A stretch of DNA of 38,032 bases, from positions 1 through 38,032 of IMG/VR virus record IMGVR_UViG_3300032271_001375, one strand, 5' to 3'. Under the pieces are notes generated by a model. That model was not told the DNA's origin, searched no databases, and worked only from the letters and a program-made list of their open reading frames with translations. This stretch comes from a virus. Shown piece after piece: positions 1 through 38,032 of this stretch. The translations under genes and the position numbers were made by a program. The number at the start of each line of letters is the position of its first letter. Positions within the stretch are counted from its first letter, which is position 1.

Positions 1-1043
1 CCAATAGAAGTTCCTCCGTCATGCGACACAGGATCAACATATAAATTGATGTTTGGAAAACGTTTGCGTAAATAATAATTTGCAACACAATTTAGACCAT
101 AACCACCAGCAAGAACGACATTTTTTTCTCCAGTCATATCGATTGCTTTTTCAATCAAATCACCAACTAACTTCTGAGTTTTATTTTGAACTGTCCATGC
201 AATGTTTTTGAATACATCTAAAACAAGTTCAGAATCTTTTGCCCAATCTTTTGATTTTTCAGGGTATTTGAAAAACTCATATCGACCAACATCAATAAAA
301 GCTCCAGCGGGATAACTAGGAACAATCATATTTTTATTTGCACGGTCATTGATAAACAGGTCGTCCATACGTTCATCATATCTACCATAAGGCGCAAGAC
401 CCATGGTTTTTCCTGCTTCAATAAATCCAAAACCCAAGTAATGAGAAACGGCTTCATACACTTTGGTAATAGTTACTGCATCATCAAATACAAACTCCGT
501 AGTTTCGCTACGACCACGAACATTGTGTGTTTTATTTCCACCATAAGATTTATAAATGGCCTGTATGTTATCAACATCTTTACAGTTAAAAATGGATTCT
601 GTTTCAAATCCTTGCGGTTGATATTCAGAAGATTCATTTTCTTTACTTGATATGACATGATAAGAACCAGCTCCATCAACCACTATGGCCACAGCTGTAT
701 CAAAACCTGAATTATAGAAAGCACCTGCAGCATGTCCAAGGTGATGTTCATTACCCAAATTTGTTACCTTAACATTTGGATAATGCTTTCTTACAAGTGC
801 TGAATAAGAATCTTCACCAGTCCATGGTAGCTTTGCAAACTCTGGAGATGTACCTCCAAGAACTATCTCATCTATTGGTCCTAATTTTATGGCTTCCATA
901 ATGCCAAGAAATGGATTACCATCATACTTTAATTTTGAAAGTCTTTCTTCTTCAATATATAATTCAACTTTACCATCTACAACCAAAGCTGTAGAACCAT
1001 TGTGACCTGGATTAATACCTAAGGTCCTATAACTATGTGTCAT
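1..1043 (-). CDS. NodU/CmcH-type carbamoyltransferase, N-terminal part (runs off window)
   Basis: Reading leftward from the ATG at 1041-1043 gives an open frame to the window edge, so the C-terminus is missing. The protein begins MTHSYRTLGINPGHNGSTAL and continues with an EEERLSK motif, a histidine motif (EHHLGHAAGAFYNS, about residues 114-127) and VVDGAGSYH. These are typical of the N-terminal ASKHA-like domain of O-carbamoyltransferases (NodU, CmcH, TobZ), which move a carbamoyl group from carbamoyl phosphate onto a sugar or other hydroxyl. The gene starts one base after the stop of the glycosyltransferase gene, so the two are probably co-translated. The family call is secure. The substrate is unknown: a fibre or surface glycan is likeliest from the neighbours, and a modified base is a weaker option because related enzymes occur in phage base-hypermodification clusters. 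Confidence 0.88.
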   Translation of the reverse strand, partial: MTHSYRTLGINPGHNGSTALVVDGKVELYIEEERLSKLKYDGNPFLGIMEAIKLGPIDEIVLGGTSPEFAKLPWTGEDSYSALVRKHYPNVKVTNLGNEHHLGHAAGAFYNSGFDTAVAIVVDGAGSYHVISSKENESSEYQPQGFETESIFNCKDVDNIQAIYKSYGGNKTHNVRGRSETTEFVFDDAVTITKVYEAVSHYLGFGFIEAGKTMGLAPYGRYDERMDDLFINDRANKNMIVPSYPAGAFIDVGRYEFFKYPEKSKDWAKDSELVLDVFKNIAWTVQNKTQKLVGDLIEKAIDMTGEKNVVLAGGYGLNCVANYYLRKRFPNINLYVDPVSHDGGTSI

Positions 1044-1044
1044 A

Positions 1045-1974
1045 TTATTTCACTTTCTTTTCAATATCTTCAACAATGTTTTTATACATATCATCTAATT
1101 CTTTATCAGAAAAATCCATACATCTATCATTATACCTATCTGCTAAGTGACCATCAAGTCCGCAAAGGCGAATTGGAGAATATTTTTTTGCTCCAGGTTT
1201 TTCAATGATGTTAAAGTAATCTGGATAAGTTACATTAATTGGAAAAGTGGATCCAACAATGACTGTGCCTGGAGTATTAACTGCTCGTGCCATGTGTTGG
1301 CCAACAGAATCCACACCAATAAAATAATCAGAAACTTCTATTATTGAAGCCCAAGTTCTCAAATCTGCATTGAGTTTATAGGTGTATGTGTCTTCTGGAA
1401 CTTGAAACTCTTGTTCACCAAAAAATATAAGATTATATTTTGTTGAGAGTTTTTTAACCAATTTCAAATAAGAAATTGACTCTAAAGACCGTGAAGAGTC
1501 ATCAATTAAATCCATACCATCTTTACGAATGGAACGACCAAATGGTTGAATGACAACTGTTTTAGATTTTTGTTGTTGTTGTTTTACTTGGGAGATTAGA
1601 TTAGCTGCATTTTTTTCTTCTGTCTTGCTAAAAATCATAACAGGAGGATCTAAATCCGAATGGTCAGTTGTATTATTGATTTCAAAATCAAACGCATCAA
1701 CTAAGGAAAGTTTTTGTAAGAAGTAACCAGGAACTCGGTATGGTTCTGGTGTAATGATGACATCAGCATGCCTAATAATATTATCAAAGACACCTTTAGT
1801 ATCTGGATTATAAGTTAAGTCCTGAAGGTCTTGATGTCCCCAAAGTAGGTTATCCCAACCAGCAATCAGTATATTCCAATCCTCACCTTCGTGTAACTTA
1901 GCATATTTTTTGAGAGCAGGGATGGCTGCAATGACACGACCAGCCCCACCATCAATATAAAACAATTTTTTCAT
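1045..1974 (-). CDS. Glycosyltransferase family 9-like protein
   Basis: The 309-residue protein has the two-lobed pattern of GT9 (ADP-heptose:LPS heptosyltransferase) enzymes: an N-terminal glycine-rich loop (IDGGAGRVIAAIPALKKY), a central VVIQPFG strand (about residue 170), and a C-terminal donor-binding segment with DYFIGVDSVGQHMARA followed by PGTVIVGSTFP (about residues 238-270). In GT9 enzymes the D-S-x-x-x-H element of this segment contacts the nucleotide sugar. The start is supported by GGAG nine bases upstream of ATG. It lies between the tail-fibre chaperone gene and the carbamoyltransferase. Together these could decorate a virion fibre or alter a host glycan; that role is inference. 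Donor and acceptor sugars cannot be read from the sequence. Confidence 0.75.
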   Translation of the reverse strand: MKKLFYIDGGAGRVIAAIPALKKYAKLHEGEDWNILIAGWDNLLWGHQDLQDLTYNPDTKGVFDNIIRHADVIITPEPYRVPGYFLQKLSLVDAFDFEINNTTDHSDLDPPVMIFSKTEEKNAANLISQVKQQQQKSKTVVIQPFGRSIRKDGMDLIDDSSRSLESISYLKLVKKLSTKYNLIFFGEQEFQVPEDTYTYKLNADLRTWASIIEVSDYFIGVDSVGQHMARAVNTPGTVIVGSTFPINVTYPDYFNIIEKPGAKKYSPIRLCGLDGHLADRYNDRCMDFSDKELDDMYKNIVEDIEKKVK

Positions 1975-2033
1975 AATAACTCCACAATAAAAAATAACTT
2001 AAATTATAACATCAATTTATCAAGATGTCAAGT

Positions 2034-2041
2034 TATTTATT
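2034..2041 (-). promoter_or_regulatory. Late-promoter-like octamer AATAAATA
   Basis: On the minus strand this reads AATAAATA, one base from the T4 late -10 element TATAAATA. It lies 59 bases before the glycosyltransferase ATG, in the only sizeable gap (1975-2044) in this part of the left arm. It could start a separate transcript for the glycosyltransferase and carbamoyltransferase. The gap is AT-rich, so chance occurrence is possible. Confidence 0.4.
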
Positions 2042-2044
2042 AGC

Positions 2045-2494
2045 TCATAAAATAGGCCATTCTATGTTGAAAGGATCAGATTGTTTAGTTATATCTCTTA
2101 ATGCTTGACGATAAATTTTTAGATCATTGGGAATTTCTTGACCAGCTTCGGTATATTTTATAATCAAGTAGTCACAATTGTTCAAATAATCATTTCTAAT
2201 TTTTCGAATTTCGGACCATTGATTTGCAATTCTTTCGGCTTTTTCTTCATCCGTCAAATCAACTAATTCATACTCTATAAGGTAATGGTCACCATTTTTA
2301 ATTGGATCTTTTTGAACAATTCGTTTTTCTGGATCATTATTTGGAATGATACTGCCATATCTTACTTCATAGATGCCTTTTTCAATATCTCCTTTATAAT
2401 TTGAAGATACCATAATATTACCATCATAAAAATCTGAAATATTTTCTAAAAGGCAAGGATGAATCGAACCATCGGAATTTTCTATAATAAACAT
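2045..2494 (-). CDS. Tail-fibre assembly chaperone-like protein
   Basis: The 149-residue protein ends with W-x-x-I-R-x-x-R-N-D-Y-L, then D-L-K-I-Y-R-Q-A-L-R-D and P-F-N-I-E-W-P. This C-terminal pattern is characteristic of the phage tail assembly chaperone family (PF16778 and relatives of the Tfa group), normally encoded directly after the fibre or tip gene it helps to fold. Here its ATG overlaps by one base the stop of the cysteine-rich protein gene, which fits that partnership. The N-terminal half (residues 1-75) is a variable beta-rich part that may recognise the fibre. A late-type role in fibre maturation is inferred from family and position. Confidence 0.8.
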   Translation of the reverse strand: MFIIENSDGSIHPCLLENISDFYDGNIMVSSNYKGDIEKGIYEVRYGSIIPNNDPEKRIVQKDPIKNGDHYLIEYELVDLTDEEKAERIANQWSEIRKIRNDYLNNCDYLIIKYTEAGQEIPNDLKIYRQALRDITKQSDPFNIEWPIL

Positions 2495-4470
2495 TATCTG
2501 TCCTCCGATCTTGGTGTGCTCATATCATACGCCAAAAAACTTACATTGCCTGGACATATAGCAGCTGGTACGGCAGGATAATTTGTACCTATAAGCAAAC
2601 CATTGTTTGGATTGGCAGTAAATGGCATCCAACCGTAGTAATAAGCTATATTAAATCCTCCACCACAAGTCATCCAATTTGGCCAAGAATAATTACTCGT
2701 AAAATATGGGCTATTTATTGAATTTACACTATTGATTGGTGTACCAAATCTAGTATAACAACAAGATGTGGTCAACATCCAACAAGTATTTGCTTTGTTA
2801 TAACATAACATATGATAAGTGCCATCTGTAGCATCAACCATATATGCACCGGCTAAAGGTCTTTCTGTATAACAACAAGACTCAGCACTTATTCCATTGG
2901 TTGGTATACACAAACAACAGTAATTACCACTTCCTGGATATTTGGCACTAAAACATGTAGGAGTGCCGCAAAAACAAGGATTTGAGGCACACTTACAAAA
3001 AACTTTTATAGTTTGTGGCAAACCGTTTGCACACATACCTAAAGCACAAGGACCACTTAATGCTGTAATTAAATAACATCCATCACAAGTCAAGGTAGCT
3101 CCACCAAAATTTGAATTTTGGCAACAACCACCTCCACAAAAATATCCTTGGACAGACACATTCAAAAGGCAGGTCAAACATGGACTGGAATCTGGAAATG
3201 AAGCACAATTATCACACCAAACACCTACACATGCGGTATAGACACCACAACATGAAGTAGGATTAAAATCCATCGATAGATAATAACCCTTTTTATTGGT
3301 TACAGTTAAAGGTGGATAACAATTGCAGTCATTAACATAACAAGCAGGATATGAAGTTGGACAAACATTACGATACACCATTGATTTGTGATTGCCATCA
3401 CTACCGCAACAAGTATTTCCATATGAAACACCACCAACCATAGTTGTGAAAATAAAAGTACATTTATCTGACCATCCTGCAATTTTACCCCAATTAAAAT
3501 TAGATCCGCAAGGAGATGGCAAAATTATGCAACAACATCCAGTGGAATAATACATTTGGTAACAATTGAATTGATTGACACCACTTTTTACAATTTCCGG
3601 ATTTGGTGTACGGTATATAGTAGGTGCTCCTCCGACAGTCGCACAACAGAAAAAGAAAATGTTTTTATCATCATCTATACCAACTGGCCATTGGCAGTAT
3701 GTGATGCTCAAGTAGCAGGGTTGGTTTATCATAAACCCGCCATAAATAGTATCAGAACACAAAGTATCTTTACCTTGTGTAACCAAAACTAAATTAGTAG
3801 TTATACAAATACAACAAGATGAGTTTGTACAACTTGTCATATATCTACCAGTAAGGTGATATTTTCTCGTATATGATGAAGTGTAAGGTGAACTAATGAG
3901 GGTGGTACCATTACCACATTGTGGATTAATACTGTTATCTATTTCTTGATTGAAAAAATACGATCCTGGTGAAAATCCAGGACAACAACACATAAAATTA
4001 CATGTCCAATAACCATATGGTTGTTGGCTAGCGTCCATAATAAATTTACAATAAATTGTAGAAGTTGTGGATGAATCTGGCCTTAGTGGAGTAGCTTTAA
4101 TTGACTTCTGAATGATGTTAGTCACATCATAAGCAAAAGAATTTTTACCACTTTTTGTTAAAACAAAAGTAGAAGTAGTATAAGGAGCAATCAGTTGAGT
4201 GTATTGCCCTCCATTTGAATCAAGATTTATTTCTTTTGGCCAATTTACACTAAAGTTTTCATTTGTAATTTCAAGATTGATATTTTCAAAACTTGCATTT
4301 TCAGATGACGATAGTACAATATTAATGTTTCCAATTAATTTCATTCTGAAAAACGTACCATCATTCAGATCCAATGCAACCGTACCCGATACGGTTCCAA
4401 GGTCAACAATAGGTCTTTCTAATGTCCTAGAAATAAATCTGTTCGATTTAGTATTTGTTTCAGAAAACAT
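2494..4470 (-). CDS. Extremely cysteine-rich putative tail fibre or tip protein
   Basis: Residues 1 to about 135 lack cysteine and look like beta-strand fibre repeats seen in marine phage fibres (GTVSGTVALDLNDGTFFRMK and following). From about residue 141 to 641 there are about 57 cysteines by manual count, with CC and CCC clusters (for example near residue 161) and many Gly, Tyr, Asn and Pro. No known enzymatic motif was seen. The gene sits between fibre genes and a tail assembly chaperone and overlaps that chaperone by one base, so it is probably a receptor-binding tip or distal fibre. The cysteines could form disulfides after release or bind metal; neither can be decided from sequence. The frame is long, uninterrupted and bounded by overlapping genes, so it is real. 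Function is inferred from context only. Confidence 0.8.
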   Translation of the reverse strand: MFSETNTKSNRFISRTLERPIVDLGTVSGTVALDLNDGTFFRMKLIGNINIVLSSSENASFENINLEITNENFSVNWPKEINLDSNGGQYTQLIAPYTTSTFVLTKSGKNSFAYDVTNIIQKSIKATPLRPDSSTTSTIYCKFIMDASQQPYGYWTCNFMCCCPGFSPGSYFFNQEIDNSINPQCGNGTTLISSPYTSSYTRKYHLTGRYMTSCTNSSCCICITTNLVLVTQGKDTLCSDTIYGGFMINQPCYLSITYCQWPVGIDDDKNIFFFCCATVGGAPTIYRTPNPEIVKSGVNQFNCYQMYYSTGCCCIILPSPCGSNFNWGKIAGWSDKCTFIFTTMVGGVSYGNTCCGSDGNHKSMVYRNVCPTSYPACYVNDCNCYPPLTVTNKKGYYLSMDFNPTSCCGVYTACVGVWCDNCASFPDSSPCLTCLLNVSVQGYFCGGGCCQNSNFGGATLTCDGCYLITALSGPCALGMCANGLPQTIKVFCKCASNPCFCGTPTCFSAKYPGSGNYCCLCIPTNGISAESCCYTERPLAGAYMVDATDGTYHMLCYNKANTCWMLTTSCCYTRFGTPINSVNSINSPYFTSNYSWPNWMTCGGGFNIAYYYGWMPFTANPNNGLLIGTNYPAVPAAICPGNVSFLAYDMSTPRSEDR

Positions 4471-4472
4471 TA

Positions 4473-4862
4473 TTAGAAGTCTCCACCAAACGCAAACACA
4501 TTAAAAGATTCTGAATTATGTGGACAAATGTATAGTGTATAACCGCTTGGTAAAAACAAATTATTGTATGTTTTTGATACATTAAAAGCTGGATCTGTTG
4601 CAGAAGGTGTAAGAGATGGAACACTTATTTCATCTAACAATGTTGCGTTACCTGATCCATTGTAAATCCACAAACGAACAGCTCCTACCGATGTGGATGA
4701 AGTTGCTCTGACTACAATTTGGTCCACTCTTGATCCGCTGCTACCTGCAACAAATAATGATGTTAAACTTGTAGTGCCGCTTGCTGTTCTAGAAGTATTA
4801 CCAGTAGAAATATTAGCAAAAGCTGACCTAGGCGTTGCTGCGAATGTTGGTGTTGTAGCCAT
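4473..4862 (-). CDS. Small beta-rich virion or fibre-associated protein
   Basis: The 129-residue protein has an N-terminus rich in Ala, Thr and Ser (residues 1-35), then SRVDQIVVRATSSTSVGAVR, LWIYNGSGNATLLDEI and a C-terminal SGYTLYICPHNSESFNVFAF stretch. The alternating hydrophobic pattern suggests a single beta-sandwich domain. Similar short proteins occur near fibre genes of many phages, but I cannot assign a named family. The ATG overlaps the stop of the upstream fibre gene by one base (TAATG), and the next gene begins three bases after its stop, so it is translated within the fibre block. Likely a fibre head, collar or decoration protein. Confidence 0.7.
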   Translation of the reverse strand: MATTPTFAATPRSAFANISTGNTSRTASGTTSLTSLFVAGSSGSRVDQIVVRATSSTSVGAVRLWIYNGSGNATLLDEISVPSLTPSATDPAFNVSKTYNNLFLPSGYTLYICPHNSESFNVFAFGGDF

Positions 4863-5416
4863 TATAGTGCTCCGTAATTAATTGCAAGAAAGATGTCTGA
4901 ACCTGGTGCAGAACCACCCACACCACTAAAGGATGTTCCATTATTTATCTCTAAAGTATTTGTGGAACTATTATAACGTAATGAACCTTGTGTATTAGTA
5001 CCTGGTCTTTGACCAGTTGTACCGACAGGAACAACCATATAACCTGTGCTGTTGAATACAGCATTACCTGAAACGGTTAGTCCAGTAGTGGTAACATTAC
5101 CGCCAGTAATTGAAACGTTACCAGAATTCTGTATCGACATGGTCCCTAGACCAGTCACCTGTGTATTGGCTACCGTAGCAATCTGAGATGCCGTCATCAA
5201 TCCAGTAACCTGTGTGTTAGCAACCGTAGCAATCTGGCCAGATGTTATAAGACCAGTAACCTGTGTGTTAGCAACCGTAGCAATCTGGCCAGATGTTATA
5301 AGACCAGTAACCTGTGTGTTGGCCACAGAGGTAATCTGACTGGAAATGATATTACCAGTGATAGCGGTATTCGCTACACTTGAAATAAGACCACTTGATA
5401 CTTGTGTTAATGCCAT
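4862..5416 (-). CDS. Short tail-fibre protein with 17-residue tandem repeats
   Basis: The 184-residue protein opens with five diverging copies of a repeat of the type VANTQVTGLITSGQIAT (about residues 14-95), followed by a G/N/V-rich strand region (SGNVSITGGNVTTTGLTVSG) and a conserved fibre segment, V-G-T-T-G-Q-R-P-G-T (about residues 128-137). That last motif is common just before the C-terminal tip of phage fibres. Repeats of this kind usually form a trimeric beta-helical shaft. A late-promoter-like CATAAATA lies 23 bases before the ATG, with AGAGGAT as ribosome-binding site, so this gene probably heads a transcript covering the distal fibre genes. Confidence 0.78.
   Translation of the reverse strand: MALTQVSSGLISSVANTAITGNIISSQITSVANTQVTGLITSGQIATVANTQVTGLITSGQIATVANTQVTGLMTASQIATVANTQVTGLGTMSIQNSGNVSITGGNVTTTGLTVSGNAVFNSTGYMVVPVGTTGQRPGTNTQGSLRYNSSTNTLEINNGTSFSGVGGSAPGSDIFLAINYGAL
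5204..5305 (-). repeat. Two exact 51-bp tandem copies inside fibre gene
   Basis: Positions 5204-5254 and 5255-5305 are identical, and a partial third copy starts at 5306. Each copy encodes one 17-residue shaft repeat. Because the DNA itself is identical, the duplication is recent or kept uniform by recombination, so copy number may vary between related phages. Confidence 0.9.
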
Positions 5417-5439
5417 TTAATATCCTCTTTTTAATCTAA

Positions 5440-5447
5440 TATTTATG
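5440..5447 (-). promoter_or_regulatory. Late promoter candidate CATAAATA
   Basis: On the minus strand the octamer CATAAATA precedes the short-fibre ATG by 23 bases, leaving room for a start site and the AGAGGAT ribosome-binding site. It matches the T4-type late element at seven of eight bases and lies in the 33-base gap between two genes. It is one of the best-placed late promoters in the window. Confidence 0.6.
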
Positions 5448-5449
5448 TG

Positions 5450-5656
5450 TTATGGTGTTCCGCCAGCAGCAAAAAAACCGTTTGATGTAATATTGCCGGT
5501 TGAATCAATCGACATAATAGTATTTGCACCATACTTGATGATTAATTTTCCACCAACCTCTTGAATATAGAAGTGAGAAGTACTCAGGCTACCTGTCGTG
5601 CCTATATTTACATTGATATTATTCGCCAGATTGGACGACTTTAACTGTGTGGTCAT
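5450..5656 (-). CDS. Small fibre-associated protein
   Basis: The 68-residue protein (MTTQLKSSNLANNINVNIG at its start) contains short beta-strand blocks ending in STGNITSNGFFAAGGTP. That S-T-G-N-I-T/x-S-x-G pattern is typical of the last strands before a fibre tip or S74 chaperone domain. Its ATG overlaps the 3' end of the long-fibre gene by four bases, and AAAGGAAATA lies just upstream as ribosome-binding site. It may be a detached fibre fragment or a small tip subunit. No enzymatic role is suggested. Confidence 0.65.
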   Translation of the reverse strand: MTTQLKSSNLANNINVNIGTTGSLSTSHFYIQEVGGKLIIKYGANTIMSIDSTGNITSNGFFAAGGTP

Positions 5657-8625
5657 TTGCTATTTCCTTTAAGGATTTCTATCTCGTCTTTTAGTTCTTT
5701 AATGGCAGCAAATGCCAAGGCACATAGTTTCTCATAGTCTACGGCAAGTAAACCATCTTGTCTTTGTCGTACAGCCAATGGGAATACCTTCTGTACATCT
5801 TGAGCAATCACACCAAAATCTGATTTCTGAACAAAGTAACCGTCTTCACCACCGTGTTCTTGTATGTAAGAATCTTTCCAATCAAATAACTTACCACCAA
5901 TTGCATACACAGTATCTACAGCATTAGGAATATCTCTTATGGATTCCTTGAGTGAAATATCAGATGAATAGTATGCCGTGATGTTGTTAGCTGCACGAAT
6001 TTCACCAGATATACCAGAAGCGGCAGTACCAACACCTAATGAATTAATTTGTACATTAGCACTAAAGGTTGAATTAGCTGTGTATGATGTTGTATTACTG
6101 AATGTTACCGTATTAGCAAATGTAGTTCCATATTGTGTATTAGCATAATATGTGACCAATTTACTTGTCAGACCATCGATTGCCAGCTGAATTGTGTTAG
6201 CAGATGAAGATATATTGGCATTTACCGAGTAAGCAATCGTATTAGCAAAATATGGATTAACAATATATCCGTCTACCTCAAGTAGAACTACATCACCAGC
6301 GGATGTACCTGTACCTAATGTCACGGATGTATTGGATGTCTCCGTATACTCAGAACCAAACTGACGAACACCGTTGATATAGACTCTTAACTGGCCAGCT
6401 CCTGGAGTGTATGTTGGAGTAGTAAATAGTGTTTGAGAAGCATTAACTGTAGGATAAATCCTAGAAGTATTAATGGTAGTTCCAGGTGTCGTACCACCTC
6501 CACCACCTCCAGCAGCCCAATAATAAGAACCTGTGCCACCAGTTGTTAGCACATATCCTGCTTGTTGACCAGATGGTAACAAATTATTAAGTGCTTGTGT
6601 TGTTGATGTAGCACCAGTACCACCTTGTGTTGTTGGTATAACTTGTGTTGTTGCTGTATTGGCCTGATTGTACGCAGCCAAAACATAACTATTCAATGCA
6701 TAATTTGTTACCAATTTACTCGTTAGACCATCAATTGCCAACTGAATTGTATTAGCTGTTGGTGAAATGTTTGAATTAACTGTATAAGCAATGTTGTTGG
6801 CGTAATATGGATTATTAATATATCCATCAACTTCAACTAGAATAGATGAACCGCTTGGTGCTGGTGTACCTAATGTAAGTGATGTACCACTTGTTTCAGT
6901 ATATGCTGATGTGAATTGTCTCACACCATCAATATAAACTCTGAGTTGTGAAGCACCTGGAGTATATGTTGGTGCCGTATAGACTGTTGTAGTACCGTCA
7001 CCAGTATAGGACAATCTTGAAGAATTGATTGTAGTTCCTGGTGTAGCACCACCGCCACCACTACCGCCAGCAGCCCAATAGAATGATCCTGGTCCACCTG
7101 TTGTTAACACATAACCAGCAGTTGTACCTGTTGGTAATAAATTTGTTAATGCTTGTGATGATGATGAAGCACCTGTACCACCCTGATTAATACCCAAAGC
7201 ATTTGTTAATGTTAGTGCATTGAATGTTGGTGATGCACTTGTTCTAACATCTTGTGCAGTATTGATAGTTAAAGTGTTTGAACTGCCTGTAATCGTTACA
7301 CCGTTAGTGCTCAAGAATGATATGATACCATTAGATGCAATAGCTTGGCCTGTAGTACCAGTAAATGTTCCAGGAGGTGTATTAGCTCTATCAAAAGCAG
7401 CCTGTGCCAGAACATTTGCAGCATTAGCTTTATTATAAGCAACCGTTGCATATGAATTTAGAGATATAATATTGTTATTTAATGTGTTTGCAACATTAGC
7501 GGATGCTGCAGTAACGGAACTTGTTGAAGTAATAGTATTATTAATTTGTTGCGTGGTCAATACACGATAGTATGTACTTGTTGAAACATCTTTAATATCC
7601 CAATAAGTTTGAGACTCATTCCAACGAATTGAAGCATTCGCACCACTAGAACCTCGATTGACATCAAATTCACTTGGTAATCCAATAGAACTACCAGCAT
7701 TAATTGTAAATACATTAGAGTTATAAACAGTAGAACCGTTTAGAACGAAGTTACCACCTACAGTAAATTGTCCTGTTGTTTGTAATGTATTGAAATAACC
7801 AGAAGCAAGATTGGCATCCAACAATGTTGCAACATTCATTGATGGTGCATTTAATGATGTGTTGGCAACCAGTTTATCTGTATATGTTGTATCAGTAACA
7901 ACAATAACAGGTGTCAACATAGCTGTATTAGCTATTACATTGGTTGCGTAAGACTTGGTAGAAAATAAAATGGATGTATTAACACTTGTATTTGCCTGTA
8001 CAACATTTGTCGTGGTATTATTGGCAACTATAATATTATTGCCTGTAATATTGTTTGTAACAGACAAATAGTCACCAACATTTGTATGACCACTTATATT
8101 TGTATTACCAGTTACAATAAAGTTATTTTGTACTGTTGTTGTTCCAGTAATCTGAACGGTATTGGATATGTTTGTGTTGCCAGAAACATATAGGTCATTA
8201 TTAACATATGTCACACCGTTTAGGTTAGACTGACCTGTAACTGTAATTGTACCACCGATGATGGCATTATTAGAAACATTAAGACTAGTACCAGAACCCT
8301 TGGCCAACAATAGACCACCAATATTGGCCTGTCCGTAGTTAACTAATCCTAATGTTGGATTAGTAAAATAAATTTGTCCACCAACCGCCAAATTATTTTG
8401 TACGTTGGCATAAGAACCAATACCCTCAACACGAAGATTTTTTCCAATACTTGCGTCTGATGTAACTTGTAAACCTAATGTTGGGTCTTGTAAGTATAAA
8501 GTTCCTGTTGGCTTAAAGTAATTATTGGCCGCAAAGTCATTATTTTCTTTTGCCAAAGCATTGGTTGTGACAACCCAATCACCAAATGTATTGGCATAAC
8601 TTAAAATTGTAACTGTATTAGCCAT
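5653..8625 (-). CDS. Long tail fibre with C-terminal S74 intramolecular chaperone domain
   Basis: The 990-residue protein consists of many short beta-strand repeats (N-N-x-x-V-x-G-x-I-x-V-T-G and similar, residues 1-300) that suggest a fibrous shaft. Two long tandem modules follow at about residues 479-642 and 662-826. The C-terminus from about residue 882 is a peptidase S74 domain (PF13884): YYSSDISLKESIRDI holds the S-D-x-x-x-K pattern whose Ser and Lys form the self-cleavage dyad in endosialidases. Then come F-G-V-I-A-Q-D-V-Q-K-V-F-P and the helix LCALAFAAIKELKDEIEIL. In that family the domain trimerises the fibre and is cut off. The gene overlaps the next gene in transcription order, and lies downstream of the baseplate genes. 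Confidence 0.88.
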   Translation of the reverse strand: MANTVTILSYANTFGDWVVTTNALAKENNDFAANNYFKPTGTLYLQDPTLGLQVTSDASIGKNLRVEGIGSYANVQNNLAVGGQIYFTNPTLGLVNYGQANIGGLLLAKGSGTSLNVSNNAIIGGTITVTGQSNLNGVTYVNNDLYVSGNTNISNTVQITGTTTVQNNFIVTGNTNISGHTNVGDYLSVTNNITGNNIIVANNTTTNVVQANTSVNTSILFSTKSYATNVIANTAMLTPVIVVTDTTYTDKLVANTSLNAPSMNVATLLDANLASGYFNTLQTTGQFTVGGNFVLNGSTVYNSNVFTINAGSSIGLPSEFDVNRGSSGANASIRWNESQTYWDIKDVSTSTYYRVLTTQQINNTITSTSSVTAASANVANTLNNNIISLNSYATVAYNKANAANVLAQAAFDRANTPPGTFTGTTGQAIASNGIISFLSTNGVTITGSSNTLTINTAQDVRTSASPTFNALTLTNALGINQGGTGASSSSQALTNLLPTGTTAGYVLTTGGPGSFYWAAGGSGGGGATPGTTINSSRLSYTGDGTTTVYTAPTYTPGASQLRVYIDGVRQFTSAYTETSGTSLTLGTPAPSGSSILVEVDGYINNPYYANNIAYTVNSNISPTANTIQLAIDGLTSKLVTNYALNSYVLAAYNQANTATTQVIPTTQGGTGATSTTQALNNLLPSGQQAGYVLTTGGTGSYYWAAGGGGGGTTPGTTINTSRIYPTVNASQTLFTTPTYTPGAGQLRVYINGVRQFGSEYTETSNTSVTLGTGTSAGDVVLLEVDGYIVNPYFANTIAYSVNANISSSANTIQLAIDGLTSKLVTYYANTQYGTTFANTVTFSNTTSYTANSTFSANVQINSLGVGTAASGISGEIRAANNITAYYSSDISLKESIRDIPNAVDTVYAIGGKLFDWKDSYIQEHGGEDGYFVQKSDFGVIAQDVQKVFPLAVRQRQDGLLAVDYEKLCALAFAAIKELKDEIEILKGNSK
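6150..7190 (-). repeat. Two tandem ~165-residue modules in the long fibre
   Basis: Codons for residues about 479-642 and 662-826 encode two closely similar modules. Each starts with a GGTGA-type turn and QAL(T/N)NLLP, then AGYVLTTGG, a glycine run, TPGTTIN, YTPGA-QLRVYI-GVRQF, EVDGYI-NP and IQLAIDGLTSKLVT. The second differs at many positions, so the duplication is older than the 51-bp repeats in the short fibre gene. Confidence 0.8.
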
Positions 8626-8848
8626 TTGAACCTTTATCCAGTAGTTTTAGCATCAGTTGTTTTATTTCTGTCATATCGTTTTTGATGCTTTCTATTTCCA
8701 ATTTAATTGTATTTATTTCTTCTTTTTGGGTGGCTAACATACGGCGTTTCATTTTGTATTCTTCCAAAGATGAAAGGTCTTTGTTAACCAAACCCATTGA
8801 ATTGACATCTCGAACAAAAGTTGTACCTGGAATCTGAACGTATTGCAT
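8618..8848 (-). CDS. Small coiled-coil virion-associated protein
   Basis: The 76-residue protein begins MQYVQIPGTTFVRDVNSMGL and continues with a charged helix (about residues 27-71) containing regular I/L/M spacing (INTIKLEIESIKNDMTEIKQ), a strong coiled-coil pattern. Similar proteins with an I-P-x-T-x-F-V-R-D N-terminus accompany fibre and baseplate genes in marine T4-like phages, as I recall; their function is not established. It sits between the 2099-residue baseplate protein and the long fibre, overlapping the fibre start by eight bases. It could be an adaptor joining fibre to baseplate. That is inference. Confidence 0.75.
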   Translation of the reverse strand: MQYVQIPGTTFVRDVNSMGLVNKDLSSLEEYKMKRRMLATQKEEINTIKLEIESIKNDMTEIKQLMLKLLDKGSNG

Positions 8849-8850
8849 AA

Positions 8851-11800
8851 TTAGAATGTTGTGTTGACGTTAGGTGGTAAAGCAATTGCTCGTAAGTTAG
8901 TCAAAAATGGTGTGTATGTATTATCAGTTGTTGTCAATACAATCTTAATTGCAAATTGACTAAACGAATTATATGTTTGACCATTTGTACTTGTATAAGA
9001 TACAAAACCTTGGTCTACACCACCTGTTCCTGGAGCAAATGTATATTCGATTAAATCATTTCTTGTTTTTGAATAAGATGACTCTGAATTCTTAATCTTA
9101 TTCATCAACTGCCATGATCCATCCTCAAATCGTTGAGTGTCAGCTCTATTTAATATCTTATAGTATACAAGAATATCTGTATTGACTGGTCTATAAGCAG
9201 TCAAATAAACATTCAAATCACCAGAATCAAATCCAGCATCAAGAACAACCTTCTTGGTTACATATTTGGCTAGACCATTACCACCAGAACTGGATGTTTC
9301 ACCTGTAATCTTGACTGTAGCACCTGTTCCTGGAGCACTATTTGCATCTACGATATAAACTTTTGGTGTTATTATGTAACCAGAACCTGGACTTGTCACA
9401 TATACAGATTGTACAATACCATTTGTAATATTAGCACCTAAAAAGGCTGTTGTTCCATTCATTCCTGTTGGTGGATCAATTGATATAGATGTTGTTTGCA
9501 CATTATAACCAGAACCACCCGATACTAATGTGATAACATCGTTACTCAATTCACAATTATTAATATTCCATTTGATTGCATAAGCTGTAGTACCAGCATC
9601 AGAGATAATAGGACTCACTGAAGAATCAGATGAACTCAGTTGAGAGAACAATGTAAATGATGTTGACGTATTGGCCAATAGAACACGTTCACCAAGACCA
9701 TCATTCAAATAAATGTCATCTTGTGTAGGTGTACCATATTTACCAGGAGTAATATTGATTTGACCAGTTGTACTACCTGTTTGTAGTGTTGCGGCGTAAG
9801 TATAACCAATCATAGTAGTTGTTGGCAAAAAGTCTGTTGTTGTTACATTAAAAGCATCAACAAGTACATCTGTATTAGAAATAATATCTGTTGTTGAAGA
9901 TACATTGTTTGCATTCAAATAATACTGAACACTTTGGTCAACCAATGTTCTTTCTGGTAATTTTTTGGGAACAACGTGTTGAATTATAGGTGTTTTAGTT
10001 GTATCAAATATACAATGGTCAATAACAAACATCAAGTCTTGATTCTGGTCAGCAGTCCATGTTTGTGAATTCTGCGACAAGAACAATGCGCCAACATAAG
10101 GTGCTGTTGCGATCTTTGTAATAACTGATGGTGTCGGATCAGTTGGTAGATTTTTAGTTGATGAAGACAAAGCAACATCACCGTTAGAAGCAGTCCATAA
10201 TGTATATTCTTTTGAATTTGTTTTCAAGATGAAAGCATACAATACGCCTGGTCTGATATAAATTGGTGTATTGAATGTGAACTTTGTGTATGCTGCTGGA
10301 TCCAAATATTGTGGAGAACTGGATACTTTAACTTTATCAGGTGTCAATGTGACAATAGAATGGTCTAATGTATCACCACTTGGGTAACCATTGAGTGTAC
10401 CAACAATAGATAATGTTACGGATGAATTGTCTGAAGTTGGCTTAGAAGCAAAATAAGCTTTAATAGAACTCAAGAACAAACCATTTGGATAATTATCTTT
10501 ATCGACAATAAACGTTTGTGCAACAGGATCCCATGGAGAATATGTTGTTGTTGTTATTGTCGATTGTTTTGTTTGTGTTGATGTAAATGTATTTTTAGCA
10601 CCAGATGGTGAAGCACCAAAATCCAATCCAGTTTGTGTTGCTTGCAAACCTTCGGCATAGAAAGTACCTTCAGCATATGTTGTTGCCGAACCAGGATTTC
10701 CATTAATAGAATTGTCAACACGCAATACACGCTGGCCATTATTGAATGTATTTTCTGGTAAATTAAAGATGCCGTAGAAAGAACCAGCTTCATCAGACTT
10801 GAATGAACCAATAGAGTATATGTCACCATTGGCTGTCGTAACCGTTGAAGCAAGTACAGCGGTCTGATTGGCACCATAATAAGTTGAAATTGATGCTGAT
10901 TGTCCTACACCTGTACCAGCATTAAAATAAATGGTATTTCCTGTATAATAATTATTTGTAGTATTTGCTAATCCTGATAAAACTATTTTTGATGCTGCTG
11001 GTACACTTGTAATACGACCACCAAAGTGATTGGTTGATGCAAGTGTACCTTGAGCAGTAGCTGAAATATATGTACCACTCGTATTAAAGAAAGCATTTTG
11101 TACAACACCATTTGTTGTATATGATGTTGAAGTACCGTCAGCTGCCACATACAATCTTACCTTAGTTGGATCGGCATAATTATAAACACCCAAGACTCTA
11201 CCCGTAGCATGAAACACACCAGCTGTGTAGTATCCAATAACATCATCTTCGTTGAATGTACCAGAAACACCAGTCAATTCAATTGCGTTTGATTTTCTTA
11301 CATAATTATTGATGAATTTAGTATCAAAATATGTACTCAATGTAGAATTAAATAACAATCCTTTAGAACGAATAACAATTTGTTGTGGTCTAATAAATGG
11401 CAATACACTAACATCTGTGATATAACCATTATTGATACCATATGTGTTACCAATACTTGAATATGGACCAAGCACATTTGTTTGAGATTGATTAATATAT
11501 GTTGTAGTATCAGTTTCAACATAACCAAAGAAACCAAATGGACTTGGGTTAATATTATGACCTTCAACTGGTGCATGTACAGTTGTTATGGTTCCATTTT
11601 GTGTACCTGGAATTGTTTTCCAATCACCAGCTGTCAACACATTAATGGCACCACCAGTTGATTGAAATACTTGTAAATTAGGATCAGTTATCAACAAACC
11701 AGGAGCATGTTTAGTATCAACCCATGTATCAACGTTTGGACTCAAAGCAACACTGCCTTGTGTCAATGAGAATGAGAATGGATTAACATTAACAGTTCTT

Positions 11801-14800
11801 GAAGCAAATTTTTGTGTGACTACATTGGCTGTTGTATATGGAAGGCTATAATAGTTTACATAACCATCTGAATTGATAGCATAATCAAACGTGGTTGATG
11901 TTGTTGGTGCCACGAGTCCCATATTATTAATAATAGATGATGCTTTCAATGGGAAGTTTTTAACTTGTTGTGAAGCAGTCATCACTCTATCTCTGCGATT
12001 GATAGAGGCAAAGAAGTCTGGATTACCAGTATCGGATGTAGCATAACTTGAGAAGTCATCTACCAAAATACCATTTTTGAATCTGTTTAATCCATAGGCA
12101 TCTGGAATTTGTAAAGTCTGTGCCTTTTGTTCTAACAAACTTAAAGATGTATAATATTCAACTTGATTAATTCTGTTTTCAAGTCCAGCTATATCTTGCA
12201 TCGTATAACGTTTGTGCTTAACTTTTTCAACAGACAAATCAGAAACAAATCCTGTTGGTGCTTCTGTTGTCACATAACCTGTATATGGATTGTGTGAAAT
12301 GTTGGCGATTACCAAAGAACCATCTGGTTCAGATGGGAACAATGGATTTAATGAAGGTGCACCCTCGATGACTTCAAAACTCTTGTCTTTACTTAAAACC
12401 AGTTTATCTTTTCTAGCCAAATAATAAGCATAATCACCAATAAAAGTAGTTAAATCTACTGGTAAATATGTGCCGTGTTTACTATCACCCGAGTTAGCAT
12501 AACGGAATATAAAATTAGTTTGTGCATTAAGTCTTGTTGGTCTAAAGTCTAAACAATCTCTTAGTGCATATCTTGTACCGTGTTTACTTGTATACTGTGG
12601 TATCTGTTGGTACGACTCAGGTAATGATGAAACGCCTGCGTATACGTAAGACATGACGCTGAAATAACCATCACCACCTGTGTGTTGGTAATAATCCAAA
12701 AATACTAACAGATTACCTTTAGGTTGTTGACGTCCATATCTTAAAGAAATGGAAGCGTGGTCATAATAGTTATCTGTCTGACCATTATTGAAATCATAAT
12801 TATTTGTCACATCAATATACATGCCCAAGTTGGCAGTTGTTGGTGATGTGTTTGCATCACCTGTGTCCAAAATTTTAATGATTTGTTTTACATCAGACAG
12901 ATATAAACTTTGTCTTCTACCTTGGTTAACTAAACCTGCCTTCCGAATGTAAACTTGGCCAGTAGAAGTTAAAGCATTATCATCAACAAATGTATAAACA
13001 TTAACTGTTGTGTTGCTTGTGTTGACAACAGAAGTGTTGGCTTGAATTAAATTTTTACCTTTTAGTATGTGACCAGTATTGTCAGCGTTCTCAACAAATA
13101 CTTTTGCCAAAATTGTTGCCGTAAAAGGAGTTAAATCTGTGGCTACAAATGTGGCAATAGAAGCAGTAGAATCTAAACTGACTGTTTTTTCTGTAGTTGT
13201 CCAAGGTATAATATCACCAACATTAATGGTTGAATTTGAACCTTTATTTGTAACTACGATTACATAATTTTGTTTTACCAAATCGGTAGATAATGTGGTT
13301 AAAGGTGTACCAAAATGCCTAACAATATTTGTGTAATCTCCATCATAATTCAACTGTGCTGATACACCACTACCCGAAGAAGTAAAACTTATATTTCTAA
13401 ACAATTGTTCCGTGGTGTAAGAAGTATTGGCAAGATTTGATACATATGCATTGCCAACTCTAAAGATAAGTTCTGGACCACTTGGATTTTCTAATAATGT
13501 ATTTCCAGTAGAAACTCCACCAACCCTACCTTCAGCATTAATGCTTGCACTACCATATCGTGTTGCTGGGAATGAGGTTTTATCAACATCCATTAATGTC
13601 TCGATGTCTTTGATATCAAAATTCAAAGCAAAGATAGATGTTGTATCAGGTAGTACAGTCCAATTTTGATTGACTGTTGCTGTTTTTGTTGCACCATTAT
13701 ATGCAGTAATAGTTCTGAAATCGGAAATGTCCGTGCCTTCAGTAATTGTAATATTTACTCCAACATAAGCACCATTGGCTGATGAAAAATATGATGGAAA
13801 AGTTACCGTATTTGTAGTGGATGATACAACATTATCTGTCTCAACATTATTTTGAATGTCACAAACATAAGCCTTATATACAAATGTATTGGCCATTGTA
13901 TCGTCAGTATTGTGGTCATACACCAAAGAACGGATATAACCTGTACCAACACGAGTAGAATTATATGTGTTCGAAACTGATGTTTTTACGTTAGCTAAAT
14001 CCACACAATGAAAATCTACTGATTGTGTTGTTGTAGTATCAAAGAATGAACCGTTTGCACCAGCAACATTATCAATATACAAATAAGAACCGTAGTCTAT
14101 GAATACTGGATTGTTACTGAGTGATGAAGTTGTTCTGGCACGATTAGAAACTAAATCGACCGATGAGGTATTCTCTACACGATATCCATGAACATAGGCC
14201 AATCCTTTACCAACAGACATAATGTATGTGTCACCATTATCTGGATTAACTTTAGGTGTTAATTTGAAGTCATTAACAACATAGTCACCATTTGTTTCAT
14301 AGTCTCGTTTAGCAAAGTAATCATCGATAACATTATAAACAGAACCATCTACCAACTTAGCAACACTACCATTAGTTACACGAACTAATTCTATAAAGTT
14401 TTGGTCATCACCAAAAGCTAATGGTCTTGTGTCTAAAGCCAAAGCAATTTCATATCTATCAGCACCTGGAGCTTGATAGTTTGATGCGCCAATTGCTGGA
14501 TCCAAAAGAGAAGAATCATTAATATAATCAATAATTGTTTCTGTGATTGTTAAACCAACACGTTTGCTAGGTGAATTTGTGTACTTATCTAAAACAATAG
14601 TTGATGGTTGAATCTGTACAAAGTTTCCTAATACATAAAAAACACCTTGTGAAATCGAAACCACAGAAGATAATCCTGTAGAATTGATTGCAATTGCTTG
14701 AGCTGCCAAATTGGAATTTACATCATAGATAACATCATTATCCATGAATTGGCCGCCAGATTTATATGAAAGAATTAATGTTGGAGGATCACCAGCACCA

Positions 14801-15150
14801 CCAGTTCCAGTCGCAGCAGCAACAGCCAATACTCTAGCAACAACTGTACCATCAGCATTTGTTACTAACAGACCATTGAATTGTGTTACATCAATTGAAG
14901 CATTATTGTAAGTTGTTTGTAATTTAATGTAATAACAATTAAAATTTGTTGTAACTTGGCCGCCAGTTACAGGTGAATTTTGTTTGAAGATATTATCTGC
15001 AAATTTAGTAACTTGATCCTGAAGAATTGTTTGAGACTGAGTTAGTTCTCTTGCCTGAACAGCAACACCAGGCTTAAAAAGAATACGGTGAAAATTCTTT
15101 GTTGGGTCAAAGTCATCATAATAAGGGTCAACGTTAAAATCCTGAGCCAT
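8851..15150 (-). CDS. Giant DUF4815-like baseplate or fibre-attachment protein (gp10 position)
   Basis: The 2099-residue protein begins with FNVDPYYDDFDPTKNFHRIL, FKPGVAVQARELTQSQTILQ and FADNIFK, the signature of the DUF4815 family found in tail structural proteins of marine T4-like phages. The rest is beta-rich. Around residues 870-960 is a conserved block (YYDHASISLRYGRQQPKGNL, RDCLDFRPTRLN), and near residues 1870-1950 there are two G-S-G-Y repeat units shared with other baseplate genes here. AAGGAAAAAA precedes ATG. Gene order gp25-gp6-gp7 position-gp8-this protein matches the T4 order up to gp9/gp10/gp11, so it likely replaces these as the outer wedge and fibre-binding element. Length is far beyond T4 gp10 (about 600 residues). 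No enzyme motif was seen. Confidence 0.82.
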   Translation of the reverse strand: MAQDFNVDPYYDDFDPTKNFHRILFKPGVAVQARELTQSQTILQDQVTKFADNIFKQNSPVTGGQVTTNFNCYYIKLQTTYNNASIDVTQFNGLLVTNADGTVVARVLAVAAATGTGGAGDPPTLILSYKSGGQFMDNDVIYDVNSNLAAQAIAINSTGLSSVVSISQGVFYVLGNFVQIQPSTIVLDKYTNSPSKRVGLTITETIIDYINDSSLLDPAIGASNYQAPGADRYEIALALDTRPLAFGDDQNFIELVRVTNGSVAKLVDGSVYNVIDDYFAKRDYETNGDYVVNDFKLTPKVNPDNGDTYIMSVGKGLAYVHGYRVENTSSVDLVSNRARTTSSLSNNPVFIDYGSYLYIDNVAGANGSFFDTTTTQSVDFHCVDLANVKTSVSNTYNSTRVGTGYIRSLVYDHNTDDTMANTFVYKAYVCDIQNNVETDNVVSSTTNTVTFPSYFSSANGAYVGVNITITEGTDISDFRTITAYNGATKTATVNQNWTVLPDTTSIFALNFDIKDIETLMDVDKTSFPATRYGSASINAEGRVGGVSTGNTLLENPSGPELIFRVGNAYVSNLANTSYTTEQLFRNISFTSSGSGVSAQLNYDGDYTNIVRHFGTPLTTLSTDLVKQNYVIVVTNKGSNSTINVGDIIPWTTTEKTVSLDSTASIATFVATDLTPFTATILAKVFVENADNTGHILKGKNLIQANTSVVNTSNTTVNVYTFVDDNALTSTGQVYIRKAGLVNQGRRQSLYLSDVKQIIKILDTGDANTSPTTANLGMYIDVTNNYDFNNGQTDNYYDHASISLRYGRQQPKGNLLVFLDYYQHTGGDGYFSVMSYVYAGVSSLPESYQQIPQYTSKHGTRYALRDCLDFRPTRLNAQTNFIFRYANSGDSKHGTYLPVDLTTFIGDYAYYLARKDKLVLSKDKSFEVIEGAPSLNPLFPSEPDGSLVIANISHNPYTGYVTTEAPTGFVSDLSVEKVKHKRYTMQDIAGLENRINQVEYYTSLSLLEQKAQTLQIPDAYGLNRFKNGILVDDFSSYATSDTGNPDFFASINRRDRVMTASQQVKNFPLKASSIINNMGLVAPTTSTTFDYAINSDGYVNYYSLPYTTANVVTQKFASRTVNVNPFSFSLTQGSVALSPNVDTWVDTKHAPGLLITDPNLQVFQSTGGAINVLTAGDWKTIPGTQNGTITTVHAPVEGHNINPSPFGFFGYVETDTTTYINQSQTNVLGPYSSIGNTYGINNGYITDVSVLPFIRPQQIVIRSKGLLFNSTLSTYFDTKFINNYVRKSNAIELTGVSGTFNEDDVIGYYTAGVFHATGRVLGVYNYADPTKVRLYVAADGTSTSYTTNGVVQNAFFNTSGTYISATAQGTLASTNHFGGRITSVPAASKIVLSGLANTTNNYYTGNTIYFNAGTGVGQSASISTYYGANQTAVLASTVTTANGDIYSIGSFKSDEAGSFYGIFNLPENTFNNGQRVLRVDNSINGNPGSATTYAEGTFYAEGLQATQTGLDFGASPSGAKNTFTSTQTKQSTITTTTYSPWDPVAQTFIVDKDNYPNGLFLSSIKAYFASKPTSDNSSVTLSIVGTLNGYPSGDTLDHSIVTLTPDKVKVSSSPQYLDPAAYTKFTFNTPIYIRPGVLYAFILKTNSKEYTLWTASNGDVALSSSTKNLPTDPTPSVITKIATAPYVGALFLSQNSQTWTADQNQDLMFVIDHCIFDTTKTPIIQHVVPKKLPERTLVDQSVQYYLNANNVSSTTDIISNTDVLVDAFNVTTTDFLPTTTMIGYTYAATLQTGSTTGQINITPGKYGTPTQDDIYLNDGLGERVLLANTSTSFTLFSQLSSSDSSVSPIISDAGTTAYAIKWNINNCELSNDVITLVSGGSGYNVQTTSISIDPPTGMNGTTAFLGANITNGIVQSVYVTSPGSGYIITPKVYIVDANSAPGTGATVKITGETSSSGGNGLAKYVTKKVVLDAGFDSGDLNVYLTAYRPVNTDILVYYKILNRADTQRFEDGSWQLMNKIKNSESSYSKTRNDLIEYTFAPGTGGVDQGFVSYTSTNGQTYNSFSQFAIKIVLTTTDNTYTPFLTNLRAIALPPNVNTTF

Positions 15151-15160
15151 TTTTTTCCTT

Positions 15161-16534
15161 TTAGTATCCTAGTACTAGCTTAAATTGTTCTATACCATCA
15201 GCACTTCTCTGAATGCCACTTCTATTTTCTATATATGACATATACCCGGAGAATAATGCGAAGTTTGGTGTGCTATATGCTAACAAGGTTCTTGTTGTCT
15301 GAGATGTGTGTCCATAGACAGGAGCATTCGTTGTTAGAGATCCTGTTGTATTTATCAAGCGAATTACATTGGATGCAGGATCAAAACTTAATATAGTTCC
15401 AACAAATGTTGCAGTCTCCAAACTATTTCCCTGGTAAACAACTTCATCATTTACATAGACTCCAAAACCTGGAGCCACCGTTAAGTCGGTTGTTGTTTTG
15501 TATATTGCACCGTTTGCTGGTAAAGGAGATAGTTGTTGAGTTGTTGGATTAATAACAATACCCAATTGGTGATAAGTGATGTCTATTGGTATATTACCAC
15601 TCTCATCACCAGTGAAATCTATGGAGAACATAATATGAGAAGCACCCAATTCAGATATAGGATCAAAACCATGTCCACCAATTGGTGAAGTGTTCGCATA
15701 AGCAACTGCACCAGAACCAGCACCAGATGTGATAGTCACATTGGCATATGTATAGTTTGTACCTGTGCTGGTCACATTAACATCTTTGATTATACCATCA
15801 ACTACATTGTCATTTGAAATAAATGCAGCTGCACCTGTTCCATCACCAGTAATTGTAACTGTTATAATATCGTTAGCCAAATCATAACCAGAACCACCAT
15901 TTGTAACATTAATAACATCTATGTTACCACATCCAGCTGTAGAAACTAATGGATTAGGTGTATTTGCACCTACCGGAACTGGAATCCAGTTGACATCCAT
16001 GAACTTTAATTTAAGTCCAGTATCGATTGTGTAGATATATTTCCATTTATAACCATCTGCACCTTTAAATATATTATTGGTGCCGTAAGTTCCAGGTTCA
16101 AAATATGGTTCTATCGTTGATACTTCACCATTGTTATTCCAAAGACACTTGAAAACTTGGTCGTACTTGTTCTTTACATAAAATTTATTTAAAAGATGAC
16201 CACGGTCGTCAAGTTCAAACATATCAATATCATCTCTATAATAATCAAACACTTTTGATGTCCAATTGATTCGTTCTATTACAGGAGATATATCGTTTGA
16301 ACCTATATGTTTAGCCACAAACATATTTTTAAAGACCTGTTTGATATATTTTTGGTCTTGAGTTGGTGTTGGTGGATTATTATCATCTGTCCAAGGATCA
16401 ACTTTAGATAGAAAGCAATATAAAGAAGACAACGGAACAGAATAGTATGGAGGTATTACGGAAACGGGCGCAAAATAAACCTCTTCAAGTGAAGATACTT
16501 TAGCGTTATATGTGAGAATGTTTTTAGTAGCCAT
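15161..16534 (-). CDS. 8: Baseplate wedge protein gp8-like
   Basis: The 457-residue protein matches T4 gp8 in key places: an N-terminal block with K-V-D-P-W-T-D-D-N-N (T4 has SEPWSSNEN), YVFKCLWNN-like strands, the central D-G-Y-K-W-K-Y-I-Y-T-I-D (T4 DGYVWEYLFEI; about residue 160), and the C-terminal GYMSYIENRSGIQRSADGIE followed by Q-F-K-L-V-L (T4 GEMIYMENRPP...EEINILF). In T4, gp8 pairs with gp7 and gp10 in the wedge. It is about 120 residues longer than T4 gp8. The excess includes a G-S-G-Y beta-repeat near residues 210-280. Its start lies 6 bases after a GATAAATA octamer, with no clear Shine-Dalgarno. Confidence 0.88.
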   Translation of the reverse strand: MATKNILTYNAKVSSLEEVYFAPVSVIPPYYSVPLSSLYCFLSKVDPWTDDNNPPTPTQDQKYIKQVFKNMFVAKHIGSNDISPVIERINWTSKVFDYYRDDIDMFELDDRGHLLNKFYVKNKYDQVFKCLWNNNGEVSTIEPYFEPGTYGTNNIFKGADGYKWKYIYTIDTGLKLKFMDVNWIPVPVGANTPNPLVSTAGCGNIDVINVTNGGSGYDLANDIITVTITGDGTGAAAFISNDNVVDGIIKDVNVTSTGTNYTYANVTITSGAGSGAVAYANTSPIGGHGFDPISELGASHIMFSIDFTGDESGNIPIDITYHQLGIVINPTTQQLSPLPANGAIYKTTTDLTVAPGFGVYVNDEVVYQGNSLETATFVGTILSFDPASNVIRLINTTGSLTTNAPVYGHTSQTTRTLLAYSTPNFALFSGYMSYIENRSGIQRSADGIEQFKLVLGY

Positions 16535-16540
16535 AGAGTT

Positions 16541-16548
16541 TATTTATC
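16541..16548 (-). promoter_or_regulatory. Late-promoter-like octamer GATAAATA abutting gp8 start
   Basis: Minus-strand GATAAATA lies in the 19-base gap before gp8, only six bases before its ATG. If it works as a T4-type late -10 element, transcription would start at or next to the start codon and give a leaderless message. No Shine-Dalgarno-like purine run is visible in the gap. Confidence 0.45.
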
Positions 16549-16553
16549 TGTGT

Positions 16554-19010
16554 TTAATCAAAAATGCTTGTTCCAAAAACTAATACACTATTGGCATTAG
16601 CGGTTAAATTTTCAGTTAACCATACACTATCAGTAAATGTCACAGTACTTGTTTGAGAATTAGAACTTGCCACTTCTGATGATACTGTAATTCCATCTTC
16701 TGAAGTAAATGTTATTGTCGTATTTGGAGATATTGTATTCAATACATTGGTACCATTCATATCATGGAAGGTAATCAGATTGATATATCCATTAGAACCA
16801 GCATTTTGCATTGTGATATAAGAATCTGGACTACCAGTATAGTAAGCCAGAGAATAACCTTTACTAGAATTTGTGTATCCTGTAGAAGTAAATGAAGCAT
16901 TCGACTTCAATGCATATCTTCCAAGCATTCTCATGCCAGTAGGATGTAACAAATTCAACAAGATATCTCTGTACTTGGCAATTTCTTTTTCAACAGTTAT
17001 CTGATAAGTGAAGTTATTATATATGGAACTTTGTAGTACATCATAAGAACTTGGTTGTCCTCTTGTACTCAAGTATTGTCCTTGGCTAATAACCAAACCG
17101 TTTAAGAATGATGCAGTACCTTTTGCATTACCATCTCCATAAACTCTGACACCATTAGTGTTATAAGTTGTGTTATAAGCAATATTTGCCATAACAATAT
17201 TGATATTTTTATTGTTAATTTTCAACAATAAATTTGGATTTGGAGTTGAATTGTATTCAAATACTCTTAAATTATACAATGAATTGGCTGGATTTGCATC
17301 AGTTGCCAAAAGAGAAATTGAATTAACCAATGCTGTATAACTTGCAACTGTTATGTTTGTGCCTTGATATATCTCATCACCTTTTTGTGGTAAATTAGCA
17401 ATATCAATATTACTTACCACAATATCCTGTACTTTAAATGATACACTTGGCTTAGAAACATAATCTTCACCTGCATCTAATATATTAACTGTAGTAATCG
17501 ATCCGGTTCTATCTGTCACCAAAGAGAAAGTGGCACCATCACCTAACACATTTGTAACAACTAAACTTGCATTTGAAGCCAGTACATTGGCCGAATTAAC
17601 TGTAAGTGTTGGCAATTGTCCTGGTCTATAACCCATACCACCTAAAGGATATGTTAATGGACCATTGACATAACTAACGCTTTGAATTAGACCGTTAGCT
17701 GCAACTGAAGTAACATTCGCATATGCACCATAACCAGATCCACCAGTAAATACAATTGTATCATTGGCTTGATAGCCAAGACCACCATTTAAGATTTGTA
17801 TTGGTGCAAGTATACCTATACTTTTAAGGTCATTGAACTCACCAACTTCATTTGGATATCTAGATTCAGCAGAAGCTGTAGGAATATTTCTGATACCTCC
17901 TCCACCATTTGTTACAACAACGGAAGATATTGGAAATGTATCAAACGATAGAAAAGAAAAAGCGTCTGACAATTTTGTATTCACATTTGCATTAGAAAAA
18001 TGTGTGAAGTGATAATCGGCATTCGCAATATCAATATTTCTTTTGAGTGAAATAATATCAGAAGGTAAAAATGATACGGTAGCTTTCTTCTTTAAACTTG
18101 GATCGAGAGATCCCACTACAGCATTTGCTGTTGGAGCATTTGTAATATTGATTAATGTATTTGAAAATGTTCTGTATCCATATCCACCATTGACCACATT
18201 AATTCTTTGTATAGAACCTGCTGTTGTTTGATTGACTTCGGCGATTGCACCATGTGCTGTTGGAGAATTTAAACCACCATATACAATTGCAGGATCACCT
18301 TTTTGGTATAATAGTCCTCTATTGTTTGGATCAACTTTAATTTGGCTAATTTGACCAACAACCTTAGCACGCAATATGTGTTCATCAAATAAAACATCTT
18401 GGTTATTTGAGTCTACAACACGAACAAATTCTCCCGACTGAAAGAGTCTTTCAATATTAGAGATAAAAACTTCTGTTTTTGTACCAGCTAAGACTGAATT
18501 CTCAACTGTTGCAATTGATTTAGTTGTTTCACCAAACAAACGAAGGTTGTTTATCTTTAGAAAATTAATATCATCTGTTGCTAGTTTTAAACTTTTGGCA
18601 ACATACCATTCACCATCAGAAGCTTTTAAGACGGCATCTTTAGTATAGAATAAATCAAAATCAGAATTGTAAAGTATTCTGAATAGAAATTGATAAGAAG
18701 CTGGCGTACCTTTAGAATGGTATAGTTGTCTTGCAACCTTAACTGCTTTTTCTTTACTGATTAATGCATCTTCTGGAAAATAAGGAAGAAAATCATTAGT
18801 GTAGTACTTTAAAAATTCATCTGTTGTCTTGTCAATATCTTTATAATTTAATAGATTTTTGGTTCTATCAATTACATTACCATCTTCTTCCAACCATTCA
18901 TAGTATGCCTGTAGAAAAGAAACAAAATTGGCATAGTTAGGATCATCCCGAATAAATTCAGGAAGTTGTGATGGAATTAATATCGATGTTTTTTGGCCGC
19001 TACTAATCAT
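16554..19010 (-). CDS. Baseplate wedge protein in the gp7 position
   Basis: The 818-residue protein lies between gp6 and gp8, where T4 has gp7 (about 1030 residues). The N-terminal region is distinctive: LPEFIRDDPNYANFVSFLQA, YYEWLEEDGN, KDIDKTTDEFLKYYTNDFLP and RQLYHSKGTPASYQFLFRIL (residues 12-110). I know this arrangement from wedge-type tail proteins of marine myoviruses. The middle (about residues 255-540) holds several G-x-G-Y repeats. A further conserved segment EIAKYRDILLNLLHPTGMRM lies near residue 680. Sequence identity to T4 gp7 is not visible by eye, so the gp7 label rests on gene order. It overlaps gp6 by four bases. AT-rich start region; no promoter seen. Confidence 0.78.
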   Translation of the reverse strand: MISSGQKTSILIPSQLPEFIRDDPNYANFVSFLQAYYEWLEEDGNVIDRTKNLLNYKDIDKTTDEFLKYYTNDFLPYFPEDALISKEKAVKVARQLYHSKGTPASYQFLFRILYNSDFDLFYTKDAVLKASDGEWYVAKSLKLATDDINFLKINNLRLFGETTKSIATVENSVLAGTKTEVFISNIERLFQSGEFVRVVDSNNQDVLFDEHILRAKVVGQISQIKVDPNNRGLLYQKGDPAIVYGGLNSPTAHGAIAEVNQTTAGSIQRINVVNGGYGYRTFSNTLINITNAPTANAVVGSLDPSLKKKATVSFLPSDIISLKRNIDIANADYHFTHFSNANVNTKLSDAFSFLSFDTFPISSVVVTNGGGGIRNIPTASAESRYPNEVGEFNDLKSIGILAPIQILNGGLGYQANDTIVFTGGSGYGAYANVTSVAANGLIQSVSYVNGPLTYPLGGMGYRPGQLPTLTVNSANVLASNASLVVTNVLGDGATFSLVTDRTGSITTVNILDAGEDYVSKPSVSFKVQDIVVSNIDIANLPQKGDEIYQGTNITVASYTALVNSISLLATDANPANSLYNLRVFEYNSTPNPNLLLKINNKNINIVMANIAYNTTYNTNGVRVYGDGNAKGTASFLNGLVISQGQYLSTRGQPSSYDVLQSSIYNNFTYQITVEKEIAKYRDILLNLLHPTGMRMLGRYALKSNASFTSTGYTNSSKGYSLAYYTGSPDSYITMQNAGSNGYINLITFHDMNGTNVLNTISPNTTITFTSEDGITVSSEVASSNSQTSTVTFTDSVWLTENLTANANSVLVFGTSIFD

Positions 19011-21088
19011 GATGTTTTGGCTGTAACATTTACATTGATTGCATTTGCATCAAAAGCATCGACTGTTATGATTCTATTATATGAAGATGATATAATTGTT
19101 GTTGATGGATTTGCTGAAACTGTCAACTGACCTAACGGATTATTAACCGACAAAGGATTAAAAGCCGTAAGTGTTACGATACCATTTCCATAATCTATGG
19201 TACCAGCATTACTGTTAACAATTGTTTTAACATTTTCAGTATTGTTGTAATAGGTTCTTAGTGTTCCATATTGACCTTCTAAATTAACAATACCAGCAGC
19301 TGATTGACCTGTTGTATCACTAGAAGCAGCGGTTATTTTAACGATTGCACTTGTATAACCTTTACCAGCGGTCAGTACATTAATTTTCTTTATGGTGCCA
19401 TTAGCATTGATAACAGCTTGAGCTGTTGCACCAGTTCCATCACCTAAAATGGTAACTATTGGTGCTGTTTGATAACCATAACCTGGATTTAATAAAGATA
19501 TGGAATCTATTCCACCTGTCGAAGATGGAACTTCTTCAATGTAAATACCATCAATATTTGTGGCCAAATTTAATGGATTTCTTTCTTGTATTGAAGGTGA
19601 ACTACTAACTCCACTCAAAAACATACCTTTTTTAAGTGGTACACCATAGTATAACTTGTATGTTGTCGGTGTCGTTAAGTTTGGATAGATTTTTTTCTGA
19701 ACCTGTATAGAAACTTCATTACTGATAATTGATGGATTGGCATTTTGAATAGCAATAATCAACTCAGAGACAGAGAAGGTTGAATTAAATGCATTGAGTG
19801 TATTTGATGCAAAGTTACTTACAGAAGTTTTAATAAGATTACTAATACCGTTTGAGGATAGTGTTGTCTTTTTAGGATCATAAAGAACATTTGCGTTAAT
19901 TTTCAAATATGTATAATCAGGATCTACAATTGTCGGTTCCACAGTCATTACAGAAATTGGTTTAATAACATCTTGTATCAACCTAGCCTTTTGTGTTGCA
20001 GTTAACGAATATGCACCAGTTGGTTTCAAAGAAACAAAGACTTGACCATATACTGGAGGATTATTTTGTTCTCCACCCCACACATTAACAGCATCAAAGG
20101 TAATACCCAATTTGTTTTGTTGAATTAATGTTATATAATCTTCTTTAGTTACTGCACGATTTTGAGCAGCATATGATTTTGGTGCTTGATATTTAATTGA
20201 CTCAATAGATTCTTTATCAGCACCTTGTGCGGCTTTAATTAGTGGTGTAATAGTATGTGTATTGATGTTAGGAAGATTAGACATCAATAAGAAGTTATTT
20301 GCACCTGCAGCCATTGTTCCATCGGTTGTGATGTATGAAACAATAACTACATTACCATCCTGTAATTTATTACCTAATATACCATCACCAAAATACAATT
20401 CATAATTGCCATTAGTTGCTTCTTGTAAGAAATACACCTTAGAAGTTGAATCTAAGGTCAAATAATCTGTTGCTGTTTGATAAGTTTCAAATGCCACATT
20501 CGATGATGATTGTTGCACATTGACCAAAATAGTCTTTGTGTCAATATTTTTGTCAGGTATTTGAAACAAGTATTTTGGATTTGTTGTACTATCTACGGTA
20601 AAACGATAGATAGCCGGAATACCTTGTTTGATTTGAACATCTTCAAAAGTTGCAGTATTTGATATCACATTTACGGTAGTTGAATCTGTTGTTACAAAGT
20701 TGTAGTTGACACCATTTATTGGTTCAGACATGAAATTTGTAAATTTAGGCAGAGTATATGATGCCTCATTGATACCAGTAGCAACAAATTTGATATGAGC
20801 TTCTGGTGCAATAGAAGATTTTGGTGTGTAATCTAACAATTTAGCCTGAGAAACAACTGAACTCCTTTGCAATGCAGAGTCTAAAAACAACTCATTCGCT
20901 ACCATGTTCAAGTAAAAAGCATTATATTGTGTGTTATAAGCCAAAACATCAAGCAAAACAGACATTGCTGAACCTTGAAAGTTATAATCTTTGAAGGTGT
21001 CTTGAGATTGGAGATATTTAATAAAATTACTTTTAATATTATTGAAATCTAATTCAGTAATTTTAATATTTGTGTTGGAAGATGCCAT
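19007..21088 (-). CDS. 6: Baseplate wedge protein gp6
   Basis: The 693-residue protein has the gp6 (gpJ-like) N-terminus: ITELDFNNIKSNFIKYLQSQ, FKDYNFQGSAMSVLLDVLAY, then N-T-Q-Y-N-A-F-Y-L-N-M-V-A-N-E-L-F and a region rich in A-L-Q-R-S-S-V. These precede a beta-rich middle and a ~R-A-V-T-K-E-D-Y helix at about residue 310. In T4, gp6 dimers form the inner iris that joins neighbouring wedges around the hub. Length is close to T4 gp6 (660); the extra part near residues 525-590 is a G-Y-G-Y/G-K-G-Y repeat shared with gp8 and others. The ATG lies one base after the gp25 stop. Confidence 0.92.
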   Translation of the reverse strand: MASSNTNIKITELDFNNIKSNFIKYLQSQDTFKDYNFQGSAMSVLLDVLAYNTQYNAFYLNMVANELFLDSALQRSSVVSQAKLLDYTPKSSIAPEAHIKFVATGINEASYTLPKFTNFMSEPINGVNYNFVTTDSTTVNVISNTATFEDVQIKQGIPAIYRFTVDSTTNPKYLFQIPDKNIDTKTILVNVQQSSSNVAFETYQTATDYLTLDSTSKVYFLQEATNGNYELYFGDGILGNKLQDGNVVIVSYITTDGTMAAGANNFLLMSNLPNINTHTITPLIKAAQGADKESIESIKYQAPKSYAAQNRAVTKEDYITLIQQNKLGITFDAVNVWGGEQNNPPVYGQVFVSLKPTGAYSLTATQKARLIQDVIKPISVMTVEPTIVDPDYTYLKINANVLYDPKKTTLSSNGISNLIKTSVSNFASNTLNAFNSTFSVSELIIAIQNANPSIISNEVSIQVQKKIYPNLTTPTTYKLYYGVPLKKGMFLSGVSSSPSIQERNPLNLATNIDGIYIEEVPSSTGGIDSISLLNPGYGYQTAPIVTILGDGTGATAQAVINANGTIKKINVLTAGKGYTSAIVKITAASSDTTGQSAAGIVNLEGQYGTLRTYYNNTENVKTIVNSNAGTIDYGNGIVTLTAFNPLSVNNPLGQLTVSANPSTTIISSSYNRIITVDAFDANAINVNVTAKTS

Positions 21089-21481
21089 TTATCTTGACCT
21101 TTGGAGAAGTAGGTTTACTGCTGTTGGCGCAGTATTGTTTCCTATGTAAAATTGCAATGTAACAGTATATTCATTTTTATCGGAGTTCGGTTGCACAATG
21201 ATTTTATCAATCTTTGCTCTTGGTTCAAAATTGTCAATAACTATTTTGATTTCTTCAATAATTAAATCTGAGGTGATGTTATTGATAGGTTCAAAAAGCA
21301 ATTTACTAATATTAGACCCCAAATTTGGTTGAAATGGTCTTTCATAAAAATTGGTAGACAGCAGATTTCTCACAGAGCGTATTACCGCCTGATTATCATA
21401 ACTCAAAGCTACATCATTCGTCACCGGTAAGCGATTGAATGTTAAATCTAAATCTGAATATATTTTTGTTAAGGTTGCCAT
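21089..21481 (-). CDS. 25: Baseplate wedge protein gp25
   Basis: The 130-residue protein matches the gp25-like family along its length (T4 gp25 is 132). The start MATLTKIYSDLDLTF aligns with T4 MANINKLYSDIDPEM, which fixes the start codon. Later come R-S-V-R-N-L-L, R-P-F-x-P-x-L-G-S and the family motif F-E-P-R (T4 YEPR; about residue 90). gp25 sits next to the tube and links the wedge to sheath contraction. A perfect TATAAATA octamer ends four bases before ATG, with no Shine-Dalgarno between. It heads a wedge operon gp25-gp6-gp7 position-gp8. Confidence 0.94.
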   Translation of the reverse strand: MATLTKIYSDLDLTFNRLPVTNDVALSYDNQAVIRSVRNLLSTNFYERPFQPNLGSNISKLLFEPINNITSDLIIEEIKIVIDNFEPRAKIDKIIVQPNSDKNEYTVTLQFYIGNNTAPTAVNLLLQRSR

Positions 21482-21485
21482 TGTT

Positions 21486-21493
21486 TATTTATA
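21486..21493 (-). promoter_or_regulatory. Perfect T4-type late promoter element TATAAATA
   Basis: The minus-strand octamer TATAAATA is identical to the T4 late -10 consensus and precedes gp25 by four bases. It follows a GC-rich hairpin, so this spot looks like a boundary between transcription units. The tight spacing would place the start site at about the gp25 ATG. Confidence 0.6.
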
Positions 21494-21518
21494 GAGCCTA
21501 GGAGTAAATGCGCTTTTT

Positions 21519-21570
21519 GGAATTTCGATAACCGTCCGGACTTTTTCGGGGGCCGGACGGAATTTCGAAA
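21519..21570. repeat. GC-rich hairpin flanked by 10-bp direct repeats
   Basis: CCGTCCGG (21532-21539) and CCGGACGG (21553-21560) form a perfect 8-bp GC-rich stem with a 13-base loop. An outer TTTCGA (21523-21528) pairs with TCGAAA (21565-21570). The 10-mer GGAATTTCGA occurs on both sides (21519-21528 and 21559-21568). It lies in the 99-base gap between the glycine-run protein and gp25. On the plus strand the stem is followed by TTTTGTATTTTTA, but minus-strand transcripts have no U-run after it. It may be a terminator, an RNA processing or stability hairpin, or the scar of a small inserted element. Confidence 0.75.
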
Positions 21571-21580
21571 TTTTGTATTT

Positions 21581-23587
21581 TTATGTTACAGTATAATTTA
21601 CGCCACCAATAATTGAACCTACTGTGCCAGACTGTCTTAATATGATAGATACCTGACCTCCAGACGATAAATCGTATGAGCCGGCTCCAGCTCCAGGAAT
21701 AGTAAAGCTACTACTTCCAGCTGGAATCGTTATTGTACCTCCAGGATAATACTGAACAAATGAATTTCCTTGATAAGTATTAACAAACCAAGTAACTGTT
21801 GTATCTATACCAGAAGGAGTAACTGGGAATGTTGCACTAACTGATGTGGATGAACCTGGAGACACAGAAGCAACACTAGTTGTTCCAGTTCCAATTGAGC
21901 CACCTACAAAAATCGTTTTTACATTTGCAGTTCTTTGGTGTCCATTTTCAAAAGTAATGACAAATGTTCCTTCATTACTCAGTTTAATAACATTTAAATC
22001 TGGAGATAACTGTCCAAACACTATTACTGCTGAGCCTTTACTATCTAATTTACCTTCATAAACTCCATAAATATTTTTGGGTTTAAAACCTTTTGCAATA
22101 GGATCATTCGCAGGATTATAATAGGTGCCATGAATAGATGATGTAGGTAATGATAAACCCAAATATTTTTTAGCAATTGTTAGACCTTTATCACTAATAT
22201 ATGTCTCTCCGTAAGCATCCAAGTTAGATCCTGGATAATTTACAGATTTAGTTATTGTACCACCCGAATCGTTTAAATAGGGATTTTCATTATTTGGATA
22301 AAGCGATCCAAAGCTACCCACATTCCAGTAAACTCCAGAGGTTGTTCTATATGCATCAGAAACATTATAATCTGCTAAATTACCATTGGCAATTACTTTA
22401 TTGCTATTTGCATAATTATCAGTTGAATACAAGAATGTAGAATTTGGTACACCACCAGTTATCAGTAATTGGAAATTTCCAATACCGGATACAATAGTTC
22501 CATCTGATAATATACCTGAACCTAAAAGACCCTGTTTAACTAACTCAGGATTTGTTCCATATCCATAAAATTGTTGTACAATTTCTTGATTATTTGTAAT
22601 TGTTCCGGATGAATTTGCAGAACCACCACTTCCGCCACCGCCACCTCCGCCTCCACCTCCACCACCTCCACCACCTCCACCATATGCAAACGGAGTATCA
22701 TTGGAAATTGGTACACCAAGTTTTCCTTTGAGTTTGTTAGTTCCAATAAAATTGTCAACCAAAAATGTTTCAGTTTCACCCATATTATTGAAAGTTTTTG
22801 TTGCATTATAATGGGTAACCAAAGATTTTACATTAGCATAAAAAGATTTATCTGCATTTTCTCTTTCTGTAAACATAATCACAGTATTTGAGAAATCTTT
22901 ACTTATCTGTAAAACAGTATCATATGATAAAACTGACTTATAATAAGTAATATCATTATATGTTGTTGAAGTAAGACTATTTGCTATTTTATAACCTTCA
23001 TATAAAATTGTATTGGCCATTTGATTAATTTGATTGGCCACCAAAATACTTGTAAAACAACCCAACATCACAGAATTATTTGCAATACCGTCAGTTTGAT
23101 GAACAATATAAGTTGCACTCTTACATAATGAAGTCGCTGTCTGATAATATGGTATATTTGATGTATCAAGACCAATTTTCACATCATCATCAATTTTTCT
23201 TACATTAGACATTCTAGAAGTATGAAATAGAAAAGTCTCAGCATTTGATACTTCGGTGTTACCACCAAGTGATAAAAATTGACAATTTGTTAGAATATTT
23301 GTGAATAGACCAGTAATTGCATCTGTAGATCCTCTTATATCAGCATAACCAAGCAATGTATTAGCCGTATCACTAATAGCGTAAATAGCATTAGCTACTG
23401 GATTGTAAGTATAATTACCTACATCATTATTTGCAATATCTTGCGCTTGCCAAGTTGTAATTACAGGTGGTACCGAATTTAAATGTTTTACTGTATCTGC
23501 CGAAAAATCTTTAACAGCACCATTAGGATCACTAAAATTAAATCCTAAACTGCCATATAGACCTGTTGCATTATTTACTATTGCCAT
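21581..23587 (-). CDS. Virion structural protein with 17-glycine run
   Basis: The 668-residue protein lies between the gp5 spike piece and gp25. Residues 1-300 are mostly helical and polar (for example YETATSLCKSA-like and MANTILYEGYKIANSL segments), and a YGSLGFNFSD motif is at the N-terminus. Residues 303-319 are 17 glycines in a row, followed by SGGSANSSG, a likely flexible linker. The C-terminal half is beta-rich (GNFQLLITGGVPNSTFLYST; PAGSSSFTIPGAGAGSY) and looks like immunoglobulin-type or adhesin domains. I do not recognise a named family. The position suggests a baseplate hub or peripheral component with an exposed C-terminal part. AAGGAGAA eight bases before ATG is the strongest Shine-Dalgarno in the left arm. 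Confidence 0.78.
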   Translation of the reverse strand: MAIVNNATGLYGSLGFNFSDPNGAVKDFSADTVKHLNSVPPVITTWQAQDIANNDVGNYTYNPVANAIYAISDTANTLLGYADIRGSTDAITGLFTNILTNCQFLSLGGNTEVSNAETFLFHTSRMSNVRKIDDDVKIGLDTSNIPYYQTATSLCKSATYIVHQTDGIANNSVMLGCFTSILVANQINQMANTILYEGYKIANSLTSTTYNDITYYKSVLSYDTVLQISKDFSNTVIMFTERENADKSFYANVKSLVTHYNATKTFNNMGETETFLVDNFIGTNKLKGKLGVPISNDTPFAYGGGGGGGGGGGGGGGGGSGGSANSSGTITNNQEIVQQFYGYGTNPELVKQGLLGSGILSDGTIVSGIGNFQLLITGGVPNSTFLYSTDNYANSNKVIANGNLADYNVSDAYRTTSGVYWNVGSFGSLYPNNENPYLNDSGGTITKSVNYPGSNLDAYGETYISDKGLTIAKKYLGLSLPTSSIHGTYYNPANDPIAKGFKPKNIYGVYEGKLDSKGSAVIVFGQLSPDLNVIKLSNEGTFVITFENGHQRTANVKTIFVGGSIGTGTTSVASVSPGSSTSVSATFPVTPSGIDTTVTWFVNTYQGNSFVQYYPGGTITIPAGSSSFTIPGAGAGSYDLSSGGQVSIILRQSGTVGSIIGGVNYTVT
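22631..22681 (-). repeat. Glycine-codon run (17 GGN codons)
   Basis: Seventeen consecutive GGN codons (GGA, GGT and GGC mixed) stand out as a GC-rich patch in AT-rich DNA. Mixed codon use argues against simple trinucleotide slippage and for selection on the polyglycine itself. Confidence 0.9.
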
Positions 23588-23611
23588 ATTGTATTCTCCT
23601 TAAACATAATA

Positions 23612-24436
23612 TTATACTCCCGCAAATGGTGGTAGTGGAGGTCCTGTTGGTCCTTTGAAACCAATGTGAAAATGTGAATCATAGATACTCGAATTAACTG
23701 CATCGGTCATTAACACAGCATCCATAATACCAAAGTTACCAAATGGAGCATTGACCGAACCAGCAGCAAATATTTCTCCAGGTACTGCTACACCAGTTCC
23801 AACAGCAACACCACCAAAGTCTGTGACAAATCCTAAAAAACCTGCTCCAACACCTGTTCCAGCATCAACTCTAAAGTTGGCGCTAAGATTATCTACTGTA
23901 GCGTCACCAGAAACACTTAAATCTGAGTTAATCAACACATGGTCTCCAGCTGATAAACTTAAAGAACCACCAAAATTTGGATTTGATGTTATATTCATAT
24001 CATTGTCAGACCTGATGTCCATACCATCAGATCCTCTGCATCTCATTAACATATTGCCACCAACATCCAAATTATAGTCACCCATAATCTGTTCATTCTT
24101 ATCACCCATGACTTGAATATTGGCATCACCTTCAATTCTAATGGTACATGCACCTTTAATCAATACATTTTTATTATTGATAGTGATTTCATAACCATCA
24201 CCATAGACCTTGTGAACTTCATCACCGTTAGGATGCATTTCAATAAATGTGCCTACACGGTGTTGTAAACGAATTCTCTCCCGTTCTGGTGTGTCATCCA
24301 TCTCAAATGAGTGACCAGATTCTGTTTGTGTTACATGATTATATGGATATATTGGTGGAAAATCAGTATTAGCTGCCGATTCCGGTTCTGTCCATGAATA
24401 ATCCGGCCATGTGCCGTCTGCGTTTGTTGTTGCCAT
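23612..24436 (-). CDS. gp5 C-terminal spike-like protein (beta-helix with HxH tip)
   Basis: The 274-residue protein corresponds to the C-terminal part of T4 gp5 and gpV/VgrG spikes. Residues 40-150 carry short repeats of the spike kind: ERERIRLQHRVGTFIEMHPN, G-D-E-V-H-K-V-Y-G-D-G-Y-E, then I-E-G-D-A-N-I-Q-V-M-G-D and Q-I-M-G-D-Y-N-L-D-V-G-G. This predicts a trimeric triple-stranded beta-helix. The last residues D-S-H-F-H-I-G-F-K-G-P-T-G-P-P hold an H-x-H plus P-T-G-P-P motif, like the iron-binding needle tips of P2 gpV and phi92 gp138. There is no OB domain and no lysozyme in this gene; the OB piece is the separate gene at 25333-25713. No strong Shine-Dalgarno. Confidence 0.85.
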   Translation of the reverse strand: MATTNADGTWPDYSWTEPESAANTDFPPIYPYNHVTQTESGHSFEMDDTPERERIRLQHRVGTFIEMHPNGDEVHKVYGDGYEITINNKNVLIKGACTIRIEGDANIQVMGDKNEQIMGDYNLDVGGNMLMRCRGSDGMDIRSDNDMNITSNPNFGGSLSLSAGDHVLINSDLSVSGDATVDNLSANFRVDAGTGVGAGFLGFVTDFGGVAVGTGVAVPGEIFAAGSVNAPFGNFGIMDAVLMTDAVNSSIYDSHFHIGFKGPTGPPLPPFAGV

Positions 24437-24442
24437 AATATA

Positions 24443-25318
24443 TTAAGGTGTTGACTTTGGTTGATTTGTTGCTAATTGTTGTGCTGCAACATCTGCCGGT
24501 TTTGGTGCAGAATTCACTACTGACTGTGCATCAGTTGTAATTGTAGCAATTGTATTGGCTGTTGCTGGAGTTGATAAAGAGGCTGGTGCTTTTGTAATTT
24601 GCGAAGCATTTGGATTATTTTTACCAGTATTGCCAGCAAGTGCTTTAGAAGTTTGTTGAGCTGCACTCACAACAGCAGTAGCACCAGCAACAGCTTTAGT
24701 TGTCAAAGTTAATGTTTGCTTAGCTGTAGATATTAATTCATTAAAACTACCTCCACCAGGAACGGAAGAAGTTACCAAATCATTAAAAATATTACCAGCT
24801 AAATGTAACAATCTCCTCAAACATTCAGCCAAAAATTTTGCAGCTTTTGCGGGTAAAGACAAAATAAAAGCAATGATTTTATTTAATGTATTGATATAAC
24901 CCAAAACTGTTTTTTCAAACTGAATAATTGGTTTTAAAATTTTGTCATTAATAAATTTTAATTCTCGCACAATTTGTTTAGCCAAATCTGCATATATTTT
25001 AAATCCTGTAGGATCAAGGCCTAAAGCTGCACTCGCAGCACGCAAAGCATCTCTAACATCTTGCAAAATGGAATCCAAATACTTTTTGAGTTGTGTATTT
25101 TTCTTCAGTTCAGCGGTAAAATCACACACATGAACTCGTTGATTATTAACACGAGTAATTGTTGTATTAGCAAGTTGACCTCTCGCCAAATTAGAAATGG
25201 TTGGGCTTCCTTTAGCTCTTGCATCACCGGTAATTAAAACTTTTGGTGGATTTGCCTCATATGAAGCATTGTAATTTGAAGCGTCAATTTCTGTAGTTGC
25301 TAAATTTACGTCTGCCAT
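24443..25318 (-). CDS. Unrecognised hub-region structural protein
   Basis: I do not recognise this 291-residue protein. It lies exactly between the OB-fold piece and the beta-helix piece of the gp5 spike, where T4 gp5 has its lysozyme domain, but it shows no lysozyme motif. Residues 1-65 are polar (TITRVNNQRVHVCDFTAELK near 54-73). Residues 70-200 are strongly helical and amphipathic, with KIIAFILSLPAKAAKFLAEC a hydrophobic stretch near 147-166. The tail from 200 on is rich in Ala, Thr, Gln and Pro and is probably disordered. AAAGGAATAAA precedes ATG. Possibly a hub chaperone, spike adaptor or membrane-active injection protein; this is inference. Confidence 0.75.
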   Translation of the reverse strand: MADVNLATTEIDASNYNASYEANPPKVLITGDARAKGSPTISNLARGQLANTTITRVNNQRVHVCDFTAELKKNTQLKKYLDSILQDVRDALRAASAALGLDPTGFKIYADLAKQIVRELKFINDKILKPIIQFEKTVLGYINTLNKIIAFILSLPAKAAKFLAECLRRLLHLAGNIFNDLVTSSVPGGGSFNELISTAKQTLTLTTKAVAGATAVVSAAQQTSKALAGNTGKNNPNASQITKAPASLSTPATANTIATITTDAQSVVNSAPKPADVAAQQLATNQPKSTP

Positions 25319-25332
25319 TTTATTCCTTTAGA

Positions 25333-25713
25333 TTAACCATAAAAATCACCTAAATCAGCTGCAGCTTGAATTTCTTCTGGTGTTCTTAAATCGACATTAT
25401 CTGACAAATTAGGTTCAACTTGACTCATACCTGGCAAAACACCCATCATAATTGGAAACTGACCACTTTCAGAATCCATGAAAAAACCAACCACATAATC
25501 ACCAAGCATGGGAGCTGAAAATACTTTCGAGTTATTTAGAGGATACATTGGATGTGCCCAAGGCAAATCTCCGGTTTCTATTTGAGAACCGTACCATCCA
25601 AATATTCTCACCCTGCATCTACCAAGTCCTAATGGATCCGCACGGTCTTCTATCTCACCAACCCACCACACAAACCCGTTTAGGCCTGCAAAATTATTTA
25701 CCATTTTAGACAT
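25333..25713 (-). CDS. 5: gp5 N-terminal OB-fold hub protein
   Basis: The 126-residue protein is equivalent to only the first domain of T4 gp5 (OB-fold, about residues 1-130 of 575). Key match: W-W-V-G-E-I-E-D-R-A-D-P-L-G-L-G-R-C-R-V-R, T4 WFVGVVEDRMDPLKLGRVRV. It continues with G-D-L-P-W-A-H-P, M-L-G-D-Y-V-V-G-F-F-M-D and F-P-I-M-M-G. In T4 this domain binds gp27 and anchors the spike. The gene overlaps the gp27 stop by eight bases. The lysozyme and beta-helix domains that follow in T4 are missing from this gene. AAAGGATTGAAGA precedes ATG. Product ends cleanly with its own stop; no sign of frameshift. Confidence 0.88.
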   Translation of the reverse strand: MSKMVNNFAGLNGFVWWVGEIEDRADPLGLGRCRVRIFGWYGSQIETGDLPWAHPMYPLNNSKVFSAPMLGDYVVGFFMDSESGQFPIMMGVLPGMSQVEPNLSDNVDLRTPEEIQAAADLGDFYG

Positions 25714-27091
25714 TCTTCAATCCTTTAACTGTATTTTGCCATAAGGAATTACTATTATCAATATCAGCATATTGGTCAGCTGAACTATCTTTAGCTATCT
25801 CCACAATTGTTTTATATTCATTAAATGTAATTAGGTGCTTCACAGCCGTAATCAAATAATTACCGGAATAAAAAGCATCTGGTTCACGATTGTTGGTGTT
25901 TCCCACACCATCATTTGGTAACCTATTAAGTAATGAGAAATTAACAGTAGAACCAACAGTTAAACCTGGGTCACCTGGAACTGATAACTTAATTCTAGTA
26001 TAGTTTATTAACTGCAACTGTGCTGTTCTATATGGTATATAAGTTTCAGCAAAAATATTTGGTGCCGTAGATCCAGCTTCTTGATTTTGTACATATTTAT
26101 CATCTTGTTCATTAAAATTTGAAAATACCAATTTTAATACAGCCTGTGATGATTGATTCAAACCATCACCCAATCTATTTTTAAAGTTATTTGTGATAGG
26201 CCAAGGATTCAATGATGTTGAATTGGTTTGATAATTGGCATAATCAAAATTTGTTGCTTTTGTTTTTCTTGTAAGAATATCAACAGAAAGCAACTGATTG
26301 GCAAAAACGCCAGCATTAATGGCTCCTAAAGTATCATAAGAATTTAATATTTCATAAGTTGTAACATTATATATCTCTTGATTTGATGTGTTCTGTTCTA
26401 TATTTTTTGGATTGTATGTGTAACTGGCATATGGTGGATTATTTTGTACATCCATCATGGATTGTAAAGACCTATAATTAAATCCATACTTGTTTTCAAA
26501 AAATAACATATCAGCACCAAGTTTATCTTCTGCTGGTCTGGCATAATTTGACATCCAATTAATGGCATCAAATGGTTTAATTGTTGGTATTACAAGATCA
26601 TATACACCATAAGTTGATTCAATGATAGCTATGTTACTATCACTTACTTGTAATTCGGTAGATAATATGTCATACACATTTTCTGATATTGATTGTCCTG
26701 GATAAGCCTTGCATACTTTATATTGTTCTGATAAAATCATTTCTTCTGAACAAAAATACAAAACATATGTCTCAGTATACATGTTTTGTTCAAGTTTTCT
26801 TTTACCGACTTTATATACCCTCATCAATTTGTCAACAGGATCAGTTTCGCCATCTTTACTGAATGTCATTCTAAGATATTCATTACCGTTTAAATTAAGT
26901 AATGAAATATAGTTCATGGCTTCGGATACCATGACATAACCAGATGTCGTGTTATTGAATATGTCTTCTTCATATGACAGTTCAACCATCATATTTTTAA
27001 GGTCAAAAGTTCCCGTTGCTGATAATAATGTAAGCGTGGTTAACGCAAAGTCATTAGCATATCTAATTCCTGGTGATAAAGGCGCAGCCAT
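25706..27091 (-). CDS. 27: Baseplate hub protein gp27-like
   Basis: The 461-residue protein lies next to gp53 and the gp5 OB piece. It has the gpD/gp27 tail-hub pattern: an N-terminal beta domain (LKNMMVELSYEEDIFNNTTS, residues 30-50), a CKAYPGQSISENVYDILSTE segment (about 128-147), then FDAINWMSNYARPAEDKLGA (about 178-197), FFENKYGFNYRSLQSMM, and a C-terminal IKLSVPGDPGLTVGSTVNFS with an S-G-N-Y-L-I-T-A-V-K-H strand. These are typical of the trimeric hub that adapts the hexameric tube to the gp5 spike. It is about 70 residues longer than T4 gp27 (391). TAGGAAAA before ATG is the ribosome-binding site. Confidence 0.88.
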   Translation of the reverse strand: MAAPLSPGIRYANDFALTTLTLLSATGTFDLKNMMVELSYEEDIFNNTTSGYVMVSEAMNYISLLNLNGNEYLRMTFSKDGETDPVDKLMRVYKVGKRKLEQNMYTETYVLYFCSEEMILSEQYKVCKAYPGQSISENVYDILSTELQVSDSNIAIIESTYGVYDLVIPTIKPFDAINWMSNYARPAEDKLGADMLFFENKYGFNYRSLQSMMDVQNNPPYASYTYNPKNIEQNTSNQEIYNVTTYEILNSYDTLGAINAGVFANQLLSVDILTRKTKATNFDYANYQTNSTSLNPWPITNNFKNRLGDGLNQSSQAVLKLVFSNFNEQDDKYVQNQEAGSTAPNIFAETYIPYRTAQLQLINYTRIKLSVPGDPGLTVGSTVNFSLLNRLPNDGVGNTNNREPDAFYSGNYLITAVKHLITFNEYKTIVEIAKDSSADQYADIDNSNSLWQNTVKGLKNV

Positions 27092-27715
27092 TTATTTTCC
27101 TATCAAACTCGCAAATTGAGATTCTAATTCTGAAGCATATATTGAATTGATTAAATTAATACTTCTTTTGGCTTCATTTTGTTTCAACTCCCAATCATAT
27201 ATGTTTATTGTACTCAAAGAAGTTGCTTGTGTTACAGTAATACCATTTTGAAATATTTGTGTTGTTGTACCCGGAACAGTTGTATTATATGTGTGCTCGT
27301 CAATCACAATTGTTCGTGTTGTATGATTTTGCGTTAATCCATCTATTGTTAGAATATTTAAATGATATTCATAAATTGTACTTTGAGTATAGATTATAAC
27401 ATTATCTATATGCGCTGCAGCAGCTGCATCTGAATATTTACTAATCAAATAATCATTAAATTGTTTTGAATTAAGTGGCCAATTCCATTGAGGATCTAAT
27501 GTTTCATTAGAAAGTAAAGTCATCCAATATCTGTAAGAATTACCATAATACTTATTGGCTACAATATCAGGAGTATCTCCTTCTTGTACATCATAGGTAT
27601 AGAATAACAATGGATTTTTTAAAAGTGATGGAATGATGTCCACCCTTTTCATAAGGTTAGTCAGTATAACATTATTGGAATCTACAATTTTTGGAAAAGA
27701 ATTGAAATAGAACAT
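27092..27715 (-). CDS. 53: Baseplate wedge protein gp53
   Basis: The 207-residue protein resembles T4 gp53 (196). The N-terminus names a short hydrophobic start (MFYFNSFPKIVDSNNVILTN), and residues 38-80 hold the LysM-like core: Y-D-V-Q-E-G-D-T-P-D-I-V-A, N-K-Y-Y-G-N-S-Y-R-Y-W-M-T-L-L-S-N and DPQWNWPL. T4 has G-S-P-R-P-E-E-F-A followed by Y-G-N-P-Q-L-Y-W and P-Y-Y-G-W at the same place. gp53 clamps the inner baseplate rim in T4. The gene overlaps gp48 by one base and ends directly before the gp27 start, so it belongs to one operon. Confidence 0.9.
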   Translation of the reverse strand: MFYFNSFPKIVDSNNVILTNLMKRVDIIPSLLKNPLLFYTYDVQEGDTPDIVANKYYGNSYRYWMTLLSNETLDPQWNWPLNSKQFNDYLISKYSDAAAAAHIDNVIIYTQSTIYEYHLNILTIDGLTQNHTTRTIVIDEHTYNTTVPGTTTQIFQNGITVTQATSLSTINIYDWELKQNEAKRSINLINSIYASELESQFASLIGK

Positions 27716-28830
27716 TATCGTAAATCTCCATTTGCAATTTTTTGTTTGTCCAAAATTTGAGTCTCTTTAAAAGATAATGTTAGTGTAGTTTGAACAGGTG
27801 CACCAGTTCTCTCATGTGCTGCAAAGCCATTTGGTGCATAATTAACACTTATATCCATTAGAGCACAATCACCATATTTTGGAAGATATTGATTCTCTTT
27901 ACCATTAATCATAAAGGCAATATTAAATAGTGAGGGTGGTGTTAAGAACATACTATTTGTTGATGAACTTGAGCCTGCTTGTAAACCTGGTGCAAAATGA
28001 TATTTAAAGGCCTGAATAATTTTGGCAATTTGAACGGACTCATCAGCCGACTTTGGAGTTAATGTAAAAGACAAACTAAAACTTCTTAGTCCAATGCCCT
28101 TATAAACCATTTGAACTTGTGGATTGATTGCAAATCCTCTTGCTTTCAATAAAATATCACCAAGTTGTGGTGTTAGACCATAACCAAGGTTCGAATTAGT
28201 TAATAACTTGAGTGCTAGAGGATCAGTAGAAGCAAAATTCATTAAAACATCTTTGCCAGCAGAAATTTTATCTCCAATGGTACCATCTTTTGCATTAAAA
28301 GCACCAGCAACCTGTGATGCAGTTCCGGCTAATGAACTAATAGTTTGCAAAGTTCCAAGAGCGGTGTCTGCTATATTCATTTCACTATAATCAGAATTAT
28401 ACTCAGCTGTTAGAGTATCTGGCATATATAATGATACTGCCAATCTAGGTCTTGTTGTAGATGGTGTAACAGCAATACTTTTTTGTGGAGCATAATTATT
28501 AATGAAGTCTGTGACTCCACCACCCGCATCAAACATATCAGCTGCAGCTTTAACTGTATTGGTAATTCCAGAAACACTTACACTTGTTCCGTTTGAGCCA
28601 GCAGCAATAGGACTTCCATCAGATGTTGAGTATCCGGCTGGAATGATTTCTTTTACCAAAAATTGAACATAATGAAATTTAGAAGGATCAGTACCCAAAT
28701 CGGATGGATATCTTAACGACTGAAGTTCCTTTCCTTCAAATAAAACAGAAAGTGGTCCTTTGGCAATATTACCTAATAGACCAGGTAATGATACGCCAGC
28801 GACTGATGTTGGTATTGAAACGACTGCCAT
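27715..28830 (-). CDS. 48: Baseplate tail-tube cap protein gp48 (gp48/gp54 family)
   Basis: The 371-residue protein matches T4 gp48 (364) best. Near the C-terminus, S-F-S-L-S-F-T-L-T-P-K-S-A-D-E (about residue 255) and I-I-Q-A-F-K-Y-H-F are followed by PPSLFNIAFM, then K-Y-G-D-C-A-L-M-D-I-S-V-N-Y-A-P-N-G-F and P-V-Q-T-T-L-T-L-S-F-K-E-T; T4 gp48 has VDYAPNGW and PTQINLSLNF-like strands there. This protein caps the baseplate and begins the tail tube. gp54 has a related fold, so a swap of the two labels is possible. A CATAAATA octamer lies 30 bases upstream; this is the first gene of the leftward arm. Confidence 0.88.
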   Translation of the reverse strand: MAVVSIPTSVAGVSLPGLLGNIAKGPLSVLFEGKELQSLRYPSDLGTDPSKFHYVQFLVKEIIPAGYSTSDGSPIAAGSNGTSVSVSGITNTVKAAADMFDAGGGVTDFINNYAPQKSIAVTPSTTRPRLAVSLYMPDTLTAEYNSDYSEMNIADTALGTLQTISSLAGTASQVAGAFNAKDGTIGDKISAGKDVLMNFASTDPLALKLLTNSNLGYGLTPQLGDILLKARGFAINPQVQMVYKGIGLRSFSLSFTLTPKSADESVQIAKIIQAFKYHFAPGLQAGSSSSTNSMFLTPPSLFNIAFMINGKENQYLPKYGDCALMDISVNYAPNGFAAHERTGAPVQTTLTLSFKETQILDKQKIANGDLR

Positions 28831-28839
28831 TGATTTCTT

Positions 28840-28847
28840 TATAAAAA
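28840..28847 (+). promoter_or_regulatory. Possible late promoter TATAAAAA for the rightward cluster
   Basis: Plus-strand TATAAAAA is one base from TATAAATA and is placed 18 bases before the gp4 ATG. It is the only such element upstream of the rightward genes. The spot is AT-rich, so the call is tentative. Confidence 0.35.
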
Positions 28848-28860
28848 ATGAATATACATA

Positions 28861-28868
28861 TATTTATG
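28861..28868 (-). promoter_or_regulatory. Late promoter candidate CATAAATA for the leftward baseplate operon
   Basis: Minus-strand CATAAATA lies 30 bases before the gp48 ATG. On the other strand its last three bases are the ATG of the divergent gp4 gene, so promoter and start codon share bases. A plus-strand TATAAAAA (28840-28847), one base from the late consensus, lies 18 bases before the gp4 ATG. The 35-base gap thus seems to hold two back-to-back late promoters. Confidence 0.6.
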
Positions 28869-29300
28869 GCATATTCAGGACGATTTACACCAACCAATCC
28901 TCAAAAGTATATTGGGGACTACAGAAACATCATTTATCGCTCATCATGGGAATGTAGAGTGATGGATTGGCTTGACCGTAACGATTCTGTGATATCTTGG
29001 GCTTCTGAAGAACTGATTGTACCTTATGTATCACCAGTTGACAACAAATGGCACCGATATTTTCCAGATTTTTTGGTAAAAATTCAAGATAAAACAGGTA
29101 AACAAAGAACGATGATGCTTGAAGTAAAGCCAAAATATCAAACACAACCACCAAAACCACAAAAAAGAGTTACTAAGAAGTTCATTAATGAGGTGGCCAC
29201 ATGGGGTGTTAATGAAGCCAAATGGAAAGCAGCCAATGAATTCTGTTTGGATCGTGGTTGGGAATTCAAAGTGATTACTGAAGACCATCTTGGTCTCTAA
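28866..29300 (+). CDS. 4: Head completion protein gp4 (PD-(D/E)XK fold)
   Basis: With the start at 28866 the protein is 144 residues and begins MAYSGRFTPTNPQKYIGDYR, which aligns with T4 gp4 MAYSGKWVPKNISKYRGDPK. A start six codons earlier (28848) is open but would add residues absent from the family. Y-R-S-S-W-E follows, then R-Y-F-P-D-F and M-L-E-V-K-P-K, the D and E-x-K of a PD-(D/E)XK nuclease core, and K-W-K-A-A-N-E-F. T4 gp4 (also called gp50/65) acts on filled heads before tail joining. It is divergent from gp48 and heads the rightward cluster. Confidence 0.93.
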   Translation: MAYSGRFTPTNPQKYIGDYRNIIYRSSWECRVMDWLDRNDSVISWASEELIVPYVSPVDNKWHRYFPDFLVKIQDKTGKQRTMMLEVKPKYQTQPPKPQKRVTKKFINEVATWGVNEAKWKAANEFCLDRGWEFKVITEDHLGL

Positions 29301-29311
29301 CTAAATACTCA

Positions 29312-29914
29312 ATGGACTCTAAACTAAAAACACTCACCGAAGAATTTAAGGCAACACAATTTCCTTTGTTGTCTCGTTCATCTATTAATTGGTTTAATAA
29401 AAAAGTCGCTGATATAAAGAATCCAACAAAGATTATCAGAGACATTGCTAGAGAAAAGGGAAGAACGACAAGAACTGGCCAGATAATGAGAGGCAAGTTA
29501 TATTTTTTCCTATACAATCCGAAGACTAGAGATGATTTACCATACTATGATAGATTTCCTTTGGTTTTGTTGTTGGAAAAATATAATGATGGATTTTTAG
29601 GATTAAACCTACACTATCTACCAATTAGATACAGAGTGGCATTCCTGAATAAATTGATGCCGTTTGCTCTCCAGGACAACGAGGATGATATTAAAAGAAT
29701 CAGAGTCACATATGATATTTTGACTGCATCCAAACGATTCCGAGAGTTTAAACCATGCATTAAACGATACTTGTATTCTCATGTCAGGTCTAGGATACTT
29801 GCCGTTCAGCCAGATGAATGGCAAACGGCATTATATTTACCGGTTCATCAGTTTAAAGGTGAAAAAGCACCAGTAATATGGAAAGAATCCATGGAAGAAG
29901 TTAGGAACTCATAA
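29312..29914 (+). CDS. Conserved T4-like phage protein, possibly gp2-type DNA end protector
   Basis: The 200-residue basic protein contains T-E-E-F-K-A-T-Q-F-P-L-L-S-R at its start, a conserved core KLYFFLYNPKTRDDLPYYDR followed by F-P-L-V-L-L-L-E-K-Y and FLGLNLHYLPIRYRVAFLNK (about residues 63-113), and a C-terminal FKPCIKRYLYSHVRSRILAV (about 146-166). I recall this core in marine T4-like phages next to gp4, where T4 carries gene 2, which protects DNA ends in packaged heads. I cannot confirm homology to T4 gp2 by eye, so only the position and conservation support that role. ACTAAATA ends four bases before ATG; no clear Shine-Dalgarno. Confidence 0.72.
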   Translation: MDSKLKTLTEEFKATQFPLLSRSSINWFNKKVADIKNPTKIIRDIAREKGRTTRTGQIMRGKLYFFLYNPKTRDDLPYYDRFPLVLLLEKYNDGFLGLNLHYLPIRYRVAFLNKLMPFALQDNEDDIKRIRVTYDILTASKRFREFKPCIKRYLYSHVRSRILAVQPDEWQTALYLPVHQFKGEKAPVIWKESMEEVRNS

Positions 29915-29916
29915 AA

Positions 29917-30615
29917 ATGGCAGGATCAATATCAGAATTTAAGTCGAGTTTTGTAACCGACTTGGCACGTCCAAATAAGTTTGACGTTAGTATTCCCATT
30001 CCACTAACTCTTTTGCCTTTTAGAAACACAGCTAGAAATTTAACTTTTAGGTGTGAAAATGCTGAGTTACCAAGTAGGACATTTGCTACTGTTGAACAAA
30101 AGTTTGGTTCTAATCCAACTCAAAAGTTTCCATATCAATCGTCATACAATGATGTTAATTTAACTTTTATTGTTTCGGATGATATGTCTGAAAAGTTATT
30201 CTTTGATGCTTGGTTGGAATATATAAATCCATCATATAAGTATGATTTTAGATACAGAGATGACTATTGTTCAACAATTCAAATTAATCAATATGATGTA
30301 AAAAATGCAAAATCATACTCTATCAATTTAGTTGATGCTTATCCAATCTCTGTAAATCAACTAGATTTAGATTGGTCATCCGATGGTCACCATAAGTTGG
30401 TTGTTGTTTTTGCTTATTCTTACTGGCAAAACAATTCTATACAGGGTTCGGGAACAAGTTTGTTACAAACAGCAATTTCAGAAATTGTTGCTGGTTTCGA
30501 TGGATTAGGTTATGCCGATCCAACACCAGATATTTCTTTAACTACTGTTTATGCTTCTGTTATTGATGCTGACCAAGCTACTGCTTTGGCAGAAAATTCA
30601 AGTAACTACCCATAA
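29917..30615 (+). CDS. Tail-tube-fold protein (gp19/gp54 family), probably tube initiator
   Basis: The 232-residue protein has the gp19-like tube fold signs: D-L-A-R-P-N-K-F-D-V (T4 gp19 DFARPNLFQV), F-R-C-E-N-A-E-L-P-S-R (gp19 FQCKATALPA), then S-Y-S-I-N-L-V-D-A-Y-P-I-S-V-N-Q-L-D-L-D-W-S (gp19 ELQLDW) and V-V-V-F-A-Y-S-Y-W. It is longer than gp19 (163) and shorter than gp54 (320), and has an extra C-terminal part from about residue 180. Since the main tube gene usually sits beside the sheath gene, this copy among baseplate genes is more likely gp54, which starts the tube on gp48. That choice is inference. The ATG follows the upstream stop by two bases. Confidence 0.82.
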   Translation: MAGSISEFKSSFVTDLARPNKFDVSIPIPLTLLPFRNTARNLTFRCENAELPSRTFATVEQKFGSNPTQKFPYQSSYNDVNLTFIVSDDMSEKLFFDAWLEYINPSYKYDFRYRDDYCSTIQINQYDVKNAKSYSINLVDAYPISVNQLDLDWSSDGHHKLVVVFAYSYWQNNSIQGSGTSLLQTAISEIVAGFDGLGYADPTPDISLTTVYASVIDADQATALAENSSNYP

Positions 30616-30661
30616 TGTAAAAGAGAGTGTATTATAATTAATTTTTTAATGGAGATATAAG

Positions 30662-31387
30662 ATGGCTTTGCCTAAAATTGATGTGCCGATTTATGAACTA
30701 GATTTACCACTATCAAAAAAACACATTCGTTTTAGACCATTCTTGGTCAAAGAACAACGTAATTTGATGATGGCGATGGAATCTGATGATAAAGAAACGA
30801 TAGAGAAAAACATTCGTCAAGTGTTACATAACTGTACCTTGACTGAAAATATTGATATCGATAGTTTACCAATCATTGATGTTGAATTCTATTTTCTAAA
30901 CCTAAGAGCTCGTTCTGTAGGTGAAATAGTAGAAAACAAATATCGTTGTGAAAATATTGTTGATGATAAAAAATGTAATAACTTAATGGACAGTCAGTTA
31001 AATCTATTGGACATTAAAGTAGACATGAATGGCTCCGTTGATGATAATATTCAATTGACTGATAAAATCAGTATCAAGTTGAAGTATCCTGAATTTTCTA
31101 TTTTGGAAAGATCCACCAATTTTGAAAATGCAACTGATATGGCTTTCGATATGATTGTTGAGAGTATAGAATCTATTTTCGATGGTGAACAATTCTATTA
31201 TGCCAAAGAAACAGATCCGGCCGAATTGGTTGAGTTTGTAGAGTCTTTGAATCAGGAGCAGTTTGCTAAGATTGAAGAATTCTTTAATAACTTACCAAAG
31301 TTAAACAAAACAATTGAAATGAATTGTAAGAAATGTGGATTTCATCACATCATTGAAGTGGAGGGACTAGAAAGTTTTTTCGGATAA
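30662..31387 (+). CDS. 26: gp26-like baseplate hub assembly protein (short, zero-frame product)
   Basis: The 241-residue protein fits the T4 gp26 family (PF12322; T4 gp26 is 208): LPLSKKHIRFRPFLVKEQRN near the start, E-K-N-I-R-Q-V-L-H-N-C, then the V-E-F-Y-F-L-N-L-R-A-R-S strand-helix (about residue 75). It has two cysteine pairs (R-C-E-N-I-V-D-D-K-K-C near 99 and N-C-K-K-C-G-F-H-H near 223) that could form a zinc-ribbon. GGAGATATAAG precedes ATG. In T4, gp26 helps assemble the hub and is paired with gp51. A slippery T_TTT_TTC heptamer lies two codons before the stop, so this may be the shorter of two products, as in G/GT tail chaperone pairs. Confidence 0.85.
   Translation: MALPKIDVPIYELDLPLSKKHIRFRPFLVKEQRNLMMAMESDDKETIEKNIRQVLHNCTLTENIDIDSLPIIDVEFYFLNLRARSVGEIVENKYRCENIVDDKKCNNLMDSQLNLLDIKVDMNGSVDDNIQLTDKISIKLKYPEFSILERSTNFENATDMAFDMIVESIESIFDGEQFYYAKETDPAELVEFVESLNQEQFAKIEEFFNNLPKLNKTIEMNCKKCGFHHIIEVEGLESFFG
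31375..31381 (+). promoter_or_regulatory. Candidate -1 ribosomal frameshift site T_TTT_TTC
   Basis: In the gp26 frame the codons are AGT TTT TTC GGA TAA. The seven bases T TTT TTC fit the X_XXY_YYZ rule for simultaneous -1 slippage. After slippage the next codon is CGG (31381-31383), entering a frame that stays open to 31569. An 11-bp perfect inverted repeat (31419-31429 with 31456-31466) lies about 37 bases downstream; this is farther than usual for a frameshift stimulator. Confidence 0.65.
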
Positions 31388-31569
31388 CATTTCGTCATGA
31401 TAATTTAAGGAATTACTATCAAACAAACTTCTCATTGATGCAGCACCACAAATACAGTTTGTTTGAACTTGAAAATATGATTCCATGGGAGCGTGATATC
31501 TACGTGAGTATGCTTATACAATACATTGAACAAGAAAACGAAAAAATTAAGCAACGTCAAAGAAAGTAG
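31381..31569 (+). CDS. gp26 frameshift extension (gp51/T-like, start-less ORF)
   Basis: In the -1 frame relative to gp26 there are 62 sense codons from CGG at 31381 to TAG at 31567-31569. The peptide reads ITFRHDNLRNYYQTNFSLMQ, HHKYSLFELENMIPWERDIY, VSMLIQYIEQENEKIKQRQRK. It is highly charged and helical and has the L-x-x-M-x-P-W-E-R-x-x-Y-x-x-M-L pattern seen in the T-domain of frameshifted tail chaperones. There is no ATG before position 31438, and that ATG has no visible ribosome-binding site. Upstream the frame is closed by TGA at 31354-31356. The likely product is a 302-residue fusion (240 from gp26 plus 62). T4 gp51 is separate and much longer, so equating the two is uncertain. Confidence 0.65.
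   Translation, partial: RITFRHDNLRNYYQTNFSLMQHHKYSLFELENMIPWERDIYVSMLIQYIEQENEKIKQRQRK
31419..31466 (+). repeat. 11-bp inverted repeat in frameshift extension
   Basis: TCAAACAAACT (31419-31429) is the exact reverse complement of AGTTTGTTTGA (31456-31466), separated by 26 bases. It is in coding sequence, downstream of the slippery site, and could fold as a long-loop hairpin in the message. Confidence 0.7.
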
Positions 31570-33144
31570 ATGAACTATCAACAAGCATCAGAAGTAAGAG
31601 GAAGAGGTTTTCTCGGTAACATTACCGATAACCTCGTTTCCGGCCAATCAATTGGCAAATCATTTGGTCGTGGTATATCAGATACCTTCAAAGCCAAAGC
31701 CGTAGGCATCAAAGAAAAATTTGATCCAATTCGTCTTGCACAAAAAATGACCGGCAACTTGGGTGGTGCCTTGGTTGGTCGTATGTTGGGTCGTAAAAAA
31801 GAAGACATGCAACACTTTCTTGGTGGCCAATATGGTTCATCAGCAAGAGATGATGGCTTTGGTAATGTCAGTACAGCATTTTTCTCGACAGTAACTGGAC
31901 CTAGAAAGTTAGAATCTGGTGATTCTGTAACAGATGTAGCAAGTAAACTGTTTGCTTTTATGGAAAAATCGAGAGATGAAAAGAATAAACAGTATGAATT
32001 AAAAAGAGACTTTGAAGAAGAAGCTTTGGCTGAAGATGAAATGAGACATAAAAAACTTCTAAAGGCCATTGAAGATACCAAAAAAATACCAGAAGAAGAA
32101 AAAGAAAAACCTAAAAAAGAAGAAAAGAAAAAAGAAGAACCAAAGAAAGAAGAACCTAAAAAAGGTGAGCCAGCTAAAGGTGAGCCAGCTAAAGGTGAGC
32201 CAGCTAAAGGTGAGCCAGCTAAAGGTGAGCCAGCTAAAGGTGAGCCGTCAAAGATAGCTGAGCCAAAAAATCCGCCGCCTGAAAAAACACCAGTTAAAAT
32301 TGCCAAACCAACAATTCAAACTAAACCACCACCAACTACTACACCAGTTACTCCTGCGGCACCTGCAGCAACTTCTGCTGGTGTATCTACCGCAGTTAAA
32401 GTTGCGGGCGCAGGTGTTGCTGTTGCCGCTTCTGGTGCAGCTTTGGCTAAAATAAGAGGTCATGAAGGATATGTACAACACGCATATTATGATCCTAAAA
32501 GGGATGCTAGTGGAAAAGTTTTAGAAGAACACTATTCGGTTGGATACGGACACCAAATAACATCCGATGAAATAAAAAAAGGTTACATTGAAATTTCTGG
32601 TAAAAAGATACCTGTTGTAGGAGAATTAGGAAAAGATACTGTTATCTCAAAAGAAGATGCGGATGCTTTATCTGTTAAAGAATATAAAAAATATGAAGAT
32701 TCTGCTAAAAAAATAACGAATTTTAATAAATTGAATCCTAGTGCTCAGTCGGCACTTATAGATATGACATACAACATGGGTGTGGGTTGGTTTAGTCCAC
32801 AAAAATGGCCAAGTTTGCATAACGCTCTCCAACAATTAGATATGAATGCTGCGGCACAAAGCATTGTGAATTCAAAATATTATAAAGATACAGGTAAAAG
32901 AGCACAAGAAAATGTTATGTTGATTAAGAATGGGCTTAATGCAACAAAAGAAGTTCCCAGTCAAATAGATGTTGGCCAAAAATTAAACGAAACATCAATT
33001 CAAAACAAAGAAATTAAACAACAAGCTGGAACAACTGTGATGATTAATAAGTCACAAAATACAATCATTCAAAGTGGTTCTAAACAACAACCTCAAGTGA
33101 TAACACCTCCCACACATACAGATAAACCAATGATGATGGAATAA
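31570..33144 (+). CDS. Hub or tail lysozyme protein with tape-measure-like N-terminal module
   Basis: The 524-residue protein starts directly after the frameshift-extension stop. Residues 10-85 (FDPIRLAQKMTGNLGGALVG, GRMLGRK, EDMQHF) and 117-170 (acidic coiled-coil) resemble parts of the next protein. Residues 175-235 are Lys/Glu/Pro-rich with five exact KGEPA repeats; 240-290 are Pro/Thr/Ala-rich linker. Residues 293-455 form a GH24 (T4-type) lysozyme domain: E299 in H-E-G, D308 in Y-Y-D-P-K and S323 in Y-S-V-G-Y-G-H take the places of T4 E11, D20 and T26, and A-L-I-D-M-T-Y-N-M-G-V-G-W follows. E-to-D spacing equals T4; D-to-S is longer. It would cut peptidoglycan during injection, a job done in T4 by gp5. 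Confidence 0.85.
   Translation: MNYQQASEVRGRGFLGNITDNLVSGQSIGKSFGRGISDTFKAKAVGIKEKFDPIRLAQKMTGNLGGALVGRMLGRKKEDMQHFLGGQYGSSARDDGFGNVSTAFFSTVTGPRKLESGDSVTDVASKLFAFMEKSRDEKNKQYELKRDFEEEALAEDEMRHKKLLKAIEDTKKIPEEEKEKPKKEEKKKEEPKKEEPKKGEPAKGEPAKGEPAKGEPAKGEPAKGEPSKIAEPKNPPPEKTPVKIAKPTIQTKPPPTTTPVTPAAPAATSAGVSTAVKVAGAGVAVAASGAALAKIRGHEGYVQHAYYDPKRDASGKVLEEHYSVGYGHQITSDEIKKGYIEISGKKIPVVGELGKDTVISKEDADALSVKEYKKYEDSAKKITNFNKLNPSAQSALIDMTYNMGVGWFSPQKWPSLHNALQQLDMNAAAQSIVNSKYYKDTGKRAQENVMLIKNGLNATKEVPSQIDVGQKLNETSIQNKEIKQQAGTTVMINKSQNTIIQSGSKQQPQVITPPTHTDKPMMME
32161..32250 (+). repeat. 15-bp tandem repeat encoding KGEPA
   Basis: Five exact copies of AAAGGTGAGCCAGCT start at 32161 and are followed by one altered copy at 32236 (encoding KGEPS). 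The segment forms a charged, extended Pro-rich linker before the lysozyme domain. Exact copies suggest recent expansion by slippage. Confidence 0.92.
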
Positions 33145-33146
33145 AA

Positions 33147-35258
33147 ATGCAAACAACACAATCATTAGAAAAAGAATTATTTGTTTGGAATCCAAAAGCC
33201 TTTAGTAATAGAGGTTATTGGTTTACATTAAAAGAAAATGGTTGGTACGGCAGACCTGCAAATAAAGCAGAAGCCGAACAACTCGGTAAACCAAAACCAT
33301 CCGATACACTTATCAGTCCAAATAAAAACTCTAAAGTTAAATTGCATGCAAGGATTATACCTGTTGTATCGGCAATACCAACATTAGAAGAACCTGCACC
33401 ACAACAAACAGTTATTAATCAAACAACTGTTGTGGGTTCAAAAGGTGAAAAAGGTGATACTGGCGCAAGAGGTGTTACAGGTGCTTCTGGCCGTGACGGT
33501 GCTGCTGTTGGAGTATCCGGTCGTAATGGTACTGATGCTATTGGTTCTAGAGGTACTGCTGGTCGTAATGGTACTGATGCTATTGGTTCTAGAGGTACTG
33601 CTGGTCGTAATGGTATGTCTTATTCTGAAGCAGCCGGCATAAGAAAGACTAAACTAAGTGATTTAATTACAGATAAACTTGTATCAGGTGAAGGTGTATT
33701 CTCATCCATTAAAGGTGGTATATCCGATAAGATGAAGGCAAAAGCCAAAGGTGTAAAAGAGGCTTTTGATCCGCTTAATATGGCCAGAAAATTAACTGGT
33801 GGTTTAGGTGCAGCTATGCTTGGTAGAATGACAGGTCGTAGTCAAGAAGACATTGAACATTTCACTGGTAGAAGTGGTGGTAGAAGTCGTTCTTCTGGTG
33901 CCGGAACACCAACTAGAATGGCTTCGTCTAGTCCTGGAACAGCAACTCAAATGAGTTCAGGTTCAAGTAAAAGTATAGACAAAGCAGTATATTCCAAAGT
34001 TGCCGATGGCAAACAAGAAAAACTTAAAAAAGGTGAAGGTGTAGCTAATGTATTAGCCAAACTTTATAATCTTATTAAGAAACAACATGAAGATGAAATT
34101 GAAAGAAGTGAATTGGAAAAGAATTTTGCTGAAGAAAAAGAAAAGAAAAGAGATAAATGGAATGATGAATTGATTCAAGCCATTACAGGCATGAAAGCTA
34201 AAGGTAAAACAACAAAAGCAAAACCTGAAAAAGGTGGTGGTGTATTAGATTTCTTAAAAGGCATATATGATAAAGCAATTAAATGGGTGGAAGATAAATT
34301 TGGTTGGATTATGGATTTGAAAGATTGGTTACCAAAATTGTCTTTCTTAACTGCATTTACAACAATAGGTGAACTTATATTATCCATTATAGGTAGTGGA
34401 CCATTTTTGGCTGCTGTAGGTGCTGCTGCTCTTGTTGCCGTAGCCGCATATCTTTCTGGTAAAGCCACAGAATGGATTCGTGAAAATGTAAAAGACATGA
34501 AGAAACCTACGCCTGAAGAGGCAGCCAATATATTGGCCAATGGTAAAGAAGAAGATATTGCTTATTATAACATTGTTGATAGAAATACCGGTGAAGTTAT
34601 GATGGGTGGACGTGATGTTCTATCTGATATTATTAAAAGTGCAAGAGGTGAATCTTCATGGGATGATAATGCACCTCCTAGTGAAGGTGTTCCGCAACAA
34701 ACAGCAACTCAATTGTCCAATGTTCCACCACGACCTGATACAACTGGTGGTAAAAACAAATCAAGAGCAGATAATTGGGATAGAAAATTTGGTAACACAC
34801 ATAATCCTGATGGTACACCAAAAGTACAAACTGCAGCCAAACCTTTGCCTTCTGGTGTTGAAGAATCTACAGCTGGCGCAGGACAAGGTTCAGCAACAGC
34901 TGCACGAATGGATCCAAGAAGACTTGACTTAGTTACTCCTGATGCAGGTGTAACTACAGGTGGTGGTGCTTATGTTGGTGGTATGCACGGTGTTAAAAAA
35001 GTACCAAAACAAATGGCTGGTGAAATGCCAGCACAATCAAATCCATTAAGTGAAAGAGTTCAGGCTGCTATTGCACAAAATAATGATTTGCAAGCCGAAG
35101 ATTCCGGAAAAGTAATTGTGATTGACCAATCCAAAACAATAAATTCTGGTGGAGGCGGAGGTGAATCAGGTGGCGTTACATTTGGTGGTTCTGTATCAGT
35201 AAGAACCGATGATGATTCTCTACGCAAGGTACAAAGACAAGGTCTACGACCCATATAA
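33147..35258 (+). CDS. Large hub or tape-measure-like protein with collagen-like repeats
   Basis: The 703-residue protein is a partial paralogue of the lysozyme protein. Residues 1-85 are a distinct N-terminal part (W-N-P-K-A-F-S-N-R-G-Y-W, W-Y-G-R-P-A). Residues 98-158 are collagen-like Gly-x-y repeats (GSKGEKGDTGARGVTGASGR and following). Residues 168-240 match residues 10-85 of the neighbour (I-T-D-K-L-V-S-G; KAKAKGVKEAFDPLNMARKL; G-R-M-T-G-R-S-Q-E-D-I-E-H-F), and 292-352 match its coiled-coil. A hydrophobic segment at about 398-440 (FLAAVGAAALVAVAAYLSGK) is like the membrane-active part of tape measures. The C-terminus is Gly/Pro-rich. T4 gp29 is the obvious functional counterpart, by size and place only. 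The collagen repeats are unusual for that role. Stop overlaps the A-run of the terminator. Confidence 0.8.
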   Translation: MQTTQSLEKELFVWNPKAFSNRGYWFTLKENGWYGRPANKAEAEQLGKPKPSDTLISPNKNSKVKLHARIIPVVSAIPTLEEPAPQQTVINQTTVVGSKGEKGDTGARGVTGASGRDGAAVGVSGRNGTDAIGSRGTAGRNGTDAIGSRGTAGRNGMSYSEAAGIRKTKLSDLITDKLVSGEGVFSSIKGGISDKMKAKAKGVKEAFDPLNMARKLTGGLGAAMLGRMTGRSQEDIEHFTGRSGGRSRSSGAGTPTRMASSSPGTATQMSSGSSKSIDKAVYSKVADGKQEKLKKGEGVANVLAKLYNLIKKQHEDEIERSELEKNFAEEKEKKRDKWNDELIQAITGMKAKGKTTKAKPEKGGGVLDFLKGIYDKAIKWVEDKFGWIMDLKDWLPKLSFLTAFTTIGELILSIIGSGPFLAAVGAAALVAVAAYLSGKATEWIRENVKDMKKPTPEEAANILANGKEEDIAYYNIVDRNTGEVMMGGRDVLSDIIKSARGESSWDDNAPPSEGVPQQTATQLSNVPPRPDTTGGKNKSRADNWDRKFGNTHNPDGTPKVQTAAKPLPSGVEESTAGAGQGSATAARMDPRRLDLVTPDAGVTTGGGAYVGGMHGVKKVPKQMAGEMPAQSNPLSERVQAAIAQNNDLQAEDSGKVIVIDQSKTINSGGGGGESGGVTFGGSVSVRTDDDSLRKVQRQGLRPI
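33519..33602 (+). repeat. Two exact 42-bp copies in the collagen-like region
   Basis: Positions 33519-33560 and 33561-33602 are identical, and a partial third copy begins at 33603. Each encodes GRNGTDAIGSRGTA. The DNA identity points to recent duplication within the collagen-like segment. Confidence 0.92.
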
Positions 35259-35280
35259 AAAACCCCGCACTAGGCGGGGT
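35257..35280 (-). terminator. Rho-independent terminator for gp32
   Basis: On the minus strand ACCCCGC, loop CTAGT, GCGGGGT is followed directly by a T-run (six T including the last stem base). It is placed 35 bases after the gp32 stop, a classic intrinsic terminator. The plus strand has no T-run after the stem, so it acts mainly on leftward transcripts. It also separates gp32 from the convergent tape-measure-like gene. Confidence 0.9.
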
Positions 35281-35314
35281 GTAAAAGTCAAAACATCATA
35301 ACAAATTCAGGAGA

Positions 35315-36178
35315 TTATTCCTCGGCTAGCTTTGCAAAGTAGGCTAAATCATCATCTTCTTCAGCCATCAATTCTTCATCAACAGGCTTCTTAGGCATTG
35401 CCTTGGCTTGTTCAACAGTAGTCTTTGCTACTGGTGCTTCACCAAGAACTTTGTCTAGTCTGGCCTTCAAATCATCATAAGACTTAAACTCTTTGGGGTC
35501 TACGAGAACCTTGAGAGAGTGTTCTGCTTTCCAAATCTTTTCCAATTCAGCGTCATCATCAAGCAATGGTGCTGGTGATGCAAATTCTGAACTATCATAG
35601 TTTTGATATCCAGCAACTTTACGAATACGGAGTTTGAAGTCAGCACCTTTCCACAAATCAAATGGATTGATTGGTGTCTCATCTTCAAATGCCGGATTCA
35701 TTGCTTCTGTAATCTTGTCAAAGATTTTCTTACCAAATCTAAACAAGAAGACTTTGCCTTCATTCTCTGGATGTTTTGGATCGGATACAACATAGATGTT
35801 TGCTGTGTAGTTGAGCTTACGCTTTTGATTACGAGCAACATTCTTGTTAGCTTCAACACCTGAGTTCCACAATTTGTTGTTGTGTTCACAAACAGGACAT
35901 TGTTGGTTGTTGGTAGTCAAACAGTTATCGATTAACCAACCACCAGGACCCTGAAATCCATGAGAGAATACTTTAACCCATGGTAATGCATCTTCACCAT
36001 CAGCAGCTGAGGCAGGGAGGAAACGAATGACAGCAGAGCCGTTGCCGACTTTATCTACTTCTGGTTTCCAGTAATTGTCTTTGTTGGAGGGTCCTTCTGA
36101 AGAACTGCTTAGCTCTTCAACTTTGGCTTTTAGTTTGGCGAGGTTGCCTGAGCCAGTTTTCAATTTAGAGAAATCCAT
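35315..36178 (-). CDS. 32: Single-stranded DNA-binding protein gp32
   Basis: The 287-residue protein is a clear gp32 homologue (T4 301). It begins with a basic LAST-type region (L-A-K-L-K-A-K-V-E-E-L), then YWKPEVDKVGNGSAVIRFLP, P-W-V-K-V-F-S-H-G-F-Q, and the zinc site around residues 84-98 (N-C-L-T-T-N-N-Q-Q-C-P-V-C-E-H; T4 uses His-Cys-Cys-Cys), followed by K-R-K-L-N-Y-T-A-N-I-Y-V-V. The C-terminus is acidic (EELMAEEDDDLAYFAKLAEE), the tail that contacts other replication proteins in T4. It coats ssDNA during replication and recombination. Expression seems to come from a consensus sigma70 promoter; AGAAAGGTAAAA is the ribosome-binding site and a strong terminator follows. Confidence 0.97.
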   Translation of the reverse strand: MDFSKLKTGSGNLAKLKAKVEELSSSSEGPSNKDNYWKPEVDKVGNGSAVIRFLPASAADGEDALPWVKVFSHGFQGPGGWLIDNCLTTNNQQCPVCEHNNKLWNSGVEANKNVARNQKRKLNYTANIYVVSDPKHPENEGKVFLFRFGKKIFDKITEAMNPAFEDETPINPFDLWKGADFKLRIRKVAGYQNYDSSEFASPAPLLDDDAELEKIWKAEHSLKVLVDPKEFKSYDDLKARLDKVLGEAPVAKTTVEQAKAMPKKPVDEELMAEEDDDLAYFAKLAEE

Positions 36179-36199
36179 AATTTTACCTTTCTAGTATTA

Positions 36200-36220
36200 A
36201 CGGAGTATGAACGGAGTATT
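36200..36220 (-). repeat. Tandem 11-bp repeat in gp32 leader
   Basis: Plus-strand ACGGAGTATG (36200-36209) and ACGGAGTATT (36211-36220) repeat with period 11, in the untranslated leader between the promoter and the gp32 ribosome-binding site. T4 gp32 represses its own message by binding the leader, so a role in autoregulation is possible but only inferred. Confidence 0.6.
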
Positions 36221-36233
36221 GTCACGAAATATC

Positions 36234-36262
36234 ATTATATAATATATTTAGGCGTTTGTCAA
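36234..36262 (-). promoter_or_regulatory. Consensus sigma70 promoter for gp32
   Basis: On the minus strand TTGACA (36257-36262) and TATAAT (36234-36239) are separated by exactly 17 bases, both hexamers matching the sigma70 consensus. A 7-bp inverted repeat TTTAGGC/GCCTAAA (36247-36253 and 36263-36269) brackets the -35 box and could be an operator or a weak terminator of the upstream gene. The site is about 56-84 bases before the gp32 ATG. Confidence 0.85.
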
Positions 36263-36294
36263 GCCTAAAATTCGGAATATTCTTAAAATTACCA

Positions 36295-37011
36295 TTAGAT
36301 AAATCCATCGGATAATATAATATCTTTTGGCCAATAAGAATGAATATGAAATTGTGGTGTATGATTATACCCACCATTTTGTCTGTTACCTTTCATCTGT
36401 AAATGAAAAATAGGTTTGTTGTTTTGATTTACACATCTTAACACCGTGCCATTTGGTTGTGTAATCCAAACACATTCATTATCAATAAACTCAATCAACT
36501 TTGAAACATCTATAACTTCAAATTTTTTGGTCTTTTTATTTGACCATATCAAATATTTTGTTTTATCTATTTTGTCACCTTCTATTAACAGACGAGAAAT
36601 ATTTGTTTTGTTGGCATTGAACCAGTTTTCTACAGTTGACCATTCTTCAATATTATGGCTTGATATCCTTTTATGATTTTTTTCATAAGAAGATAAACCT
36701 TCTTTTAGCCAAGAATCAAATTCATCTTCATCACCAAGCCAATATTTTAATTTAGTGGCCACAGTTTCAGGTATACTCAAAGCTTTGCTTAATTTTTTGA
36801 GTGTAGTTAAATGCACTTGTGTGTTTGGACCAGATACATTCTTAACTGACACAGAAAACTTTTCATTACCTTTAACACCATAGATGTCGGTTTTGGTTGA
36901 ATTAGATCCATCCGAAAAAACATCATCAAATAAAAAGATATTCTTCAATTGGTTTTGTAATGAAAGGTTATTTTCCATATCACGACCTTCATAATATTCT
37001 TTGCTTGGCAT
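36295..37011 (-). CDS. Putative restriction-endonuclease-like protein
   Basis: The 238-residue protein shows a possible PD-(D/E)XK core: S-T-K-T-D-I-Y-G-V (D about residue 42) then F-S-V-S-V-K-N-V-S-G-P-N-T-Q-V-H (about residues 52-67). This resembles the K-x-D-I ... I-S-V-K-x-G-S-G-N-S-V-H-Q-E block of certain type II restriction enzymes, though the usual E before the K is replaced. The C-terminus has I-F-H-L-Q-M-K-G-N-R and P-Q-F-H-I-H-S-Y-W. TAGGATCATTT precedes ATG. It follows the DUF4338/Mom-like gene by eight bases, so they are probably co-transcribed. A host-DNA nuclease, a phage defence gene or a homing-type element are possible. Family assignment is tentative. Confidence 0.6.
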   Translation of the reverse strand: MPSKEYYEGRDMENNLSLQNQLKNIFLFDDVFSDGSNSTKTDIYGVKGNEKFSVSVKNVSGPNTQVHLTTLKKLSKALSIPETVATKLKYWLGDEDEFDSWLKEGLSSYEKNHKRISSHNIEEWSTVENWFNANKTNISRLLIEGDKIDKTKYLIWSNKKTKKFEVIDVSKLIEFIDNECVWITQPNGTVLRCVNQNNKPIFHLQMKGNRQNGGYNHTPQFHIHSYWPKDIILSDGFI

Positions 37012-37019
37012 AAATGATC

Positions 37020-37595
37020 CTATAAAGATTTGATTAAGATAATTTTCTTATTTTCACCCGTAGGTTTTACAAACAATTCTTTTAATTCTTCTTTATTATT
37101 CCATTTCATGGAGGATGATTTGTGTGCCGGTAAACCTGAGGTTTCACCAATCCTAGACCAATTATCCGCCAAATAAACTGCACCATTTTTACCTGCACCA
37201 ACAAAAGTAATGATGTGTTTCAAGTCATCACCATATTTTTGTTTCCAGGCTGATGGTGCTTTTTGTCTTAATTGTTTAAGAGTTTGTGTACCAGCATTTT
37301 TAACTGACTTACTAAAACAGAAACGCCAATTGTTGGATATTTGATTGAATATCAATTTGTATTCTTGTTTAGTCACTTTCAAATAATTCAAAATATCTTT
37401 TGGTGGAGGATATACGGATGAACCAAGGCCAATCATACCAATACATTCAGGTAAAGTATCCGTATCTTGGTATATCAACCAATCAATCCTACGACCAACA
37501 GATGAATTTGTAGGTACATAAGAGTGGTGTGTTTCAATAATACTTTTTACCAGATTTTTTTGTTCTTGTGTGATAACTTGAACCAATTCAATCAT
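37020..37595 (-). CDS. DUF4338/Mom-like (GNAT-fold) protein
   Basis: The 191-residue protein has the DUF4338 layout: an early H-H-S-Y-V-P with S-V-G-R-R-I-D-W-L-I, then E-C-I-G-M-I-G-L-G-S-S-V-Y-P-P, N-N-W-R-F-C-F-S-K-S-V-K-N-A-G-T-Q-T-L-K-Q-L, Y-G-D-D-L-K-H-I-I-T-F-V and the late V-Y-L-A-D-N-W-S-R-I-G-E-T-S-G (about residues 141-155). The last block matches the A-N-W-x-x-V-G-E-T-x-G signature. DUF4338 is found in Druantia DruA, and Mom of phage Mu, which adds a carbamoylmethyl group to adenine, has a similar ending. Which of these functions applies is unknown. ATG overlaps the gp33 stop (ATGA), and the nuclease-like gene follows, so this could be the modification or partner part of a pair. 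Confidence 0.65.
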   Translation of the reverse strand: MIELVQVITQEQKNLVKSIIETHHSYVPTNSSVGRRIDWLIYQDTDTLPECIGMIGLGSSVYPPPKDILNYLKVTKQEYKLIFNQISNNWRFCFSKSVKNAGTQTLKQLRQKAPSAWKQKYGDDLKHIITFVGAGKNGAVYLADNWSRIGETSGLPAHKSSSMKWNNKEELKELFVKPTGENKKIILIKSL

Positions 37596-37819
37596 ATAGG
37601 CAGCTTAGATGTTTTCTTTAATAGATTAACTTCTTCTGCCTCTTCACGAATCTTGGCCTTTAGAACCGAGGTTAGTAGTGTTGATGCTACTTCAATTTCC
37701 ATACCAGTTTGTTCACAATGGTGTAGTATGGCATCCATATAAGGAAGATTCTCCTCATAGGATAGGTTTTCAATCAAAAGACTGAATTCATTTATTTCTG
37801 TTTTCGTTGGCATAGTCAT
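37592..37819 (-). CDS. 33: Late transcription co-activator gp33
   Basis: The 75-residue protein matches short gp33 homologues of marine T4-like phages (T4 gp33 is 112): a P-Y-M-D-A-I-L-H-H-C-E-Q-T-G-M-E-I-E-V-A segment (about residues 26-45) and K-A-K-I-R-E-E-A-E-E-V-N-L-L-K-K. In T4, gp33 binds the RNA polymerase beta flap and, with gp55 and the sliding clamp, drives late promoters such as the xATAAATA octamers here. The start may be the second methionine (37813, MPTKTEINEF), which fits homologues better. It overlaps the upstream small gene by 26-32 bases and the DUF4338/Mom-like gene by four. Confidence 0.85.
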   Translation of the reverse strand: MTMPTKTEINEFSLLIENLSYEENLPYMDAILHHCEQTGMEIEVASTLLTSVLKAKIREEAEEVNLLKKTSKLPI

Positions 37820-37976
37820 TTAATAATTTAGTCACTTCTTTAATTTCATCAATAGATAGTATTATACTATGAGTTTCTTCATGAGGCAAGCCAGTTTCAG
37901 GTAAAAGTTGGTAAACATGCTTAATCAAAAAAAATTCATTACCATCTGGATATTCTATTGTGAATTTAGATGTCAT
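37788..37976 (-). CDS. Small hypothetical protein
   Basis: The 62-residue protein (MTSKFTIEYPDGNEFFLIKH at its start) is acidic and shows a beta-hairpin-like N-terminus and a helix S-I-D-E-I-K-E-V-T-K-L-L-N-D-Y. I do not recognise it. Its ATG overlaps the stop of the upstream gene (ATGA at 37973-37976) and its end overlaps gp33, which supports real translation in this operon. A small regulator or accessory protein of the replication and late-transcription cluster is possible. Confidence 0.6.
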   Translation of the reverse strand: MTSKFTIEYPDGNEFFLIKHVYQLLPETGLPHEETHSIILSIDEIKEVTKLLNDYANENRNK

Positions 37977-38032
37977 TTGGATGCGTAGAAGATGTGGTTA
38001 CCAATCTTAGTCACACGCTTAAGGTTCCAATC
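37973..38032 (-). CDS. C-terminal end of an unidentified gene (cut by window edge)
   Basis: Reading leftward from the window edge there are 19 sense codons and TGA (37973-37975): D-W-N-L-K-R-V-T-K-I-G-N-H-I-F-Y-A-S-K. The stop overlaps the next ATG as ATGA, so this is the end of a real gene. T4 has gene 59 near gp32 and gp33, but the visible piece is too short to identify. Confidence 0.6.
   Translation of the reverse strand, partial: DWNLKRVTKIGNHIFYASK

Follow-up and report, generated by a model that had tools for sequence, protein, structure and literature searches.

The gp26 gene of the virus in IMG/VR record IMGVR_UViG_3300032271_001375 is very probably (probability of about 0.9) a tail assembly chaperone gene in which a -1 programmed ribosomal frameshift yields a short (TAC-N) and a long (TAC-NC) form of the protein. 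The window analyzed here is the whole 38,032-nucleotide stretch of that record (positions 1 to 38,032).

Layout of the gp26 locus and conservation of the heptamer

In the zero frame of the plus strand, gp26 (30662..31387) encodes a 241-aa protein that belongs to PF12322 (1e-58) and phrog_150 (9.7e-64). The 3' end of the gene reads GAA AGT TTT TTC GGA TAA, with the slippery heptamer T_TTT_TTC at 31375..31381, a single sense codon (GGA) after it, and the stop codon at 31385..31387. This is an X_XXY_YYZ heptamer, as in -1 programmed ribosomal frameshift sites, positioned in the zero frame and within the overlap of the two reading frames. From the heptamer onward, nothing interrupts the -1 frame until a stop at 31567-31569, and the gp51-like extension that it encodes, the TAC-C part (31381..31569, plus strand; phrog_634, 2.7e-28), consists of 62 codons and a stop, counted after the Phe-Phe pair common to both products. 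Upstream of the heptamer, the -1 frame is open for only 6 codons, none of which could serve as a start; downstream, start codons first occur at 31435 (TTG), where a Shine-Dalgarno sequence is lacking in the window, and at 31438 (ATG). The next gene starts at 31570, directly behind the extension stop. A preliminary description of this DNA had thus been accurate in reporting a T_TTT_TTC in the gp26 frame near its stop, a 62-codon extension devoid of an early start, and no free space before the next gene. The length of 302 aa that it gave for the gp26-gp51 fusion (240 + 62) also stands, but the calculated mass is 36.0 kDa and not ~34 kDa.

We infer that most ribosomes terminate at 31387, releasing the 241-aa TAC-N, and that some of them slip back by one base on T_TTT_TTC. 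An internal GGAGGG could aid this step by pairing with the anti-Shine-Dalgarno sequence of 16S rRNA. The shifted ribosomes would then read to 31569 and produce the 302-aa TAC-NC, with the C-terminal helical extension that is usually annotated as gp51. By analogy with the G/GT proteins of lambda, both forms may cover the tape measure protein and bring in tail tube subunits.

To assess conservation of the site, viral contigs were scanned with gp26, with only the extension, and with a gp26 profile, and four named phages from a phage collection and the window itself were added. This yielded 239 loci with both parts, of which 182 were distinct and formed 128 clusters under 85% identity; the clusters are not independent of each other, and naive probabilities overstate the significance. 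The preliminary description had suggested looking for the heptamer in relatives, and T_TTT_TT[C/T/A] is found at the end of gp26 in every relative that holds both parts (239/239 loci, 128/128 clusters), including 79 of the 79 loci retrieved through extension motifs alone. Its final base is C in 100 clusters, T in 22, and A in 6, and the resulting TTC, TTT, and TTA variants, which include a replacement of Phe by Leu in gp26, are all still slippery. The first Phe codon is TTT in every cluster, and the codon preceding it, which spans Ser, Asn, Asp, Ala, and Gly, is NNT in 128/128. By comparison, the T_TTT_TT form occurs at only 9 of the 129 Phe-Phe pairs located elsewhere in these genes. The protein sequence does not force the heptamer either, because T4 gp26 keeps Phe-Phe in the nonslippery form TTC TTT, with no extension behind it. 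At 238 of the 239 loci, the extension is in the -1 phase relative to the gp26 open reading frame; in the exception (L123), gp26 is broken further upstream and the phase around the heptamer is the same. The heptamer and the gp26 stop are separated by 0 to 1 sense codons in 119/128 clusters.

An extension-like -1 open reading frame with no T6 heptamer follows gp26 in Det7 (L264, 2216-2402) and Vibrio K476 (L261, 2223-2405), where the sequences at the respective sites are GAG ATT TTC and CTT TTT. These two likely use another slippery site or some other mechanism.

Protein families, folds, and neighboring genes

Besides phrog_634, which is named baseplate hub assembly catalyst, the extension also matches the C terminus of phrog_150 (7.8e-7). 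The AlphaFold model of gp26 has a pLDDT of 89.8. When its residues 1-95 were compared with 585 chains using VIA-align, the best three were 3fgx, 3klu (YqbN), which we take to be a TAC-type protein, and the HK97 chaperone 2ob9. Their Z scores were 7.0-7.7 over 84-86 residues, followed by 5.1 and 3.2 for the next chains; a Z score under 8 is by itself a middling fold match, and it concerns the N-terminal domain only. The model is supportive of, while not conclusive for, a TAC fold of this domain, and the case for chaperone identity is made by the three related top matches together with the gene order. A Foldseek search with the gp26 model against PDB alone gave no significant match, and a sequence search of PDB gave no credible one. 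The extension is modeled as a helical domain (pLDDT of 86.9), for which a fold search with 64 aa among viral models returned no match at E 0.001. One viral protein in BFVD, A0A8S0HX62 (182 aa), has a match to the gp26 model as well as, at 54% identity, to the extension, and is possibly a natural in-frame fusion or a fragment.

The -1 frameshift of lambda G/GT, reportedly described by Levin in 1993 and Xu in 2004, occurs on a heptamer other than the T_TTT_TTC seen here, and the tail in the present case is contractile. In addition, the extension shows no detectable sequence relation to lambda T. The L-x-x-M-x-P-W-E-R pattern, previously taken as a sign of likeness to lambda T, found no support in a profile comparison (hhalign probability of 0.1%), and sequence homology to lambda gpT was rejected on that basis. 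The suggestion that gp26 is equivalent to lambda G fared better: it is supported by the N-terminal fold and by the position of the gene before large putative tape-measure-like proteins. The short product and the C-terminally extended long product would have the composition of a TAC-N/TAC-NC pair.

The two large genes that follow encode proteins of 524 aa (31570..33144, plus strand), with a lysozyme domain, and 703 aa (33147-35258). Neither matches a tape-measure family. The N-terminal part of the 524-aa protein is paralogous to residues 157-346 of the 703-aa protein (33% identity, 6e-27), and the 524-aa gene may be part of the client region. A weak collagen-like repeat is present in the 703-aa protein as well, and the 524-aa gene carries about six tandem copies of KGEPA codons at 32165-32260.

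In the classical T4 literature, gp26 and gp51 are given as chaperones of hub assembly (PMC3004832), which raises the question of whether the frameshift could be real and yet serve proteins that are baseplate hub assembly factors only and not tape-measure chaperones. We consider this rather unlikely, given the chaperone-like fold, the short/long pair, and the location of gp26 before large putative tape-measure-like genes. Furthermore, Vladimirov et al. (2022), as cited in PMC10885494 and PMC12846349, assign gp26 and gp51 as tail assembly chaperones. The hub-assembly and tape-measure-chaperone views may in fact be compatible.

Coding in the -1 frame and candidate stimulatory elements

Purifying selection acts on the -1 frame before any possible start codon, as a codon-substitution check suggested in the preliminary description revealed. 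In the close clade, which includes the window, the pN/pS of the -1 frame is 0.14-0.16, and it is 0.16 for the segment between the gp26 stop and the first ATG. The two alternative frames have values above 1.2 and contain 37 and 55 stops, versus 0 in the -1 frame. Among the start-less loci, the -1 frame pN/pS is 0.33 (bootstrap 0.20-0.49), and across both sets this frame is stop-free versus 37-95 stops in the others.

In many of the marine relatives, an ATG stands 3-5 codons past the heptamer, and the records of P-SSM2 and S-PM2 start gp51 there, as if it were a separate small gene, translated from a start of its own or through reinitiation linked to termination of gp26. Such a gene is very improbable. 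In 46 of the 128 clusters, the window clade included, the conserved first part of the extension lacks any start codon ahead of codon 17. Upstream of the heptamer, the open stretch of the -1 frame has a median length of only 6 codons, and the first start in this frame has a Shine-Dalgarno match in none of the 128 clusters, so that the relative with a start codon and a ribosome-binding site in this frame, which would have spoken against a frameshift, was not encountered at the first start. Independent initiation cannot explain the selection on the -1 frame, because the segment is start-less, its openness upstream is short, and a Shine-Dalgarno sequence is missing. A separate gene would also leave the invariant heptamer unexplained. 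The frameshift, in turn, agrees with a conserved coding -1 frame that lacks initiation of its own. In the records of S-WAM1 (L010), ACG-2014d (L259), and P-HM2 (L258), gp51 is either omitted or begun at a downstream ATG. These record starts leave conserved extension codons unannotated, and a joined gp26-gp51 product is annotated in none of the database records examined.

Within gp26, the Shine-Dalgarno-like GGAGGG (31360..31365, plus strand) lies 9 nt upstream of the heptamer. Its Glu codon is GAG in 54/97 cases versus a 22% background (p 1e-12), its Gly codon is GGG in 27/127 versus 4% for the gene background, and third-base G before the element is observed 65 times versus 23 expected; the median rank of the element is within the most Shine-Dalgarno-like ~2% of gene positions. 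This codon usage, which departs strongly from the background, shows that a GGAGGG-like element is kept at synonymous sites, and we propose that it acts as a frameshift stimulator. E. coli dnaX has a Shine-Dalgarno stimulator, which the element resembles. That the long product comes instead from transcriptional slippage on the T run, which reaches 7 or 8 T in some relatives, is highly implausible, as the run has only 6 T in 100/128 clusters, a short stretch for polymerase slippage, and holds the codon phase of tandem slippage, and the Shine-Dalgarno-like element would act on ribosomes.

Ribosomal slippage in the window would have this upstream element as its stimulator, with downstream structure absent. 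An 11-bp inverted repeat noted previously does exist (31419-31429 and 31456-31466), but its proposed role as a stimulator was rejected: it is intact in just 3/53 close-clade sequences, and the region folds no better than shuffled sequences (z of +0.85). Alignment folding downstream of the heptamer found no consensus structure in the window clade. In contrast, single-sequence folds of relatives include stems with z below -2 in 30/129 cases, many of them beginning 5-8 nt downstream of the heptamer. With stems in some relatives and no consensus fold in the window clade, downstream structure is lineage-specific. Strong stem-loops at or shortly after the heptamer, lacking in the window clade, are seen at loci L009, L012, L010, L224, and L229.

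Two genes in T4 and probably one in the window phage

T4 gp26 covers only positions 14-235 of phrog_150, whereas T4 gp51 covers 13-280, extension included, and the extension profile matches the C terminus of T4 gp51. Both T4 proteins are therefore members of phrog_150, one of them with the extension, and the two T4 genes would correspond to a single gene in the window phage: the short form is like T4 gp26, and the long form, like T4 gp51, combines a gp26-like part with the extension. T4 gp51, as a natural protein of this composition, supports the earlier suggestion that the extension is the equivalent of lambda T. The difference is that T4 has two separate genes on opposite strands and no slippery site, while the window has one gene and a -1 shift.

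The frameshift layout is found in Kyanoviridae, KVP40-type phi-pp2, Aeromonas 65.2, Stenotrophomonas Moby, and Acidovorax ACP17, and, with TTTTTTG, in Rhizobium AF3; the two-gene layout is found in T4 and Aes012. In Kyanoviridae (P-SSM2, S-PM2, Mosig), the gp26/gp51 locus is homologous and has the same heptamer as the window, but it is annotated as two genes, and several members have a stem-loop downstream, which is absent from the window. The jumbo phage Hallingskeid has a T_TTT_TTC and an open -1 frame near the end of gp26; the extension profile did not match this locus. On balance, we lean toward a scenario in which the -1 shift at gp26 would be the ancestral route to the chaperone pair in T4-type phages and several further myovirus lineages, operating through a near-invariant T_TTT_TTN and an internal Shine-Dalgarno stimulator. 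Within Straboviridae, genes 26 and 51 would have taken the place of the shift in the T4 branch and in Aeromonas Tulanevirus, where the slippery codons would have disappeared, with recoding giving way to gene duplication.

Tail assembly chaperones of T4-like phages were identified by Vladimirov, Gautam, and Davidson (2022, Virology 566:9-15; via PMC10885494 and PMC12846349), whose title proposes a mechanism other than frameshifting. In the citing passages, the PRFect paper (PMC10885494) credits that work with T4-like phages that have a short gene and a fused long gene, and the paper on phage Adele (PMC12846349) with poly-T -1 slippery sequences in T4-like TAC-N genes. Judging from these citations, the phenomenon is of a known kind and probably partly reported, and a frameshift at the gp26 locus of T4-type phages, of which the preliminary description knew no example, is probably not undescribed. 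The TAC locus of Adele and other Vandenendeviridae (PMC12846349) likewise has a poly-T GTTTTT and a conserved -1 extension that is elsewhere annotated as a separate gene; Adele belongs to a different phage family, and the likeness noted here is one of locus layout. New here are the comparative evidence, the Shine-Dalgarno-like element, and the breadth of the distribution.

If the frameshift is real, what is called gp51 in cyanophages and in their marine and freshwater relatives would be the C-terminal part of a frameshift product, and hundreds of records would therefore be misannotated. The locus would also provide a simple site for probing the role of an internal Shine-Dalgarno element, and a natural comparison, in one virus family, of frameshifting versus gene duplication as means to a fixed ratio of two assembly proteins.
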